Positions 1 to 64,000 of a stretch of 64,000 nucleotides of DNA are shown here, one piece after another (the first letter of the stretch is position 1; each line of letters begins with the position of its first letter). Both the position numbers and the translations under genes were made by a program. Origin of the DNA: Allostella vacuolata (GTDB taxonomy: Bacteria > Pseudomonadota > Alphaproteobacteria > ATCC43930 > Allostellaceae); contig AP019702.1 in assembly GCA_006739055.1 (NCBI GenBank), positions 1,302,501 through 1,366,500 on the forward strand. The letters are read 5' to 3'. The notes below the pieces were generated by a model that did not search any database, had not been told where the DNA came from, and was given only the letters and a program-made list of their open reading frames with translations.

Positions 1-819
1 CTCGGCAGCGTCATCGACATCAGCGACGTGATGGAGCGGGTGCGGGGCTACAATGCCGGCGGCGGCCAGCACTTCCACATCGACGGCTCGGCCTGCGACA
101 TCGTCTCGCTGATGTGCCTGCGCCGGGCGCTGTCGGGTGGCGCCAGCCGCATCGTCAGCGTCTCGGCCATCCACAACCGGATGCTGGATACGCGGCCGGA
201 CCTGCTGGAGGTGCTCTATCGCGGCTACTACTTCCGCAACCACGAGATGGATGCGGAGCATTCGCTGTTCCCCGCGCAGAGCGCCGAGCGCATCCCGGTC
301 TTCACCCAGCGCGACGGGCGGCTCACCTGCGTCATCGATTCGGGCAGCCTGCGCTACGCGGTGCAGCAGGGCGGGATCACCATGTCCGACCCGGAGATGG
401 AGGCCTATGACGAGCTGCAGCGCCTGGCCCGCTCCGAGGAATTCTTCCTCGACATGAATTTCGAGGAAGGGGACATCCAGTTCCTCAACAACCGGGTCAT
501 CATGCACGCCCGGACCAACTACGAGGACCATCCGGACGTCGCCCGGCGGCGGCATCTGCTGCGCCTGTGGCTGCGCGTCGACGACTGGCCGGCCCGGCCG
601 GCCCACCAGGTCTTCCTCAACGACATGGATTGCCGCCACTGGCAGGAGACCAACCGGCGCCCCTTCATGGAGCTGCCGAGCCGCTATCTGGCCGAAATGG
701 CCGCCATGCAGGAACGCCGTCGGCGCGAGAAGACGGTGCTGCCGCCGGCGGTCACCGCCGGGCGTTCGCCCAGCGCCCGCGGCTGGCACGAGGAGCGCGA
801 CCGGGCGGCCGCCGGCTGA
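1..819 (+). CDS. TauD/TfdA-family Fe(II)/2-oxoglutarate dioxygenase, 5' end outside window
   Basis: This is the C-terminal two thirds of a non-haem iron dioxygenase. The frame is open from base 1 and matches the downstream paralogue from its residue ~130, so the start lies upstream; an internal ATG at 28 is not the real start. The facial-triad HxD lies in QHFHIDGSACD and the distal histidine in IMHARTNYEDH, followed by the 2-oxoglutarate-binding arginine in LLRLWLRV. The gene is almost identical to the next one, including long stretches of identical DNA, so the pair is a recent tandem duplication. Family members hydroxylate or oxidatively cleave small organic acids, sulfonates or amines; the substrate here is unknown. 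Confidence 0.85.
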   Translation, partial: LGSVIDISDVMERVRGYNAGGGQHFHIDGSACDIVSLMCLRRALSGGASRIVSVSAIHNRMLDTRPDLLEVLYRGYYFRNHEMDAEHSLFPAQSAERIPVFTQRDGRLTCVIDSGSLRYAVQQGGITMSDPEMEAYDELQRLARSEEFFLDMNFEEGDIQFLNNRVIMHARTNYEDHPDVARRRHLLRLWLRVDDWPARPAHQVFLNDMDCRHWQETNRRPFMELPSRYLAEMAAMQERRRREKTVLPPAVTAGRSPSARGWHEERDRAAAG

Positions 820-892
820 GGGTCGTGCCCGCTCCGGCCGGCAAATTGCCGCGGGCGGGACCGCCCAGGCTGGCATACCGTGTGCACACCGA

Positions 893-2095
893 ATGGACCA
901 ACCGATCGAGCGATTTGGGAGTAGTGTCGTGGACATGCCGAGGATAGCGACACGCGCGGCGTGGAAAGGGTCCGAGATCGACTACCGGACCGAGATGATG
1001 CACCGCTTCACCGACGACGAGGTGGCGGAGATCGATGGCGCGCTGAAGGCGTGCGGCGATCGCGACATCGCCGAGATCAGCCGCGAGACCTTCCCGCTGC
1101 CGGACATGGGGCAGGCCCTGCTCGGCCTGCGCGACGAACTCCTGGACGGGCGCGGCGTGGTGCTGATGCGCGGCTTCCCCCGCGATCGCTACACGGCCGA
1201 CGAGATGGCGCGGATCTATGTCGGGCTCGGCGTCCATCTCGGTCGCCCGGTCGCCCAGTCCTGGTACGGCCAGCTGCTCGGCAGCGTCATCGACATCAGC
1301 GACGTGGTCGAGAAGGTGCGGGGCTACAATGCCGGCGGCGGCCAGCACTTCCACATCGACACGTCCGCCTGCGACATCGTCTCGCTGATGTGCCTGCGCC
1401 GTGCGCTGTCGGGCGGCGCCAGCCGCATCGTCAGCCTGTCGGCGGTGCACAACCAGCTGCTGGATACGCGGCCGGACCTGCTGGAGGTGCTCTATCGCGG
1501 CTACTACAACCATCACCACGAGATGGACGCCAAGTACGCGGTGACCGCGCCGCTCAGCGCCGAGCGCATCCCGGTCATGACCCAGACCGACGGGCGCCTG
1601 ACCGGCGTTCTCGATTCGGGCAACCTGCGCTACGCCGTGCAGATGGGCGGGGTGACCCTGGATCCGGTCGAGATCGAGGCCTACGACGAGCTGCAGCGGA
1701 TCGCGCGGTCCGAGGAGTTCTTCCTCGACATGAATTTCGAGGAAGGGGACATCCAGTTCCTCAACAACCGCACCATCATGCACGCCCGGACCAACTACGA
1801 GGACCATCCGGACGTGGCCCGGCGCCGGCACCTGCTGCGCCTGTGGCTGCGGGTCGACGAATGGCCGGCCAGGCTGGCCCACCAGCTGTTCCTGACCGAC
1901 GCCGACACCACCAACTGGCTGCAGAACCGCCGGCCCTTCATGGAACTGCCGTCGAAGTACCTGGCCGAGATGACCGCGGCCCAGGAGAAGCGGCGCCGCG
2001 AGCAGACGGTGCTGAAGCCCGGCCAGCCATCCGGCACCTTCCCCAGCGCCAGATCCTGGCAGGAAGAGCGCGACGGGGTGCTGGCCGCCCGGTAG
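893..2095 (+). CDS. TauD/TfdA-family Fe(II)/2-oxoglutarate dioxygenase, full-length paralogue
   Basis: A 400-residue cytoplasmic dioxygenase. Iron ligands are H154 and D156 (QHFHIDTSACD) and H297 (IMHARTNYEDH); R316 in LLRLWLRV is the likely 2-oxoglutarate anchor. It lies 73 bp after its paralogue and 88 bp before an ABC-importer operon on the same strand, which suggests it oxidises a compound that importer brings in. The two copies differ most around the 'YRGYYNHHHEMDAKYAVTAP' loop (YRGYYFRNHEMDAEHSLFPA in the first copy), where substrate specificity may differ. The upstream gap has only a short GTGTGCACAC palindrome. Substrate not predictable from sequence. Confidence 0.87.
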   Translation: MDQPIERFGSSVVDMPRIATRAAWKGSEIDYRTEMMHRFTDDEVAEIDGALKACGDRDIAEISRETFPLPDMGQALLGLRDELLDGRGVVLMRGFPRDRYTADEMARIYVGLGVHLGRPVAQSWYGQLLGSVIDISDVVEKVRGYNAGGGQHFHIDTSACDIVSLMCLRRALSGGASRIVSLSAVHNQLLDTRPDLLEVLYRGYYNHHHEMDAKYAVTAPLSAERIPVMTQTDGRLTGVLDSGNLRYAVQMGGVTLDPVEIEAYDELQRIARSEEFFLDMNFEEGDIQFLNNRTIMHARTNYEDHPDVARRRHLLRLWLRVDEWPARLAHQLFLTDADTTNWLQNRRPFMELPSKYLAEMTAAQEKRRREQTVLKPGQPSGTFPSARSWQEERDGVLAAR

Positions 2096-2183
2096 CCGAC
2101 GCATCCGGGACGGGCGGCCGTCGTCAGGCGGCTCGTCCCACACCCAACCAGAACACGACGACCCCGAACAGAAGAGGTTCTCC

Positions 2184-3869
2184 ATGCCCCGGCATCCCGA
2201 TGGTCCCAGCAAGCCCGCTTCCGGGCTGATCCTGCCGCGGCGGCGGTTCCTGCAACTGGCCGCGGCCGGCGCCGCGGCGACGGCGCTGCCGGGCAGTGCC
2301 GCCTGGGCGCAGGGCGCGCGGCCGCCCAAGGGGACCCGCAAGGGCCAGGTCGTGGTCGGCATCTCGCAGGAGCCGACCGTGTTCAACCCGCTGCGGGCCC
2401 GCATCGAGGTGGACGAGGGTGTCCACATGAACCTGTTCAGCCCGCTCTGGTCGATCGACGCCAAGGGCAATCTGGTGCCCCAGCTCGCGACCGAGATCCC
2501 GACCGTCGAGAATGGCGGCGTGTCGGCCGACGGCCTGCAGTGGCGGATCAAGCTGCGTCCGGGCGTCACCTGGCATGACGGCGCGCCGTTCTCGGCCGAG
2601 GACGTGAAGTACACGCTCGACCTGATCAACGACACCAGCTTCCCGGCCATGCTGCGCTCGGGCCACAACCTGGTCCGCGACATCAAGATCGTCAGCCCGA
2701 CCGAGATCACCTGGCGCATGGAGACGTTCTTCGCGCCCTACTTCTCGGTCCTGGCCTGGACCTACATCGTGCCCAAGCACATCCTGGGCGCGGGCGGCGA
2801 CCCCAAGGACTCGCCCTTCAACAACAAGCCGGTCGGCACCGGGCCCTTCAAGTGGGTCGAGCGGCGCCCGGGCGACCACATCGTGCTGGAAGCGAACGAC
2901 AAGTTCTACGGCGAGGGGCCGTTCATCGAGAAGCTGATCTTCAAGTACATCCCGGACCTCACGGTCCTGAAGACGCAGTTCCAGACCGGCGCCATCGACC
3001 ATATCGGCCTGCAGGGCATCACCGCCGACAATTACGACGAGGCGAAGAAGTACGCCGGCCGCAAGGTCACGGCGGCGCCGCTGCCCTTCATCGAGGCGAT
3101 CGTGCTCAACAACGAGCGGCCATACTTCAAGGAACTGGCCGTCCGCCAGGCGCTCTACTACGGCATGGACAAGGCGACCATCATCAAGGACATCTTCTAC
3201 GACGTTCCCCGTCCGACCGAGACCTACCTGCCGCAGGAATCCTGGGGCTACAACCCCAACCTGCCGAAGCACAGCTACGACGTGGCGCGGGCGAAGAAGC
3301 TGCTCGACGATGCCGGATGGAAGCCGGGTGCCGGCGGCGTGCGCGAGAAGAACGGCATGAAGCTGGACTTCACCACCTCGACCACGGCCGGCAACCACCT
3401 GCGCGAGCAGACCCAGCAGTTCCTGCAGCAGGGCTGGCAGCAGATCGGCGTCAAGGTCACCATCAAGAACTTCCCGCCGGCCGTCATGTGGGGCGATTTC
3501 TGGCGCAAGGGGCAGTTCGACACGGCGATGGCGGGTTCGGTCTACTCGGTCGGCTCCGACCCCGATCCGTCCGAGCGCCTGAGCAGCGCCTCGATCAGCG
3601 CCAAGACCGGCACCGGCCAGAATACCTCGCAATACTCCAACGCCGAAGTCGACGCGCTCCTCAAGGCGAGCCAGAACGAGGTCGACCGGGCGAAGCGCAA
3701 GGCCAACTACTTCAAGGTCCAGGAGATGGTCCGCGCCGACCTGCCGCTCCTGCCGATCTACCAGTGGAGCATGATCGAGGGCGTGAAGAGCGGGCTCGTC
3801 GGCTACGAGCCGAACGTCAACTACCGTTCCAACTGCTGGAACATCAACACCTGGTACTGGGCCTCGTGA
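2184..3869 (+). CDS. Peptide/opine-type ABC transporter substrate-binding protein (SBP_bac_5)
   Basis: A 561-residue periplasmic binding protein of the DppA/OppA fold. The N-terminus carries a Tat-type signal (PRRRFLQLAAAGAAA, cleavage after AWAQ). Family hallmarks are an early VGISQEPTVFNPL segment, LRPGVTWHDGAPFSAEDVKY and the NNKPVGTGPFKW motif. It is the first gene of an importer operon with two permeases and two ATPases, then a PEP-mutase-like enzyme. The ligand could be a peptide, opine, glycoside or other polar compound; this fold does not reveal it. The long Tat signal suggests it is exported folded. Confidence 0.9.
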   Translation: MPRHPDGPSKPASGLILPRRRFLQLAAAGAAATALPGSAAWAQGARPPKGTRKGQVVVGISQEPTVFNPLRARIEVDEGVHMNLFSPLWSIDAKGNLVPQLATEIPTVENGGVSADGLQWRIKLRPGVTWHDGAPFSAEDVKYTLDLINDTSFPAMLRSGHNLVRDIKIVSPTEITWRMETFFAPYFSVLAWTYIVPKHILGAGGDPKDSPFNNKPVGTGPFKWVERRPGDHIVLEANDKFYGEGPFIEKLIFKYIPDLTVLKTQFQTGAIDHIGLQGITADNYDEAKKYAGRKVTAAPLPFIEAIVLNNERPYFKELAVRQALYYGMDKATIIKDIFYDVPRPTETYLPQESWGYNPNLPKHSYDVARAKKLLDDAGWKPGAGGVREKNGMKLDFTTSTTAGNHLREQTQQFLQQGWQQIGVKVTIKNFPPAVMWGDFWRKGQFDTAMAGSVYSVGSDPDPSERLSSASISAKTGTGQNTSQYSNAEVDALLKASQNEVDRAKRKANYFKVQEMVRADLPLLPIYQWSMIEGVKSGLVGYEPNVNYRSNCWNINTWYWAS

Positions 3870-3930
3870 GCCCGCTGGGCAGGCCGGCGCCGGCCATGGC
3901 GCGGAAGTCCGCCAAGGCGGGGAGGGGGAC

Positions 3931-4881
3931 ATGAGCGGCTTCCTCCTGCGCCGGCTCGCCCAGAGCATCGTGCTGCTGTGGATCGTCTCGATGATCGGGT
4001 TCGCGCTCCTGCACCTGACGCCGGGCGGCCCGCTGTCGCAGTTCACCAACACCCCCGGCATGACCGACGAGGACCTGCAGCGCCTGACGGCGCAGATGGG
4101 CCTCGACCGGCCGCTGCCGGTCCAGTACCTGGAATGGTTCGGCCGCCTGCTGACCGGCGACTGGGGCCGTTCCTATCGCGACGACACCCCGGTGCTGCTG
4201 GTGATCGGCTCGCGCCTCGGCGCCACCTTGCAGCTGATGGTGACCGCCACCTTGATCGCAGTCCTGGTCGGCGGCTTCATCGGCGTGGTCGGGGCGGTGC
4301 GGCGCTATTCCTTCTTCGACCAGCTGGTGACCGTGGGGGCGATGATCGCGCTCTCGATCCCGACCTTCTGGTTCGGGCTGATGGTCATCTACGTCTTCTC
4401 GGTCAAGCTCGGCTGGCTGCCGCCCGGCAACATATCGCCGGTCGGCAACGAATCCCTCATCGTCTTCCTGCACCACCTGATCGGGCCGTCCATGGTGCTG
4501 GGGCTGGTGACGACGGCGATCTGGAGCCGCTTCATGCGCTCCTCGATGCTCGACGTGATCAACCAGGACTATGTCCGCACCGCGCGCGCCAAGGGCGTGT
4601 CGGAGCGGATCGTCCTGGTCCGCCACGTGCTGCGCAACGCGCTCCTGCCGATGATCACCATCGCCGGCCTGGAGGTGCCGACGCTGCTGAGCGGCGCCCT
4701 GGTGACCGAGACGGTCTTCACCTGGCCCGGCATGGGCCGGCTGTTCCTCGATTCGATCGGCTACCGTGACTATCCGGTGGTGATGGGGCTGCTCACCTTC
4801 ACGGCCATCCTGGTCATCATCGGCAACCTGCTGGCAGACGTGCTCTACGTCGTCGCCGACCCGAGGATCCGGCTGCAATGA
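3931..4881 (+). CDS. ABC transporter permease, DppB/OppB type
   Basis: A 316-residue inner-membrane permease with the classical DppB N-terminus (FLLRRLAQSIVLLWIVSMIGFALLHL, here quoted only as its first part: FLLRRLAQSIVLLW), the GxxLP-type GPLSQF region, and the EAA loop at DYVRTARAKGVSERIVLVRH that docks an ATPase. About six membrane segments are visible. It starts 61 bp after the binding protein and its stop overlaps the start of the second permease by 4 bp (ATGA), so the two are translationally coupled. It forms the translocation channel with the following gene. Confidence 0.92.
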   Translation: MSGFLLRRLAQSIVLLWIVSMIGFALLHLTPGGPLSQFTNTPGMTDEDLQRLTAQMGLDRPLPVQYLEWFGRLLTGDWGRSYRDDTPVLLVIGSRLGATLQLMVTATLIAVLVGGFIGVVGAVRRYSFFDQLVTVGAMIALSIPTFWFGLMVIYVFSVKLGWLPPGNISPVGNESLIVFLHHLIGPSMVLGLVTTAIWSRFMRSSMLDVINQDYVRTARAKGVSERIVLVRHVLRNALLPMITIAGLEVPTLLSGALVTETVFTWPGMGRLFLDSIGYRDYPVVMGLLTFTAILVIIGNLLADVLYVVADPRIRLQ

Positions 4882-5771
4882 CCGCGGATACCGCCATCGC
4901 CGCCCATGGCGGCCAGACGCTGCGCCGCTCGACCCGCTACCGCACGTTGCGCCGCTTCACCCGCCATCGCCTGGCCATGTTCGGGCTGGTGGTGATCCTG
5001 CTGCTGGTCCTGGCCTGCGCGGTCGGCCCCAGCCTGGTCCCCTTCGACCAGTTCCAGCTCAACATGCGCGCCCGCTTCCGCGAGCCGTTCGCCGGCGCCC
5101 ATCTGCTCGGCACCGACGAGCTCGGCCGCGACATGCTGGCACGCCTGCTGATGGCCGGCCGCATCTCGCTCACCATCGGCTTCTGCGCCATGGTGATCGC
5201 GGTCACCGTCGGCACCGTCGTTGGCACGGTGGCCGGCTTCTACGGCGGGGCGATCGGCACCGTTCTGATGCGCTTCGTCGATGCGGTGCTGTGCTTCCCC
5301 ACCATCTTCCTGCTGCTGACGCTGGCCGCCCTGGTCAGCCCCGGCATCGTCACCATCACCCTCATCATCGCGCTGACGGCGTGGATGGAGGTGGCGCGCG
5401 TCGTCCAGGGCCAGATCCGCGCGCTCCGCGAGCGCGATTTCGCGGTCGCCGCCGAGGCCATGGGCGCGCCCGACCGCTGGATCATGTTCAAGGAGCTGCT
5501 GCCGAACGCGGTGGCGCCGATCGTGGTCGCCGCCACCCTGATCATCGCCCGGGCGATCCTGCTCGAATCCTATGTCAGCTACCTCGGCTACGGCATCCAG
5601 CCGCCGGTCGCGAGCTGGGGCAACATGCTGGAGAAGGCGCAGCAGTACCTGACGACGGCGCCGTGGCTGGCGCTCCTGCCCGGGCTGATGATCACGCTGG
5701 CGGTGTCCAGCTTCAACTTCCTGGGCGACGGGCTGCGCGACGCGCTCGACCCGCGGAGCGAGCTGTCGTGA
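4878..5771 (+). CDS. ABC transporter permease, DppC/OppC type
   Basis: A 297-residue inner-membrane permease, partner of the DppB-type protein. The N-terminal cytoplasmic stretch (RRFTRHRLAMFGLVV), the LLGTDELGRDMLARLL motif and the EAA loop (RDFAVAAEAMGAPDRWIMFK) are typical of DppC. The C-terminus is LGDGLRDALDPR, the family's standard ending. Overlaps both neighbours by 4 bp, so it is part of a coupled operon. Confidence 0.92.
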   Translation: MTADTAIAAHGGQTLRRSTRYRTLRRFTRHRLAMFGLVVILLLVLACAVGPSLVPFDQFQLNMRARFREPFAGAHLLGTDELGRDMLARLLMAGRISLTIGFCAMVIAVTVGTVVGTVAGFYGGAIGTVLMRFVDAVLCFPTIFLLLTLAALVSPGIVTITLIIALTAWMEVARVVQGQIRALRERDFAVAAEAMGAPDRWIMFKELLPNAVAPIVVAATLIIARAILLESYVSYLGYGIQPPVASWGNMLEKAQQYLTTAPWLALLPGLMITLAVSSFNFLGDGLRDALDPRSELS

Positions 5772-6847
5772 GCGCCCCCGGCGTGAACGCCAGCGGCCTG
5801 GCGACGAGCGGCGAGGGACCGCTGCTCCAGGTGCGCGACCTGACGGTGGAGTTCCGCGGCCAGACCGGCCGGGTGGCGGCGGTCAACGGGGTCAGCTTCG
5901 ACGTCCGTCCCGGCGAGACGCTGGCGCTGGTCGGCGAGTCCGGCTCGGGCAAGAGCGTCACCAGCCTCGCCATCATGCGGCTGATCGGCAAGGCGGGGGG
6001 GACGCGCATCGGCGGGCAGATCCTGCTGCGCCGGCGCAACGGCGCCACCGTCGACCTGCTGGCGGCGAGCGATCCCGAGATCCGCGAGATCCGCGGCACC
6101 GAGATCGCCATGGTCTTCCAGGAGCCGATGACCAGCCTGAACCCGGTGCACACGATCGGTGCCCAGGTGGCCGAGGGCATCGTCTTCCATCGCCGCATCT
6201 CGCGCCGCGCGGCGCTGGCCGAGGCGGTGGAGCTGCTCGACCTGGTCGGCATCCCGGAGCCCCGGCGCCGCATCGACAGCTTCCCACACCAGCTTTCGGG
6301 CGGGATGCGGCAGCGGGCGATGATCGCGGTGGCGCTCGCCTGCAAGCCCGGCCTGCTGATCGCCGACGAGCCGACCACCGCCCTCGACGTCACCATCCAG
6401 GCGCAGATCCTGGAGCTGATGCAGCGCCTCCAGCGCCAGACCGGCATGTCGATCGTCTTCATCACCCACAATCTGGGGGTGGTGGCGGAGGTCGCCGACC
6501 GGGTCCTGGTCATGTATGCCGGGCGCATCGTCGAACAGGCGCCGGTCGTCCCGCTCTTCGGCCAGCCGCTGATGCCCTACACCCAGGGCCTGCTGCGCTC
6601 GGTCCCGCGGCTCGACATGGCCGGCGGCGTGCACGAGGAACTGCACGCCATTCCCGGCAACGTGCCGGATCCGACGGCGATGCCGCCCGGCTGCGCCTTC
6701 CACCCGCGCTGCGCCCATTTCCAGCCGACCGTCTGCGACGGCGCGGTGCCGGCGCTGGAAGCGGCCGACCCCGACCATTCCGTCCGCTGCGCCCGCTGGC
6801 GCGAAGTCAGCCGACGGGTGCCCGCCAGCCAACCGGTGCCCGCATGA
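5768..6847 (+). CDS. ABC transporter ATP-binding protein, DppD/OppD type
   Basis: A 359-residue cytoplasmic ATPase powering the importer. Walker A is GESGSGKS, the ABC signature LSGGMRQRAMIA, Walker B LLIADEPTTALD, and the H-loop lies in FITHNLGVVAEV. The C-terminal oligopeptide-transporter extension with its conserved cysteines (PPGCAFHPRCAHF, PTVC) is present and probably binds an Fe-S cluster. I place the start at the GTG at 5768, which overlaps the permease stop as GTGA; the frame is open far upstream but that part is antisense-like shadow of the permease. It overlaps the next gene by 4 bp. Confidence 0.9.
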   Translation: MSAPGVNASGLATSGEGPLLQVRDLTVEFRGQTGRVAAVNGVSFDVRPGETLALVGESGSGKSVTSLAIMRLIGKAGGTRIGGQILLRRRNGATVDLLAASDPEIREIRGTEIAMVFQEPMTSLNPVHTIGAQVAEGIVFHRRISRRAALAEAVELLDLVGIPEPRRRIDSFPHQLSGGMRQRAMIAVALACKPGLLIADEPTTALDVTIQAQILELMQRLQRQTGMSIVFITHNLGVVAEVADRVLVMYAGRIVEQAPVVPLFGQPLMPYTQGLLRSVPRLDMAGGVHEELHAIPGNVPDPTAMPPGCAFHPRCAHFQPTVCDGAVPALEAADPDHSVRCARWREVSRRVPASQPVPA

Positions 6848-7896
6848 CCGCCTCTCCCCCGCCCGTGCTTGAGGTCGACGGCCTCGTCAAGCACTTCCCG
6901 ATCGGCTCCGGCCTGTTCGGCCGCAGCCGCGACAAGGTCCGCGCGGTCGACGGCGTGTCCTTCTCGGTCGCCAAGGGCGAGGTGCTGGGCCTGGTCGGCG
7001 AGTCCGGCTCCGGCAAGACCACGGTCGGGCGCACCGTGCTCCGCCTCGACACCCCGACCGATGGCGCCATCCGGTTCCTCGGCAACGACATCACCCACCT
7101 GACGCGCAGCCAGCTCCGCCCGTTCCGGCGGCAGATGCAGCTGGTCTTCCAGGACCCGTTCTCCTCGCTCAACCCGCGCATGCGGGTCGACCGCATCGTC
7201 GGCGCGCCGCTCGCCATCCACGAGCCCGGCATGGCGGCGGCCGAGCGCACCCAGCGGGTCGAGGATGCGCTGGCGATGGTCGGGCTGCCGCGCAATTCGG
7301 GCGAGCGCTTCCCCCATGAATTCTCCGGCGGGCAGCGCCAGCGCATCGGCATCGCCCGCGCGCTCATGCTGCGGCCGGAGCTGCTGGTGGCGGACGAGCC
7401 GGTCTCCGCCCTCGACGTGTCGATCCAGGCGCAGGTGGTGAAGCTCCTGCTCGATGTCCGCGCCAAGCTCGGCCTGACCATCCTCTTCATCGCCCATGAC
7501 CTGGCGGTGGTCGGCCATGTCTCCGACCGGGTCGCGGTCATGTATCTCGGCAAGCTGGTGGAGATCGCCGATACCCGGACCCTCTTCCGCGATCCCCGCC
7601 ATCCCTATACCGAGGCCCTGTTCTCGGCCGCCCCGGTGCCGGACCCGACCATCCGCCGCCAGCGCATCGTCCTGACCGGCGACATCCCGAGCCCGATCAA
7701 TCCGCCCTCCGGCTGTGCCTTCCGCACCCGCTGCCGCTATGCCCTGCCGGCCTGCGCGGCCGAGGTTCCGCCGCTCCGCGAGGTGGCCAAGGGCCATCTC
7801 AAGGCCTGCCTGCGCGACGACCTCGAGCTGGTGCCCTGGCAGGATGCGCCGCGCGACCCGGCCCGGCCGCCGGCAGTCGCGACGCCGGCGCCATGA
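6844..7896 (+). CDS. ABC transporter ATP-binding protein, DppF/OppF type
   Basis: A 350-residue second ATPase of the importer. Walker A GESGSGKTT, signature FSGGQRQRIGIARAL, Walker B LLVADEPVSALD, and the C-terminal cysteine cluster (PPSGCAFRTRCRYALPAC). The N-terminal insertion after the first strand (KHFPIGSGLFGRS) is typical of DppF over DppD. The ATG overlaps the stop of the preceding ATPase, and its own stop overlaps the start of the lyase gene, so all six genes from 2184 to 8780 behave as one transcript. Confidence 0.92.
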   Translation: MTASPPPVLEVDGLVKHFPIGSGLFGRSRDKVRAVDGVSFSVAKGEVLGLVGESGSGKTTVGRTVLRLDTPTDGAIRFLGNDITHLTRSQLRPFRRQMQLVFQDPFSSLNPRMRVDRIVGAPLAIHEPGMAAAERTQRVEDALAMVGLPRNSGERFPHEFSGGQRQRIGIARALMLRPELLVADEPVSALDVSIQAQVVKLLLDVRAKLGLTILFIAHDLAVVGHVSDRVAVMYLGKLVEIADTRTLFRDPRHPYTEALFSAAPVPDPTIRRQRIVLTGDIPSPINPPSGCAFRTRCRYALPACAAEVPPLREVAKGHLKACLRDDLELVPWQDAPRDPARPPAVATPAP

Positions 7897-8780
7897 GCGG
7901 CCCCGGCCGCCGGCTGGCGGCGCTCCTCGACCGGCCGCAGGTGCTGGCCGCGCCCGGGGTGGCGGACGCGCTCTCCGCGCGCCTGGTCGCCGAGGCGGGG
8001 TTCGAGGCGGTCTACATGTCGGGCGACGCCACCACGGCGGTGCGCCTCGGCCTGCCCGATGTCGGCCTGCTGACCATGAGCGAGATGGTCGACAATGCGG
8101 CCCGCATCGTCGATGCGGGCGGCCTGCCGACCATCGCCGACGCCGACACCGGCTATGGCGGCCCGGTCAATGTCCGCCGCACGATCCAGGACTACGAGCG
8201 GGCCGGCGTCGCCGCCATCCAGATGGAGGACCAGGTCTGGCCCAAGCGCTGCGGCCACCTGGCCGGCAAGCGGGTCATCCCGGCGGCCGAGATGGCGGCC
8301 AAGGTGAAGGCCGCCGTCGATTCCCGCAAGGACGCGGATTTCCTGGTCATCGCCCGCACCGACGCGCTGGCCGTGGAGGGCTTCCAGGCCGCCCTCGACC
8401 GGGTCGCGCTCTATGGCGAGGCCGGGGCCGACATCCTCTTCGTCGAGGCGCCGACCAGCCTGGAGCAGCTGGAGACGATCGGCCGCCTGCCGGCCCGGAC
8501 CATGTACAACGCGTCCGCCAGCGGCCGGACGCCGATCCTGACCCAGGCGGAGCTGACCCGGCTCGGCTTCGCGCTGGCGATCTATCCGGGCCAGGCCACC
8601 TTCGCGGCCATCCCGGCGATCCGCGCCGCGCTGCGCCACATCCGCGAGACCGGCGACCCGCGCGGCATGCCGGTGCCGCTCGCCAGCTTCACCGATTATG
8701 TGACGCTGCTCGGCCTCGACGAGGTCCGCGCCTTCGAGGCCGCCCACGGCACGCCGGAGGACCAGCAGGTCGGGGTGTAG
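7893..8780 (+). CDS. PEP mutase / isocitrate lyase superfamily enzyme
   Basis: A 295-residue TIM-barrel enzyme. It has the Mg-binding DADTGYGG motif and EDQVWPKRCGH with the catalytic-loop cysteine found in 2-methylisocitrate lyase and oxaloacetate decarboxylase members. The family cleaves C-C or handles C-P bonds of small alpha-keto or hydroxy acids. Its 4-bp overlap with the ABC ATPase ties it to the importer operon, so it most likely splits a product made by the dioxygenases from the imported compound; that link is inference. It could also be annotated oxaloacetate decarboxylase; the sequence alone does not decide. Confidence 0.85.
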   Translation: MSGPGRRLAALLDRPQVLAAPGVADALSARLVAEAGFEAVYMSGDATTAVRLGLPDVGLLTMSEMVDNAARIVDAGGLPTIADADTGYGGPVNVRRTIQDYERAGVAAIQMEDQVWPKRCGHLAGKRVIPAAEMAAKVKAAVDSRKDADFLVIARTDALAVEGFQAALDRVALYGEAGADILFVEAPTSLEQLETIGRLPARTMYNASASGRTPILTQAELTRLGFALAIYPGQATFAAIPAIRAALRHIRETGDPRGMPVPLASFTDYVTLLGLDEVRAFEAAHGTPEDQQVGV

Positions 8781-8803
8781 GCCGCCGGCTGGTTCCCGGC
8801 CCG

Positions 8804-9844
8804 TCAGCCGAACATCGAGCGGAGGCGGATCGCCGCCGTGGTGCGATTCTCGACCATCAGCTTGTCGAGGATGCTGGCGACATGGTGCTTCACCGTCGAG
8901 GGGCTCACCGCGAGGATCGCGGCGATCTCCCGGTTGGTCTTGCCCCGGGTGAGCCAGAGGGCGACCTCCTGTTCGCGGGCGGTCAGCGAGCCCGGGGCCT
9001 CCGCCGGCAGCCGCACGAGAAGGTGGTGCTCGCCGGTCGCGCTGTCGCCGAGGTGATGCAGGTGGGCATCGCCGGTCGCCCCCCGGAGGCGCAGCCCGGT
9101 TCCCACGCCGGGGTGGTCCCGATCGGCCGGACCGTTCCTGATCCAGCGGAGCCATTCGTCGGGCAATAGCTGCCCGTGCCGGATTCCGGCCCGGCGCAAG
9201 CCCTCCAGCGTCGTCTCCGGAGCGAACAGGAGCCGCCCGTCCCGGTCGCAGACGATGTGTCCGGCCGGCCCGCCCTGGCCCGCGGGGGTGGTGTGCAGCA
9301 GCGGATGGTCCGGTTCCGCCATCGCGGCCAGCAGGAAGCGCTGGCGGAGGTGCGGCTGCAGCATCGCCAGCAGCGCGCGCTCCGCCGCATCGTGCCGGCG
9401 CCGGCTCCTGCTTGTGCTGATGGTGAAGAAGACCTCGCCGGCCCGGTGGAAATTGACGCTGAGATCCCAGGAGAGATCGAGCGGCCGGCACAGGAACTCC
9501 CACAGCGCCGTGGCCTCCAGTCGCTTGCGGCCCATGAAGTCCAGATAGGACACCGGGCCGCGGTCGGCGCCCCGGTAGAAGCTGCCGTCCTTGAACCCCG
9601 GCATGTCCAGAAGATCGTCGCGATGGGCGGCCAGATCCGCCAGGGCCTGATGGGCGGGTTGGTCGAGAAAGGCGTCGACGGCGCCGAGGCCCGGCTGGGT
9701 CAGGCTGATATGGGTCAGGTCGCCCGGCAGGACGAAGCGCACCGCCCTGAGGAACCGATCGGGCAGTTCGTCCATGCCGAACGGGGCATAGAGCGAGAGG
9801 ATCGCACGGTTGAACGACGCCCACTGATCACCGGAAAGTGTCAT
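8804..9844 (-). CDS. LuxR-family transcriptional regulator
   Basis: A 346-residue regulator whose C-terminal ~60 residues form a LuxR/FixJ helix-turn-helix (LTAREQEVALWLTRGKTN, then SPSTVKHHVASILDKL). The N-terminal ~280 residues match no domain I recognise and lack an obvious receiver or acyl-homoserine-lactone domain; they may be a ligand-sensing region. I chose the ATG at 9844 because a strong Shine-Dalgarno (AGGAAGGG) precedes it; ATG 9862 and TTG 9868 are in frame upstream. It converges on the transporter operon and diverges from the unknown membrane cluster at 9993, so either may be its target. Confidence 0.85.
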   Translation of the reverse strand: MTLSGDQWASFNRAILSLYAPFGMDELPDRFLRAVRFVLPGDLTHISLTQPGLGAVDAFLDQPAHQALADLAAHRDDLLDMPGFKDGSFYRGADRGPVSYLDFMGRKRLEATALWEFLCRPLDLSWDLSVNFHRAGEVFFTISTSRSRRRHDAAERALLAMLQPHLRQRFLLAAMAEPDHPLLHTTPAGQGGPAGHIVCDRDGRLLFAPETTLEGLRRAGIRHGQLLPDEWLRWIRNGPADRDHPGVGTGLRLRGATGDAHLHHLGDSATGEHHLLVRLPAEAPGSLTAREQEVALWLTRGKTNREIAAILAVSPSTVKHHVASILDKLMVENRTTAAIRLRSMFG

Positions 9845-9871
9845 GCCCTTCCTGCCCGCCATCGGCAATGC

Positions 9872-9891
9872 AATAGGCCATTGGGCCTATT
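9872..9891. promoter_or_regulatory. Perfect 20-bp palindrome, candidate LuxR-type operator
   Basis: AATAGGCCATTGGGCCTATT has perfect 8-bp arms around a 4-bp centre. It lies in the divergent gap between the LuxR-type regulator and the unknown exported/membrane cluster, 28 bp upstream of the regulator's chosen start. LuxR-family operators are typically 18-20 bp palindromes, so autoregulation and control of the cluster are plausible; this is inference. Confidence 0.5.
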
Positions 9892-9992
9892 CACGCGCAA
9901 GCTGGCATGGGCAACAATCCTGGAATGGCCCGGTTCGCTCGAGACAGGCAGAGACACCATCGATCGGCCTCGGCGGCGGCGCGTCCGGAGGC

Positions 9993-10583
9993 ATGAGACG
10001 CGTCGTCGCCATGCTCCTGCTGGCCTTGCCGATCGCCCCGGCTGTGGCCGGCGATGGTCTTGCCGGCGCCCGCGAGGCGTTCGCGCGCGACGTCGCGAAG
10101 GCCTACGGCATCGCCCGGCAGACGGTCCTCGTCCAGCCGCAATACCCGGGCCTTCCCGACAACCCCTACGATGCGCTGGAAACGCCGCCCTTCCTTGCGC
10201 TGTCCGCCGGTTGGCCGGGCATGGCCTCCGGGCCGAGCGGGTTCGCGGCCGCCGACGGCCGGACCGTCAGCGCCCGCAATCCCGCCGCGATCACCGACCT
10301 GCTCGCGGCCGCCGGGATCGGGCTCCGTCCACCACCCCGGACGGACATCGTCCGCCGCCTGATGTGGCTCTACCAGCCAGATCCCGGCAACCGGCTGATC
10401 GACGCGCATCCGAGGATCGACCAGGTGACGCCGCCAATCATCGAGCATGCGGCCGACGGCGCCGTCCGCCTGTCCTGGTTCGTCGAGCGCGGCGGCCGGA
10501 CGGGATGGGTCGGCGTCTTTCGAGCGGATTTCCATCTGCTTCCTGGCGGCAAGCCTCTGTTCGCGGAGACTTTCCTGCCATGA
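9993..10583 (+). CDS. Exported protein of unknown function
   Basis: A 196-residue protein with a clean Sec signal peptide (RRVVAMLLLALPIAPAVAG, probable cleavage after AVAG). I recognise no domain. The mature part is mixed alpha/beta with a conserved-looking PGLPDNPYDALETPPF segment and a C-terminal WFVERGGRTGWVGVFRADF strand-rich end. The ATG at 9993 was chosen because it begins the signal peptide; the frame is open to 9843 but that part is not protein-like. First gene of a five-gene cluster with 4-bp overlaps; divergent from a LuxR regulator. Confidence 0.65.
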   Translation: MRRVVAMLLLALPIAPAVAGDGLAGAREAFARDVAKAYGIARQTVLVQPQYPGLPDNPYDALETPPFLALSAGWPGMASGPSGFAAADGRTVSARNPAAITDLLAAAGIGLRPPPRTDIVRRLMWLYQPDPGNRLIDAHPRIDQVTPPIIEHAADGAVRLSWFVERGGRTGWVGVFRADFHLLPGGKPLFAETFLP

Positions 10584-11356
10584 ACCGACGCCGCGCGCAG
10601 AAGCGGATCGGGCTCGTCCCCAGCGATCATGCGGAGGACGCGGACCTGATCGTGGGCGCCGGCATCGACAGCGCAGCAGAAGCGACCCTGCGTCGCCGTG
10701 ACGTGATGGCCGGGATTCTCGGGGCCGCGCTCGTCGGCCGTCCGGCGGCAGCGCAGCCTTCCGGGGGCAAGCGCACCGCCGACGTCGCCCGCGAGATCTT
10801 CGCGCTCAACGTCCGGAATTCTCTCGGCCTTGCGGCCGGCACGTTCGACGTGTTCCCGGCGGCCGGCCTGGAGGATGCGGGCTACCACGCGACGCTGAGG
10901 ACCGGGCCCTTGTTCGCCTGGACCGCCCAGGGCACCGAGGGCAGGGTCCTGGTGAACGGCTTCGCCGGGGCCGGGCCCGGCGCAGGGATCGCCTTCGAAG
11001 GCTTCAACGGCGGGCCGGCCGGGCGGGGTGGCCTGTCGGCGCTGATGCGCGCGGTGCGTCTGCTCGATCCCCGGCGCCGCCTGCCGACGCAACAGATCGT
11101 CGACCGCGTCGCCTTCTGCCTGAACCGGGCCGACAGGGCGGAATTCTTGTTCGACGCGGATGTGGTGCGCGGGTCGGGCTTCGAGCCGCCGCCGGCCATC
11201 GCGGGGCCGTCGATCCGCGTGCGGAGCGGTCGCGTCCTGCTGACCTATTTCACCCTGGTGCCGGGCCCGACCGGCGCGTTCGAGTTCGGGAAGGTTACGG
11301 TCGGTGTGGCCGCCGGCTACGATGTCGGTGTCGCGCGCGAGGAGGTCGGGTGGTGA
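10580..11356 (+). CDS. Tat-exported protein of unknown function
   Basis: A 258-residue protein starting in an ATGA overlap with the previous gene. A twin-arginine-like segment (LRRRDVMAGILGAALVG) sits at about residues 36-55, followed by a probable cleavage site at PAAAQ, leaving an unusually long N-terminal region; the true start could be later. The mature domain is rich in beta-strand-like stretches (EGRVLVNGFAGAGPGAG, AGPSIRVRSGRVLLTYF). No family recognised. Its stop overlaps the start of the next gene. Confidence 0.6.
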   Translation: MNRRRAQKRIGLVPSDHAEDADLIVGAGIDSAAEATLRRRDVMAGILGAALVGRPAAAQPSGGKRTADVAREIFALNVRNSLGLAAGTFDVFPAAGLEDAGYHATLRTGPLFAWTAQGTEGRVLVNGFAGAGPGAGIAFEGFNGGPAGRGGLSALMRAVRLLDPRRRLPTQQIVDRVAFCLNRADRAEFLFDADVVRGSGFEPPPAIAGPSIRVRSGRVLLTYFTLVPGPTGAFEFGKVTVGVAAGYDVGVAREEVGW

Positions 11357-12417
11357 GGGCGAAGGCAGGGAAGATTGCCGGTCTGGGCCTTCTGCTGCTG
11401 GTCTTCGGCGCGCTCGCATGGCTGAACGGCCGCGCCGACAGCGCCCACTTGCGGCTCATCCTCGCGGGAGTGGTCGTGGTGCTGGCCGGTGCCCTTCTCT
11501 GGCAGCGCCGGAAAAGCCTGTGGTGGCCGCCGCTCATCGTCGCGGGCGCCCTTGCGGCGCTGGTCCTCGTCTATCTCACCGCACCCGACGTGAACCTGGC
11601 GATCTTCGAGCAGTTCATGGCGCTTGCCATCGGCGCTGTCTTCGTCTGGCTGCTGGTGTGGATCCTCGCCCGCTGCGTGCTGCCGCGGACGGATGCGAAG
11701 TACCAGGCGCTGCCGATCCTGATCCTCTCCTGCGCCCTGTCGATCGGCCTGCTGGCCAGCAGTGCGGGCACATGGCTGAAGGCGGTGGACCTCAACGCGC
11801 TGCCCGGCAACCCCGTGGCAGAGACCGGCGCCGAGCTGGCCGCCTTGTGGGAGCAGCCATGGGGCACCCGCCATCGCGGCATCTTCGCGGCGGGCGTGAT
11901 CGGCGATCCGGAGAAGCGCCGGGACGGGGGCGGGGATTTCCTCGCCTACTTCAACGCAGGCCGGTTCGGGGCGCTGGCGAGCCGTTCCCCCACCAGGTTT
12001 CCTCTTTCCTTCGAACTGCGCATGGCGGACGGCGCGGTCGTCTGGGTCCGGGGTATCGCCCAGGCGGCCCGGACGTCGGGCTGGCCGCGATGCGGACCAT
12101 ATTTCGACCAGCGCTGCGTGCGGGAGGGCGACCCTGTCGTGATCTGGGCCGATCCGGGCGAACGGCGCGCCGTCGGTGGGGGTGGGCGTGGCCATGCGCT
12201 CACCGATACCAGGGTCATCGCCTATGGCAGCCTCGAAGACTTCCGCCAGGGCTACCTGGCACGCGCGGTTGCGACGGCGCGGGTGTTCGGCTGGATCGGC
12301 TTTGCGTTCATCCCCCTGTCCCTCGTGCCGGCCATCCTCGGGTACCGGCGCGCCCGATGGCTGCGCCGGAACGGCTCGGACAGGGTGCCCGCGGGGGGTG
12401 CCAAGTGGATCCGGTGA
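11350..12417 (+). CDS. Polytopic membrane protein of unknown function
   Basis: A 355-residue protein beginning at GTG 11350 (GTG 11353 is an alternative). Four to five membrane segments fill residues ~8-140 (for example IAGLGLLLLVFGALAWL and LAIGAVFVWLLVWILA), then a ~170-residue extramembrane domain with two cysteines (RCGPYFDQRC), then a last membrane helix (VFGWIGFAFIPLSLVPAIL) and a basic tail. The layout of an N-terminal helix bundle, soluble loop and C-terminal anchor resembles sensory or scaffold membrane proteins but I cannot name a family. Confidence 0.6.
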   Translation: MVRAKAGKIAGLGLLLLVFGALAWLNGRADSAHLRLILAGVVVVLAGALLWQRRKSLWWPPLIVAGALAALVLVYLTAPDVNLAIFEQFMALAIGAVFVWLLVWILARCVLPRTDAKYQALPILILSCALSIGLLASSAGTWLKAVDLNALPGNPVAETGAELAALWEQPWGTRHRGIFAAGVIGDPEKRRDGGGDFLAYFNAGRFGALASRSPTRFPLSFELRMADGAVVWVRGIAQAARTSGWPRCGPYFDQRCVREGDPVVIWADPGERRAVGGGGRGHALTDTRVIAYGSLEDFRQGYLARAVATARVFGWIGFAFIPLSLVPAILGYRRARWLRRNGSDRVPAGGAKWIR

Positions 12418-12848
12418 GCGGGCCCGCGCGGACGAGACACGCCTGGGGAATCCCCTTCCGGGCGCTCGGTGCCGGCGGCGGGATTGCCGTCGGCGGCGCC
12501 GTCGCCTTTCGCGTCGTCCTGTCCGAGCGCGGACCGCCATTGTGGGCGCTGTGCGCGATCTGCCTCGCAGCGACCCTCGGCGTCGGCCTCGTCTGGCTTG
12601 CCGTGCGCGTGGCGCTCGCCGGTCCGGCCTATCTCGATGCGGTCGAGCCGCGCCTTCGAGCCGGCGGCTGGGAGCCGGTGCGCCGGGTCGGATTGATGCG
12701 GCAGTTCGCCCGCGGCCGACAGCGCCTGTTCGTCGTGGCCAACCCGCGCTTCGGCGAAGCGGTCTGGCGGCTATGGGTCGATGACAGGGAGGTCGCGACC
12801 CTGAGCACGAGGCTCCATGAATTCCCCGAAGGATTGGGAGATGCATAG
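12414..12848 (+). CDS. Small membrane protein of unknown function
   Basis: A 144-residue protein started at GTG 12414, which overlaps the previous stop as GTGA; GTG 12405 is an in-frame alternative. Two hydrophobic segments (GGGIAVGGAVAFRVVL and LWALCAICLAATLGVGLVWL) precede a soluble ~75-residue tail with basic stretches (VRRVGLMRQFARGRQRLF). The frame is open upstream to 11304 but only as shadow. No recognised domain; evidence for coding is the operon overlap and consistent codon pattern. Confidence 0.5.
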   Translation: MSGPARTRHAWGIPFRALGAGGGIAVGGAVAFRVVLSERGPPLWALCAICLAATLGVGLVWLAVRVALAGPAYLDAVEPRLRAGGWEPVRRVGLMRQFARGRQRLFVVANPRFGEAVWRLWVDDREVATLSTRLHEFPEGLGDA

Positions 12849-13646
12849 ATGGATGGATCCTCGCAGCGCGCAGGCTCGGTTCTGGACGGCCTGAGCATGG
12901 TCGAGTGGCTGTCGATCGTCGTCCTGGTGCTGGCCGTGCCGGCGGTGCTTCATTTCCTTTTCCGCAGATCCGACCGGTTGGACGCCGAGACGCTGCAGCG
13001 TCTTGCCGGCAAGCGCGGCTGGAGGATCGAGCGGAAGCTGGCGTCCCAGGCGGGCTCGGCGGGCGGTGTCGGCGGCGGCAGAGGCTATCGCATCGAGGTG
13101 TTCCCGACGGACGGAGCCGGATGGTCGTGCCTGGTTACCCGCTACCAGAACATCGGCGCAGGCGGCGTGGTGCGGAAGACCGAGTTCGAGGATGCCGGCG
13201 CGCGGCTGCCGGCCGGCATGGTGGTGATCGGCCCGGGGATCCCGGAGAAGGAGGCGGCGGCCGCAGCGATGCTGTTCGGTCGGTTCGACGGGGCGCTCGG
13301 CCAGTTGCTGCTATCGAAGCTGCTCGGAGACGAGGCCGCGAGCGCCGCCGGCCTGCAACAGGCAACGGACGGGGCGGTTCCCGGCGCGACGGTGTTCGCG
13401 ACGCCGGATGCGCCCGCATCGGAGGTTGGTGCGACCTATGCGCCGCTTCTCCGCTCCTGGCTCCGCGCCCATCCGAAGGAGGAAGCGTTCCCGATCCTGA
13501 TCGCCGGGCCGGAGCGGCTTCGCATCCGGCTGCGCACCGCCGCGCACCGGGCCGACGAGCTCGAAGCCTTTCTCGATCATGCGCTGGAGACGCGTCGGCA
13601 ACTGCTGGTGTCTGCCGCATCGAAGACGGGATCGTCGGCAACCTGA
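12849..13646 (+). CDS. Membrane-anchored protein of unknown function
   Basis: A 265-residue protein whose ATG directly follows the previous stop. One membrane segment near the N-terminus (MVEWLSIVVLVLAVPAVLHF), then a ~230-residue soluble domain, apparently cytoplasmic because it is preceded by FRRSDR. Last gene of the LuxR-linked cluster. The GW(R)IERKLASQ and GYRIEVFPTDGAGWSCLVT stretches look like a beta-rich fold. I recognise no family. Confidence 0.6.
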   Translation: MDGSSQRAGSVLDGLSMVEWLSIVVLVLAVPAVLHFLFRRSDRLDAETLQRLAGKRGWRIERKLASQAGSAGGVGGGRGYRIEVFPTDGAGWSCLVTRYQNIGAGGVVRKTEFEDAGARLPAGMVVIGPGIPEKEAAAAAMLFGRFDGALGQLLLSKLLGDEAASAAGLQQATDGAVPGATVFATPDAPASEVGATYAPLLRSWLRAHPKEEAFPILIAGPERLRIRLRTAAHRADELEAFLDHALETRRQLLVSAASKTGSSAT

Positions 13647-13660
13647 CGGCCTGGGGACGG

Positions 13661-14419
13661 CTACTTTCCGTAGGCGTCCCGGTTGGCCTCGATGTAGCCG
13701 TCCAGCGCCTCCCGCAGGCCGCTCCGGGCCCGCAGCGCGAAGGCCAGCACCTCGGCCGGGTCGAAGGAATGGGCGTCGATCACCGCCAGCTCGGGAAAGC
13801 GGGCCGCGAAGTCCTCGCTGGTGACGTTGCCGTCGGCAAAGGCGTCGAGCGTGCCGGCCCGGACCTCGGCGATACCGGGTGCGGCCTCCGCATAGTCCCT
13901 CAGCACCGCACCGGCCGGCGCCCGCGCGCGGACGTCGAGATCGGCCGTGGAGTTGGTGACGAAGCCGATCGACCTGCCGGAGAAGTCGGCGATCGTGCGC
14001 AGGGTCGCGCCCCGGTCCTTGCGGATCAGCAGCGTGCGCAGCACGGTGTGGTAGGGCCGGCTCCAGACCACGCCCGGGCTCTCCCGGGATGCCAGGTGCG
14101 ACAGCCCGGCCGCGGCCAGGTCGCACTCGTCGCGGCCGGGGCGCAGCCATAGGCCGTCGAAGGCGAATTCGCGGAACGCCAGCTCCAGCTTGTGGCTCTT
14201 CGCGAAGCCGCGCAGGAAGGCCACGTCCGACCCGACCAGCGCCTGGCCCGACTTGAAGAGCACGGGCGGGAACGCCGCGCTGGCGCACACGGTCAGCACC
14301 CCGGGCGCAAGCGTGGCCGGGGCGGCCAGCGCGGACCCGGCCGCGCACCAGACCGCGAGCGCGATGCTGCTCCACCGGAGCGCGCCGAAGGCCGTCCTCG
14401 TCGATGCGTGGCGTCTCAT
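13661..14419 (-). CDS. Family-3 periplasmic solute-binding protein
   Basis: A 252-residue SBP_bac_3-type protein. The signal peptide (WSSIALAVWCAAGSALA) is followed by VLTVCASAAFPPVLF, the standard first strand, then FLRGFAKSHKLELAF and TIADFSGRSIGFVTNST, matching the family's second-lobe entry. It probably binds an amino acid or small organic acid. No permease or ATPase lies next to it, so it is an orphan binding protein or a sensor ligand-binder. It is 39 bp downstream of leuD on the same strand. Confidence 0.8.
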   Translation of the reverse strand: MRRHASTRTAFGALRWSSIALAVWCAAGSALAAPATLAPGVLTVCASAAFPPVLFKSGQALVGSDVAFLRGFAKSHKLELAFREFAFDGLWLRPGRDECDLAAAGLSHLASRESPGVVWSRPYHTVLRTLLIRKDRGATLRTIADFSGRSIGFVTNSTADLDVRARAPAGAVLRDYAEAAPGIAEVRAGTLDAFADGNVTSEDFAARFPELAVIDAHSFDPAEVLAFALRARSGLREALDGYIEANRDAYGK

Positions 14420-14458
14420 GTCGTGCCTCCTGGCGGGAGCCGCACCATAGCCGGCCGT

Positions 14459-15043
14459 CTACGGGGCCGGATAGCGTGCTTCGAAGGCCGCGATGCGGTC
14501 CGCCATGCGCAGGGTGAGCGACAGGGTGTCGGTGCCTTCCAGCAGGCAGCGGCGGCGGCGCGGGTCGATCGCGAAGGGGTGGCTCGCGTTGCCGTCGATG
14601 ACGGCCTGGGCGTCCAGATCGACCGTCAGCGGGCGGGGTGTTGCCGTGCGGTCCAGCAGCCCCTCGATGATCGCGGCATCCAGGGTGACGATGAGCAGCC
14701 CGTTCTCGAAGGCGTTGTTGGTGAAGATCTCGGCGACGCTGGGCGCGATCACCGCCCGGATGCCGTAGTCGAGCAGGGCGAAGATCGCGTGCTCGCGCGA
14801 CGAGCCGCAGCCGAAGTTGGGCCCGGTGACCAGGATCCCGGCATCGCGCCAGCCGGTTCGGTTGAGGATGAAGCCCGGCCGCTCGCTGCCCCCTTCGTCG
14901 AACCGCTGGTCATGGAACAGGCAGTCGGCCAGCCCGTCCTGCGGCCGGCGGTCGACGAAGCGGGCCGGGATGATCCGGTCGGTATCGATGTTCGCCTCCG
15001 GCATCGGGGCGGCGATGGCGGTCAGCCGGGTGAAGGGACGCAT
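14459..15043 (-). CDS. leuD: 3-isopropylmalate dehydratase small subunit
   Basis: A 194-residue LeuD, the swivel domain of isopropylmalate isomerase in leucine synthesis. ANIDTDRIIPARF and FGCGSSREHAIFAL are the family signatures. The ATG at 15043 gives the usual start (MRPFTRLTAIAAP); an in-frame upstream start at 15064 adds seven unlikely residues. It works with the large subunit LeuC at 15812-17209. Normally the two are adjacent, but here a toxin-antitoxin pair separates them. The large subunit is somewhat divergent, so a related hydro-lyase for another 2-substituted malate is possible. Confidence 0.88.
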   Translation of the reverse strand: MRPFTRLTAIAAPMPEANIDTDRIIPARFVDRRPQDGLADCLFHDQRFDEGGSERPGFILNRTGWRDAGILVTGPNFGCGSSREHAIFALLDYGIRAVIAPSVAEIFTNNAFENGLLIVTLDAAIIEGLLDRTATPRPLTVDLDAQAVIDGNASHPFAIDPRRRRCLLEGTDTLSLTLRMADRIAAFEARYPAP

Positions 15044-15123
15044 TTCAGGGGGCGGCAACGGCACGATTGTCCGAGGCGCGGACGAGCAGGACGCTTCTCG
15101 ACATCGGTTCTCCTTCGGCGTCG

Positions 15124-15483
15124 CTACTGCGCATCGTCGGTGGCGAGATGCCTGCGTGGCTCCATTTGCTCATGCAGCACGCGAGCGATTTCGACAAAGC
15201 CTGAATCCGTCGCTCGAAAGTAGACGACATGCACCGGATCGTTGACCGGTGCTTCGCGGCTGTCGCCCCGGCCGTGGCGGGTGTGCAGGCTGCGAAGTCC
15301 GGCCTGCAGGTAGCTGCGGTCGATTGTCAGCGGGCTGAATGGAGCGACTGCAACGCGCCGGAATGTCGCCGTCAGCAATGCACGATAGCGAATACGCGCC
15401 AGCGCGCCATGCACTTCTTCGCTCGTGCGCAAGGTCGATTCGATATCCGCCCTCGCGGGCCCGGACAGGCGATAGCGGACCAA
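15124..15483 (-). CDS. parE: ParE/RelE-family toxin
   Basis: A 119-residue type II toxin of the ParE fold: YRLSGPARADIESTLR at the N-terminus and HVVYFRATDSGFVEIARVLHEQ with MEPRRHL at the C-terminus. ParE toxins poison DNA gyrase; related RelE toxins cleave mRNA. The start appears to be a TTG at 15483, three bases after the antitoxin stop, giving coupled but weaker translation, a common arrangement that keeps toxin below antitoxin. It sits between leuC and leuD. Confidence 0.85.
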   Translation of the reverse strand: MVRYRLSGPARADIESTLRTSEEVHGALARIRYRALLTATFRRVAVAPFSPLTIDRSYLQAGLRSLHTRHGRGDSREAPVNDPVHVVYFRATDSGFVEIARVLHEQMEPRRHLATDDAQ

Positions 15484-15486
15484 GCG

Positions 15487-15756
15487 TCACCGATTGCCGT
15501 CAACCAGCGCATCCAGTGCGGCATCAAGGTCGGCTTCCTCGATCTCGATGAAATCGCCGCGGTCCAGCGCATCGATCCCGGCCTGAAGTTGACTACGAAG
15601 GATGTCCAGCTTCAGATCCTCTGTCCTGATGCGGTGCTGCAGGCCGCGGACGGCATCGCGCATGGCTTCGCTGGCATCCTGATACTTGCCGGCGCGCACG
15701 ATCTCTTCGACGAATGCGTCCTGCTCGGCCGTCAGGTTGATGTTGCGTGTTGGCAT
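15487..15756 (-). CDS. parD: ParD-family antitoxin
   Basis: An 89-residue CopG/ribbon-helix-helix antitoxin: RNINLTAEQDAFVEEIVRAG is the DNA-binding N-terminus, then a toxin-binding helix (ASEAMRDAVRGLQHR) and acidic tail. The ATG at 15756 has a GGAGG ribosome site six bases upstream. A perfect 17-bp palindrome overlaps its predicted promoter, as expected for autorepression. It neutralises the ParE-like toxin encoded just downstream. Confidence 0.88.
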   Translation of the reverse strand: MPTRNINLTAEQDAFVEEIVRAGKYQDASEAMRDAVRGLQHRIRTEDLKLDILRSQLQAGIDALDRGDFIEIEEADLDAALDALVDGNR

Positions 15757-15776
15757 GGCGTACCTCCGTCTGCTCA

Positions 15777-15805
15777 AGCGTAGAGTGTTTGGCAAATATT
15801 GCCAA
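15777..15805 (-). promoter_or_regulatory. parDE promoter with overlapping operator palindrome
   Basis: On the minus strand TTGGCA (15805-15800) and TACGCT (15782-15777) are spaced by 17 bp, a good sigma-70 promoter. The -35 lies inside the perfect palindrome TTGGCAA-ATA-TTGCCAA (15789-15805). Ribbon-helix-helix antitoxins bind such short palindromes over their own promoters. This also gives leuD, downstream, a promoter independent of leuC. Confidence 0.6.
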
Positions 15806-15811
15806 TGTGCA

Positions 15812-17209
15812 TCATCGCGTCAGCATCCTGCGCACGTCGGTCAGGCGGCCGGTCAGGGCGGCGGCGGCGGCCATGGCCGGGCTCATCAGGTGGGTGCGCG
15901 CGCCGGGGCCCTGGCGGCCGACGAAGTTGCGGTTGGTGGTGGACGCGCAGCGCTCGCCGGGCGGCACGATGTCCCCATTCTGGGCGACGCACATGGAGCA
16001 GCCGGGCGCCCGCCACTCGAAGCCGGCGGCGCGGAAGACGGCATCCAGCCCCTCCGCCTCCGCCTCGGCCTTGACCGCGGCGGAGCCGGGGACGACCCAG
16101 CCCGGCACGACGATGCGCCGGCCGGCGACCAGACGGGCGGCGCTGCGCAGGTCCTCGATGCGGCCGTTGGTGCAGGAGCCGATGAAGACCCGGTCGATGG
16201 CGATGTCGGTGAGCGCCGTCCCCGGGGCGAGGTCCATGTAGGCCAGCGCCCGCCGCCAGGCCTGGGCACGGTCGGCGTCGGGCGCGGTCGCCGGGTCGGG
16301 GACCCGCCCGCCGACCGGCAGCGCCTGGTCGGGGCTGGTGCCCCAGGTGACGATGGGCTCCACTTCGGCCGCGTCCAGCGTCACCTCCCGGTCGAAGGCG
16401 GCGTCGGCGTCGCCGGGCAGGGTGCGCCAGCGGGCGAGCGCCCGGTCCCAGGCGGCCCCGGCCGGCGCCTGCGCCCGCCCGGCCAGGTAGGCGTAGGTGG
16501 CGTCGTCGGGCGCCACCATGCCCGACCGGGCGCCGGCCTCGGTCGACATGTTGCACAGCGTCAGCCGGCCCTCCACCGACAACGCGCGCACCGCGGACCC
16601 GGCATATTCGACGACATGCCCGGCCGCGCCGCCGGCGCCCAGCCGGGCGACCACGGCCAGCGCCAGGTCCTTGGCGCCGATCCCCTCCGCGCAGGTGCCC
16701 GCGATCGTCACCCGCATGGTGGCCGGCTTCTTCACCCACAGGGTCTGGGTCGCCAGGACATGGCCGCACTCGGTGGAGCCGATGCCGAAGGCGAACGCGC
16801 CGACCCCGCCATGGGTCGAAGTGTGGGAGTCGTTGCACACGATGGTGTCGCCCGGCAGGCTGATGCCCTGCTCGGGCCCGATGACATGGACGATGCCCTG
16901 GCGCGGGTCGCCCATCCCGAACAGCGGGATGCCGTAGCGGCCGGTGTCGCGGGCAAGGTCGGTGATCGCCCGGCGGCGGTTGGCGTCGTCGATCGAATCC
17001 AGGCCGCCGCCGTCGGTCGGCGGGTAGTGGTCGACGGTCGCGAAGGTGCGGTCGGGCCGGCGCACGCCGACCCCCTGTTCCTCCAGCACCTCGAACTTGC
17101 GCCGCGGCCCGTCCTGCAGGAAATGGCGGTCGATGTAGAGCAGGCCGAGGCCGTCCTCCTCGGCGACGAGGTGCGATCGCCAGATCTTCTCGAACAGCGT
17201 CAGCGGCAT
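15812..17209 (-). CDS. leuC: 3-isopropylmalate dehydratase large subunit
   Basis: A 465-residue LeuC, normal family length. Start at ATG 17209 (MPLTLFEKIWRSHLV), the standard N-terminus. The 4Fe-4S ligands are visible in GSCTNGRIEDL and in CSMCVAQNGDIVPPGE; HTSTHGGVGAFAFGIGSTE is the other signature. It catalyses isomerisation of 2- to 3-isopropylmalate with LeuD. The region after GLLYIDRHFLQDG is more divergent than usual. Its stop is 55 bp upstream of the parD start, with the toxin-antitoxin promoter in between. Confidence 0.87.
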   Translation of the reverse strand: MPLTLFEKIWRSHLVAEEDGLGLLYIDRHFLQDGPRRKFEVLEEQGVGVRRPDRTFATVDHYPPTDGGGLDSIDDANRRRAITDLARDTGRYGIPLFGMGDPRQGIVHVIGPEQGISLPGDTIVCNDSHTSTHGGVGAFAFGIGSTECGHVLATQTLWVKKPATMRVTIAGTCAEGIGAKDLALAVVARLGAGGAAGHVVEYAGSAVRALSVEGRLTLCNMSTEAGARSGMVAPDDATYAYLAGRAQAPAGAAWDRALARWRTLPGDADAAFDREVTLDAAEVEPIVTWGTSPDQALPVGGRVPDPATAPDADRAQAWRRALAYMDLAPGTALTDIAIDRVFIGSCTNGRIEDLRSAARLVAGRRIVVPGWVVPGSAAVKAEAEAEGLDAVFRAAGFEWRAPGCSMCVAQNGDIVPPGERCASTTNRNFVGRQGPGARTHLMSPAMAAAAALTGRLTDVRRMLTR

Positions 17210-17237
17210 GGGGCGGCCCCGGGTGGTGGCGGGCATC

Positions 17238-18215
17238 CTATGCAGGATAGTGGCCAGCGAACCAGTCGATGAAGCGCGGGATGCCGACATCGAGCGGGGT
17301 GCTGGGCGCGAAGCCGAGGTCGCGGGCCGATTCGGTGATGTCGGCGGCGGTCGCCTCGACATCGCCCGGCTGCATCCCGGTCAGCTCGACCACGGCCTTG
17401 CGGCCGAGCGCCTGTTCGATCAGGGCCACCAGGCGGGTCACCGGCTCCGGCCGGTTGTTGCCGAGGTTGTAGAGCCGGTGCGGCGGGCCGTCCCCCCAGG
17501 TGAGCGGCCGGTCGAGGGCGGCCAGGACGCCCGCGACGATGTCGTCGATATAGGTGAAGTCGCGCAGCAGGGTGCCGTTGCCGAACAGGCGGATCGGCCG
17601 GCCGGCGCTGATCGCGCGGGCGAACAGGAAGTAGGCCATGTCCGGCCGCCCCCAGGGCCCGTAGACCGTGAAGAAGCGCAGGCCCACCAGCGGAATGCCG
17701 TAGAGATGGGCATAGGTGCGCGACATCAGCTCGTCCGCCCGCTTGGTCGCGGCATAGAGCGAGACCGGCTGCTCCACCGGGTCGGTCACCGCATAGGGCC
17801 GCTTGGCGTTGGCGCCGTAGACGGAGGAGGTGCTGGCATAGACCATCCGCTTCAGGCCTTGGAGGTGGCGGGCGGCCTCCAGCACCTCCAGGTGGCCGGC
17901 CACGTTGGCGCGGATGTAGGCACGCGGATTGTCGATCGAATGGCGCACGCCCGCCTGGGCCGCCAGGTGGACGATCCGGTCGATGCCCGGGTGGGCGGCC
18001 ATGACCGCCTCCAGCGTCGCCGGGCAGGCGAGGTCGCCGCGGATCTGGGTGAAGCCGGGGCGGGGGGCGAGCTGCGCCAGCCGCGCCTCCTTGAGGGCGA
18101 CCTCGTAGTAGGGGTCGAGGCTGTCGATTCCCACCACCGCCTCGCCCCGGTCGAGCAGGGCGGCGGCGACGTGGAAGCCGATGAATCCGGCGGTGCCGGT
18201 GACAAGGACGGTCAT
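17238..18215 (-). CDS. NAD-dependent sugar-nucleotide epimerase (UDP-glucuronate 4-epimerase-like)
   Basis: A 325-residue extended short-chain dehydrogenase. The Rossmann motif is GTAGFIGFHVAA, the catalytic motif SLYAATKRADE (YxxxK), with VYASTSSVYGAN before it. The DSLDPYYEVALKEARL segment and TVYGPWGRPDMAYF are characteristic of UDP-glucuronate 4-epimerases, which make UDP-galacturonate for surface polysaccharide. First gene of the minus-strand run leading to leuC, 28 bp apart; no other polysaccharide genes are nearby. Confidence 0.85.
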   Translation of the reverse strand: MTVLVTGTAGFIGFHVAAALLDRGEAVVGIDSLDPYYEVALKEARLAQLAPRPGFTQIRGDLACPATLEAVMAAHPGIDRIVHLAAQAGVRHSIDNPRAYIRANVAGHLEVLEAARHLQGLKRMVYASTSSVYGANAKRPYAVTDPVEQPVSLYAATKRADELMSRTYAHLYGIPLVGLRFFTVYGPWGRPDMAYFLFARAISAGRPIRLFGNGTLLRDFTYIDDIVAGVLAALDRPLTWGDGPPHRLYNLGNNRPEPVTRLVALIEQALGRKAVVELTGMQPGDVEATAADITESARDLGFAPSTPLDVGIPRFIDWFAGHYPA

Positions 18216-18345
18216 CGCGGTCGGCTCGCTATGGCGGTTGCGGGCGGCATGGGGCGGGAAGATACAGAAGCCGGCGCCGGCGTCGCCCGATTTGTGGGAA
18301 TTCGCGCCGGGCGGGCCGCGAGCCGGTCCTTTTCGGCCTGATTAA

Positions 18346-18374
18346 TTGACAATGCGAATCAATCGCAATATCAA
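18346..18374 (+). promoter_or_regulatory. Promoter with Fur-like palindrome for the TonB receptor
   Basis: TTGACA (18346-18351) and TATCAA (18369-18374) are 17 bp apart, with the palindrome TGCGA-ATCAA-TCGCA (18353-18367) lying exactly between them. A very similar element precedes the DUF4198 gene at 23271. Placement between -35 and -10 fits a Fur-family repressor (Fur, Mur, Zur or Irr cannot be told apart). Confidence 0.6.
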
Positions 18375-18440
18375 CCGACCTGCTCCTGCCGGTGCTGACA
18401 TCGCCGGGCCCCGCGTGGCCCGCGGGGAGGGGGAAGGAGC

Positions 18441-20540
18441 ATGTCTACCACTTCGTATCGGCTGGCCCTGTTGTCCGGGGGCGCCCTGCTGGCGCTGGGT
18501 ACGGCCGCCCAGGCGCAGTCGCCGGCACCATCGGCCGCGGCAGCCGGCTCGGCGGCGCGGCAGCCGGCCACCTACATGTCGCCCGTGGTGGTCGAGGCCG
18601 AGACGGCCGAGGATCCCTATGCCCAGCCGGCCGCGACCAGCCGCATCAGCCGGGACGAGATCGACCAGTTCGGCGGGCAGGAGCTCGACTCCGCGCTGCG
18701 CGCCAAGCCCGGCGTCTTCACCCGCGACAACCCGCTCAACCCCGGCATCGCCGTCAACATCCGCGGCATGGAGGGGTCCGGCCGCGTCAACATGATGATC
18801 GACGGCGTGCGCCAGAACTTCCGCTTCACCGGCCACGAGGCGCAGGGCTTCGCCTATGTCGACCCGGCCTTCATCGTCGGGGTGGACATCAACCGCGGCG
18901 CCAATTCCGGGGTCGGCGGGGCCGGGGCGCTGGCCGGGTCGGTCAATTTCCGGACGATGGAGGCGTCCGACCTCATCGCCCGCGGCCGCAGCTGGGGGGC
19001 GTTCGGATCGGTCACCACCGGCACCAACGGCGCCGGCTGGTCGGAATCGGCCGGGGCGGCGGTGCGGCTCAGCGACAGCTTCGCCGTCACCGGCGCCATC
19101 AGCAAGCGCGACCCGCGCAACTACGAGAACGGCAACGGCGACAAGGTGCCGTTCACCAAGCAGGACGAGCTGTCCGGGCTGCTGAAGCTGGAGTTCACGC
19201 CGAACTCCGACCATAGCCTGAAGGTGGGTGGGCTCTTCTACGGCAACGACTTCTACTCGAACTCCTACTTCCAGGACGTCACCGCCCGCCAGCTGACGGC
19301 GAACTACGCCTATACCCCCGACAGCGAGCTGATCGACCTGCGCGTCAACGTGCATCACAGCGCGACCAGGATGAAGTACACGGGCGCGCTGTCGAGCTCC
19401 CTCAGCGCGGTCGGGCGGATCATCGAGGATACCGGGATCGGCTTCGACGTCTCCAACACCTCGCGCTTCCGCCTCGGGCCGGTCGCGGTCAGGGCCAACT
19501 ACGGCGTCGAGTATTTCCACGACGATGTCGACGCCAAGAACAGCGACGCCGTGCCGGACCGCGGGGTCAACGCCAGCGGCAAGAGCGCGATCGGCGGCGT
19601 CTTCTCCAACACCACCTTCACCTACGGCATCACCGACCTGACGGTCGGGCTGCGCTATGACCGCTACACGCTCGACGGCAAGGGCAGCGTCACCGCCGAC
19701 AACCCCCTCGGCATGCCGGCCGGGCCCTATTCCGTCGACCGCAGCGACGGCCGCTTCAACCCGAAGATCACGCTGGCGATCAACCCGCTGCCGTGGCTGC
19801 AGCCGTTCGTCAGCTACGGCGAATCCTTCCGCCCGCCGACCGTCTCCGAAACCCTGACCGGCGGCAACCATCCCTCGCAGTCGGGCGGCCCGCGGATGTC
19901 GTTCTTCCCGAACCCGTTCCTCGAGCCCGAGATTGCCAAGGGCTGGGAGATCGGCGCCAACGTGCGCAGGAACGACGTGCTGGTGCCGGGCGACCGGCTG
20001 CGCTTCAAGGGCAACTACTTCCACAACAAGGTCGACAACTACATCACCGCCGACATGACCGGCGGCGTGCGCTTCGTCAACAACCCGGGCACCTCCACGG
20101 TGCAGGGCGTGGAGCTCGAAGGCGGCTACGACGCGGGCTTCGTCTTCGCCAGCCTGGCCTACACCTACACCCATTCCGATCTGCCCTCGCAGGTGAACGG
20201 CTTCGGCGCCCAGAGCTACCTGCCCGACCATATCTTCACGGCGACGGCGGGCGCGCGCTTCTTCGAGCAGCACCTGACGCTGGGCGGCCGGGTCTATGCC
20301 GTGAGCAAGAGCTACATCGGCGACATCAACGTCGCCGCCGGCACCGACCCGCACGAGAAGGGGTATACGACGGTCGACCTGTTCGCGAACTACGCCTTCG
20401 ACAACGGGCTCGACCTCAACCTCAACGTCACCAACCTGTTCGACCGGGCCTATACGCCGGCCCTCAGCACGGCCCCCGGCGGCGGCGTCGATACCGGCCG
20501 CGGGCGGACCTTCCTGGTGACGGCCAAGGCCCGGTTCTGA
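18441..20540 (+). CDS. TonB-dependent outer-membrane receptor, haem/haemoglobin-type
   Basis: A 699-residue outer-membrane receptor with signal peptide (LALLSGGALLALGTAAQA), plug domain and 22-strand barrel, ending in an aromatic residue (KARF). The plug carries NPGIAVNIRGMEGSGRVNMM and a DGVRQNFRFTGHE stretch, as in the HasR/haemoglobin-receptor subgroup, and VDINRGANSG. It takes up haem, a siderophore or another metal chelate using TonB energy. It is preceded by a Fur-like box inside its promoter and faces a DUF4198/EF-hand pair with a matching box. The substrate is uncertain: no haem oxygenase or ABC haem importer is present here. Confidence 0.85.
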   Translation: MSTTSYRLALLSGGALLALGTAAQAQSPAPSAAAAGSAARQPATYMSPVVVEAETAEDPYAQPAATSRISRDEIDQFGGQELDSALRAKPGVFTRDNPLNPGIAVNIRGMEGSGRVNMMIDGVRQNFRFTGHEAQGFAYVDPAFIVGVDINRGANSGVGGAGALAGSVNFRTMEASDLIARGRSWGAFGSVTTGTNGAGWSESAGAAVRLSDSFAVTGAISKRDPRNYENGNGDKVPFTKQDELSGLLKLEFTPNSDHSLKVGGLFYGNDFYSNSYFQDVTARQLTANYAYTPDSELIDLRVNVHHSATRMKYTGALSSSLSAVGRIIEDTGIGFDVSNTSRFRLGPVAVRANYGVEYFHDDVDAKNSDAVPDRGVNASGKSAIGGVFSNTTFTYGITDLTVGLRYDRYTLDGKGSVTADNPLGMPAGPYSVDRSDGRFNPKITLAINPLPWLQPFVSYGESFRPPTVSETLTGGNHPSQSGGPRMSFFPNPFLEPEIAKGWEIGANVRRNDVLVPGDRLRFKGNYFHNKVDNYITADMTGGVRFVNNPGTSTVQGVELEGGYDAGFVFASLAYTYTHSDLPSQVNGFGAQSYLPDHIFTATAGARFFEQHLTLGGRVYAVSKSYIGDINVAAGTDPHEKGYTTVDLFANYAFDNGLDLNLNVTNLFDRAYTPALSTAPGGGVDTGRGRTFLVTAKARF

Positions 20541-20594
20541 TCGCAGGCGGGGAGGGGGAGGCTGACTGGAAGGGCGCGCTGGATATCGGCAAAA

Positions 20595-20623
20595 GCGTCC
20601 CTCGACTTGCGCTCGGGATGAGG
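20595..20623 (+). repeat. Left arm of long inverted repeat split by the IS element
   Basis: This 29-bp arm is the reverse complement of 21813-21840 except for one extra base. Without the IS the two arms would be about 49 bp apart between the convergent TonB-receptor and EF-hand genes, forming a large hairpin. The arm sequence looks like the dispersed palindromes common between genes of GC-rich alphaproteobacteria. Confidence 0.8.
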
Positions 20624-20653
20624 AAGTTTTTGTTTTGCCACAAGCGTTTGTGC

Positions 20654-20662
20654 AGAGGAAGA
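20654..20662. repeat. IS target-site duplication, left copy
   Basis: AGAGGAAGA lies directly against the left end of the insertion sequence and is repeated exactly at 21800-21808 on the right. Nine bases is the expected duplication length for the IS903 group. Confidence 0.88.
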
Positions 20663-21799
20663 GGCGTTGTTGCATGGAGGCATCTGGAAACATGTGCTTC
20701 CCGCGGCGGCTGGAAAGTGATTCACGCTTTGGATGGCTCCCCGCTCCCGCAAGGTTCCCGCCCCGAAGGTCGTCGCGCCAGCCCAGAAGCGCGGCCGGCC
20801 AGCCCCTCGCTACCGTCGGCCGCCCGCCCCGAAGCCCCGCTATCGCATCACGAACTGGCGCGAATATAACGATGCTCTGGTGCGGCGCGGGTCGATCACG
20901 CTGTGGATCGATGAAGCGATGGTTGCCGGCTGGCGGGCATCCGGTGGTCGGGGATGGCGCTACAGCGACCAGGCGATCGTGTGTGCGCTGTCCTTGCGCG
21001 CGGTGTTCGGGCTCACGTTGCGCCAGACCCAGGGGTTCCTGCACGACCTGACGCGGCTGCTCGGGCTGGCGGTCGAAGTCCCGCACTACTCCACCTTCTC
21101 GCGCCGGGCGGCCACGCTCGCGGTACCGAAGCCCGCACGGCCGGTCGACGGGCCGTTGCATCTCGCGGTCGACGCCACCGGGCTCAAGGTGCATGGCGAG
21201 GGGGAGTGGAAGGTCCGCGTCCATGGAGCAGGAAAGCGCCGGGTCTGGCGCAAACTGCACCTGGCCGTGGACACCCGGACCGGCATGCTGCACGCCCATG
21301 CCCTGACAGCGAGCGAGGCTTCCGACGGCGGCCGGCTCGAGGATCTGCTCGCCGCCGTCGGCGCGCCGATCGAGGCAGTCTGCGCCGACAAGGCCTATGA
21401 TAGCTTCGACTGCCATGACGTCATCCGGGCGCACGGAGCACGGCCGGTGATCCCGCCGCGCAAGGGTGCTGCGATCCGACCACCGCAGAACCGACCCGAC
21501 GCGCCTCCCACCCGGGGCGAGGCGGTCGCCCGCATGGCCGAGATCGGGCGCAAGGCCTGGAAGATCGAGACCGGCTATCATCGCCGCTCCCTCGCCGAGA
21601 CCGCGATGCTCCGCTACAAGGTCCTGATCGGCCCCAGCCTCCGCTCGCGCAGCTTCGACCGACAAAAGGTAGAGGCCGCCGTCGCCGTCCGCTGCATCAA
21701 CCGCTTCACCGAACTCGGCATGCCCCACAGCGTCCCGATCACCTGAGAAAACCGGGAAAAGGGAGCTCCAGGACCACCCGAGCTCCATGCAACAACGCC
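20663..21799 (+). mobile_element. IS5-family, IS903-group insertion sequence, 1137 bp, complete
   Basis: Perfect 17-bp terminal inverted repeats GGCGTTGTTGCATGGAG (20663-20679 and 21783-21799) bound a single transposase gene, and a 9-bp target duplication flanks both ends. IR start GGC.TTGTTG and the 9-bp duplication are hallmarks of the IS903 group. Ends, duplication and transposase are all intact, so the insertion is recent and probably mobile. It interrupts a palindromic intergenic repeat and does not break any gene. Confidence 0.92.
20733..21746 (+). CDS. IS903-group transposase
   Basis: A 337-residue DDE transposase. The IS903-type N-terminus ITNWREYNDALVRRGSITLW is followed by catalytic aspartates in AVDATGLKVHGEGEW and CADKAYDSFDC and the glutamate in the KIETGYHRRSLAETAM region (Y-x2-R-x3-E). 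The very N-terminus is a basic proline-rich tail (RKVPAPKVVAPAQKRGRP) longer than in classic IS903. The reading frame is intact. It catalyses cut-and-paste or replicative movement of the element. Confidence 0.92.
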   Translation: MAPRSRKVPAPKVVAPAQKRGRPAPRYRRPPAPKPRYRITNWREYNDALVRRGSITLWIDEAMVAGWRASGGRGWRYSDQAIVCALSLRAVFGLTLRQTQGFLHDLTRLLGLAVEVPHYSTFSRRAATLAVPKPARPVDGPLHLAVDATGLKVHGEGEWKVRVHGAGKRRVWRKLHLAVDTRTGMLHAHALTASEASDGGRLEDLLAAVGAPIEAVCADKAYDSFDCHDVIRAHGARPVIPPRKGAAIRPPQNRPDAPPTRGEAVARMAEIGRKAWKIETGYHRRSLAETAMLRYKVLIGPSLRSRSFDRQKVEAAVAVRCINRFTELGMPHSVPIT

Positions 21800-21808
21800 A
21801 GAGGAAGA
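21800..21808. repeat. IS target-site duplication, right copy
   Basis: AGAGGAAGA, identical to 20654-20662, abuts the right terminal repeat. Confidence 0.88.
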
Positions 21809-21812
21809 TGCC

Positions 21813-21840
21813 CCTCATCCCGAGCGAAGTCGAGGGACGC
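21813..21840 (-). repeat. Right arm of long inverted repeat split by the IS element
   Basis: This 28-bp arm pairs with 20595-20623. It begins four bases after the right target duplication, so the IS landed in the loop of the original hairpin. Confidence 0.8.
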
Positions 21841-21872
21841 TATGACCGACGGGCAAGTATCCTCGAACGTGA

Positions 21873-21904
21873 AATCGCCCGGCAGGGGATCCTGCCGGGC
21901 GATT
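21873..21904 (-). terminator. Hairpin terminator of the DUF4198/EF-hand transcript
   Basis: A perfect 14-bp stem (AATCGCCCGGCAGG and its complement) with a 4-base loop lies 23 bp beyond the EF-hand gene's stop. On the minus strand it is followed only by a short T-rich tract, so termination strength is uncertain, but position and stem strongly suggest a terminator. Confidence 0.65.
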
Positions 21905-21927
21905 GCAGTCGGGCGATGCCGGTCCCG

Positions 21928-22404
21928 TTACTGCGATGCGGCGCGCTTGGCGCGCCGAGCGGCGGCATCCGCCTGGGTGACGATGCCGTCCTTGTCGTCG
22001 TCCTGCTCCTCGAATGCCCGCGCGCCCGAGGCGTCGTACTCGGCGCGGTCGATGCGGGCGTCCTTGTTGCGGTCGAGCGCGCCGAAGCGGACATGGGCCT
22101 GGCGGAGCTGGCGCTGACGCTCCTCGGCCTTCTTCTCGGCCGTCTCGGTCGAGGCGGCCAGCTCGGCATCCAGGCGGACGGTGTATTCGCCCACATACTC
22201 CGCCTCGTCGAGGACGCCGTCGCCGTCGGCGTCGGTCGCCTTGTAGCGGGCGTCGCGCACGGCATCGAACTCCGCGCGGGTGACCTGCCCGTCGCGGTCG
22301 CGGTCATAGTCGCGGATGAAGGCGCTGCCGCCGTGCGGGGCGGCCACCGCACCCGTCGCCAGCAGGGCCAGGGCGGCGACGGTGGAAAGAAGATGATTCG
22401 TCAT
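21928..22404 (-). CDS. Exported EF-hand protein
   Basis: A 158-residue protein with signal peptide (LLSTVAALALLATGAVA). Four EF-hand-like loops are visible: YDRDRDGQVTRAEF, TDADGDGVLDEAEY, LDRNKDARIDRAEY and DDDKDGIVTQAD; the third lacks the central glycine. A charged helix (TETAEKKAEERQRQLRQ) separates the two pairs. It is probably a periplasmic calcium-binding protein. It follows the DUF4198 gene by 17 bp and is presumably co-transcribed from the Fur-like promoter, which is an unexpected link of a calcium-type protein to metal-responsive control. Confidence 0.8.
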   Translation of the reverse strand: MTNHLLSTVAALALLATGAVAAPHGGSAFIRDYDRDRDGQVTRAEFDAVRDARYKATDADGDGVLDEAEYVGEYTVRLDAELAASTETAEKKAEERQRQLRQAHVRFGALDRNKDARIDRAEYDASGARAFEEQDDDKDGIVTQADAAARRAKRAASQ

Positions 22405-22421
22405 GGCGGTCTCCGGGCGGG

Positions 22422-23228
22422 TCAGATGACGTCGAAGGCAAGCGTGTAGGTGTAGCTGCGGTAGGGGGTCTCGGCGCCGGCCGGCGCGGCGGCGCGGTGG
22501 CGCACCATGACCAGGAAGATGCCGGCATCGTCCGGCCGGAAGGTGAAGCGGCCGTCCGCGCCGGACCGGACCTGGGCCGCCACCTTGCGCCCGTCATAGG
22601 CGCCGGCGCCGCGCAGGACGGTCACGTCCGCCCCGGCCAGCGGCTGGCCGTCGAACAGGATCCGGAAGGCCATCTCGCCGTCCCGGCCGACCCCGTTGGG
22701 GTGGGTCAGCGCCTGGATCTCCAGGGCGACCCCCCGGGGCGCCAGGGCGGCGTCGCTGGGGGCCCCGCGGGTCACATAGGCCTCCGCCAGGGTGGCGCTC
22801 TGCACCTCCACCAGCTCGGCGCCAGCGGGTAGGGCCTGGCCGTGGCCGGCCATCTTCCACGCGTCGCCCGCCCGGTACATCTTCCCCTTGCGGCCGAAGC
22901 GCTGGCCGGAGGTCAGGCGGTAGGTGCCCTCCGCCTGCATGTCGGCCTCGAACATCGACGCATCGCGCAGGTGGCTGACCGTTCCGACCGGCCCCTCCTT
23001 GCCGTCCGGCCCGATCAGGTGGAACGGCGCGTCGCGCATGGCGATGTCGGGGATGAAGAGGTTGTCGCTGAACGACGCCTGGACCAGCACATGGCCGCGC
23101 TTGCCCATGTCGAACACGGACGGCAGCAGGTAGGGCATGTGCGCCTGCACCTGGCCGGCGAAGAAGAAGGCCGTCGTGGCGGCGAGCATTGCCGCCCGCG
23201 TCCGGGATCGCCGCGTCGTCGATTGCAT
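22422..23228 (-). CDS. DUF4198 periplasmic protein, metal-uptake associated
   Basis: A 268-residue exported protein. The signal peptide (AAMLAATTAFFFAGQVQA) would leave a mature protein beginning HMPYLLPSVFDM; an N-terminal histidine is typical of DUF4198 and could be a metal ligand. The body is beta-sandwich-like with a carboxypeptidase-regulatory-type repeat (GQPLAGADVTVLRGAGAY, then ADGRFTFRPDDAGIFLV). DUF4198 proteins commonly sit beside TonB receptors or nickel/cobalt transport genes. The start is ATG 23228; the long open frame upstream is antisense shadow of the oxidoreductase. A Fur-like box lies 43 bp upstream. Confidence 0.8.
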   Translation of the reverse strand: MQSTTRRSRTRAAMLAATTAFFFAGQVQAHMPYLLPSVFDMGKRGHVLVQASFSDNLFIPDIAMRDAPFHLIGPDGKEGPVGTVSHLRDASMFEADMQAEGTYRLTSGQRFGRKGKMYRAGDAWKMAGHGQALPAGAELVEVQSATLAEAYVTRGAPSDAALAPRGVALEIQALTHPNGVGRDGEMAFRILFDGQPLAGADVTVLRGAGAYDGRKVAAQVRSGADGRFTFRPDDAGIFLVMVRHRAAAPAGAETPYRSYTYTLAFDVI

Positions 23229-23270
23229 GGTCGCTCCTGTCGGATGGGATGGGTCGACAGATATGGCAAA

Positions 23271-23285
23271 TGCGAATGAGTTGCA
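23271..23285 (-). promoter_or_regulatory. Second Fur-like box, upstream of the DUF4198 gene
   Basis: TGCGAATGAGTTGCA shares its first eight bases and its TGCA/CGCA right arm with the box at 18353, and both are embedded in AA-box-ATATC. On the minus strand TTGCAA and TATCTG flank it 17 bp apart, the same promoter geometry as at the TonB receptor. Confidence 0.55.
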
Positions 23286-23420
23286 ATATCGTTCACTGCG
23301 ACGCCCGGTTGCGCAGCCGGCTTCGTCCTGGTCGATTCGCGGGGCCTTGCCATTGTCGCTTGGCCGTGTGGGGGCTACCTTCCCTTTCAAAGCCCCTGAC
23401 CGGCTACCCGGAGGACCCTC

Positions 23421-26400
23421 ATGGCGTTGGCCGCCGTATCGCTCGACGACAAGTACGCGCTCGAATCCGGGCGGATTTTTCTCACCGGGACCCAGGCCCT
23501 GGTCCGCCTGCCGATGATGCAGCGCCAGCGCGACCTCGCGATGGGGCTGAACACGGCCTGCTTCATTTCCGGCTATCGCGGCTCGCCCCTGGGCGGGCTC
23601 GACCAGGCCCTGTCGTCGGCCCGGCGCTTCGTCGAGAAGAACCATATCCGCTTCCAGCCGGGGGTGAACGAGGACCTGGCGGCGACCGCCATCCTCGGCA
23701 GCCAGCAGCTCAACCTCTTCCCCGACGCCAAGTATGACGGCGTCTTCTCCATGTGGTACGGCAAGGGGCCGGGCGTCGACCGTTCGGGCGACGTCTTCAA
23801 GCACGGCAACTCCGCCGGGACCTCGCGCCATGGCGGCGTGCTGCTGCTGGCCGGCGACGACCACACCTGCAAGTCCTCGACGCTGGCCCACCAGAGCGAG
23901 TTCGCCCTGATGGACGCCTATGTCCCGGTCCTCAACCCGGCCGGGATCCAGGAATTCCTCGACCTCGGCCTGCATGGCTGGGCGATGTCGCGCTATTCGT
24001 CCTGCTGGGTCGGCTTCAAGACGGTGGCGGAGACGGTGGACAGCGCCGCGTCGGTCCATATCGACCCTGCGCGCCTGCAGATCGTCCTGCCGACCGACTT
24101 CGAGATGCCGCCGGGCGGCCTCAACGTGCGCTGGCCGGACGAGCCGCTGGAGCAGGAGAAGCGCCTCCACCTCTACAAGGTGCCGGCGGCGCTGGCCTAC
24201 GCGCGGGCCAACCGGCTCGACCGCGCCGTGTGGGACGGGCCACGGCGCCGCTTCGGCATCGTCACCACCGGCAAGTCCTATCTCGACGTCCGCCAGGCGC
24301 TGGAGGACCTCGGCATCGACGAGGCCAGGGCGGCGGAGATCGGGCTCAGCATCTACAAGGTGGCGATGGTCTTCCCGCTGGAGGCGGAGGGGATTCGCGC
24401 GTTCGCCCAGGGGCTGGAGGAGGTGCTCGTCGTCGAGGAGAAGCGGGCCTTCATCGAGACCCAGCTGAAGGACGCGCTCTACAACCTGCCGGCCGCCCGC
24501 CGGCCGGTCGTCAGCGGCAAGCGCGACCCGGCCGGGCGCCTGATCCTGCCGTCGCAGAACGAACTGCTGCCGAGCGGCATCGCCCGGGTCATCGCCGAGC
24601 GCATCGCGCGCTTCCATACCAGCGATGCGATCCGCGCCCGTCTGGCGCTCATCGACCAGCAGGAACGGCAGGCGGCCTCGACCAGGCCCGCCCTGGTGCG
24701 CACGCCCTACTTCTGTTCCGGCTGCCCGCACAACACCTCGACCCGGGTGCCGGAGGGCAGCCGCGCCGTGGCCGGGATCGGCTGCCACTACATGGCGGTG
24801 TGGATGGACCGCGACACCCAGACCTTCACCCAGATGGGCGGCGAGGGCGCGTCGTGGGTCGGGCAGGCGCCGTTCAGCAACACCAAACACATCTTCGCCA
24901 ATATCGGCGACGGGACCTATTTCCATTCGGGCTACCTGGCGATCCGCTTCGCCGTCGCCTCGAAGACGACCATCACCTACAAGATCCTGTTCAACGACGC
25001 GGTCGCCATGACCGGCGGCCAGCGCCACGACGGCGACCTCAACGTCCCGGCGATCACCCGGCAGGTCCATGCCGAGGGGGTGCGGCGCATCGCGGTCGTC
25101 ACCGACGAGCCCGACAAGTATCCCATCGGCACCAGCTTCGCCCCCGGCGTCACCATCCACCATCGCGACGACCTGGATGCCGTCCAGCGCGAGCTGCGCG
25201 AATGGCCGGGCGTCTCGGTGCTGGTCTACGACCAGACCTGCGCGGCCGAGAAGCGGCGCCGGCGCAAGCGCGGCACCATGGTCGACCCGCAGCGGCGCGC
25301 CTTCATCAACGAGGCGGTGTGCGAGGGCTGCGGCGACTGCTCGGTCAAGTCGAACTGCCTGTCGGTCGTGCCTGTGGAGACGGAGTTCGGCCGCAAGCGG
25401 GCGATCGACCAGTCGTCCTGCAACAAGGACCTGTCCTGCGTGAAGGGCTTCTGCCCGAGCTTCGTCACCGTGGAGGGCGGCAGCCTGCGCCGGCGCAAGG
25501 CGGCGAGCGGGCCGACCGAGGTGCTGGCCGATCCGCCCGAGCCCGTCCTGCCGGCAGTCGACCGCCCGTACGGCATGATCGTGACCGGGGTGGGCGGCAC
25601 CGGCGTCGTCACCATCGGCGCGCTGATCGGCATGGCGGCGCACCTGGAGGGCAAGGGCTGCTCGACCCTCGACATGACCGGGCTGGCCCAGAAGGGCGGC
25701 GCGGTCTTCAGCCACATCCGCATCGCCCCCAGCCCCGAGGACCTGCATGCGGTGCGCGTCTCGGCCGGGGCGGCCGACCTGATCCTTGCCTGCGACATGG
25801 TGGTGGCGGCCAGCGCCGACGCCATGGGCAAGATCCGGCCCGGGACGACGCGCGCGGTCGTCAACAGCGAGGCGATCGTCACCGGCGAGTTCACCCGCAA
25901 CCCGGACTTCCGCTTCCCGGCCGACCGGCTCGAAGGGCAGATCCGCGAGGCGGTCGGCGCCGAGCGGACCGAGTTCGTCGACGCGACCCGGATCGCCACC
26001 GCGCTCCTGGGGGATTCGATCGCCGCCAACCTGTTCATGCTGGGCTTCGCCTACCAGATGGGGCTGGTGCCGGTCTCGGGCGAGGCGATCGAGCGGGCGA
26101 TCGAGCTGAACGGCGTCGCGATCGAGTTCAACCGCCAGGCGTTCCGCTGGGGCCGCAAGGCGGCCCACGACCCAGCCGCCGTCGAGCGGCTGGCGATGCC
26201 GCCCGCCGCCACCGCCCGCCCGGCCCCGGCCGAGACGCTGGAGGAAATCGTCGCCGTCCGCCGCGAGCAGCTGACCGCCTACCAGGATGCGGCCTATGCG
26301 GAGCGCTACGCCGCGTTGGTCGCCCGGGTGCAGGCGGCCGAGGCGTCGCGGGCCAAGGGCCTGACCGGCCTGGCGGAGGCGGTCGCGCGCAACTACTACA

Positions 26401-26891
26401 AGCTGCTCGCCTACAAGGACGAGTACGAGGTCGCCCGCCTCTACAGCGACGGCGCCTTCCGCCGCCGGCTGGAGGAGCAGTTCGAGGGCGACTTCAAGCT
26501 GCGCTTCCATCTGGCGCCGCCGCTGCTGGCGGCACGCGACGAGGCCGGGCACCTGAAGAAGACGGCCTTCGGCCCCTGGATGATGTCGGCCTTCGGGCTG
26601 CTGGCCCGGCTGCGCTTCCTGCGCGGCGGCGTCTTCGACCCGTTCGGTCGGACCGAGGAACGGCGCACCGAACGCCGCCTGATCGGCGAGTACGAGGCTG
26701 CGATCGAGCAGGTGCTGGCGGGCCTCGGCCACGACAACCACCGCCTCGCCGTCGACATCGCCTCCATCCCCGATCGGATCCGCGGCTACGGGCATGTCAA
26801 GGAGGCCAACCTGAAGGCGGCCAAGCGCAGCGAGGCGATGCTGCTGGCGGCCTTCCGGGAGCCCGCGACCGGCATGGCGGCGGCCGAGTAG
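23421..26891 (+). CDS. Indolepyruvate ferredoxin oxidoreductase, fused alpha-gamma form
   Basis: A 1156-residue fused enzyme oxidatively decarboxylating aryl-pyruvates (from aromatic amino acids) to aryl-acetyl-CoA with ferredoxin as acceptor. Order: IorA-like N-terminus (CFISGYRGSPLGGLDQ), thiamine-diphosphate domain with MGGEGASWVGQAPF, a cysteine-rich Fe-S segment (CEGCGDCSVKSNCLSV, CNKDLSCVKGFCPSF), then the gamma-type domain (GVGGTGVVTIGALIGMA, LDMTGLAQKGGAVFSH) and a C-terminal DUF6537-like region. Full family length. GGAGG ribosome site six bases before the ATG. It shares its upstream gap with the divergent DUF4198 gene. Confidence 0.92.
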   Translation: MALAAVSLDDKYALESGRIFLTGTQALVRLPMMQRQRDLAMGLNTACFISGYRGSPLGGLDQALSSARRFVEKNHIRFQPGVNEDLAATAILGSQQLNLFPDAKYDGVFSMWYGKGPGVDRSGDVFKHGNSAGTSRHGGVLLLAGDDHTCKSSTLAHQSEFALMDAYVPVLNPAGIQEFLDLGLHGWAMSRYSSCWVGFKTVAETVDSAASVHIDPARLQIVLPTDFEMPPGGLNVRWPDEPLEQEKRLHLYKVPAALAYARANRLDRAVWDGPRRRFGIVTTGKSYLDVRQALEDLGIDEARAAEIGLSIYKVAMVFPLEAEGIRAFAQGLEEVLVVEEKRAFIETQLKDALYNLPAARRPVVSGKRDPAGRLILPSQNELLPSGIARVIAERIARFHTSDAIRARLALIDQQERQAASTRPALVRTPYFCSGCPHNTSTRVPEGSRAVAGIGCHYMAVWMDRDTQTFTQMGGEGASWVGQAPFSNTKHIFANIGDGTYFHSGYLAIRFAVASKTTITYKILFNDAVAMTGGQRHDGDLNVPAITRQVHAEGVRRIAVVTDEPDKYPIGTSFAPGVTIHHRDDLDAVQRELREWPGVSVLVYDQTCAAEKRRRRKRGTMVDPQRRAFINEAVCEGCGDCSVKSNCLSVVPVETEFGRKRAIDQSSCNKDLSCVKGFCPSFVTVEGGSLRRRKAASGPTEVLADPPEPVLPAVDRPYGMIVTGVGGTGVVTIGALIGMAAHLEGKGCSTLDMTGLAQKGGAVFSHIRIAPSPEDLHAVRVSAGAADLILACDMVVAASADAMGKIRPGTTRAVVNSEAIVTGEFTRNPDFRFPADRLEGQIREAVGAERTEFVDATRIATALLGDSIAANLFMLGFAYQMGLVPVSGEAIERAIELNGVAIEFNRQAFRWGRKAAHDPAAVERLAMPPAATARPAPAETLEEIVAVRREQLTAYQDAAYAERYAALVARVQAAEASRAKGLTGLAEAVARNYYKLLAYKDEYEVARLYSDGAFRRRLEEQFEGDFKLRFHLAPPLLAARDEAGHLKKTAFGPWMMSAFGLLARLRFLRGGVFDPFGRTEERRTERRLIGEYEAAIEQVLAGLGHDNHRLAVDIASIPDRIRGYGHVKEANLKAAKRSEAMLLAAFREPATGMAAAE

Positions 26892-26960
26892 CCGCCGGCG
26901 GCGAGGTTGGAATTTCCCTTTCCCGGCCTCGCCGTCCGGCACATGCTACAAGGGGAAGCG

Positions 26961-29900
26961 ATGGCCGGTCCCGGCGGACCGGCGGCTGTTCCAGGGATGC
27001 CGGCCGCCGTGATCGAGACGTTTTCCGCCAGCCAGGTCATGTCGGTGCTGGAGGCGATCGCCTGTGCGGCCTTCGCGGTCGATGTCTTGGATGACGGCAC
27101 CTTCCGCTTCATCGGGCTGAATGCCACCCACACCGCGTCCAGCGGGGTCCGGTCGGATTCTATCGCCGGCAGGCGCCCGCATGACGTGCTGCCGCAGGCG
27201 GCCGCCGATGCCGTGTGCGCCAACTATCGTCGCTGTGTCGAGGCGCGCGGGCCGGTGCGCTACGAGGAACGGCTGGTCCTCGCCGATCAGGCGCGCTGGT
27301 GGTCGACGACGCTGATGCCGCATTTCGGGCCGGATGGCCGGGTGACCCGGATCATCGGTACCGCCTTCGACATTACCGCGCAGAAGGATATGGAGGCGGA
27401 ACTGCGCCGCTCCGGCGCGTTCCTCCAGACGGTGATCGACCATGTGCCGTTCCCGATCTTCTGCAAGGATGCGGCCGACCTCCGCTACGCCTTCGTGAAC
27501 CGGGCCATGGAGGCGTATGTCGGTGTTCCCACGGCCGGGGTGGTCGGGCGCACCGACTACGACCTGCACCCGGCCGAGCAGGCGGCCCGCTTCCAGGCGA
27601 GCGACCATGCCGTGCTGGCCAGCGGGCAGCCCGTGACCGTGGAAATGGAACGGCTTCATTCCGCCGCCGGCGAGCGGATCCTGCGCACGCGCAAGCTGGT
27701 CATCCCGGACGATGCCGGACAGCCGCGATGGGTGCTCGGCGTGTCGGAAGACGAGACCGACCGGCGGCTGGCCGAGGCGGCGGCCGACGCCGCCCGGGAC
27801 CTGCTGCAGGCAGCGATCGATCACATGCCGATCATGGTGGTCTGCAAGGACGCCGCCGAGCTGCGCTACACCCTCATCAACCGGGCCGGCGAATACTATT
27901 TCGGCCGGCCGCGCGACGAGGTCGTCGGCCGGCGGGCGAGCGAGATCTTCCCCTCGGCCTGGGCGGGCGAGTTCGATGCCCGCGACCGCGCGGTGCTGGC
28001 CGGCGGCGGCCCGGTGACCGTGACCGAGGTGATCGAGACCCCGGACGGGCCGCGCCGGGTGCGGTCGACGAAGATCGCCATTCCCGCGCCGGACGGCACC
28101 CCGCGCCATCTGCTGGGCATCACCGAGGACCTGACCGAGAGCCACCGCCTCGAGGCCCGCCTGCACGATGCCATCGGCAGCATCCAGGACGGCTTCATCC
28201 TCTTCGACAAGGATGACCGCATCGTCCTGCACAATGCGCGGTTCGTGGAGTTCTACCCCTTTCTCCGCGACAAGCTGCCGCTCGAGGGCCGGACGTTCGA
28301 GGATAGCGTGCACGACGGGACCGCGTGGCGGCGCACCGTCATGTCGGAGGAGGAGGAGCGGCGCTATGTCGAGCAGCGCCTGCGGCGCTGGCGCAACGGC
28401 CCGCCCGGCCCGTTCGAGCGGCAGCTGCCGGACGGCCGCTGGGTGCTGATCAGCGAGCATCCGACCGCCGACGGCGGCGTCGTCGGCATCCACACCGACA
28501 TCACCGCCCAGAAGCAGGCGGAAATCCGCCTGGTGGACGCGATCGAGAGCATCGACCAGGGCTTCATCCTGTGCGACGCCGACGACCGGGTGATCCTGTC
28601 GAACCGGCGCATCCGCGAGATGTTCCCGACCGTGGCGCCGCACATCGTCCCAGGGGCGTCGATGCGCGACCTGGTGCTGCTGAGCGCGCGGTCGGGCGAC
28701 TACGGCCACGATTTCCAGACCGCCGAGGAAGCCGCGGATGCGATGTTCCGCCTCTACCGCTCGGGGACGACGGAGGGCTTGGAGCGGCAACTGCGCGACG
28801 GGCGCTGGATCCTGTTCAACCAGACCGTGACCCCGAACGGGCTGCGGGTCGGCCTGCGCACCGACATCTCGCTGCAGAAGGCGCGCCAGCGCCAGCTGGG
28901 CGACATCCGCGACCACCTGCAGAAGCAGGCGGCGGAACTGATGCGCATGACCAACGACCTGCATGTCGCGCGCCACCGGGCGGAGGAGGCGAGCCGCGCC
29001 AAGTCGCAGTTCCTGGCGATGATCAGCCACGAGCTGCGCACGCCGTTCACCGGTATCCGCGGCATGGCCGACCTGCTGGCCGAAACCGCGCTCGGCCCGG
29101 ATCAGGAGCGCTATCTGGACGTGATGCGGCGTTCGCTCGAGCGCCTCCTGACGCTGCTCGACCAGCTGCTCGACTTCTCGCGCATCGAGGCCGGCCATGT
29201 GGAGATCGTCGAGATGCCGATGGCGCCCGCCCGGCTGGTCGCGGACGCGCTCACCACCTTCGCGGCCGGCGCGGAAGCCAAGGGCGTCCGGCTGGAGCAG
29301 CACATCGACGCCACCGTTCCGGCCGAGGTGATCGGCGATCCGGCCAAGACCAGCCAGGTGCTGTCCAACCTGGTCGGCAACGCGGTGAAGTTCACCGAAC
29401 ATGGCCGCGTCCTGATCTCCCTGGCCGTGGAGGACCAGGGGGCGGCCCGCTTCCTGTGCTGGACCGTGGAGGATACCGGCATCGGCCTCTCGGCCGAGGA
29501 GATGACGCGCCTGTTCGAGCCCTTCACCCAGGCGGATGCCTCGACCAGCCGAAGGTTCGGCGGCACCGGTCTCGGCCTCGCCATCTCCAAGCGCCTGGCG
29601 GAGGCGATGGGCGGCAGCATCGGCGTCTCCAGCATGCCCGGCCGGGGTGCGCGATTCTGGTTCCGCACCCCGATGCGGCCGGTGGCGCAACCGGTGGAGC
29701 CGTCGCCGGATACGACCCCGGAAGCGCTCGTCGCCGCACCGACCGGCGTGCGGTGCCGGATCCTGGTCGCCGAGGACGATCCGATCAACCAGATGCTGAT
29801 CGAGACGATGCTGAGCCGGTGGGGATTCGATACCGCGGTGGTGGATGACGGGCAGGCCGCGCTCGACCGGCTGGCGGCCACGCAGCGGGAGGGCGTGCCG

Positions 29901-30134
29901 TTCGACATCGTCCTGATGGACGTGAACATGCCGCGCATGGACGGGCCGACCGCCGTCGCCCGGATGCGCGCCGAGGGCGGTCCCGTGGCCGACATGCCGG
30001 TCTTCGCCCTGACCGCCGACGTCCTGCCGGAGCATGTGGCGGCCTACCGCCGCGCGGGCTTCACCGACGTCCTGACCAAGCCGATCGACTGGACCCGCCT
30101 GCGCGGCCTGCTCGAGGCGCCGCGCGGCCGCTGA
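26961..30134 (+). CDS. Multi-PAS hybrid sensor histidine kinase
   Basis: A 1057-residue cytoplasmic hybrid kinase with no membrane segments. Five PAS-like repeats occupy roughly residues 20-650 (each beginning near DAIGSIQDGFILFDKDDR or VIDHVPFPIFCKDAADLRY), then a dimerisation/phosphoacceptor domain (MISHELRTPFTG, H690), ATPase domain (NLVGNAVKFTEHG, DTGIGLSAEEM, GGTGLGLAISKRLAEAMGG) and a C-terminal receiver (VLMDVNMPRMDG, D987; lysine in VLTKPIDW). No DNA-binding output is attached or adjacent, so signal likely passes to a separate phosphotransfer protein. I chose ATG 26961 because AAGGGGA precedes it; ATG 26943 is an alternative. Its stop abuts the stop of the convergent gene with no spacer. 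Confidence 0.88.
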   Translation: MAGPGGPAAVPGMPAAVIETFSASQVMSVLEAIACAAFAVDVLDDGTFRFIGLNATHTASSGVRSDSIAGRRPHDVLPQAAADAVCANYRRCVEARGPVRYEERLVLADQARWWSTTLMPHFGPDGRVTRIIGTAFDITAQKDMEAELRRSGAFLQTVIDHVPFPIFCKDAADLRYAFVNRAMEAYVGVPTAGVVGRTDYDLHPAEQAARFQASDHAVLASGQPVTVEMERLHSAAGERILRTRKLVIPDDAGQPRWVLGVSEDETDRRLAEAAADAARDLLQAAIDHMPIMVVCKDAAELRYTLINRAGEYYFGRPRDEVVGRRASEIFPSAWAGEFDARDRAVLAGGGPVTVTEVIETPDGPRRVRSTKIAIPAPDGTPRHLLGITEDLTESHRLEARLHDAIGSIQDGFILFDKDDRIVLHNARFVEFYPFLRDKLPLEGRTFEDSVHDGTAWRRTVMSEEEERRYVEQRLRRWRNGPPGPFERQLPDGRWVLISEHPTADGGVVGIHTDITAQKQAEIRLVDAIESIDQGFILCDADDRVILSNRRIREMFPTVAPHIVPGASMRDLVLLSARSGDYGHDFQTAEEAADAMFRLYRSGTTEGLERQLRDGRWILFNQTVTPNGLRVGLRTDISLQKARQRQLGDIRDHLQKQAAELMRMTNDLHVARHRAEEASRAKSQFLAMISHELRTPFTGIRGMADLLAETALGPDQERYLDVMRRSLERLLTLLDQLLDFSRIEAGHVEIVEMPMAPARLVADALTTFAAGAEAKGVRLEQHIDATVPAEVIGDPAKTSQVLSNLVGNAVKFTEHGRVLISLAVEDQGAARFLCWTVEDTGIGLSAEEMTRLFEPFTQADASTSRRFGGTGLGLAISKRLAEAMGGSIGVSSMPGRGARFWFRTPMRPVAQPVEPSPDTTPEALVAAPTGVRCRILVAEDDPINQMLIETMLSRWGFDTAVVDDGQAALDRLAATQREGVPFDIVLMDVNMPRMDGPTAVARMRAEGGPVADMPVFALTADVLPEHVAAYRRAGFTDVLTKPIDWTRLRGLLEAPRGR

Positions 30135-31001
30135 CTATCGCCGGCGTCGGGCGCTGCGCAGGCGCTCGAAGGACACGATGTCGGAGAAGCGGCTGTGCCG
30201 CGCCACCGTGTTGCGGTCGCCGCGCTCGACGATCCTGGCATGGGCCACGGTGTAGCCGCGCTTCTCGATCAGGTCGACGATCTGGGTGATGTAGTCGTTG
30301 ACCACCGGCAGCGCCATCGCCTCGGCGATGTCGGCGCCGGCCGCGGTCAGCCGGTGGCAGGGCAGGACCAGCTTGCGGTCGGGCTCGGCGGCCGACACGC
30401 GCAGCACCCGGTCGGCCAGCAGCAGGTGGGTCTGGAAGCGGTCTTCGATCTGGCTCGGGAACTGCTTGATGTTGCTGCCGCCCGGCCGGAGCAGCCGGTA
30501 TTCCTCGAACTGCAGCAGGTCCTCGGCCTCGATGCCGTATTTTTCGTAGAAGCCTTCCTTGAGGCGGATCACGAAGTTGCCGATGGCGAACTGGGCGAAT
30601 CGACCGAATCGCGCCAGGTCCGCCGCGTCCATCATGCGCAGGAGCTCCAGCGCCGCCAGGGACACGGTCCCCGGCCGCAGGGTCTCGGTCGCCAGCATCC
30701 GGCCGTAGACCGCCTGCAGGGCGGGATCGTGCGCGTCGGCGGCGGAGGCGAGGAAGCGGTCGAGCCACATGGGCGAAGGCTCGCCCGCGCCGACCCGGCC
30801 GGCCAGGGCCTGCCTGGCATGGCCGGCGATCGCCAGCAAGGTCTGCTGGCGCCGCCGGTCCCAGGCTTCCTGCCGCCGGCTGCCCTGCATCTCGTCGGGC
30901 ACGGGCTCGCCGGCTGCGTCGACCAGCCCGAGGAGCGGGTCCACGACCTCGGCGAAGCGGCGGTGGCGGGCCCATGCCGGTGTTTCGGCGGGGGCCGTCA
31001 T
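30135..31001 (-). CDS. DUF2806-like protein
   Basis: A 288-residue protein without signal peptide or membrane segments. LQAVYGRMLATETLRPGTVS followed by AALELLRMMDAADLARFGRF matches the DUF2806 pattern, a domain of unknown role resembling a helical repeat that counts cell components. ATG 31001 begins MTAPAETPAWARH; the frame is open beyond to 31406 but that part overlaps gapR. Function unknown; it is 68 bp downstream of gapR. Confidence 0.6.
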   Translation of the reverse strand: MTAPAETPAWARHRRFAEVVDPLLGLVDAAGEPVPDEMQGSRRQEAWDRRRQQTLLAIAGHARQALAGRVGAGEPSPMWLDRFLASAADAHDPALQAVYGRMLATETLRPGTVSLAALELLRMMDAADLARFGRFAQFAIGNFVIRLKEGFYEKYGIEAEDLLQFEEYRLLRPGGSNIKQFPSQIEDRFQTHLLLADRVLRVSAAEPDRKLVLPCHRLTAAGADIAEAMALPVVNDYITQIVDLIEKRGYTVAHARIVERGDRNTVARHSRFSDIVSFERLRSARRRR

Positions 31002-31069
31002 CCCCGGTTGACCATGGGCCGGCCCATTCCGGTCAAGCGAGTCCTTTGGGGGCAGCCCGCCGGCGGCAA

Positions 31070-31378
31070 CTATTCCTCGACGTCCGGCAGCATGCCGAGC
31101 GCGCGCTTGTAGACGTCGATCAGCTCCTCCTGCTCCTGCAGGTCCGCCTCGTCCATCTTCCGGATGCGGATGACCTGGCGCATGATCTTGGTGTCGAAGC
31201 CCTCGCTCTTGGCCTCGGCGTAGACTTCCTTGATGTCCTCGGCCAGTGCCTTCTTCTCTTCCTCCAGCCGCTCGATGCGCTCGATGAAGGAACGGAGCTG
31301 GTCGGCGGTCACGCCGGCGGTGACCACGCTCTGGGTCTTTTCCCCGCGCTCGCTGCGGAGTTCGGCTGCGCGTGCCAT
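31070..31378 (-). CDS. gapR: GapR-family nucleoid-associated protein (DUF2312)
   Basis: A 102-residue DUF2312 protein: [40 protein letters not shown] and [17 protein letters not shown] are the family core. In Caulobacter GapR is an essential AT-rich-DNA-binding protein that encircles overtwisted DNA and helps gyrase and topoisomerase ahead of forks. The family is largely alphaproteobacterial, supporting the taxonomic guess. The start ATG at 31378 overlaps the upstream DUF1244 stop (ATGA). It has a ~13-residue basic N-terminal extension. Confidence 0.85.
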
Positions 31379-31677
31379 CAGTGTCCCTGGTGTCCCTGGC
31401 CTGCAAAAGCCTTCTTCTGATCCACGCTGGCCTCCTTCTGGTGCTTCGATTTCCACTCGTCGTAGGGCATGCCGTAGACGACCTCGCGCGCCGCCGGGTC
31501 CGAGATGGCGACGCCGCGCTCCTCGGCTGCCGCCCGGTACCATTTGGACAGGCAGTTGCGGCAGAAGCCGGCCAGGTTCATCAGGTCGATGTTCTGCACG
31601 TCGGTGCGCTCGCGCAGGTGCTGGACCAAGTGGCGGAACGCCGCCGCTTCCAGTTCGGTCCGGGTCTTGTCGTCCAT
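31378..31677 (-). CDS. DUF1244 protein
   Basis: A 99-residue conserved protein of unknown role: [39 protein letters not shown] and [17 protein letters not shown] are DUF1244 hallmarks, with a CRNC cysteine pair that might bind a metal. It is coupled to gapR by a 4-bp overlap. In related genomes an N-formylglutamate amidohydrolase gene precedes this pair, and here a broken piece of that gene lies 25 bp upstream. Confidence 0.85.
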
Positions 31678-31702
31678 GGACGGGCTCCTCGTGCCGGTAG
31701 GG

Positions 31703-32058
31703 TCAGAAATGGTCGATCGCGTAGAGCTTCGGGTCGGCGAGGATCGGTTTCAAGGCCGATGCCAGCCGCCCGGCCCAGAGCGCCGCCCCCGCATCGTCGG
31801 CGATCAGGTCCTGCCGGATCTCGACCAGGACGTGCGGCAGGCCGCCGCCGGTGCCATGGACCGCGGTCGTGTAGCCGTGCGGCTGGCGCGCCGAATAGGG
31901 TTCGTTGTCGCCCACCACCACGCCCGCCTGGGCGCCGAGGGCCGCCAGCAGCGGCCGGGCGATGCGTGGATCGCGGTCCCACAACACCCCGAAATGCCAG
32001 GGCCGGGCAAGGCCGTGCATGAACGGCGTGAAGCTGTGGATGGAAACCAGGGCCGGCA
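31703..32058 (-). pseudogene. N-formylglutamate amidohydrolase, C-terminal half (severed)
   Basis: The minus strand encodes about 118 residues of the C-terminal half of an N-formylglutamate amidohydrolase: [46 protein letters not shown]. The frame is open further upstream but runs into a 97-bp repeat that encodes no family sequence. The N-terminal half lies on the opposite strand at 32138-32484. The native orientation was probably minus, in line with DUF1244 and gapR, so the N-terminal half was inverted. Roughly 25-30 central residues are missing. The enzyme normally ends histidine breakdown by releasing formate from N-formylglutamate. Confidence 0.82.
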
Positions 32059-32155
32059 CCCGGCCCTTCCGCGAACGGCGGCGGGCGCCTATAAAGCCCG
32101 GCTGCTCCACGAATGGCCGCCCGCCGCAACCGTCCCGCATGACCGACCCCGTCGC
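32059..32155 (+). repeat. 97-bp perfect inverted repeat, left arm
   Basis: Exact reverse complement of 32485-32581. It contains the gene's 5' untranslated region and its ATG (32138) with the first codons MTDPV. This copy replaces the central part of the amidohydrolase gene and is probably the duplicated arm. Confidence 0.9.
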
Positions 32156-32484
32156 CCCCCTGCCCGACCCCGCTCCCCTGCTTGGGCCCGCGCCCCTGCT
32201 TGGGCCTGGCGACCCGCCTGCCTGGCGATCCTTCAACGACGGCGGACGCGCGCCGCTGCTGCTGCTCTGCGACCATGCCAGCAACCGCATTCCCTCCGCG
32301 CTGGGCACGCTCGGCCTGGAGCCGGCCGAGCTGCAGCGGCACATCGCCTGGGACATCGGGGCCGCCGCGGTGACCGAGCGCCTGGCGGCAACCCTGGACG
32401 CACCGGCGCTCTTCTCCGGCTATTCGCGGCTCGTGCTCGACTGCAACCGCCATCCGGGCGGCGCGGGGTCGATCCCCGCCGTCA
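32138..32484 (+). pseudogene. N-formylglutamate amidohydrolase, N-terminal half (inverted)
   Basis: About 116 residues of the N-terminal half: [37 protein letters not shown] and [20 protein letters not shown] are family signatures, including the DHASN metal-site motif. After SIPAVSD the frame enters the right repeat arm and then stays open, in frame, into the cupin gene up to 33161, so a 341-residue fusion could in principle be made. The cupin has its own start and ribosome site, so I treat this as a broken gene. Confidence 0.8.
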
Positions 32485-32581
32485 GCGACGGGGTCGGTCA
32501 TGCGGGACGGTTGCGGCGGGCGGCCATTCGTGGAGCAGCCGGGCTTTATAGGCGCCCGCCGCCGTTCGCGGAAGGGCCGGG
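32485..32581 (-). repeat. 97-bp perfect inverted repeat, right arm
   Basis: Exact reverse complement of 32059-32155. On the minus strand it carries an ATG at 32501, probably the original start of the amidohydrolase, divergent from the cupin gene. The 329 bp between the arms (32156-32484) is the inverted segment. Confidence 0.9.
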
Positions 32582-32675
32582 GGCGCGACGGACGATTGTC
32601 TCGCCGTCGCCGGGCCGGCATTCTCGAAGGTGGGGCGCGGCCGCAGGCTCGCGCGGAGACTATCGGGAGGCACGC

Positions 32676-33161
32676 ATGATGAAGCCGGTCATGAACCTCG
32701 ACCAGGCCGAGTTCGACGATGTCGAGGAGAACGGCATCTACACCTCGAGCCGGGCCTCGATCGGCGACCGCATCGGTGCGCGCAACCTCGGCTACAACCT
32801 GACCGTCCTGCCGCCCGGCAAGGTCCAGTGCCCGTTCCACTGCCATCATGGCGAAGAGGAGATGTTCCTCATCCTGGAGGGCGAGGGCGAGCTCCGCTTC
32901 GGCGACCAGCGCTTCCCCATCCGCCGCCACGACGTGATCGCCTGCCCGCCCGGCGGCCCGGAAGTGGCGCACCAGATCATCAACACCGGCACGACGACGA
33001 TGCGCTATCTCTCGCTGTCGACCCTGGTCGAGGTCGATGCCTGCGAGTATCCCGATTCCGGGAAGGTGCTGGTCGTCTCGGGAAAGCGGGACAAGGTGGC
33101 GCTCTGGAAGATGTTCCGCGCGGAGAACGTGGTCGACTACTACGACCGGGAACCCGACTGA
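32676..33161 (+). CDS. Cupin-domain protein
   Basis: A 161-residue single-domain cupin. The two metal-binding motifs are visible: [20 protein letters not shown] (H-x-H-x-E type) and [22 protein letters not shown] lies just before the paired ATGs at 32676/32679. Cupins of this kind bind a metal and a sugar or organic acid; the substrate is unknown. It diverges from the presumed native promoter of the amidohydrolase gene, whose inverted N-terminal half now reads into it. Confidence 0.8.
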
Positions 33162-33228
33162 GCATTCGCATGGGGGCGCCAGGCGGCGCGAGCCGGACCC
33201 GGCGCCGTTGCGCTATAAGCTTGGCCCC

Positions 33229-34161
33229 GTGCCCCGCCTCTCCCTCGCCCCCGGCCAGCCGTCCGCGCTCCGCCTTGCCCTGCTGGCCCTGGCCGTGGGC
33301 GGCGCCTGCATCGCCCTGTCGCCGATCCTGGTCCGGCTGTCGGAGGTCGGCCCCACGGTGACCGCGTTCTGGCGCGCGGGGCTGGCCGTGCCGATCCTGG
33401 CCACGCTCGTCGCGCTGGGCGGACGGGCGCCGGCCCCGATCCGCCCGGTCGACCGCTGGCGGCTGGTGGCGGCCGGGGTGTTCTTCGCGGGCGATCTCGC
33501 CTTCTGGCACTGGTCGATCCGCTTCACCAGCATCGCCAACGCCACCCTGTTCGCGAACTTCAACCCGATCTTCGTGGCGACCGGCGCCTGGCTGCTGTTC
33601 GGCGAGCGGGTCACCGGCCGCTTCCTGGCCGGGATGGGGCTGGCCTTCGCCGGCGCCGTCTGCCTGCTGGGCGAAAGCCTGCGGATGGGCGGCGACCATG
33701 CGCTGGGCGACGGGCTGGGGGTCGCGACCGCGATGTGCTGGGCCGGCTACTTCCTGGTGGTGCGCAGCCTGCGCGCGCGACTCGGCACGCGCGGGATCAT
33801 GCTCTGGACCTCGCTGGCGACGGCGGTCGTGCTGCTGCCGGTCGCCTGGGTCTCGGGCGAGCATTTCTGGCCGGCGACGGCGGCGGGCTGGGCGGTGCTG
33901 GTCGGCCTCGGGCTTCTCTCCCATGCGCTGGGGCAGGGGCTGATCGCCTTCGCGCTCGCCCACCTGCCGGCCGGGTTCTCCGCCCTGGCGCTGCTGTCGG
34001 AGCCGGTGCTGGCGGCGCTGTTCGCCTGGGCATGGCTGGGCGAGGGGCTGGGCATGCTGCAATGGCTGGGGGGTGTCGCCGTCCTGGCCGGGATCGGCGT
34101 CGCCGCGCGCGGCCTGGGGGCGCCGCGCCGGGCGATTGCCGACCGGCCGCGCCGGACCTAG
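33229..34161 (+). CDS. EamA/DMT-superfamily permease
   Basis: A 310-residue inner-membrane protein with about ten membrane segments in two EamA repeats (for example CIALSPILVRLSEVGPTVTA and LSHALGQGLIAFALAHL, EPVLAALFAWAWLGE). Such permeases export amino acids or metabolites. The start is taken as GTG 33229, the first position giving the normal EamA N-terminus; the frame is open to 33037 through the cupin gene. It is 47 bp upstream of the glycerate kinase. Confidence 0.82.
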   Translation: MPRLSLAPGQPSALRLALLALAVGGACIALSPILVRLSEVGPTVTAFWRAGLAVPILATLVALGGRAPAPIRPVDRWRLVAAGVFFAGDLAFWHWSIRFTSIANATLFANFNPIFVATGAWLLFGERVTGRFLAGMGLAFAGAVCLLGESLRMGGDHALGDGLGVATAMCWAGYFLVVRSLRARLGTRGIMLWTSLATAVVLLPVAWVSGEHFWPATAAGWAVLVGLGLLSHALGQGLIAFALAHLPAGFSALALLSEPVLAALFAWAWLGEGLGMLQWLGGVAVLAGIGVAARGLGAPRRAIADRPRRT

Positions 34162-34208
34162 TGTCGGGGCCACCACAGACGCCAAGCCCGGGGAGTTGAG
34201 GGAACAGA

Positions 34209-35483
34209 ATGACCGAGACGATCGCGCCCGACCGACTGCTCCGCGCTCTGTTCGACGCCGCGCTGGCGGCGGCTGACCCTGCCCGGGCGGTGCCGCCCTT
34301 CCTGCCGCCGCCGCCGGCCGGCCGAACGGTCGTGGTCGGCGCCGGCAAGGCGGCCGCCAGCATGGCGCGGGCGGTGGAACAGCACTGGCCGGGGCCGCTC
34401 GAGGGGCTGGTCGTCACCCGCTACGGCCACGCCGTGCCGTGCGAGCGGATTCGCGTCGTCGAGGCCTCGCACCCGGTTCCGGATGCGGCCGGGACGGCGG
34501 CGGCCGAGGAGATCCTGGGCATGGTCCGCGGCCTCGGGCCGGACGACCTGGTCCTCTGCCTGGTGTCGGGCGGCGGGTCGGCCCTGCTCGGCCTGCCGGC
34601 ACCGGGGATCACCCTCGACGACAAGCGCGCCGTCACCCGCGACCTCCTGCGCTCGGGCGCGACGATCGGCGAGATCAACACCGTCCGCAAGCACCTGTCG
34701 GCGATCAAGGGCGGGCGGCTGGCCCAGGCGGCTGCCCCGGCGCGGCTGGTGGCGCTCGCCATCTCGGACGTGCCGAACGACGATCCGGCGGTGATCGCCT
34801 CGGGCCTGACGGTGCCCGACCCCACCACCTACGCCGATGCCGTCGCGGTCCTGGACAAGTACGGCATCACCCCGCCGCCGGCGATCGCCGAACGCCTGGC
34901 CGCCGCCCTGGACGAGACCCCGAAGCCGGGCGACCCGATCTTCGCCAACACCCGCTTCACCCTGGTGGCGACGCCGCAGATGGCGCTCGACGCCGCGGCG
35001 GAGTGCGCGCGGGCGGCCGGGGTCACGCCGATCATCCTGGGCGACGCCATCGAGGGCGAGGCGCGCGACGTCGCCCTGGTCCATGCCGCGATCGCCCGCC
35101 AGGTGCAGCGGCGCGGCCAGCCGCTGCCGGCGCCGGCCGTCCTGCTGTCCGGCGGTGAGACGACCGTGACGGTGCGCGGCCGCGGCCGCGGCGGCCGCAA
35201 CGCGGAATTCCTGCTGGCGCTGGCCGTCGCGCTCGACGGCGCGCCCGGCATCCACGCGCTGGCCGGCGACACCGACGGCATCGACGGGACCGAGGACAAT
35301 GCCGGCGCCATCCTGCGGCCGGACAGCGTCGCGCGGGCCGCCGCGGCCGGCGTCGAGGCGCGCCGCAGCCTGGCCGACAATGACGGCTACGGCTTCTTCT
35401 CGGCCCTGGGCGACCTCGTCCGCACCGGGCCGACCCTGACCAACGTCAACGACTTCCGGGCGATCCTGGTATTGCCGGCCTGA
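34209..35483 (+). CDS. ttuD: Glycerate 2-kinase (MOFRL/DUF4147 family)
   Basis: A 424-residue cytoplasmic kinase phosphorylating glycerate, historically called hydroxypyruvate reductase TtuD. DUF4147 N-terminal domain (VVVGAGKAAASMARAVEQ, SHPVPDAAG, CLVSGGGSALL, RKHLSAIKGGRLA) and MOFRL C-terminal domain (LSGGETTVTVRGRGRGGRN, GDTDGIDG). It feeds 2-phosphoglycerate toward pyruvate kinase, encoded 90 bp downstream on the same strand. The last codons lie inside a tandem 14-bp repeat. Confidence 0.88.
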   Translation: MTETIAPDRLLRALFDAALAAADPARAVPPFLPPPPAGRTVVVGAGKAAASMARAVEQHWPGPLEGLVVTRYGHAVPCERIRVVEASHPVPDAAGTAAAEEILGMVRGLGPDDLVLCLVSGGGSALLGLPAPGITLDDKRAVTRDLLRSGATIGEINTVRKHLSAIKGGRLAQAAAPARLVALAISDVPNDDPAVIASGLTVPDPTTYADAVAVLDKYGITPPPAIAERLAAALDETPKPGDPIFANTRFTLVATPQMALDAAAECARAAGVTPIILGDAIEGEARDVALVHAAIARQVQRRGQPLPAPAVLLSGGETTVTVRGRGRGGRNAEFLLALAVALDGAPGIHALAGDTDGIDGTEDNAGAILRPDSVARAAAAGVEARRSLADNDGYGFFSALGDLVRTGPTLTNVNDFRAILVLPA

Positions 35484-35511
35484 TATTGCCGGCCTGACAT
35501 TGCCGGCATGA
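35470..35511 (+). repeat. Triple tandem 14-bp repeat spanning the kinase stop codon
   Basis: TATTGCCGGCCTGA occurs twice in exact tandem (35470-35483, 35484-35497), then once with two changes (CATTGCCGGCATGA). The first copy contains the kinase's stop, so copy-number change would leave the protein unaltered. Confidence 0.85.
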
Positions 35512-35573
35512 CCGGTCGCACTGTCTTGGATGGGCGTGTATCGTCCGGCGGTGGTCGAGCTTCGGGAGGAACG

Positions 35574-36989
35574 ATGCGGCGAACGCGAAGCACCAAGATC
35601 GTGGCGACCCTGGGTCCGGCCAGCGGCACGCCCGAAGTGATCGGCGCCCTGTTCGACGCCGGGGTGGACGTGTTCCGGCTGAATTTCAGCCACGGAACCC
35701 ATGAAGAGCATCGCGTCCGCTACGATATCATCCGCGCGATCGAGCAGGACCGGAAGCGACCGATCGGCATCCTGGTCGACCTGCAGGGCCCCAAGCTGCG
35801 CGTCGGCACCTTCGCCGACGGCAAGATCCTGCTCAAGGCCGGGCAGTCCTTCCGCCTCGACCTGACCGACCGGCCGGGCGACGAGACCAGGGCCCCGCTG
35901 CCGCACCCGGAGATCTTCGAGGCGATCTCCCCCGGCACCGACCTGCTGCTCGACGACGGCCGCATCCGCCTGCGGGTGGACAAGGTGCGCGGCAAGTCCG
36001 CCGACACGGTCGTCATCACCGGCGGGCCGCTCAGCAACCGCAAGGGCGTCAACGTGCCGAACGCGGTGCTGCCGGTGTCGGCCCTGACCGACAAGGACCG
36101 GCGCGACCTGCGCTTCGGCCTCGAGCTCGGCGCGGACTGGATCGCGCTCTCCTTCGTGCAGCGGCCCGAGGACGTGGCCGATGCGCGCAAGCTGATCGAG
36201 GGCCGGGCCGCCGTCATGGTGAAGCTCGAGAAGCCCCAGGCGATCGAGCGGCTGCAGGAGATCCTGGACCTGACCGACGCCGTCATGGTGGCGCGCGGCG
36301 ACCTCGGGGTCGAGATGCCGCCCGAGGACGTGCCCGGCCTGCAGAAGCGGATCGTCCGCGCCTGTCGGGTGGCCGGCAAGCCGGTCGTGGTCGCGACCCA
36401 GATGCTGGAGTCGATGGTCCAGTCGCCGGCGCCCACCCGGGCCGAGGCCTCGGACGTGGCGACCGCGGTCTATGACGGCGCCGACGCGGTGATGCTGTCG
36501 GCCGAGACCGCGGCCGGGGCCTATCCGCTGGAAGCGGTCGCCATCATGAACCGGATCATCGCCCGGGTGGAGCAGGACCCGCTCTACCGCCCGATCATGG
36601 ACGCCGAGCATTCGGCGCCGGAAAGCACGGCTGCCGACGCCATCACCGCGGCCGCGGCACAGGTCGCCCAGACGATCGGCGCGGCCGCCATCTGCACCTT
36701 CACGACATCGGGGTCGACCACCCTGCGCGCCGCGCGCGAGCGGCCGGCCGCGCCCATCCTCGGCCTGACCGCCAACCTGGGAACCGCGCGCCGGCTTGCC
36801 GTGTTGTGGGGGGTGCACTGGGTCCTGACGCGCGATATCCGATCCTTCTCCGACATGGTGGAACGGTCGCGCAAGGTTGCGGTACAGGAGGGGATCGCCC
36901 GTTCGGGCGACCGGATCGTCATCACCGCCGGCGTCCCGTTCGGAACGCCCGGCTCCACCAACACGCTGCGTATCGCCTGGGTCGAATAG
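35574..36989 (+). CDS. pyk: Pyruvate kinase
   Basis: A 471-residue pyruvate kinase converting PEP and ADP to pyruvate and ATP. TRSTKIVATLGPAS start, NFSHGTHEEH, the active-site motif MVKLEKPQAIERLQEI, ARGDLGVEMPPEDVP, and ATQMLESMVQSPAPTRAE are all present. ATG 35574 follows GGGAGGA by four bases; an ATG at 35508 is in frame but lacks a site. Ends in the allosteric C domain (GVPFGTPGSTNTLRI). Confidence 0.95.
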   Translation: MRRTRSTKIVATLGPASGTPEVIGALFDAGVDVFRLNFSHGTHEEHRVRYDIIRAIEQDRKRPIGILVDLQGPKLRVGTFADGKILLKAGQSFRLDLTDRPGDETRAPLPHPEIFEAISPGTDLLLDDGRIRLRVDKVRGKSADTVVITGGPLSNRKGVNVPNAVLPVSALTDKDRRDLRFGLELGADWIALSFVQRPEDVADARKLIEGRAAVMVKLEKPQAIERLQEILDLTDAVMVARGDLGVEMPPEDVPGLQKRIVRACRVAGKPVVVATQMLESMVQSPAPTRAEASDVATAVYDGADAVMLSAETAAGAYPLEAVAIMNRIIARVEQDPLYRPIMDAEHSAPESTAADAITAAAAQVAQTIGAAAICTFTTSGSTTLRAARERPAAPILGLTANLGTARRLAVLWGVHWVLTRDIRSFSDMVERSRKVAVQEGIARSGDRIVITAGVPFGTPGSTNTLRIAWVE

Positions 36990-37073
36990 CGCGCGGTTCC
37001 ACGCTAGGATGCCGATTCGGTGGAGACCGTCGAAGTTCGGCCTCTTGGGCGACGAGGAAACGAGCCTGTCTGC

Positions 37074-37727
37074 ATGAAGATCAAGGTTTGGGCGGAGGAG
37101 ATCGCCCGGCGTCATCTCGACCCGGAAGCGATCCGGCGGACCTACGACCGGTATGCGCGCGTTTATGACGGGATCTTCGGCCCGATCCTCAACCCGGGCC
37201 GACGGCGTGCCGTCGCGGCCGCGGAGCGGGTGCCGGGGCTGCGGGTCCTGGAAGTGGGCGTCGGGACGGGCCTGTCGCTGCCGCTCTACAAGACCTCGCA
37301 GGTGGTCGGCATCGACGTCTCCGACAAGATGCTGGAGCGTGCCCGGCGCAAGGTCGAGCGGCACAAGCTGACCAACGTCGAGGACCTGCGGGTGATGGAC
37401 GCCGAGGCGATGACGTTCCCCGCCCAGTCCTTCGATTCGATGGTGCTGATGCACGTCGCCTCGGTGGTGCCGCACCCCGACCGGCTGATGCTGGAGGTGC
37501 GCCGGGTGCTGCGCCCGGGCGGCGAGGCCCTGGTGCTGAACCATTTCTGGACCGGTCGCGGGCCGATGGCGGTGGTCGAGCGGGCGCTCGCGCCCGCCTC
37601 CAACACCATCGGCTTCCGGCCGATGTCGCTGGACGAGCTGATCTCGGTGACGCCGCTCACCTTTGTGTCCGAGGAACGGGTCAACCTGTTCGGCTACTGG
37701 AGCCTGGTGCGGTTCCGGCGCGACTGA
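37074..37727 (+). CDS. PmtA-like phospholipid N-methyltransferase
   Basis: A 217-residue class I SAM-dependent methyltransferase. TYDRYARVYDGIFGPILNPG and LEVGVGTGLSLPLYKTSQ, VVGIDVSDKMLERARRK, VLRPGGEALVLNHFW resemble Rhodobacter-type phosphatidylethanolamine N-methyltransferase, which makes phosphatidylcholine. The specific substrate is inferred. The start ATG 37074 gives MKIKVWAEEIARRH; GTG 37020 is an upstream alternative. It sits between pyk and ada without obvious link. Confidence 0.7.
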   Translation: MKIKVWAEEIARRHLDPEAIRRTYDRYARVYDGIFGPILNPGRRRAVAAAERVPGLRVLEVGVGTGLSLPLYKTSQVVGIDVSDKMLERARRKVERHKLTNVEDLRVMDAEAMTFPAQSFDSMVLMHVASVVPHPDRLMLEVRRVLRPGGEALVLNHFWTGRGPMAVVERALAPASNTIGFRPMSLDELISVTPLTFVSEERVNLFGYWSLVRFRRD

Positions 37728-37816
37728 GGCGGTGCCGGGATTGCCCGCGCAAGCTCCGGATATAAGCGGGCGCGGGCCATCCCTAGGTTGGGGCATCAAC
37801 CAATGGGAGCCCTGCC

Positions 37817-38929
37817 ATGGAAGCGGTATCGACGACGGACGAAGCCCGGCTCGATGAAGCGGCGTGCTGGTCGGCGGTGGCCGGCCGGGACGAGACCGCC
37901 GCCGGCCGCTTCGTCTATGCGGTGCGCAGCACCGGCATCTTCTGCCGCCCCGGCTGCGCCAGCCGGCGGCCCCGGCGCGAGAACGTGGCCTTCTACCGCC
38001 TGCCGGAGGCGGCCCGGGCGGCCGGCTTCCGGGCCTGCCGCCGTTGCCGGCCGGAATCGGTCGAAAGCACGGACGAGCGGGTCGTGCTGGTGCGGCGCGC
38101 CTGCCGCCTGATCGAGCAGGCCGACGAGACGCCGCCCGGTCTGGCCGAGCTGGGCCAGACCCTGGGCGCCAGCCCCTTCCACCTGCAGCGCCTGATGCGG
38201 CAGTTCCTCGGCCTGTCGCCCAAGGAATATGCCGACGCGCTGCGCATCCGCCGCTTCCGCGACGACCTGAAGGCCGGCGAGGGCATCGCCGGGGCCACCT
38301 TCGGCGCCGGCTTCGGCTCCTCCAGCCGGGTCTATGAGCGCGCGGCGAAGGAACTGGGCATGACCCCCGGGCGCTTCCGGCGCGGCGGCACCGGCGAGCG
38401 CATCGCCTATGCCTCGGCCGACACCCCGCTGGGGCGGGTCCTGGCGGCGACCACCGCGCGCGGCGTGTGCTTCGTGGCGCTGGGCGACGATGCCGGCCGT
38501 CTCTCGGCCGACCTGGCGGCGGAGTTCCCGGGCGCGGAACTGGAGGCCGACGCGCCCGGGCTGGCGGGGGTGCTGGCCCGGGTGGTCGACTATCTGGAGG
38601 GCCGCCTGCCGCATCCGGACCTGCCGCTCGACCTGCGCGGCACGGCGTTCCAGCGCCGGGTCTGGCAGGAGCTGCAGAAGATCCCGCCCGGCGACACCGC
38701 CAGCTATGGCGAGGTCGCGCGGCGCATCGGCCAGCCGGCCGCAGTGCGGGCGGTGGCGCGCGCCTGCGCCACCAACCCGGCCGCCCTGGTGGTGCCCTGC
38801 CACCGGGTCGTGCGCGGCGACGGAACGCCGTCCGGCTATCGCTGGGGGCCGGAGCGCAAGACGGCGCTGCTGGCCGCCGAGCGGGAACAGGCTGCGGGCA
38901 CGCCGCGGAAAGCCGCCGCCGGCACCTGA
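37817..38929 (+). CDS. ada: Bifunctional Ada regulator / O6-methylguanine-DNA methyltransferase
   Basis: A 370-residue Ada protein. The zinc-thiolate site that takes methyl groups from phosphotriesters is C43, C47, C74 and C77 (FCRPGC, CRRC). An AraC-type helix-turn-helix follows (LGQTLGASPFHLQRLMRQF, PKEYADALRIRRFRDDL). The C-terminal suicide methyltransferase has its acceptor C328 in VVPCHRVVRGDG. It senses alkylation damage and switches on repair genes; no alkB or alkA homologue lies nearby. Confidence 0.93.
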   Translation: MEAVSTTDEARLDEAACWSAVAGRDETAAGRFVYAVRSTGIFCRPGCASRRPRRENVAFYRLPEAARAAGFRACRRCRPESVESTDERVVLVRRACRLIEQADETPPGLAELGQTLGASPFHLQRLMRQFLGLSPKEYADALRIRRFRDDLKAGEGIAGATFGAGFGSSSRVYERAAKELGMTPGRFRRGGTGERIAYASADTPLGRVLAATTARGVCFVALGDDAGRLSADLAAEFPGAELEADAPGLAGVLARVVDYLEGRLPHPDLPLDLRGTAFQRRVWQELQKIPPGDTASYGEVARRIGQPAAVRAVARACATNPAALVVPCHRVVRGDGTPSGYRWGPERKTALLAAEREQAAGTPRKAAAGT

Positions 38930-39024
38930 GCGGTTGAAGGAAGGGGGCGGGTCGGGTGCATACTCGCACCCGGTGCCCGCCCCGCCGGTGGGGCGGCGAC
39001 CATCGGTCCCAGGAGAAGTCAGCG

Positions 39025-39417
39025 ATGAACCGAGCCTTCGATCCGCCCGGCGTGGCACCCCCCGCCGGCAACGGCTACAGCCATGGCATCGAGGTGCCGG
39101 CCGGCGCGCGCCTGCTGTTCGCCGCGGGCCAGGTCGGCACCAACCCGGACGGCACCGTGCCGCCCGACGTCGGCGCCCAGACCGACCGGGTGTTCGAGAA
39201 CATCAAGGCGGTCCTGGCCGGCGCCGGCATGGGCATGGAGGACGTGGTCAAGATCAACGTCCTGCTCGTCTCGGCCGATCATCTGCCGGCTTTCCGCGAG
39301 GCGCGCCGCCGGCACCTGGCCGGCTTCCGGCCGGCATCGACGCTGGCGATCGTGGCGGCACTTGCCAGCCCGGCCTTCCTGGTCGAGATCGAGGTGATCG
39401 CAGCGAAGTCGCCCTGA
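39025..39417 (+). CDS. RidA/YjgF-family deaminase-like protein
   Basis: A 130-residue RidA-family protein. LFAAGQVGTNPDGTVP, QTDRVFENIKAVLAGAGM, VKINVLLVSADHLPAFREAR and ASTLAIVAALASPAFLVEIE follow the fold. The canonical C-terminal RxxE-type arginine region is replaced by a short ending, so it may belong to an Rid subgroup other than the archetypal 2-iminopropanoate deaminase. AGGAGAA precedes the ATG. Confidence 0.8.
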   Translation: MNRAFDPPGVAPPAGNGYSHGIEVPAGARLLFAAGQVGTNPDGTVPPDVGAQTDRVFENIKAVLAGAGMGMEDVVKINVLLVSADHLPAFREARRRHLAGFRPASTLAIVAALASPAFLVEIEVIAAKSP

Positions 39418-39440
39418 GGCCGATTGTCCTGGGGCGCGGG

Positions 39441-40346
39441 CTACCGCACCAGCAGCAGGGCGACGACGCCGACCGCCACCAGGAAGATGCCGACCAGCTC
39501 GCGCCGGGTGGGCGCCTCGCGGAAGCCGAATCGCGACACGGCGACCGTGAAGATCAGCTCCACCTGGCCGAGCGCCCGGACATAGGCGACGTTCTGCAGC
39601 GTCATGGCGGTGAACCAGCCGGCGGAGCCCAGCACGCTCATGATGCCGACCGGGCCCGCCTGCCGCCAGGCACGGAGCGTGCGCCCGACCTCGCCCGGCT
39701 GGACCGCGCGCAGATAGATGGTCATCAGCACCGTCTGCAGCGCCGTCACGCTGGCCAGCGTCATCAGCGCGCGGGCCAGGAAGTCGCCGTCGCCCAGCGA
39801 CAGCGAGGCGCCGCGGATGCCGATCGCCGACACCCCGAACAGCCCGCCCGAGGCCAGCCCGTAGAGGGCGGCCTTGTCGGTGATGCCGAGCAGCGCCGAT
39901 CGCCAGCCGTCGGCCCCGGCCGGGGCCGACAGGGTCAGCACCCCGGCCAGCCCGATGACGATGGCGATCCATCCGCCGGCGGTCAGCGGCTCGGCCAGGA
40001 AGACCGTCGCCAGGAGCGCGGTCTGCACCGTCTCGGTCTTGGAATAGGTCGTGCCGGCCGCGAAGTTCCGCATCGTGAAGGCGACGATGAGGAAGCCGGT
40101 GGCGACGATCTGCGCCACCCCGCCCAGCAGGCAATAGAAGAGGAACCAGCCGCCCGGCGACGGCAGGGTGGCATGGGTCAGCCCGACATAAGCGGCAAAG
40201 GCGGCGGCGGCCAGCGGCGCGCCGTAGACGTAGCGCGCATAGTTGACGCCGTTGGTCGAAAGCTGGCCCTTCAGCCGCTTCTGCTGCGCCGTGCGCAGGC
40301 ATTGCAGCAGGGCTGCCGCGACCGTGATCGGGACCCAGAGTTCCAT
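39441..40346 (-). CDS. EamA/DMT-superfamily permease
   Basis: A 301-residue inner-membrane protein with ten predicted helices. RTAQQKRLKGQLSTNGVNYA at the N-terminus, GTTYSKTETVQTALLATVFL in the first repeat and AYVRALGQVELIFTVAVSRF in the second are typical of the EamA subgroup with small-multidrug-like repeats. Substrate unknown. It is 23 bp from the convergent RidA stop and lies 29 bp downstream of tam, possibly co-transcribed. Confidence 0.82.
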   Translation of the reverse strand: MELWVPITVAAALLQCLRTAQQKRLKGQLSTNGVNYARYVYGAPLAAAAFAAYVGLTHATLPSPGGWFLFYCLLGGVAQIVATGFLIVAFTMRNFAAGTTYSKTETVQTALLATVFLAEPLTAGGWIAIVIGLAGVLTLSAPAGADGWRSALLGITDKAALYGLASGGLFGVSAIGIRGASLSLGDGDFLARALMTLASVTALQTVLMTIYLRAVQPGEVGRTLRAWRQAGPVGIMSVLGSAGWFTAMTLQNVAYVRALGQVELIFTVAVSRFGFREAPTRRELVGIFLVAVGVVALLLVR

Positions 40347-40375
40347 CGGACGTCCTTGCCCGCAGCGGGGCAGGG

Positions 40376-41143
40376 TTACTTCTGCACGACCATGAACAGG
40401 CGGCGGAATGGGAAGAGGGTGCGGCCGTCCGCCTCCGGCGGGTAGGCGGCGGCGATCCGCTCGGCATAGGCGGCCTCGAAGCCGCCGCGCAGCGGCTCCT
40501 GCAGGGCGTCCAGCAGGGGCTTCAGGGCGCTGCCCTTGGTGAACTGCACCACCGGGTTGGTGCCCTCCAGGACCTGCACGTAGATGCTTTCCCAGATGTC
40601 GGGCCGGGCCCCGCCGGCGGCGAGGAGGCGGTAGTAGACCTCGGGCGCGGCCACCGGCGACGGCCGCAGCAGCGGCTCCAGGGTCGCCTGCCAGGGGCCG
40701 TCCGCGGCCGTCTCCAGGATGTTGGTGTGCGAGGGCGACTGGTAGTTGCGCGGCATCTGGACCGCCAGCACGCCGCCCGGGGCGAGCCAGTCGAGCAGCC
40801 GGGGGAACAGCCGGTCATGCCCGCCCAGCCAGTGCAGGGCGGCGTTGGAATAGATGACGTCGACGGGGGCCGCGGGCTCCCAGGTAGCGATGTCGGCCTC
40901 GATCCAGTCCACGTCGGGCATCGCGGCGCCGGCCCGGGCCAGCATCTCGCGGCTGCTGTCGACGCCGATCATGCGCGCGCCCGGCCAGCGGCGACGGAGG
41001 TGGGTGGTGACATTGCCCGGGCCGCAGCCGAGGTCGATCACGGTCCCCGGCGCGTCGCCCGGCACCCGCGCCAGGAGGTCGAGGGCCGGCCGCAGGCGAT
41101 GGTCGGCGAACTTCAGGTACTGGCTCGGATCCCACACCGCCAT
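40376..41143 (-). CDS. tam: trans-Aconitate 2-methyltransferase
   Basis: A 255-residue SAM-dependent methyltransferase. MAVWDPSQYLKFADHRLRPA is the diagnostic Tam N-terminus; VIDLGCGPGNVTTHLRRRWP is motif I and IYSNAALHWLGGHDRLFPRL is typical. It esterifies spontaneously formed trans-aconitate, an aconitase inhibitor. ATG 41143 was chosen from that N-terminus; an open frame extends to 41263. Confidence 0.9.
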   Translation of the reverse strand: MAVWDPSQYLKFADHRLRPALDLLARVPGDAPGTVIDLGCGPGNVTTHLRRRWPGARMIGVDSSREMLARAGAAMPDVDWIEADIATWEPAAPVDVIYSNAALHWLGGHDRLFPRLLDWLAPGGVLAVQMPRNYQSPSHTNILETAADGPWQATLEPLLRPSPVAAPEVYYRLLAAGGARPDIWESIYVQVLEGTNPVVQFTKGSALKPLLDALQEPLRGGFEAAYAERIAAAYPPEADGRTLFPFRRLFMVVQK

Positions 41144-41222
41144 CGCACGCTCCCCGGCTCTTCCAAGGCTCGAAAACCGAGCGACGTTGGTGGCACGGCG
41201 GGCGGGTTGCCCGCAAGGCCGA

Positions 41223-42869
41223 TCAGGCGGTGGCGAGCCGGCTCGGCCGCAATTCGCCCGCATCCTCCAGGATCGGGTAGGCGACGGCGATCAGGTGGGA
41301 GTGGATGCGCTTCAGGTCGCGCAGCACGTCCAGGTGCAGGGAGCTGGTCTCGATGCTTTCGACGCGGCCGCTCTGCAACCGCTCCAGGTGGCGCTCGGCC
41401 GCCTTGCGCTCGGAATCCCGGAACATGGTCTTCTCCGAGATCAGGCGCCGGGCGATCGAGACGTCGCCGCCGACGAAGGCGGCAAGCGACAGCTTCAGCG
41501 TTTGCAGGACGCGCGCGTGCAGGTCGGCGATCTCCGCCAGCCCCTCGGGCGAGAAGGCGAGGTGGTTCTTGATCTTCTTCTGGGCCAGCTCCATCAGGTT
41601 CTTGTCGATGATGTCGCCGACATGCTCGAGGTTGGTGGAGAAGACGATGATCTCCATCACCCGCTTGCCGTCCTGCGGGCCCATCACCTCGCGGCTGATC
41701 TGGGTCAGGTAGCGCTTGATCGCCTCGTGCAGCCCGTCGATCACGTCGTCGCGGCGGCTGATGTCGCTGACCAGCTTGCGGTCGTCGATGCGGAACACCG
41801 TCATCGAGTCGCGCAGCATGCCCTCCAGCGCGTCGCCCATGCGCAGCGCCTCGCGCTGGGCGGCGGCGATGGCGACGGGCGGGCTCTCCAGCGCGTTCTG
41901 GTCGAGGTGGCGGGGCAGCGACGGGTCGACCGGCACGTCCGGGGTCGGCAGCAGCCGCTCGATCAGGCGGGCGACCGGAGTCAGGATCGGCAGGAAGACG
42001 ATCGCGATCACCAGGTTGAAGGCGAGGTGGAAGGCGACCACCTGGCGGCCGATCTCAGCACTCGCCATCGGCGCCAGCGCCGCGGCGAACGGCAGCAGCG
42101 GCAGCACCAGGGCGACGCCGATCCAGCGGAAGGCGGCGTTGCCGCGGGCGACCCGGCGGGCCCCGATCTCGCCCCGCCAGGTGGCGACGAGGGCCGGGAT
42201 CGCCGCCCCGGCATTGACCCCAAGTACGATCGCCAGGGCGAGCGGCAGCGGGATCAGGCCGCTGCTCGCCAGCGACATCACCAGCAGGATGGTGGCGAGG
42301 CTGGAATGGGCGAGCCAGGTCAGCAGCGCGCCGAAGAACACGGCCAGCACCGGCTCCTGGCCGAGGCCGGCCAGGATCGCCTTCAGCGTCGCGGAATCGC
42401 GGATCGGGTCGGAGGCGTGGACGATCAGCTGCAGGGCCAGCAGCATCAGGCCGAGGCCGACCGCCGCCCGGCCGAGGTCGCGGCGCAGGGAGCTGGCCGC
42501 CGTCTGGAAGCCGAAGACGCCGAGCAGCACCAGCAGCGGCGACAGCCAGGTGACGTCGACGGACAGGATCTGGGCGACGAGCGCGGTGCCGACGTCGGCC
42601 CCCAGCATCACCGCCAGCGCCGGCGCCGTCGCCACCAGCCCGCGTTCGGCGAAGGAGGCGACCATCAGCGCGGTGGCGGTGCTGCTCTGCAGGAGCGCGG
42701 TGACGCCGAGCCCGGAGGCGAAGGCGCGCGGCCGGCTGCTCATCGCCCGGCCGAGGGTGCGGCGCAGGTCGGCGCCGAAGGCGCGCATGATGCCGGTGCG
42801 GACCATGCGCAGGCCCCACAGCAGCAGGGCGACGCCGCCGAGGAGGTGGATGATTACGGTGGTGGCCAA
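41223..42869 (-). CDS. Na/Pi cotransporter family protein with PhoU-like domain
   Basis: A 548-residue protein. The N-terminal two thirds carry two inverted Na/Pi repeats: LLGGVALLLWGLRMVRTG, VTALLQSSTATALMVAS, and the second QSS-like motif as WLAHSSLATILLVMSLAS. The C-terminal ~200 residues are PhoU-like helices (RREALRMGDALEGML-type, NLEHVGDIIDKNLMELAQKK). It imports phosphate with sodium. The start is a TTG at 42869, aligned with the family's usual N-terminus and preceded by AGGGACA. It is downstream of the phosphonate-transporter genes on the same strand, with a candidate Pho box between them. Confidence 0.85.
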   Translation of the reverse strand: MATTVIIHLLGGVALLLWGLRMVRTGIMRAFGADLRRTLGRAMSSRPRAFASGLGVTALLQSSTATALMVASFAERGLVATAPALAVMLGADVGTALVAQILSVDVTWLSPLLVLLGVFGFQTAASSLRRDLGRAAVGLGLMLLALQLIVHASDPIRDSATLKAILAGLGQEPVLAVFFGALLTWLAHSSLATILLVMSLASSGLIPLPLALAIVLGVNAGAAIPALVATWRGEIGARRVARGNAAFRWIGVALVLPLLPFAAALAPMASAEIGRQVVAFHLAFNLVIAIVFLPILTPVARLIERLLPTPDVPVDPSLPRHLDQNALESPPVAIAAAQREALRMGDALEGMLRDSMTVFRIDDRKLVSDISRRDDVIDGLHEAIKRYLTQISREVMGPQDGKRVMEIIVFSTNLEHVGDIIDKNLMELAQKKIKNHLAFSPEGLAEIADLHARVLQTLKLSLAAFVGGDVSIARRLISEKTMFRDSERKAAERHLERLQSGRVESIETSSLHLDVLRDLKRIHSHLIAVAYPILEDAGELRPSRLATA

Positions 42870-42912
42870 TTCGGCGCTGTCCCTGCCCCTTGGACGAGGT
42901 TCCGATCGCGCC

Positions 42913-42930
42913 CCGTCATAAATTCGTAAC
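42913..42930 (+). promoter_or_regulatory. Candidate Pho box upstream of the Na/Pi symporter
   Basis: CCGTCAT-AAAT-TCGTAAC resembles the PhoB consensus of two CTGTCAT-type 7-mers four bases apart. It lies 44 bp before the symporter start. The repeat points opposite to transcription, which weakens the call. Confidence 0.35.
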
Positions 42931-43034
42931 AAATCCCAATCTCGGCCAAACCACCGGGATTGCAAGGGAAATTGCGGGCGCAGGGGCAAGTTCCCGGCGC
43001 CGGCCGGTGCCGGCGGCGGGGCGGGTGCCGGGGC

Positions 43035-43850
43035 TCAGATGATGGCGTGGCGGATGCGCGCGGACAGCCACTCGCTGGCGAGCACGGCGACCAGGATGAC
43101 CAGGAAGATCACCGACGCCTCGCGCCAGGCGAGCTGGCTGATGGAGGCTTCGAGCTGCAGGCCGATGCCGCCCGCGCCGACCAGGCCGAGCACGGTCGAT
43201 TCGCGGATGTTGATGTCCCAGCGGAAGACCGAGATGCCGGCGAAGGCCGGCATCACCTGCGGGACCATGGCATAGCCGATGACCTGGGGGCGGCTTGCCC
43301 CGGTCGCCTGGATCGCCTCCACGGCGCTGTCGTCGATCTCTTCCAGGGCCTCGTAGAGCAGCTTGCCGATGAACCCGACCGAACGGAAGGCGATTGCGAG
43401 AATCCCGGCCAGGACGCCCGGTCCGATGATCGAGACCAGCAGCAGGGCCCAGATCAGCGAGTTGATCGAGCGCGACGCGACGATGACGAAGAGCGCCACC
43501 GGCCGCACCAGCAGCCGGCTCGGCGTGGTGTTGCGGGCCGCCAGGAAGGCCAGCGGCACGCCGAAGACGATGGCGATCAGGGTGCCGAGGGTGGCGATGT
43601 TGAGCGTGTCCCACAGGGGCTGCCACAGCCGGTCCATGTAGGACCACCGCGGCGGCACCATGCGGCCCAGCAGGTCGGCCGCCTGGACGTGGGCGTCCTC
43701 GACGAACATCCACATCGTCCGCTCGCTGATCACGTTCCACGACAGGACGACGACCAGGGTGGCGGCGAGCCAGCCGAGCCAGATGGCGAACTGCGTGCCG
43801 CGCGCGCGGCGCTGCCAGACCTTGGTTCCGGCGACGGTGGCGACAGGCAT
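43035..43850 (-). CDS. phnE: Phosphonate/phosphite ABC transporter permease (second PhnE)
   Basis: A 271-residue inner-membrane permease with the EAA-type loop VEAIQATGASRPQVIGYAMV and the PhnE ending RDINIRESTVLGLVGAGGIG-like (here WDINIRESTVLGLVGAGGIG). The ATG at 43850 overlaps the stop of the first permease. It forms a heterodimeric channel with the preceding phnE. Confidence 0.87.
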   Translation of the reverse strand: MPVATVAGTKVWQRRARGTQFAIWLGWLAATLVVVLSWNVISERTMWMFVEDAHVQAADLLGRMVPPRWSYMDRLWQPLWDTLNIATLGTLIAIVFGVPLAFLAARNTTPSRLLVRPVALFVIVASRSINSLIWALLLVSIIGPGVLAGILAIAFRSVGFIGKLLYEALEEIDDSAVEAIQATGASRPQVIGYAMVPQVMPAFAGISVFRWDINIRESTVLGLVGAGGIGLQLEASISQLAWREASVIFLVILVAVLASEWLSARIRHAII

Positions 43851-44671
43851 CACTGCACCCAGCGGCGGATGGCGGAGGAACTGTACTCGGCCGCCATCAC
43901 CACCAGGATGATGACCAGCAGGATGGCGGCCGCGACGTCGTACTCGTAGCGGTCGAAGGCGGTGTTGAGGGTGGCGCCGATGCCGCCCGCGCCGACGATG
44001 CCGATCACCGCCGATTCGCGGAAATTGATGTCGAGGCGGTAGAGCGACAGCCCGATCAGCCGCGGCATGACCTGGGGCTGGACCCCGTAGTTGAGCAGCT
44101 GCAGCCAGGAGCCGCCGGTCGCCCGGATCGCCTCCATCTGGCCGCGGTCGATGTCCTCGATGTCCTCGGCCAGCAGCTTCGACAGGAAGCCGATGGTGGA
44201 GAAGGTCAGGGTCAGCACCCCGGCGAACGGACCGAAGCCGAACATCGCCACGAACAGGATGGCGATGATGATCTCCTGGAAGGTGCGCGACAGCGCGATC
44301 AGCCCGCGGCAGACGTAATAGACCGGCCGCGGCGCCAGGTTGCGGGCCGCACCCAGCGCCACCGGCACCGAGACGAGGATCCCCAGGACGGTCGCCACCA
44401 CCGTCATCACGACGCTCTCGGCGAACCCGTCCACCAGCTCGTCGAGGCGGCCGGTGAAGTTGGGGTTGAGGAAGCCGGCGACGAAGCGGCCGCCGCGCTC
44501 CAGCCCCTCCGACAGGCGGGCCCAGTTCACCGGGATGCCGTTCAGCGCGAGGTAGAGGTATGCGGCCCCCGCCAGCAGGATGCCCCAGCGCAGGAGCGGG
44601 TTGGCGATCAGGGGCGGCGGGCGCCAGCGCCGCGCGCGCTCCATGGCGGCGGGCGTGCTCACGGTGCTCAT
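43850..44671 (-). CDS. phnE: Phosphonate/phosphite ABC transporter permease (first PhnE)
   Basis: A 273-residue permease, paralogue of the next gene. MEAIRATGGSWLQLLNYGVQ is the coupling loop and NFRESAVIGIVGAGGIGATL the conserved end. Five to six membrane helices. It lies four bases downstream of phnC, indicating tight co-transcription. Confidence 0.87.
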   Translation of the reverse strand: MSTVSTPAAMERARRWRPPPLIANPLLRWGILLAGAAYLYLALNGIPVNWARLSEGLERGGRFVAGFLNPNFTGRLDELVDGFAESVVMTVVATVLGILVSVPVALGAARNLAPRPVYYVCRGLIALSRTFQEIIIAILFVAMFGFGPFAGVLTLTFSTIGFLSKLLAEDIEDIDRGQMEAIRATGGSWLQLLNYGVQPQVMPRLIGLSLYRLDINFRESAVIGIVGAGGIGATLNTAFDRYEYDVAAAILLVIILVVMAAEYSSSAIRRWVQ

Positions 44672-44675
44672 GGCG

Positions 44676-45527
44676 TCAGGTCAGCCCGGCCAGGCGCTCG
44701 CGGTCGATCGGCACCGCGGGCTCGTGCGGCGGGATCGCCGGGGCATCCTCGTCGCCGTCCTCGTCGGCCGGGCGGATGGTCTGGGACCAGTCCTCCTCGC
44801 CGTAGATGGTGGTCAGCACGTCGGCGGTCAGCCCGTCGGCCGGGCCGTCATAGACGATCTCGCCCAGCTTCAGCCCGACGATGCGCTCGGCGAACATCTG
44901 CGCCAGCGCCACGTCGTGGATGTTGATGATCGCGGCCAGGCCGCGCTCCCGGCACAGCTCGCGCAGCAGGCGCATGATCTGGCGCGACGTCTTCGGGTCG
45001 AGGCTGGCGGTCGGCTCGTCGACCAGCAGCAGACTCGGGTTCTGCAGCAGGGCGCGGGCGATGCCGACGCGCTGGCGCTGGCCGCCCGACAGGGCGTCGG
45101 CGCGCTTGTCCTCGAAGCCGGCGAGGCCGACCCGCTCCAGCAGGGAGAAGGCGGCGGCGACGTCGGCCGCCGGAAAGCGCCGCAGCCAGCTGCGCCAGAA
45201 ACCGACATAGCCGAGCCGGCCGGACAGCACGTTCTCCATCACGGTCAGGCGTTCGATCAGGGCGAACTCCTGGAAGATCATGCCCATGCGGCGGCGCGCC
45301 CGGCGCAGGCCGCGGCGCGACAGGCGGGTGAGATCCTGCCCGTCGAGCGAAACCCGGCCGGCGGTCGGTTCCACCAGCCGGTTGACGCAGCGGATGAGCG
45401 TGCTCTTGCCGGCGCCGGACGGGCCGATCAGGGCCATGATCTGGCCCTTCGGCACCGTCAGCGACACCCCTTTGAGCGCGCGGTCCCCGGTCGGGTACTG
45501 CTTCGCCAGCCCGTCGATCACCAGCAC
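44676..45527 (-). CDS. phnC: Phosphonate/phosphite ABC transporter ATP-binding protein
   Basis: A 283-residue ATPase. Walker [10 protein letters not shown], signature [15 protein letters not shown], Walker [13 protein letters not shown], and the PhnC-type insert [19 protein letters not shown] ~35-residue acidic C-terminal tail ([17 protein letters not shown]) is longer than usual. The start is a GTG at 45527, 40 bp after phnD. Confidence 0.9.
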
Positions 45528-45567
45528 CGCGCGCGCTCCCCCCGTCCGTGGCCGGACCGATGCCGGT

Positions 45568-46557
45568 TCAGCCCTTGCACTCGTACTTGACCCCGGTCAG
45601 GTCGTCGAACTTGCGGATCACCGCCCAGTCCTTCTTGTAGGTGATCGGCAGGAACTTCTCCTGCGGCGGCTGGCTCTTCTGGAACTCCTTCAGCAGCTCG
45701 CTGCCCTCCCACGGGAAGCTGAAGAAGGCTTCCTTGACCTTGGCGGCCAGCTCCGGCTTCAGGTTGTAGACATGGCCGTAGCCGGTGGTCGGGAAGGTCT
45801 CCGACTTGAAGATGACGCGCAGCTTGGCCCCGTCGACCGCCTTGCGGGCGATCATGCGGGTCTTGACCGAGTTGGCGATGGCGGCCGCGTCATAGTCCTT
45901 GTTGGCGACGCCCAGGATCGAGTTGTCGTGCTTGCCGGAAAAGGCGGTCTTGAAGTCCTTGTCCGCCTCCAGCCCGAAATCGCTCTTGAGCAGGGCCGAC
46001 GGCGCCTTGAAGCCGGAATTGGAGGTGGGCGAGGTGAAGGCCAGCGTCTTGCCCTTGAGGTCCTTGACCTCCTTGATCGGGCCGTCGGCCTGGACGATCA
46101 GTTCCATCTCGTAGCCGACCTCGTCCTTCTTCGACGCCATCACCGCGAAGGGGGCAAAGCCGGCGCAGTTGACGGCAACCGGGTTGGAGCCCGTGTTGAA
46201 ACCCGCGATGTGCAGGCGCCCGGCCCGCATGGCCTCGATCTGGGCGGCGTTGGACTGGACCGGGAAGAACTGGATGCGCTTGCCGGTCACCTTGGCGAGG
46301 TGGGCCAGGAACCCGTCCCACACCTTGCGATAGACCTCGGGGTCCTCGACCGGGGTATAGGCGAAGATCAGCGTTGGCGGGTCGAGCAGGCGGCGCGCGT
46401 CGGTCGGGGCATCGGCGACCATGTCGCCGTCGCGGTCGCAATAGCGGGAATCGAGCTGGCCGCGCGGGCAGTCCTCGGCCTGCTGGGCCAGGACCGGGGC
46501 GGCGGGCAGGACGAGCGCCGCGACCAGGGCGGCGGAGAAGCGGGTGCGGATGGTCAA
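45568..46557 (-). CDS. phnD: Phosphate/phosphite/phosphonate-binding periplasmic protein
   Basis: A 329-residue binding protein. Signal peptide [19 protein letters not shown], then [40 protein letters not shown] and [20 protein letters not shown], the PhnD pattern. The start is a TTG at 46557 six bases after AAGGGAGG, preferred over ATG 46578, which overlaps that site. An early cysteine pair ([11 protein letters not shown]) could form a disulphide. It is first in phnD-phnC-phnE-phnE; no C-P lyase genes are present, so the ligand may be phosphite, a phosphonate or phosphate itself. Confidence 0.88.
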
Positions 46558-46630
46558 GCGATCCTCCCTTGGGGGCATGGGGTGGCTTCCAGGGGTGCCA
46601 CCTCTTGTCTGGCGGGAAGATTACATATCC

Positions 46631-46648
46631 GTGACCGATTGATGAACA
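46631..46648 (-). promoter_or_regulatory. Candidate Pho box upstream of phnD
   Basis: On the minus strand TGTTCAT-CAAT-CGGTCAC matches the PhoB direct repeat (CTGTCAT-N4-CTGTCAC) with two or three changes, in the same direction as phnD and 74 bp before its TTG. PhoB control of the phn operon is well precedented. Confidence 0.5.
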
Positions 46649-46706
46649 GTTTTGCCAGCAGGGATGCGGCTATGATCGCGGGCTCGGGCTACCGGGGGAG
46701 GCGGGC

Positions 46707-47204
46707 ATGCGCAGGTGGGTGATCGGGTTCCTGGTGGGCGGCGTGCTGGGCGCCGGGTTCGGCTTCGCGGCCGGGATATTCTTCTTCCCGTACCTGTTCC
46801 CGCCGCCGCCCGCCGCCCAGGAGCTGGCGGACCGCGCCGCCCATGCGGTGCTGGGCAGCGGCAGCTTCGTCCACGCCGACCCGTCGGACCCGATCCATTG
46901 GGGGCGCGGCTCCGTCTCCGTCCTGCGCGATCCGGCGGGGCGGCGGGTGGTGTTCCTGGAGAAGGATTTCGAGGTGGGGCCCGGCCCCGATTATCGCGTC
47001 TACCTGGTCGCCCATGCCGCCCCGCGGGCGAAGGACGACGTGCGCGCCGCCTTCATCGACCTGGGCGGCCTCGCCTCCTTCAAGGGCAGCCAGATCTACC
47101 CGATCCCGGACGATGTCGACCTCGCCGCCCAGGGATCGGTGGTGATCTGGTGCCGGGCCTTCGCGCAGCTCATCTCCCCCGCGACGATCGAGCGGAAGCC
47201 CTGA
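46707..47204 (+). CDS. DM13-domain membrane-anchored protein
   Basis: A 165-residue protein with one N-terminal membrane segment (WVIGFLVGGVLGAGFGFAAG) and a DM13 domain: GRGSVSVLRDPAGRRVVFLE, PDYRVYLVAHAAP, YPIPDDVDLAAQGSVVIWCR, FAQLISPATI. DM13 domains are proposed redox or electron-transfer modules with a conserved cysteine (here in WCRAF). Its 3' end, with stop, lies in a 21-bp near-tandem repeat (47199-47240). Confidence 0.75.
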   Translation: MRRWVIGFLVGGVLGAGFGFAAGIFFFPYLFPPPPAAQELADRAAHAVLGSGSFVHADPSDPIHWGRGSVSVLRDPAGRRVVFLEKDFEVGPGPDYRVYLVAHAAPRAKDDVRAAFIDLGGLASFKGSQIYPIPDDVDLAAQGSVVIWCRAFAQLISPATIERKP

Positions 47205-47270
47205 GGAAAGGCGAAGAGACCCTGAGGAAAGGCAAAAAGAATCGCGCAGGAAATGCCGGCGGGGGGCGTT

Positions 47271-47299
47271 GAACCTTTCGACGGGTGGACGAGCCCGTT
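47271..47299 (+). promoter_or_regulatory. Possible ECF-type promoter before the EF-hand gene
   Basis: GAACCTT (47271-47277) and CGTTG (47295-47299) are separated by 17 bp, the layout of many ECF sigma promoters (GGAACTT-N16/17-CGTC). An ECF sigma gene lies two genes away, so autoregulation of the cluster is plausible. Low sequence information; speculative. Confidence 0.35.
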
Positions 47300-47327
47300 G
47301 GTCCCCACCCCCCTGAAAGGACACACG

Positions 47328-47933
47328 ATGAAGCTGATTGTTTCCGCCGCCGCCCTCGCCATCGGCCTGGCCGCCGGCGCCGCCCATGCCGCCCCCGCCG
47401 CCGACGGCAAGCCCGCCCCGCGCCAGATCGGCATGATCAAGGCGATGGACACCGACGGCGACGGCAAGGTCTCCAAGGCCGAGTTCCTGGCCTTCCAGCC
47501 CAAGCGCCAGGCGGCTGCCGCCGCCGACGGCCAGATCACCCGCGAGGAGTTCATGAAGCGCGGCCCCATCGGGCACCGCGCCGGCGCCGGGCCCGGCCCG
47601 GAGCGCAAGGCCAGGATGGAGGAGCGCCGCGCCGAGATCTTCAAGACCATCGACAAGGACGGCAACGGCAGCATCAGCCGCGAGGAGTTCATGGACTTCC
47701 AGGGCGGCATGATGGTGCAGACCGCGGCCCAGCGCGAGACGATGGTCAAGCGCTTCGAGCATGGTCGCGAGGCGGCGTTCAAGCGGCTCGACACCAACAA
47801 TGACGGCGTGATCGATGCCGGCGAGCGTGCCGCCATGCGCGAGACCGCGTTCGCCCGGATGGACCGCAACGGCGACGGCTTCCTCACTGCCGACGAGGTC
47901 CCGGGCCGCCGCGGCCATCATCGGGCGCGCTGA
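47328..47933 (+). CDS. Exported four-EF-hand protein
   Basis: A 201-residue protein with signal peptide (LIVSAAALAIGLAAGAAHA). EF-hand loops: DTDGDGKVSKAEF, DKDGNGSISREEF, DTNNDGVIDAGE and DRNGDGFLTADE, all with the D-x-D/N-x-D-G pattern. A basic linker (ERKARMEERRAE) joins the pairs. It should bind calcium in the periplasm. The ATG at 47328 begins the signal peptide. It lies 38 bp upstream of an ECF sigma factor, and a possible ECF promoter precedes it. It is unrelated in detail to the EF-hand protein at 21928 but has the same architecture. Confidence 0.85.
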   Translation: MKLIVSAAALAIGLAAGAAHAAPAADGKPAPRQIGMIKAMDTDGDGKVSKAEFLAFQPKRQAAAAADGQITREEFMKRGPIGHRAGAGPGPERKARMEERRAEIFKTIDKDGNGSISREEFMDFQGGMMVQTAAQRETMVKRFEHGREAAFKRLDTNNDGVIDAGERAAMRETAFARMDRNGDGFLTADEVPGRRGHHRAR

Positions 47934-47971
47934 TGGCCGGCGCCGGCTGACCGGGCGTCCGGAGGCTTGCG

Positions 47972-48625
47972 ATGACCGCCCTGGCCGGAACCTTCCCGCC
48001 CGCCCTCGTGGCGGGCGGGTCGGCAAGACCGGCCCGGGCGGTCTATGCTCGGGCGATGCAGGCGGAGGCCGAATCCGACGAGGAGCTGATGGCGCGCACC
48101 GGGCGGGGCGACCGCCTGGCCTATGCGCGCCTGCTCGAACGGCACCTGGCGCGGGTCCACGCCGTCGCCCGGCGCTTCCTGGCCGACCCGGCGGAAGCGG
48201 AGGACGTGGCGCAGGAGGTCTTCCTGCGGGTCTGGACCCAGGCGGCGAACTGGCGGCCGGAAGGGGCGAAGCTGACCACCTGGCTCTATCGCATCGCCAT
48301 GAACCTGTGCATCGACCGCCGGCGCAAGGTGGCGCCCCTGCCGCTGGAGGCGGCGGGCGAGCCCGAGGACGACCGACCCAGCGCCTTCACGCTGCGCCAT
48401 CGCGACGAGATGCAGGCGCACCTGGCCGCGGCGCTGGCCGGGCTGCCCGAGAACCAGCGGGCCGCCGTGGTGCTGAGCTATTTCGAGGGATTGGGCAATG
48501 TCGAGACGGCATCCGTGCTGAACACGACCGTGGGGGCGGTCGAATCGCTGCTGGTGCGCGCCAGGAGAACCCTGAAGGACCGGCTCGGCCCGGTCCTCGC
48601 CGGCGCGCTGGAGGATGGAGCATGA
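47972..48625 (+). CDS. ECF RNA polymerase sigma factor
   Basis: A 217-residue sigma-70 group 4 factor. Region 2: DPAEAEDVAQEVFLRVWTQA, with LTTWLYRIAMNLCIDRRRK. Region 4: GLPENQRAAVVLSYFEGLGN and TVGAVESLLVRARRTLKD. GGAGG precedes the ATG at 47972 by seven bases; ATG 48056 would give the more usual ~189-residue size. Its stop overlaps the next gene (ATGA), which encodes a membrane-anchored candidate anti-sigma factor. It probably drives an envelope or metal-stress regulon including its own cluster. Confidence 0.9.
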   Translation: MTALAGTFPPALVAGGSARPARAVYARAMQAEAESDEELMARTGRGDRLAYARLLERHLARVHAVARRFLADPAEAEDVAQEVFLRVWTQAANWRPEGAKLTTWLYRIAMNLCIDRRRKVAPLPLEAAGEPEDDRPSAFTLRHRDEMQAHLAAALAGLPENQRAAVVLSYFEGLGNVETASVLNTTVGAVESLLVRARRTLKDRLGPVLAGALEDGA

Positions 48626-49029
48626 CCGAGGAACGCGGTTCGATGGAGGCCGGGCCGCCGCGGCACCGGCCGTTCGACGATGCCGGCGAGGCCCGGCTGG
48701 ACCGGGCGCTCGACCGGCTGCTGGCGGCGGCACCCGAGCCGGAGCTGCCGGCCGACCTGGCGCGGCGCATCCTGGCGGCCTCGGCGCGGATCCCGCAGGT
48801 GCCGGCGACGGGCGGCGGGCCTCTGCCGTCGACCGTGCCGATGCGGCCCCGCGCCGCGGCCCGGCCGCGGGTCTGGTTCGAGCGGCCGCGGGCCGTCGCC
48901 GCGGCCTTCGCCGTGGTGGCGATGGCCGGCTTCGCCGCCGGCTGGGTCGAGCCGCTGGTGGTGGGCGACGCCCAGGCCCTGGACATCGCGCCGCTCGTGT
49001 TCGGCAGCGAGCTGGAGATCGACCTGTGA
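48622..49029 (+). CDS. Candidate membrane-anchored anti-sigma factor
   Basis: A 135-residue protein without recognised domain. The N-terminal ~85 residues are charged and helical (DEARLDRALDRLLAAA-like, LPADLARRILAASARIP), then one membrane segment (AVAAAFAVVAMAGFAAGW) and a ~25-residue periplasmic tail. That topology, and 4-bp overlaps with the sigma factor before it and the periplasmic sensor after it, match CnrY-type anti-sigma factors. No zinc-binding HxxxCxxC is present. Function is inferred from position. Confidence 0.6.
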   Translation: MTEERGSMEAGPPRHRPFDDAGEARLDRALDRLLAAAPEPELPADLARRILAASARIPQVPATGGGPLPSTVPMRPRAAARPRVWFERPRAVAAAFAVVAMAGFAAGWVEPLVVGDAQALDIAPLVFGSELEIDL

Positions 49030-49568
49030 GCGATCCCGGCGTTCCTGCGGCGCGGGCGGCTGTCCCCGGGGCCGGCGGCTGGCGCCGCTGGCTGGTGCCG
49101 GGCTGCCTGCTGGCATCGCTGGCCTTCAACGTCTTCCTCGGCAGCGCGCTGCTCGGCCGCTACACCCACGACCAGGCGCGCGGCGACCCGGGCGGCGTCT
49201 TCCCCGGCTTCCGCAGCTTCGCCGAGAGCCTGCCGCCGCCCTCGCGCGAGGCGGTGCGCGACAGCTTCCGCGCGCGGCGCGGCGAGCTCGGCCGCGAGCG
49301 GCGCGAGCTGCGCCAAGCGCGCCAGCAGGTCATGCAGGCCTTGTCGGCCGACCCCTACGATGCCGGTGCTGCCCGGCGCGCCTTCGACACGCTGCGCCGC
49401 GCCGACGACGGGCTGGCCCGGGTTGCCCAGGAGGCCATCGTCGAGGCCGCCGGCAAGCTGTCCGCCGAACAGCGCCGCGAACTGGGCGAACACCGCCGCC
49501 CCCGCACGCCCCGTCCGCCGCCGGGCGACGCCCCGCCGCCCGGGCCGCCGCCGGGCGGGCGGATCTAG
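49026..49568 (+). CDS. Periplasmic heavy-metal-sensor-like protein (CnrX/ZraP type)
   Basis: A 180-residue protein anchored by one N-terminal membrane helix (WLVPGCLLASLAFNVFLGSA) with a helical periplasmic domain: SFAESLPPPSREAVRDSFRA, ELGRERRELRQARQQVMQAL, ARRAFDTLRRADDGLARVAQ, as in Metal_resist/CnrX proteins. The C-terminal tail is proline-rich (PRTPRPPPGDAPPPG). The start is GTG 49026 overlapping the previous stop. In cnrYXH-type systems such a protein binds metal and controls release of the sigma factor. Confidence 0.75.
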   Translation: MSDPGVPAARAAVPGAGGWRRWLVPGCLLASLAFNVFLGSALLGRYTHDQARGDPGGVFPGFRSFAESLPPPSREAVRDSFRARRGELGRERRELRQARQQVMQALSADPYDAGAARRAFDTLRRADDGLARVAQEAIVEAAGKLSAEQRRELGEHRRPRTPRPPPGDAPPPGPPPGGRI

Positions 49569-49657
49569 ATCTCTGCGGACGCGCTGGACAACGCCGTCAT
49601 AGGGCGGTGTTCGCGCGTCTGTCCCCCATTGGCTCTCTGCGATGGAGACTGCCCCCG

Positions 49658-50335
49658 CTACCCGGCGATCCGGGCGATCGCTGCCGGCAGCTCGTCGAAG
49701 GCGTCGATGGTGGCGTCGGCGTGCAGTTCGGCGAGCGGCACCCGGGCATAGCCGTAGGAGACGGCGACCACCGGCACCCCGGCTGCCTTGGCCGTGGCCA
49801 CGTCGTGCTCGTTGTCGCCCACCATCAGCGCCTGGGCCGGCGCCAGGCCGAGGCCGGCGATGGCGGCCAGCAGGGGGGCCGGATCGGGCTTCCGGACCGG
49901 CAATGTGTCGCCGCCGACGACCGAGGTCAGCAGGCGGTCGAGGCGCAGGGTCTCCAGCATCAGCCGGGTGGCGCGCTCGGGCTTGTTGGTGCACAGGCCG
50001 AGGCGGTGCCCGGCCGCGGCCAGCCGCTCCAGGGTCTCGACCACCCCCGGATAAGGCTGGGTGCTGTCGGCGGAGATCGGCTCGTACAGCTCCAGGAAGC
50101 GCTGTCCCTGGCGCGCCAGCGCGTCGCCCGCGACGGGGCGGCCGGCGGCGGCGAAGCCGCGCTCCACCAGCTTGAGGGCGCCGTCGCCGATCATGCGGCG
50201 GACCGCCTCGATCGGCTGGGCCGGCAGGCGGGCCTCCGCCAGCAGCATGTTGAGGGCGGTGCGCAGGTCGGCCGCGCTGTCGACCAGGGTCCCGTCAAAG
50301 TCGAAAATGATCGCCGGGAAGCGCTCTAGCGTCAT
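49658..50335 (-). CDS. gph: Phosphoglycolate phosphatase
   Basis: A 225-residue HAD-superfamily phosphatase. FDFDGTLVDSAADLRTALN is motif I with the cap insertion following, LGLCTNKPERATRLML motif II, KPDPAPLLAAIAGLGL motif III, and MVGDNEHDVATAKAAG motif IV. It removes 2-phosphoglycolate. It diverges from glmU. Confidence 0.9.
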   Translation of the reverse strand: MTLERFPAIIFDFDGTLVDSAADLRTALNMLLAEARLPAQPIEAVRRMIGDGALKLVERGFAAAGRPVAGDALARQGQRFLELYEPISADSTQPYPGVVETLERLAAAGHRLGLCTNKPERATRLMLETLRLDRLLTSVVGGDTLPVRKPDPAPLLAAIAGLGLAPAQALMVGDNEHDVATAKAAGVPVVAVSYGYARVPLAELHADATIDAFDELPAAIARIAG

Positions 50336-50454
50336 CGAAGGTCACAATCTTTGAGGCTTGGCCGGCTTGACCCGTCGCCGCCCGGCCGATATCCGACCGA
50401 TGGCGCGTCCTGCCCGCCGATTGCAAGGGGCGCCCCAGTTCTTAGCGCCTCGGG

Positions 50455-51849
50455 ATGCCCATGACCACCGCCGATACCCCCTCTGCCGCGAACACCCGCC
50501 CCACTGCCGGCGACCGGACGCTGGCCATCGTGCTGGCCGCCGGCGAAGGCACCCGCATGCGCTCCGACCGGCCCAAGGTCCTGCACCCGGTGGCGGGCCG
50601 GCCGATGGTGCGCCACGTGCTCGACGCCGTGGCCGGCGCCGGCATCGGCCGCGTCGCGGTGGTGGTCGGGCCCGGCATGGACCAGCTCACCCGGGCCGTG
50701 GCGCCGCACCCGACCGTGGTCCAGCACGATCGCCGCGGCACCGCCCACGCCGTCCTGGCGGCGCGCGCGGCGATCGCGGCCGGGGCCGACGACGTGGTCG
50801 TGCTGATCGGCGATGCCCCGCTGGTCACCTCGGCGACGATCGCCCGGCTGCTGGAGGAGCGCCGCCGGGGGGCGGCCGTCGCCGTGCTCGGCTTCCGCCC
50901 GGCCGACCCCGGGCCCTATGGCCGCTTCGTGCTCGATGCCGACGGCACCCTGGCGCGCATCGTCGAGGCCCGCGACGCGAGCCCGGCGGAGCTCGGCATC
51001 GGCCTGTGCAATTCCGGCATGATGGCGATCGACGGCAGGCTGGCGCTGGATCTGCTCGACCGGGTCGGCTGCGACAATGCCAAGGGCGAGTTCTACCTGA
51101 CCGACCTGGTCGCCATCGCGCGGGCCGCCGGCCGCACCTGCCGCTTCGCCGAGGCCCCGGCCGAGGAGATGATGGGCGTCAACACCCGTGCCGAGCAGGC
51201 CGCCGCCGAGGCCGCGATGCAGGACCGGCTGCGCCGCCGGGCGATGGCGGACGGCGCCACCCTGGTCGCGCCCGAGACCGTGTTCCTGTGCGCCGACACC
51301 CGCCTCGGCCGCGACACCATCGTCCACCCGCACGTCGTGTTCGGCCCCGGGGTGACGGTGGGCGAGGGGGTGGAGGTCCGCTCCTTCAGCCACCTGGAGC
51401 AGGCGACGGTGGGGGACGGCGCCATCGTCGGGCCGTTCGCCCGGCTGCGGCCGGGGGCGGAGCTGGGGGCGGGCGCCCATGTCGGCAACTTCGTCGAGAT
51501 CAAGGCCGCCACGCTGGGCGCGGGCGCCAAGGCCAACCACCTCGCCTATATCGGCGACGCCTCGGTCGGCGCCGGAGCCAACATCGGCGCCGGCACCATC
51601 ACCTGCAACTATGACGGCTTCGGCAAGTACCGGACCGAGATCGGGGCGGGCGCCTTCATCGGCTCCAATACCGCCCTGGTGGCGCCGGTCACGGTCGGCG
51701 CGGGGGCGATCGTCGGCGCCGGCAGCGTGGTGACGGATGCCGTCCCGGACGAATCGATCGCGATTGCCCGGGCCCGGCAGACGACGCGGCCGGGGGCAGC
51801 ACCGGCCTATCGGGCACTGCGCCGGGCGCGGCGCGAGGGGAAGGTCTAG
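50455..51849 (+). CDS. glmU: Bifunctional UDP-N-acetylglucosamine pyrophosphorylase / glucosamine-1-P acetyltransferase
   Basis: A 464-residue GlmU making UDP-GlcNAc for peptidoglycan and lipopolysaccharide. The uridyltransferase motif AAGEGTRMRSDRPKVLHPV and the left-handed beta-helix C-terminal domain (repeats such as GDGAIVGPFARLRPGAELGA, NIGAGTITCNYDGFGK) are both present. ATG 50455 is followed by another at 50461. The stop is four bases before glmS, so the two consecutive steps in amino-sugar synthesis form an operon. Confidence 0.95.
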   Translation: MPMTTADTPSAANTRPTAGDRTLAIVLAAGEGTRMRSDRPKVLHPVAGRPMVRHVLDAVAGAGIGRVAVVVGPGMDQLTRAVAPHPTVVQHDRRGTAHAVLAARAAIAAGADDVVVLIGDAPLVTSATIARLLEERRRGAAVAVLGFRPADPGPYGRFVLDADGTLARIVEARDASPAELGIGLCNSGMMAIDGRLALDLLDRVGCDNAKGEFYLTDLVAIARAAGRTCRFAEAPAEEMMGVNTRAEQAAAEAAMQDRLRRRAMADGATLVAPETVFLCADTRLGRDTIVHPHVVFGPGVTVGEGVEVRSFSHLEQATVGDGAIVGPFARLRPGAELGAGAHVGNFVEIKAATLGAGAKANHLAYIGDASVGAGANIGAGTITCNYDGFGKYRTEIGAGAFIGSNTALVAPVTVGAGAIVGAGSVVTDAVPDESIAIARARQTTRPGAAPAYRALRRARREGKV

Positions 51850-51853
51850 GGCC

Positions 51854-53677
51854 ATGTGCGGCATCATCGGCATCATCGGCGTCCATCCGGCGGCACCCCT
51901 CCTCCTGGAGGGGCTGAAGCGGCTCGAATATCGCGGCTACGACAGCGCCGGCATGGCGACCCTGGTCGACGGCCGGATCGACCGGCGGCGGGCGGAGGGC
52001 AAGATCGCCCGGCTGGAGGCGGTGCTGCAGGGCCATCCGCTGGCCGGCACCGTCGGCATCGGCCACACCCGCTGGGCGACCCACGGCGTGCCCAGCGAGG
52101 CCAACGCCCACCCACACGCCACCGACCGCGTCGCGCTGGTCCACAACGGCATCATCGAGAACTTCGCCGAGCTGCGCGACGAACTCGCCCGCCTCGGCCA
52201 CGCCTTCGAGAGCGAGACCGACACCGAGGCGGTCGCCCACCTCGTCAGCCACCACCTCGCCGCCGGCCTGTCGCCCGAGGCGGCGGTGGCGGCGACCCTG
52301 AAGCGCCTGCAAGGCGCCTTCGCCTTCGCCATGGTCTTCGCCGGCCATGACGGGCTGATGATCGGCGCCCGGCGCGGCAGCGCGCTCGCCGTCGGCTATG
52401 GCGACGGCGAGATGTTCCTCGGCTCCGACGCCCTGGCGCTCGCCCCCCTGACGCGCCGCATCTCCTACCTGGAGGAGGGCGACTGGGTCGTCGTCCGCCG
52501 CACCGGCGCCCAGGTCTTCGACGCCGAGGACCGGCCGGTCGAGCGCCAGGTGCGCGAGACGGCGGTGTCGGGCGCGATGGTCGGCAAGGGCAACCACCCG
52601 CATTTCATGCACAAGGAGATCTTCGAGCAGCCGGGGGTGATCGGCGACACGCTGCAATCCTACCTCAACCCGGCGACGCGGTCGGTCCACCTGCCCGACC
52701 TGCCGTTCGACCTGGCCGCCGTGCCCAAGGTGACGATCATCGCCTGCGGCACCTCGTTCTTCGCCGGCATGGTGGCGAAGTACTGGATCGAGCGGGTCGC
52801 CCGCCTGCCGGTCGAGATCGACATCGCGTCCGAGTTCCGCTACCGCGCCGCCGACATGCCGGAAGGGGGGCTGGCGCTGTTCATCTCGCAGTCGGGCGAG
52901 ACGATCGACACCCTGGCGGCGCTGCGCTACGCCCGGGCCCAGCGCCAGCACGTCGCCGTCATCGTCAACGTGCCCGAGAGCACCATGGCGCGCGAGGCCG
53001 ACTGGGTGCTGCCCACCCTGGCCGGGCCCGAGATCGGCGTCGCCTCGACCAAGGCCTTCACCACCCAGCTGGTCGTGCTCGCCTGCCTGACCCTGGCGCT
53101 GGCCCGCGCCCGCGGCCGGCTCGATGTCGCGGGCGAGGCGGAGCTCGCCCTGGCGCTGGCCGACCTGCCGTCGGCCGCCGCCGCCATCCTGGCCGAGGAG
53201 CCGGCGCTGCGGGCCCTGGCCAGCCACGTCGCCCGGGCCCGCGACGTGCTCTATCTCGGCCGCGGCACCGCCTACCCGATCGCCATGGAGGGCGCGCTCA
53301 AGCTGAAGGAACTGTCCTACATCCATGCCGAGGGCTATGCCTCGGGCGAGATGAAGCACGGGCCGATCGCGCTGATCGACGACCAGGTGCCGATCGTCGT
53401 GGTGGCCCCGCCCGACGAGCTGTTCGAGAAGACGGCGTCCAACGTGCAGGAGGCGCTGGCGCGCGGCGGGCGGGTGATCCTGCTGTCGGACGCAGCCGGC
53501 ATCGCCCGCTTCGGCGACCGGCTGGAGGGCTCGGCCGCGATGCCGGCGATCCATCCCTTCGTCGCGCCGATCCTCTACGCCCTTCCGGTGCAGCTGCTGG
53601 CGTACCATGTAGCGGTGCTGAAGGGCACGGACGTCGACCAGCCCCGCAACCTCGCCAAGAGCGTGGTGGTCGAATAG
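51854..53677 (+). CDS. glmS: Glutamine-fructose-6-phosphate aminotransferase
   Basis: A 607-residue GlmS. The N-terminal glutaminase starts with the nucleophile Cys2 (MCGIIGIIGVHPAAP) and includes RWATHGVPSEANAHPH; the two SIS isomerase domains follow (SQSGETIDTLAALRYA, GRGTAYPIAMEGALKLKELS) and DQPRNLAKSVVVE is the standard ending. Normal length. It forms glucosamine-6-phosphate. No glmS-ribozyme-like element was expected or seen; it lies four bases behind glmU. Confidence 0.96.
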   Translation: MCGIIGIIGVHPAAPLLLEGLKRLEYRGYDSAGMATLVDGRIDRRRAEGKIARLEAVLQGHPLAGTVGIGHTRWATHGVPSEANAHPHATDRVALVHNGIIENFAELRDELARLGHAFESETDTEAVAHLVSHHLAAGLSPEAAVAATLKRLQGAFAFAMVFAGHDGLMIGARRGSALAVGYGDGEMFLGSDALALAPLTRRISYLEEGDWVVVRRTGAQVFDAEDRPVERQVRETAVSGAMVGKGNHPHFMHKEIFEQPGVIGDTLQSYLNPATRSVHLPDLPFDLAAVPKVTIIACGTSFFAGMVAKYWIERVARLPVEIDIASEFRYRAADMPEGGLALFISQSGETIDTLAALRYARAQRQHVAVIVNVPESTMAREADWVLPTLAGPEIGVASTKAFTTQLVVLACLTLALARARGRLDVAGEAELALALADLPSAAAAILAEEPALRALASHVARARDVLYLGRGTAYPIAMEGALKLKELSYIHAEGYASGEMKHGPIALIDDQVPIVVVAPPDELFEKTASNVQEALARGGRVILLSDAAGIARFGDRLEGSAAMPAIHPFVAPILYALPVQLLAYHVAVLKGTDVDQPRNLAKSVVVE

Positions 53678-53755
53678 GGCGCGTGACCCCGGCCGGGCGG
53701 CGCGACTAGAGTGCGGCCCGACAGCCGACTCAAAGCCCCCCAAGCGGAGGATCGC

Positions 53756-55210
53756 ATGCAGCTCAAGGACCCCACGCTGTTTCGCCAGCAGTGCTACGTC
53801 GACGGCGCCTGGCTCGACGCCGACGGCGGCGGCACCATCGACGTCACCAACCCGGCGACGGGCGAGAAGATCGGCACCGTGCCGAAGATGGGCGCGGGCG
53901 AGACGCGGCGCGCGATCGAGGCGGCGAACGCCGCCTGGCCGGCCTGGCGGGCCAAGACCGCCAAGGAGCGCGCAACCATCCTGCGCAAGTGGTTCGACCT
54001 GATGATGGCGAACCAGGACGACCTCGGCACCATCATGACGACCGAGCAGGGCAAGCCCCTGGCCGAGGCCAAGGGCGAGGTCGCCTATGCCGCGTCGTTC
54101 ATCGAGTGGTTCGCCGAGGAGGGCAAGCGCATCTATGGCGACACCATCCCGCAGCACCAGGGCGACAAGCGCATCCTGGTCCTGAAGGAGCCGATCGGCG
54201 TCGTCGCCTGCATCACGCCCTGGAACTTCCCCGCCGCGATGATCACCCGCAAGGCCGGCCCGGCGCTGGCCGCCGGCTGCCCGGTGGTGATCAAGCCGGC
54301 GAGCGCCACCCCCTATTCGGCGCTGGCGCTGTGCGAGCTCGGCGAGCGGGCGGGCATTCCCAAGGGCATCCTCAACGTCGTCACCGGCGGCGCCAAGGAT
54401 GTCGGCGGCGAGATGACCGGCAACCCGATCGTCCGCAAGCTGTCCTTCACCGGCTCGACCGAGATCGGCAAGGTGCTGATGCAGCAGTGCGCCGCCACGG
54501 TGAAGAAGGTGTCGATGGAACTCGGCGGCAACGCCCCCTTCATCGTCTTCGACGACGCCGACCTGGATGCCGCGGTGGAGGGCGCCATCGCGTCGAAGTA
54601 CCGCAACGCCGGCCAGACCTGCGTGTGCGCCAACCGCCTCCTGGTGCAGGACGGCGTCTATGACGAGTTCGCGGCCAAGCTGTCCCAGGCCGTCTCGGGC
54701 CTGCGCGTCGGCAACGGGCTGGAGACCGGCATCAGCCAGGGCCCGCTGATCGACATGCAGGCGGTCGCCAAGGTCGAGGAGCACATCCAGGACGCGGTGT
54801 CGAAGGGCGCGCGCGTCGTCATCGGCGGCAAGCGCCACGCGCTCGGCGGCAGCTTCTTCGAGCCGACCGTGCTGGCCGACGTCACCACCAGGATGGCGGT
54901 GGCCCGGGAAGAGACGTTCGGCCCGGTCGCCCCCCTGTTCCGCTTCAAGACCGATGCCGAGGCCGTCCAGATGGCCAACGACACCGAGTTCGGCCTGGCC
55001 GCCTACTTCTTCAGCCGCGACATCACGCGGATCTGGAAGACCTCGGAGGGGCTGGAATACGGCATCGTCGGCATCAACACCGGCATCATCTCGACCGAGG
55101 TGGCGCCCTTCGGCGGCATGAAGGAATCCGGCATCGGGCGCGAGGGCTCGAAGTACGGCATCGATGACTTCCTCGAGATGAAGTACCTGTGCATCGGCGG
55201 GATCGCCTGA
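53756..55210 (+). CDS. gabD: Succinate-semialdehyde dehydrogenase
   Basis: A 484-residue NAD(P)-dependent aldehyde dehydrogenase of the GabD type. The NFPAAMITRKAGPALAAGCP cofactor region, general-base motif MELGGNAPFIVFDD and catalytic cysteine in NAGQTCVCANRLLVQ are intact, and GFG-type ending GIGREGSKYGIDDFLEMKYL is typical. It oxidises succinate semialdehyde to succinate. ATG 53756 follows GCGGAGG; no gabT or transporter is adjacent. Confidence 0.9.
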   Translation: MQLKDPTLFRQQCYVDGAWLDADGGGTIDVTNPATGEKIGTVPKMGAGETRRAIEAANAAWPAWRAKTAKERATILRKWFDLMMANQDDLGTIMTTEQGKPLAEAKGEVAYAASFIEWFAEEGKRIYGDTIPQHQGDKRILVLKEPIGVVACITPWNFPAAMITRKAGPALAAGCPVVIKPASATPYSALALCELGERAGIPKGILNVVTGGAKDVGGEMTGNPIVRKLSFTGSTEIGKVLMQQCAATVKKVSMELGGNAPFIVFDDADLDAAVEGAIASKYRNAGQTCVCANRLLVQDGVYDEFAAKLSQAVSGLRVGNGLETGISQGPLIDMQAVAKVEEHIQDAVSKGARVVIGGKRHALGGSFFEPTVLADVTTRMAVAREETFGPVAPLFRFKTDAEAVQMANDTEFGLAAYFFSRDITRIWKTSEGLEYGIVGINTGIISTEVAPFGGMKESGIGREGSKYGIDDFLEMKYLCIGGIA

Positions 55211-55239
55211 TCCCGGGCGGCATCGCCTGACGCGGGCGG

Positions 55240-55271
55240 AAGGGGGCGGGGCCGGGCGGCTCCGCCCCCTT
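55240..55271. terminator. Bidirectional terminator hairpin between convergent genes
   Basis: AAGGGGGCGG and CCGCCCCCTT form a 10-bp perfect stem around a 12-base loop in the 64-bp gap between the convergent gabD and MFS genes. A and T pairs at the base let it work in both directions. Confidence 0.6.
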
Positions 55272-55274
55272 CGT

Positions 55275-56564
55275 TCATCCGGCCGGCTGTTCCGCCGCAA
55301 GGGCCCCGTCGCGGGGGTCGAGCGCGTGCGCCTCGGGCGTGGTCGGGACCATGGCCAGCGGCGCGACGTCGGTCTTCTGCTCGGCCGGCGGGGCGAGCCG
55401 GGTGCGCATCCGCCACAGGGTGAACAGGATCAGGGTGCCGTAGACGCACGAGGTGAAGAGGAACAGGCTGGCATCGCCCAGGGCCCGCATCGTCACCGCT
55501 GCGGCGACCGGGCCGGCGATGGTGCCGAGACCGTAGGTCAGCAGCAGCTCGCTGGTCGTCTGGGTGAAGGACTGCCCGCCGGCATGGTCGTTGGCGTGGG
55601 CGATGCAGAGCCCGTAGATCGGGTGCTGGGCCAGCCCGAACAGCCCGAACAGCAGGATCAGCCATTCCGCCGGCAGGCCGGCCGGCAGCACGACGATGAG
55701 CCCGCCGATGACGATGCCGCACCCCGCCACCGCGACGATCACGCGCCGCCGGTCCATGCGGTCCGAAAGCTTGCCGATAGGGTAGTAGGCAAGCGCGCCG
55801 CCGACCACCGAGGCGGCGGCCATCATCGCCACCCCTTCGACCGACAGGCCGCGGCCCAGGGCATAGACGGCGACCAGGCCGCCCAGCGCCCCGTTGACCA
55901 GCCCGACCAGGAAGCAGCCGAGGACCCCGACCGGCGACAGGCGGTAGAGCCGCGGCAGGTCGGGCACATGGTGGCCGACCGGGGGCGGCGCCGGCGAGCG
56001 GGTGAGCGCCAGGGGCACCAGCGACAGCACGATCGCGATCACCATGGCGATGAACGGCGCCTCGGTGCGCGGGTCGAGCAGCACCAGGCTCAGGTTGCCG
56101 CCCAGCGCCGCCATCAGGTTCACGATCATGTAGGACGCGAAGATCGTGCCCCGCCGCTCCGGCGTCGCCCGCTCGTTGAGCCAGCTCTCGATGATCATCA
56201 CGAGGCCGCCGTAGCAGAAGCCGATCAGGAAGCGCAGCGCGACCCAGCCGAGCGAGCCCGCGAGCGGCAGGAGCAGCAGGGCGGCCGATCCGCTGATCGC
56301 CGCCAGGGCGGCGAAGCTGCGGATATGGCCGACGCGGGAGACGATCTGCGCCGCCAGGATGCAGGCCAGCACGAAGCCGACCGACCAGCTCGACGACAAC
56401 AGCCCGATCAGCTCGGGCGGCATCTCCTCGATGCGCCCGCGCACCGGCAGCAGCAGCCCCTGCAGGCTGGTGCCGAAGACCAGGAAGGTCACGCTGAGCA
56501 GCAGGGCGGCGATGGACAGGAGGGAGGGCGGGGGCGGCGCGGGAAGGGCGACGCTGACGCTCAT
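55275..56564 (-). CDS. MFS transporter (YcaD-like)
   Basis: A 429-residue twelve-helix permease. SVGFVLACILAAQIVSRVGH, FCYGGLVMIIESWLNERATP and PIYGLCIAHANDHAGGQSFT resemble the YcaD/MFS_1 subgroup of putative exporters. SMVIESWLNE-like sequence around helix 4 is the strongest clue. ATG 56564 begins MSVSVALPAPPPPS. Substrate unknown. Confidence 0.82.
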   Translation of the reverse strand: MSVSVALPAPPPPSLLSIAALLLSVTFLVFGTSLQGLLLPVRGRIEEMPPELIGLLSSSWSVGFVLACILAAQIVSRVGHIRSFAALAAISGSAALLLLPLAGSLGWVALRFLIGFCYGGLVMIIESWLNERATPERRGTIFASYMIVNLMAALGGNLSLVLLDPRTEAPFIAMVIAIVLSLVPLALTRSPAPPPVGHHVPDLPRLYRLSPVGVLGCFLVGLVNGALGGLVAVYALGRGLSVEGVAMMAAASVVGGALAYYPIGKLSDRMDRRRVIVAVAGCGIVIGGLIVVLPAGLPAEWLILLFGLFGLAQHPIYGLCIAHANDHAGGQSFTQTTSELLLTYGLGTIAGPVAAAVTMRALGDASLFLFTSCVYGTLILFTLWRMRTRLAPPAEQKTDVAPLAMVPTTPEAHALDPRDGALAAEQPAG

Positions 56565-56810
56565 GACGGTCGGACCTGCACCGTTGGGCTTGCCTTCTGC
56601 GAGGGGTGGCGGGATGTGTCCAGAAGAGCGCAGGAATGGGGCGAGAAATTGGCCGCCCGCCCGACCGGCCGCGCGGGCCCTGGCCGCGGTGCCCCTGGCG
56701 CCGGGCCCCGCTCCTGCCCATCTGGAAGGGCCGGGCGCGGCGATCGCCACCCTATCGCTCGGCCGCGGCGACGGGCTAGTTTCGGCGCGGATCAATCAGG
56801 AGGACCCTCG

Positions 56811-57221
56811 ATGCTGCCGTCGAAGAAGATGCTGACGCTGGCCGCGGCCAAGACGATCATGGCCGCGGCCGAGGCCGAGGCGGCGCGCAACGGATGGCGG
56901 GTGTCGATCGCCATCGTCGACGATGGCGGCTTCCCGCTGCTGCTGCAGCGCCTCGACGGCGCCTCGCCCGGCAGCCCGGCCGTGGCCCTGGGCAAGGCGC
57001 GGACGGCGGCCACCTTCCGCCGGGCGACCAAGGCGATGGAGGATGCGGTCAACAACGGCCGCTTCGCCTTCGTCAACGCGCCCGACGTGGTGCCGCTGGA
57101 AGGCGGGCTGCCGATCGTGGTCGAGGGCGACACGGTGGGCGCCATCGGCGTCAGCGGCGTGAAGTCGAGCGAGGACGCGGCCATCGGCCAGGCCGGCATC
57201 GACGCCCTGCTGGCCGGCTGA
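56811..57221 (+). CDS. GlcG/HbpS-family haem-binding-like protein
   Basis: A 136-residue protein of the GlcG/HbpS fold: LTLAAAKTIMAAAEAEAARN, VSIAIVDDGGFPLLLQRLDG, ALGKARTAATFRRATKAMED, GGLPIVVEGDTVGAIGVSG. Members bind haem or cobalamin or act as enzymes' partners. AGGAGGA precedes the ATG. It is 16 bp before gor, in the same direction. Confidence 0.8.
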   Translation: MLPSKKMLTLAAAKTIMAAAEAEAARNGWRVSIAIVDDGGFPLLLQRLDGASPGSPAVALGKARTAATFRRATKAMEDAVNNGRFAFVNAPDVVPLEGGLPIVVEGDTVGAIGVSGVKSSEDAAIGQAGIDALLAG

Positions 57222-57237
57222 GGAAGGAATGGGAACC

Positions 57238-58614
57238 ATGGCGGATCGCGATTTCGACCTGATCGTCATCGGCGCCGGCTCGGGCGGCGTCCGGGCGGCC
57301 CGCATCTCGGCCCGCCATGGCGCCCGCGTCGCCATCTGCGAGGAGAGCCGCTTCGGCGGCACCTGCGTCATCCGCGGCTGCGTGCCGAAGAAGCTGCTCG
57401 TCTACGGCTCCGCCTTCCGCGACGCCTTCGAGGACGCGGTCGGCTTCGGCTGGAACGCGCACCTGCCGGAATTCGACTGGCCGACCCTGATCGGCGCCAA
57501 GGACCGCGAGATCACCCGGCTGGAGGGCGTCTACCGCAAGCTGCTGGCCGATGCCGGGGTGACCGCGATCGAGGGCCGCGGCCGCCTGGTCGACGCCCAC
57601 ACGGTGGAGGTGGCGGGCCGGCGCTACACGACGGACAAGGTGCTGGTCGCGACCGGCGGCTGGCCGGTGATCCCGCCTATTCCGGGCCATGAGCATGCCA
57701 TCACCTCCAACGAGGCGCTCGACCTGCCGGCGCTGCCGCGCCGGGTCGTGATCGTCGGCGGCGGCTTCATCGCCGTGGAGTTCGCCGGCATCTTCAACTC
57801 CCTCGGCTCGGAGACGACGATGCTGGTGCGCGGCGAGCAGCTGCTCCGCGGCTTCGACGACGACGCGCGCATCGAGATGGCGCGCGAGATGGCGACCCGC
57901 GGCATCACCATCCATGCCCGCACCCAGCCGGCAGCGGTCAGCGGCGATCCCCGCGGCTATTGCGTGCGCACCGACCAGGGCCAGGAGATCGACTGCGACG
58001 CCGTGCTGTTCGCGACCGGCCGCCAGCCCAACACCAGGGGCATCGGCCTGGAGGAGGCGGGCGTGAAGCTGCGCGCGGGCGGGGCGATCGCCGTCGACCA
58101 ATGGTCGCGCACCAGCGTCGCCAACATCTTCGCCGTCGGCGACGTGACCGACCGCATCGCGCTCACCCCGGTCGCCATCGCCGAGGGCCACGCCTTCGCC
58201 GACACCGAGTTCGGCGGCCGGCCGCGCCACATCGACCACCGGAACGTGCCGAGCGCCGTCTTCGGCCAGCCGCCGCTCGCCATGGTCGGCCTGACGGAGA
58301 TGCAGGCGCGCGAGAAGCACGGCGCGGTCGACATCTACCGCAGCCGCTTCCGGCCGATGAAGCACACCCTGTCGGGGCGCGAGGAGCGGACGATGATGAA
58401 GCTGGTGGTCGACGCCGCCACCGACCGGATCCTGGGCGCCCACATGGTCGGCGCCGACGCTCCGGAGATCATCCAGGGCCTCGCCATCGCCATCACCGCC
58501 GGCGCCACCAAGGCCCATTTCGACCAGACCATCGGCATCCACCCGACCGCGGCCGAGGAGTTCGTGACGATGCGCGAGAAGGTGCCGGCGGCGGTCAAGC
58601 TGGCGGCGGAGTAG
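57238..58614 (+). CDS. gor: Glutathione-disulfide reductase
   Basis: A 458-residue flavoenzyme. FAD-binding GAGSGGVRAARISAR, redox-active Cys43 and Cys48 in GGTCVIRGCVPKKLL, NADPH-binding IVGGGFIAVEFAGIF, and C-terminal catalytic HPTAAEEFVTM are all present. It regenerates reduced glutathione with NADPH. ATG 57238 is preferred for its GAAGGA spacing; ATG 57229 is equally in frame. Its last 53 bases are duplicated at 60972. Confidence 0.93.
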   Translation: MADRDFDLIVIGAGSGGVRAARISARHGARVAICEESRFGGTCVIRGCVPKKLLVYGSAFRDAFEDAVGFGWNAHLPEFDWPTLIGAKDREITRLEGVYRKLLADAGVTAIEGRGRLVDAHTVEVAGRRYTTDKVLVATGGWPVIPPIPGHEHAITSNEALDLPALPRRVVIVGGGFIAVEFAGIFNSLGSETTMLVRGEQLLRGFDDDARIEMAREMATRGITIHARTQPAAVSGDPRGYCVRTDQGQEIDCDAVLFATGRQPNTRGIGLEEAGVKLRAGGAIAVDQWSRTSVANIFAVGDVTDRIALTPVAIAEGHAFADTEFGGRPRHIDHRNVPSAVFGQPPLAMVGLTEMQAREKHGAVDIYRSRFRPMKHTLSGREERTMMKLVVDAATDRILGAHMVGADAPEIIQGLAIAITAGATKAHFDQTIGIHPTAAEEFVTMREKVPAAVKLAAE

Positions 58615-58683
58615 GGGACGGGGCATTCCGGCCACCGCCCCAAGACCTGTCGAGGTTCGGTATCTCGATCGGGAAATGGTCGC

Positions 58684-58712
58684 GTCGCGCGGCCGTGGCA
58701 CGGCCGCGCGAC
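58684..58712 (-). terminator. Hairpin downstream of the NTF2-like gene pair
   Basis: GTCGCGCGGCCG and CGGCCGCGCGAC pair perfectly around a short loop, between the convergent gor and NTF2-like genes and six bases past the latter's stop. No strong T-tract; termination is likely but unproven. Confidence 0.5.
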
Positions 58713-58718
58713 CCCCGG

Positions 58719-59270
58719 CTATCGCGCGCGCGGCTCGTTGTTCTCGACGACCCGCTGGTAGGCAACGAGATCCAGGAACGCCTCGGCCTCGATGACCAGG
58801 CCGTCCTTCATCCGGAACATCCAGAGGAACTGGTTGCGATAGGGTGCGCCCGAGGTGGTCTTCGCCGAACCGTCGAAGCGGATGAGGACGGTGTCGCCAA
58901 CGGCATAGATGCTGCGTACCTCGGGTACGATCGGGGTGGCGAGACGGCTTACCAGGGGGCGCGATGCCCGTTCGACGAAGTCGTCCTGGCTGCGGTAGGT
59001 GCCCGCCACCGGGCCGGATCCGTGGATCGTCCAGACGACATCGGGGGCGAGAAGCGCGGCAAAGACGTAGGTTCCTCCACGCCACTTCTCGAAAGCATCG
59101 TGGACGATCGCCTTGTTCCGTGCTTCGACGGCAGTGTCATGGGTCTCCACGGCCGGGTCGGACCCGGTGATCTCGGCATGCGCCGGCCCGATCACGGCCA
59201 GGAAGGCCGTGGCGATGAGCAGCCGGCGGCCCGCGCCTGCAAGGCGGTCGCTCAATGGAAGGATGGTCAT
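58719..59270 (-). CDS. Exported NTF2/SnoaL-like protein
   Basis: A 183-residue protein with signal peptide (RRLLIATAFLAVIGPAHA) and a SnoaL/NTF2-type alpha-beta barrel: NKAIVHDAFEKWRGGTYVFA, LLAPDVVWTIHGSGPVAG, VRSIYAVGDTVLIRFDGSAK, FLWMFRMKDGLVIEAEAFLD. Such domains bind or isomerise small hydrophobic molecules; the export signal is unusual. It forms a pair with the next upstream gene, probably under the divergent LysR regulator. Confidence 0.78.
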   Translation of the reverse strand: MTILPLSDRLAGAGRRLLIATAFLAVIGPAHAEITGSDPAVETHDTAVEARNKAIVHDAFEKWRGGTYVFAALLAPDVVWTIHGSGPVAGTYRSQDDFVERASRPLVSRLATPIVPEVRSIYAVGDTVLIRFDGSAKTTSGAPYRNQFLWMFRMKDGLVIEAEAFLDLVAYQRVVENNEPRAR

Positions 59271-59328
59271 GGGATCGTTCCTTTCGTTGGCATGCGGGGG
59301 AAACAACGTCTTGCCTCGTTGCGATCGA

Positions 59329-59892
59329 TCAGAAGCCGAACAACTGCTGGGATTCCTCGGACGCGATGCGGCGCGTGCTGTTGTGCTCGCGCACGATCTT
59401 CCAGGCGTGGCCGGTGCACCGCCACACGAGCGTCGAGCGGGCGCGAACCGAGATGACCGGCTGTCCTTCCGCCGGCTCCAGTCGCGCCGCGAACTCCAGC
59501 GTCGACGTCGCGAGGGTGTCGCCGACGATCGTCTCCGGACCGTCCAGGACGAGATGGTGGGCCCGGCGCAGCGCCTGGAAGGACCGCTCCCACAACGCGC
59601 GGTATTCCTCCGGCGAGCGGGCAATGCGGAAATCGGGAGACATGTCGTCATAGAGCACGACGTCCCTGGCCTCCCAGTCGTAGTACTTCCCGAGCTTCTC
59701 TCGGAAGTCCCAGGACTGGCCGGCGACGGGCTTGTCCCACCCGACCAGGATCCATTCCCTGTGGAGTTCGGGAACGGAACTTGCGCCCGAAGCGGCGCAT
59801 CGGGTGGCGGTCGCCGACTGCGCCTCGGCCGCGCTCGGCAAAGCAAGCGCCAGGCTTCCGGCAGCGATGATCGAGGATAAACGGATACGCAT
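59329..59892 (-). CDS. Exported NTF2-like protein
   Basis: A 187-residue protein with signal peptide (IIAAGSLALALPSAAEAQ) and an NTF2-like domain: REKLGKYYDWEARDVVLYDD, ALWERSFQALRRAHHLVLDG, ISVRARSTLVWRCTGHAWKI. Two cysteines (RC near the N-terminus and WRCTG) could pair. It is 58 bp upstream of the other NTF2-like gene and divergent from the LysR regulator. ATG 59892 gives a complete signal peptide. Confidence 0.72.
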   Translation of the reverse strand: MRIRLSSIIAAGSLALALPSAAEAQSATATRCAASGASSVPELHREWILVGWDKPVAGQSWDFREKLGKYYDWEARDVVLYDDMSPDFRIARSPEEYRALWERSFQALRRAHHLVLDGPETIVGDTLATSTLEFAARLEPAEGQPVISVRARSTLVWRCTGHAWKIVREHNSTRRIASEESQQLFGF

Positions 59893-60004
59893 CCTGTTCC
59901 CTTTCCCAGTCAGGTGCGGCGAGCCGCTTTTCGGCGCCTCCATTCATTGACCAGAAGCTAGGGGCCGCGAGCAGAGCGGACAGCTTGCCCAACCGTGACT
60001 ACGC

Positions 60005-60023
60005 TGGTAACTTCATGTTACCA
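60005..60023. promoter_or_regulatory. Perfect palindrome, candidate LysR operator
   Basis: TGGTAAC-TTCAT-GTTACCA ends immediately before the regulator's ATG at 60024 and contains a T-N11-A core (TAACTTCATGTTA), the LysR-type box. Its position suits autoregulation and control of the divergent NTF2-like pair. Confidence 0.55.
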
Positions 60024-60914
60024 ATGGCCGTCGATCTGACTGGAATCTCTGTCTTTCTGGCCGTCGCGGAGACGCGAAGCTTCCGCGCGGCCGCCCAGCA
60101 TCTGGGTGTGACGCGGCCGGCGGTAAGCCAGGCCATCCGTCGGCTCGAAGATCGCCTGGGCGTCGCGCTGGTTCAGCGAACGACACGAAGCGTCAGCCTG
60201 ACCGAGGCCGGCCGGCAGCTTTTCCAGCGCGTGGAGCCGGCGATTGCCGAGGTCGGCCTGGCCCTGGACGCTGCAGCGGACAGGAACATCGCGCCGAGCG
60301 GCCTTTTGCGGCTGGCGGTGTCCTCGATCGCGGAACAATTCATCTCCGGCCCGCTGCTGGCCGGCTTCGCGGACGCCTGTCCGGCCGTTCAGATCGATGT
60401 GACCGTCACGGACGAGGAATTCGACATCGTGGCCGAGGGCTACGATGCGGGGGTGCGGCTTGGCGAGGTGATCGACCGGGACATGATCGCCATCCCGGTG
60501 ACGGGCGAGCAGCGCCAGACCGCGGTTGCCGCACCGGCCTATATCGAGCGCTTCGGCAAGCCCTCGCATCCGTCCGAGCTGGCGCAGCATCGCTGCATCG
60601 GCTGGCGTCCTTCACCCCGGACGGCGCCCTATCGCTGGGAGTTTGGCGAAGACGGGCGCGAGTACGACGTCGCCGTCAATCCGGAGATCACCACCAATGA
60701 CATGTGGCTGATGATCCGCACGGCCTGCGCGGGGGGAGGCATCACCTTCGGCATGGAGGAGACCTTCAAACCCTATGTCGCCTCAGGCCAGTTGGTCCCT
60801 CTCCTCGAAGACTATTTCCCGCCGTTTGCAGGTTTCTTCCTCTATTTCCCCAATCGTCGGAATCTCGCCCCAAAGCTTCGGGCCCTGGTCGACCATGTGA
60901 AGCGGTGGCGATAG
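60024..60914 (+). CDS. LysR-family transcriptional regulator
   Basis: A 296-residue LysR regulator: helix-turn-helix SFRAAAQHLGVTRPAVSQAI and RRLEDRLGVALVQRTTRSVS, then an effector domain (LRLAVSSIAEQFISGPLLAG, NPEITTNDMWLMIRTACAGG). ATG 60024 is preferred because the palindrome ends right before it; ATG 60015 lies inside it. Codons look slightly less GC-rich than neighbours. It likely controls the divergent exported NTF2-like genes; the whole block is bounded by copies of the gor tail. Confidence 0.87.
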   Translation: MAVDLTGISVFLAVAETRSFRAAAQHLGVTRPAVSQAIRRLEDRLGVALVQRTTRSVSLTEAGRQLFQRVEPAIAEVGLALDAAADRNIAPSGLLRLAVSSIAEQFISGPLLAGFADACPAVQIDVTVTDEEFDIVAEGYDAGVRLGEVIDRDMIAIPVTGEQRQTAVAAPAYIERFGKPSHPSELAQHRCIGWRPSPRTAPYRWEFGEDGREYDVAVNPEITTNDMWLMIRTACAGGGITFGMEETFKPYVASGQLVPLLEDYFPPFAGFFLYFPNRRNLAPKLRALVDHVKRWR

Positions 60915-60971
60915 CTATAAAGGGTCTGCCAGGAGCGGATCCTGGCATATGGCCGCAAGCGTCGCGACTGT

Positions 60972-61024
60972 TGACGATGCGCGAGACGGTGCCGGCGGCG
61001 GTCAGGCTGGCGGCGGGGTAGGGG
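60972..61024 (+). repeat. 53-bp copy of the gor 3' end
   Basis: Bases 60972-61024 match 58565-58617 with three mismatches and still read MRETVPAAVRLAAG-stop, like the gor ending MREKVPAAVKLAAE. With the original it brackets the 2.35-kb LysR/NTF2 block, which suggests the block arrived by insertion or duplication at this spot. Confidence 0.85.
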
Positions 61025-61025
61025 G

Positions 61026-62252
61026 CTACCCCTCCACCCGCGTCACCACCACCGGCCGCGCCTCCAGCGTGCGGTGGACGGGGCACTTGTCGGCGATCTC
61101 CAGGAGCTTGGCGCGGGTCGCCTCGTCGGCGCCGCCCTCGACCGTGATCACCCGCTCGATGCGGTCGACCAGGCCCTCGCGCTTCTCGCATCCGGCGCAG
61201 TCGGCGGCGTGTACCCGGGCGTGGCGGAGGCGGACGGTGACGGGGCCGAGCGCCATGCCCTTGCGGTCGGCGTACATGCGCAGGGTCATCGCGGTGCAGG
61301 CGCCCAGCGCCGACAGGAGCAGGTCGTAGGGGGAGGGGCCGCTGTCGTCGCCGCCGACCGCGGCCGGCTCGTCCGCCGTCAGCCGGTGGTGGCCGGCGGT
61401 GATCGCCTGGGTGAAGCGGCCCTCGCCCGTCTCGCGTACCACCACCAGGCCCTCGGCCGGCGCGGCGACGGCCAGCGGGTCGGCGCCGACATAGCGCTCG
61501 GCCCATTCCGCCACCATCCGGCCGACGAACAGGCCGTCCTCGCGCCGGGTCAGCAGGTGGTCGGCGCCGTCCAGGCCGAGGAAGCTCTTGGGATGGCGGG
61601 CGGCGGTGAAGATGCGGGTCGCCTCGGCGATGCCGACCACCTCGTCGAGCGGCGCGTGGCAGACCAGCAGGGCGCGGTGCAGTTCGGCGATCCGCGCCCC
61701 CAGGTCGTGCTGCTCCAGCTCGTCGAAGAAGCGGCGCGACAGGCGGAAGGGGCGGCCGGCGATCGCCACCTCGGCGGTGCCGTCGGCGTCGAAACCGCCA
61801 GCATCCAAACCGTCCGGGCGGGGCACGCTGCGGAGGATGTGCGCGGGCTCGAACGGCGCGCCGACGGTGGCGACCGCGCGCGCCTCTGGGATGCGGTGGG
61901 CGGCCGCCAGCACCGCCGTGCCGCCCAGGCTGTGGCCGACCAGCAGGGCCGGGGCGCGCTGCGTGCGGCGCAGATGGTCGGCCGCCGCCACCAGGTCGTC
62001 GACGTTGCCGGCGAAGCCCGAATTGGCGAAGTCGCCGCCGCTGCCGCCCAGGCCGGTGAAGTCGAAGCGCAGGACGGCGAAGCCGCGCTCGGTCAGCCCG
62101 GCGGCGATGCGCGCGGCGGCCAGGCTGTCCTTGGAGCAGGTGAAGCAGTGGGCGAACAGGACATGGGCCCGGGTCGGGCCGGCCGGCCGGTCGAGCCGGG
62201 CCGACAGCTCGGCGCCGCCGGCGCCGGCAAAGGTGAAGCGTTCGTCCGCCAT
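61026..62252 (-). CDS. Alpha/beta hydrolase - OsmC fusion protein
   Basis: A 408-residue two-domain protein. Residues ~1-260 are an alpha/beta hydrolase ([35 protein letters not shown] with the GHSLGG nucleophile elbow, catalytic His region [14 protein letters not shown]). Residues ~275-408 are OsmC ([20 protein letters not shown] with a redox cysteine; second cysteine in [11 protein letters not shown]), a thiol peroxidase fold. An extra CAGCEK pair occurs between them. The fusion is a known arrangement. ATG 62252 lies inside the 3' end of the MFS gene, overlapping by 160 bp. Confidence 0.88.
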
Positions 62253-63439
62253 GTCCCATCCTCCTGCGCTGTGCCGATCGCAGTCATCTGCCCCGTCCGG
62301 CCGCCCAGGGCAATGGCCGCGGCCATCGCGCTCAGGAGTGCGGCCGCGGCTGCGATGCCGGAGAACCCTATGGCCGGATGGACCCAGCCCGCGCCCGCCA
62401 CCCCGAGCAGCACCGCCAGATAGGTGACCGCGCTGTTCAGCCCCAGCACGGCGCCGCGGGCCTGCGGGGCCGCCGCCGCCAGGCGCAGCACCAGGATGTT
62501 GAGGCCGAAATGGTTGGCGAGGCCCCAGGCGCCGGCCAGCGCGGCCGCGGCCGGGATGCCGGCGGGGGCCGGAACCATCAGGGCGTAGATGCCGGCGGTC
62601 GCCAGCAGGACGGCCGGATGCAGGCGGCGTGCGCCGAGGCGGTCGATCCAGCGGTCGCCCAGTCCGGCGGCGGCGAAGCCCAGCCCGTAGGCCGCGACCA
62701 GGATGCCGGCCTCGCCGGCCGACAGGCCGAGCGCCTGGCGGACATGCGCGCCGAAGAAGGCATAGGTGCCGTAGAAGGCGCCCATGAAGGCGAGGCAGAC
62801 CAGCAGCAGGCGCCCGACCGCGGGCAGGCGCAGGGGCGCCAGCAGGGGGGCGGCGGGCCGTCGCGGTTCCGCCGGCCGCACCGCCGGCAGGCGGCAGCAG
62901 CCGATCAGGGCGGCCGCCATCACCCCGGCCAGCAGGACGAAGACCGACCGCCAGCCGAAGCGGTCGGCGATGGCGGCGGCGGCCGGCACGCCGGCCACCA
63001 TCGCCACCGACCAGCCGGTCAGCACCCGGCCCAGCGCTCGGGACTCCCGCCCCGGCGCCGCGGTCAGGGTGGCAAGGCCGTAGATCGCCGGCAGGGCGAT
63101 CCCGGCGCCGAGCCCGGCCACGGCCTGGCCGCCCGCCAGCGCGATCCAGCCCGGGGCGGCCGCCGACAGCGCCATGCCGTCCGCCAGCAGGACCAGCCCC
63201 GCGAGCAGCGCCCGGCGCTGGCCGAAGCGGTCGATCTGCGGGCCGGACAGGAGGGCGGACAAGGCCGTCATCCCGCCATAGGCGGCGATCGCCCGGGACA
63301 CCGCCACCGGGTCCGTCGCCAGCGAGGCCGCGACGTCGCCCAGCAGCGGGCTCAGCACCAGCGAGTTCGAACCGATGGCCGCGACGGCCGCCATCAGGAC
63401 CCAGCCGGTCCAGGCTTGGCTTGCATGCTGTTCGGTCAT
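62093..63439 (-). CDS. MFS transporter, reading through into the next gene
   Basis: A twelve-helix permease of about 395 residues of family sequence (GPQIDRFGQRRALLAGLVLL, GAFYGTYAFFGAHVRQALGL, AAPQARGAVLGLNSAVTYLA), ending naturally near ALGGRTGQMTAIG. The frame has no stop there and continues ~50 residues in another frame over the fusion gene to 62093, giving 448 residues and a 160-bp overlap. A lost or missequenced stop is likely. It diverges from an Lrp-type regulator. Confidence 0.8.
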   Translation of the reverse strand: MTEQHASQAWTGWVLMAAVAAIGSNSLVLSPLLGDVAASLATDPVAVSRAIAAYGGMTALSALLSGPQIDRFGQRRALLAGLVLLADGMALSAAAPGWIALAGGQAVAGLGAGIALPAIYGLATLTAAPGRESRALGRVLTGWSVAMVAGVPAAAAIADRFGWRSVFVLLAGVMAAALIGCCRLPAVRPAEPRRPAAPLLAPLRLPAVGRLLLVCLAFMGAFYGTYAFFGAHVRQALGLSAGEAGILVAAYGLGFAAAGLGDRWIDRLGARRLHPAVLLATAGIYALMVPAPAGIPAAAALAGAWGLANHFGLNILVLRLAAAAPQARGAVLGLNSAVTYLAVLLGVAGAGWVHPAIGFSGIAAAAALLSAMAAAIALGGRTGQMTAIGTAQEDGTWRTNASPLPAPAAPSCRPGSTGRPARPGPMSCSPTASPAPRTAWPPRASPPG

Positions 63440-63451
63440 TTCGCCAATATT

Positions 63452-63468
63452 GCCGAACGATATTCGGC
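63452..63468. promoter_or_regulatory. Perfect palindrome between divergent MFS and Lrp genes
   Basis: GCCGAA-CGATA-TTCGGC has perfect 6-bp arms in the 49-bp gap separating the two starts, 13 bp before the MFS ATG and 21 bp before the regulator. Lrp/AsnC proteins bind such sites. Confidence 0.5.
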
Positions 63469-63488
63469 ATACAGGGAATTCACCCGCG

Positions 63489-63977
63489 ATGGATGTAGAA
63501 ACGAAGACTGTTCGGCGCCGCGCCGCGGCACCCTCGCCGGTCGATGCCGTGGACCGAAAGCTGTTAGGATTGCTGGCCGAGGACGCGACCCGCTCCTATG
63601 CCGAGCTCGGCCTGCTCCTCAACCTGTCGCCGCCGGCGGTGCACGAGCGGGCCAAGCGCCTGCGCCGCGACGGGGTGATCCGCGCCACTATCGCCGCCCT
63701 CGACGGGCCGGCGATCGGCCGCGCGCTCACCGCCTTCGTCCATGTCGACACGACCGGCTGGGGCAAGAGCGGCGCCATGCTGGCGCTGCGCGACCTGCCG
63801 GCGGTGGAGGAGATGCACTCGGTCGCGGGCGACGCCTGCATGATCCTCAAGGTCCGGGTGCCCGACACCCGGGCGCTGGAGGACCTGCTGGCCCAGGTCT
63901 ATGCGGTGCCGGGGGTGAAGGGCACGCGCAGCTACATCGCGCTCAACACCTACCTGGAGCGCGGCCCGCGGCCGTGA
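63489..63977 (+). CDS. Lrp/AsnC-family transcriptional regulator
   Basis: A 162-residue regulator. The helix-turn-helix is DRKLLGLLAEDATRSYAELG and NLSPPAVHERAKRLRRDGVI; the RAM/effector domain follows (FVHVDTTGWGKSGAMLALRD, AGDACMILKVRVPDTRALED). It has a ~20-residue basic N-terminal extension. It probably senses an amino acid and controls the divergent MFS gene, as LysE/exporter regulators do; inference. ATG 63489. Confidence 0.88.
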   Translation: MDVETKTVRRRAAAPSPVDAVDRKLLGLLAEDATRSYAELGLLLNLSPPAVHERAKRLRRDGVIRATIAALDGPAIGRALTAFVHVDTTGWGKSGAMLALRDLPAVEEMHSVAGDACMILKVRVPDTRALEDLLAQVYAVPGVKGTRSYIALNTYLERGPRP

Positions 63978-64000
63978 AGGCCCCGAGAAGCCAAGGCATC

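Follow-up and report, generated by a model that had tools for sequence, protein, structure and literature searches.

How can one bacterial gene come to lie in two halves on opposite strands, with the same 97-bp sequence repeated in mirror image at their borders? The question arises at a locus of Stella vacuolata ATCC 43931, a star-shaped bacterium of soil. The window analyzed here is the 64,000-bp stretch at positions 1,302,501-1,366,500 of its 5,834,761-bp single-contig chromosome (AP019702; G000), and coordinates are those of the window unless the chromosome or another locus is named. The split gene encodes N-formylglutamate amidohydrolase (FGase, PF05013). Its C-terminal part, which runs to the stop codon, occupies 31703-32058 on the minus strand, the original strand of the gene, and matches PF05013 profile positions 133-218 (in 31706-32059). 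The N-terminal part is inverted relative to the C-part; it occupies 32139-32484 on the plus strand and matches profile positions 2-99 (in 32139-33158). The initial annotation had placed the two halves on these strands, as the PF05013 matches bear out, but its start at 32138 has to be corrected, the ATG being 32139-32141. Neither half contains stop codons. A full-length PF05013 domain in a single open frame is lacking here, with the halves on opposite strands and 38 residues absent; the gene is a pseudogene and looks dead. Because three further FGase-family genes in the chromosome are all uninterrupted, its loss may be buffered.

The two 97-bp sequences, which we term arms, lie at 32059-32155 (left arm, A; plus strand) and 32485-32581 (right arm, B; minus strand), and are separated by a spacer of 329 bp. 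The perfect inverted repeats and the 329-bp center given in the initial annotation hold at these coordinates: the arms are reverse complements of one another at 97/97 bases and can be extended in neither direction. Among the perfect inverted repeats within 5 kb in the 64-kb window, they stand far above background, the second longest having 18-bp arms. Across the whole chromosome (5.83 Mb), the arm matches its own two copies and no third, and a repeat family or mobile element was rejected on that ground. Read in the sense direction, each arm consists of the FGase upstream region, then the ATG, then the first codons, so that the earlier claim that the arm holds the gene's own ATG is borne out. 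By eye, GCGCCTATAAAGCCCGGCTGC in the arm resembles GCGCCTATAAGTCCCGGCTGCC at the same place upstream of the whole gene in the congener G002. The promoter-like CGCCTATAAAGC (arm A, 32086-32097, plus strand; mirror copy in arm B, 32543-32554, minus strand) has a similar counterpart, GCCTATAA, ahead of the FGase gene in G002 and G001, again by eye; since a sigma-70 consensus scan returned 0 sites, a promoter here is suggested at most. We also considered the arm as a leftover of the gene's middle, given that arm B reads stop-free on the plus strand after the SDGV codons, yet its upstream part looks like the sequence ahead of the gene in G002, and this origin was rejected.

Comparison with relatives defines what the locus has lost. 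The same-genus genomes in the relatives search comprised three congeners only (G001, G002 and G003), and all three carry a whole FGase gene beside a gene for a DUF1244-like protein (by eye), the counterpart of the DUF1244 gene (PF06844) conserved downstream of FGase at 31378-31677 on the minus strand in the window. The comparison with intact genes of close relatives that the initial annotation proposed thus favors its reading of a broken gene, as the congeners' whole genes include 38 codons absent from the window. The absent middle, flanked by SDGV on one side and the GR of the C-part on the other, amounts to 38 residues, or ∼114 bp, relative to each of the three congeners, in place of the 25-30 residues first estimated; in every one of them, SDG and VSIHS are 144 bp apart. 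A 43-amino acid probe of the missing middle, run against the chromosome, returned nothing beyond a stretch within a paralogue at 46% identity and a single hit at E 0.25, and we therefore rejected the idea that the middle was relocated rather than lost. More broadly, the N-part finds matches in 21/21 genomes, its own included, the best being G002 (81%), G001 (78%), and G003 (73%), and all 20 relatives contain one or more stop-free FGase matches of 612-624 bp, those outside the genus counting as matches and not as established orthologues. Two side observations concern the gene itself. An 18-bp tandem duplication is present in the FGase N-terminus at 32169-32204 (CCCGCKCCCCTGCTTGGG twice), encoding residues not seen in the three congener proteins. 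In congener G001 (L003, G001:C1:4041934-4045230), the FGase frame runs on stop-free into the DUF1244 gene, so that both fall in a single 376-amino acid frame.

The halves also carry information on the age of the break. The N-part of the window is identical to its congener counterparts at 83 of 100 aligned residues (G002), 81/104, and 74/99, and the congeners to one another at 79/101, 78/111, and 80/105; for the C-part, the values are 95/118 (G002, without gaps), 86/115, and 92/117 for the window and 86/116, 85/120, and 84/115 among the congeners. Both halves are thus about as near to the congeners as the congeners are to one another, which argues for a recent break. Identical arms and stop-free halves likewise imply either a recent break or an artefact.

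The anatomy of the locus, the whole gene in the congeners, and the 38 missing codons are direct observations. Taken together with the duplicated upstream region and the putative microhomology at both junctions, they are best fitted by a template-switch inversion with duplication, one of the origins offered in the initial annotation, and we consider it probable that a single replication template-switch event, comprising two jumps, destroyed the FGase gene. Part of the locus reads as the reverse complement of ancestral sequence close by, as judged from the N-part relative to the C-part and to the three congeners, and from the arm duplicated in inverted orientation. It also contains a perfect inverted repeat (97/97) that is new relative to the ancestor, for which the congeners, with one upstream region each, serve as stand-ins. 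We infer that arm B retains its ancestral place and orientation and that arm A, with the N-part behind it, is the inverted copy.

In the proposed mechanism, synthesis in the sense direction would have copied the upstream region and first codons and left its template at ACCGACCCCGTCGC. The nascent 3′ end would then have annealed to the complementary GCGACGGGGTCG in the SDGV codons, ∼350 bp further on, either on the other strand or by folding back, and synthesis would have turned back across the N-part and upstream region. A second jump, forward at GGCCGGG, may have brought synthesis to the GRV codons, just before VPALVS. The original order of C-part, middle, N-part, and upstream region would thereby have become C-part, inverted upstream region, inverted N-part, and upstream region. 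Such a path would have turned the N-part around, doubled the upstream region, ATG, and first codons into a pair of 97-bp inverted repeats, and removed ∼114 bp, or 38 codons.

Both proposed junctions can be located. Junction 1 is GCGACGGGGTCG at 32485-32496 on the plus strand, a word common to the gene start (as reverse complement) and to the SDGV codons that end the N-part, giving a putative microhomology of ∼11-12 nt; by hand count, the SDG codons of the congeners agree with this word at 11/12 (G003), 10/12 (G001), and 10/12 (G002) positions. Junction 2 is GGCCGGG at 32059-32065 on the minus strand, where the far end of the upstream copy meets the GRV codons of the C-part, with a putative microhomology of ∼7 nt; G002 has GGGCGGGTG here. 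These lengths are estimates, because the ancestral junctions are reconstructed from congeners that are 75-83% identical in these protein parts. We likewise infer the single event, the direction of copying, and the exact microhomology. With congeners as outgroup, both junctions readable, and the halves undecayed, the locus offers an unusually legible scar of fold-back copying in a bacterium.

The inverted N-part now heads an in-frame fusion ORF of 340 amino acids (32139-33161, plus strand; PF05013 and PF07883), composed of 115 residues of the FGase N-part, 64 codons running from SDGV across arm B and the flank, and a whole cupin. The locus illustrates how a single event could knock out a gene, leave its start signals in two mirror-image copies, and open an in-frame fusion ORF. 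The cupin-domain gene (PF07883) lies at 32676-33161 on the plus strand, with its own ATG at 32676 and GGGAGG upstream. Neither the fusion ORF nor the C-part had an NCBIfam match at E 0.001. In the window, the cupin gene sits between FGase and a gene for a transporter, which we take to be EamA-like; in G002, the FGase and transporter genes are direct neighbors (by eye).

A survey of inverted repeats elsewhere in the chromosome yielded one further scar. The survey covered 120 pieces of 20 kb (2.4 of 5.83 Mb, with 10,000 bases masked as N) in addition to the window, using 12-nt seeds, an ungapped score of at least 24, and arms at most 3 kb apart; pairs were sought within pieces, so that those crossing a border were missed. 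All 16 inverted repeats found in the 120 pieces were inspected: 15 belong to a REP-like family, and one is an exception. The family, GCGTCCCTCGAC...GCTCGGGATGAGG with variants, occurs as inverted pairs across the chromosome, and short pieces of it are present in the window at ∼20594-21841. As a weak control, 479 kb of sequence from 80 FGase loci in other genomes contained five hits, all in a single locus (L078).

The exception lies at L141:17730-18792 (G000:C1:237730-238792), where the second of two tandem Asp/Glu racemase genes is broken. Its arms, L141 18183-18240 and 18534-18591 (chromosome 238,183-238,591), form an inverted pair with a 43-bp perfect core. Arm A is inside an uninterrupted Asp/Glu racemase gene (PF01177), and arm B is an inverted copy of arm A within the second gene. 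What remains of that gene is ∼27 N-terminal codons and a C-terminal end in another frame, recognized by comparison with congener proteins; taken singly, neither remnant reaches Pfam significance at E 0.001. In G002 and G001, the two racemase genes are adjacent and both are uninterrupted, and G003 has no close match to the first racemase. Relative to G002, ∼154 codons have been lost by hand count, and the junctions, reconstructed by hand, appear to share ∼7 nt (GGCCCGC) and ∼4 nt (GGCG). The racemase scar differs from that of FGase in that its copied stretch is only ∼43 bp and has a neighboring gene as its source.

The second scar, with its own arms, deletion, and short identities at the junctions, speaks for a template-switch origin of the FGase break, and its presence makes the rate of such events in the genus testable. 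One could go further and propose that Stella vacuolata is unusually prone to long fold-back template switching that breaks genes and occasionally makes in-frame fusions, both scars and the FGase-N/cupin ORF being its products. We hold this broader reading to be doubtful and claim no tendency, because 2.4 Mb yielded a single case outside the window, which is too few for that.

The final sequence by itself gives no count of events, and two or more successive events could have given the same product, with break repair or end joining producing separately a simple inversion, a deletion, and an inverted second copy of the upstream region. The surroundings lend this some color. The cupin gene has an 84%-identical counterpart in G002 that lies ∼2.9 Mb from the FGase gene, and since the cupin lies elsewhere in that genome, the spot may have undergone another rearrangement, and so seemingly more than one in all. 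Against this, one event with two jumps covers inversion, duplication, and deletion together, and arms that are identical at 97/97 bases beside undecayed halves leave little time for several steps. Separate events are for these reasons an unlikely origin of the broken gene.

The arrangement of the locus rests on one assembly, with no independent one for comparison, and perfect arms beside undecayed halves are also what would be seen if assembly or library preparation had scrambled a gene that is whole in the true chromosome. No second assembly of the species was found, the best hit in a scan of genome contigs, which may omit the window's own genome, being 69% identical. The assembly is a Unicycler hybrid of Nanopore and MiSeq 2×300 reads at 330× total coverage, polished with Pilon (PMC6687932), and a 300-base read should be able to span a 97-bp arm together with both flanks. 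Furthermore, the missing 114 bp was found nowhere else in the chromosome, and the racemase locus shows a similar scar with its own perfect core. Given the published hybrid assembly and the second scar of similar type, an artefact is distinctly improbable.

It might instead be supposed that the rearrangement gave birth to a new gene, in which the start signals carried by the inverted N-part would direct synthesis of a 340-amino acid FGase-N/cupin protein that the cell uses. The ORF is unbroken, in frame, and carries both Pfam domains, and the arm supplies it with an ATG and upstream region. Nevertheless, an in-frame fusion of this kind has a probability of ∼12% by chance, taken as a 1-in-3 phase multiplied by a stop-free share of 0.36 (5000 mononucleotide shuffles), the N-part is a mere fragment of its domain, and the cupin gene has a separate ATG and GGGAGG. 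Moreover, 0 of 34 cupin matches outside the locus lie within 30 kb of an FGase match on the same contig (a hand check in which many genomes were in many contigs). A used fusion protein is therefore very unlikely.

Least credible of all is an invertible switch within the gene (an intragenic inverton), active or, as the initial annotation had also offered, now degraded: although inverted repeats enclose a short center with part of the gene, and the arms contain promoter-like sequence by eye (missed by the sigma-70 scan), the arms are the gene's own upstream region, the usual repeats are 10-40 nt according to the available part of PMC11892184 as opposed to 97 bp here, no match to a tyrosine (PF00589) or serine (PF00239) recombinase, the two families searched, occurs in the window, and a flip restores no whole enzyme. 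Chromosome-wide, there are three PF00589 and four PF00239 matches, the nearest ∼1.6 Mb away. When the center was flipped in a script, the minus-strand ORF from the ATG ran for 306 amino acids, entered the C-part in the wrong frame after the arm, and still lacked the 38 residues, in agreement with the earlier statement that the gene looks dead in both orientations because the arm joins the halves out of frame. Finding part of a gene enclosed by a 97-bp inverted repeat is not by itself evidence of a regulated switch.

The origin that we favor, a two-jump template switch, has several relatives among known systems, which we compare here from the accessible portions of the reports cited. Four-point template switching, in which a reverse-complement stretch is placed between two switch points, often yields perfect inverted repeats (PMC7954356, PMC8794818), as at the FGase locus. 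The differences are of scale and setting: the inverted stretch here is ∼430 bp with 97-bp arms, which is long beside the short-range switches in great apes of PMC7954356 and counts against too simple an equation of the two, and PMC8794818 deals with RNA genes. Quasipalindrome-associated switching in E. coli (PMC7202029, PMC6357072) is likewise template-switch mutation in a bacterium, in PMC7202029 at inverted repeats; in the available text, that process is linked to existing imperfect inverted repeats, whereas here a start of ∼12 nt would have led to a 97-bp repeat and a deletion. Template switching at inverted repeats in yeast (PMC8604942) similarly inverts the spacer between the repeats in coding sequences, but the part seen describes existing short repeats and a change of protein, as opposed to the loss of a gene.

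The inverted duplications ascribed to ODIRA and MMBIR/FoSTeS (PMC10766186) resemble the locus in having a deletion nearby and two kinds of junction, the first inverted and at short inverted repeats, the second with microhomology (putative here); the cases in the accessible portion of that report are human and yeast copy-number variants, unlike a bacterial FGase locus. Invertons, as presented in the accessible portion of PMC11892184, have in common with the locus a short center flanked by inverted repeats, and differ in that the window is without a PF00589 or PF00239 match, the repeats are the gene's own sequence, and neither orientation yields a whole enzyme. The portions of the template-switch and inversion literature available to us contained no bacterial gene broken in such a manner, and published cases may still exist. 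The FGase locus is a further example of an already known type of mutation; it is instructive because it is large, its junctions can be read, an in-frame ORF came with it, and a companion scar lies in the same chromosome.
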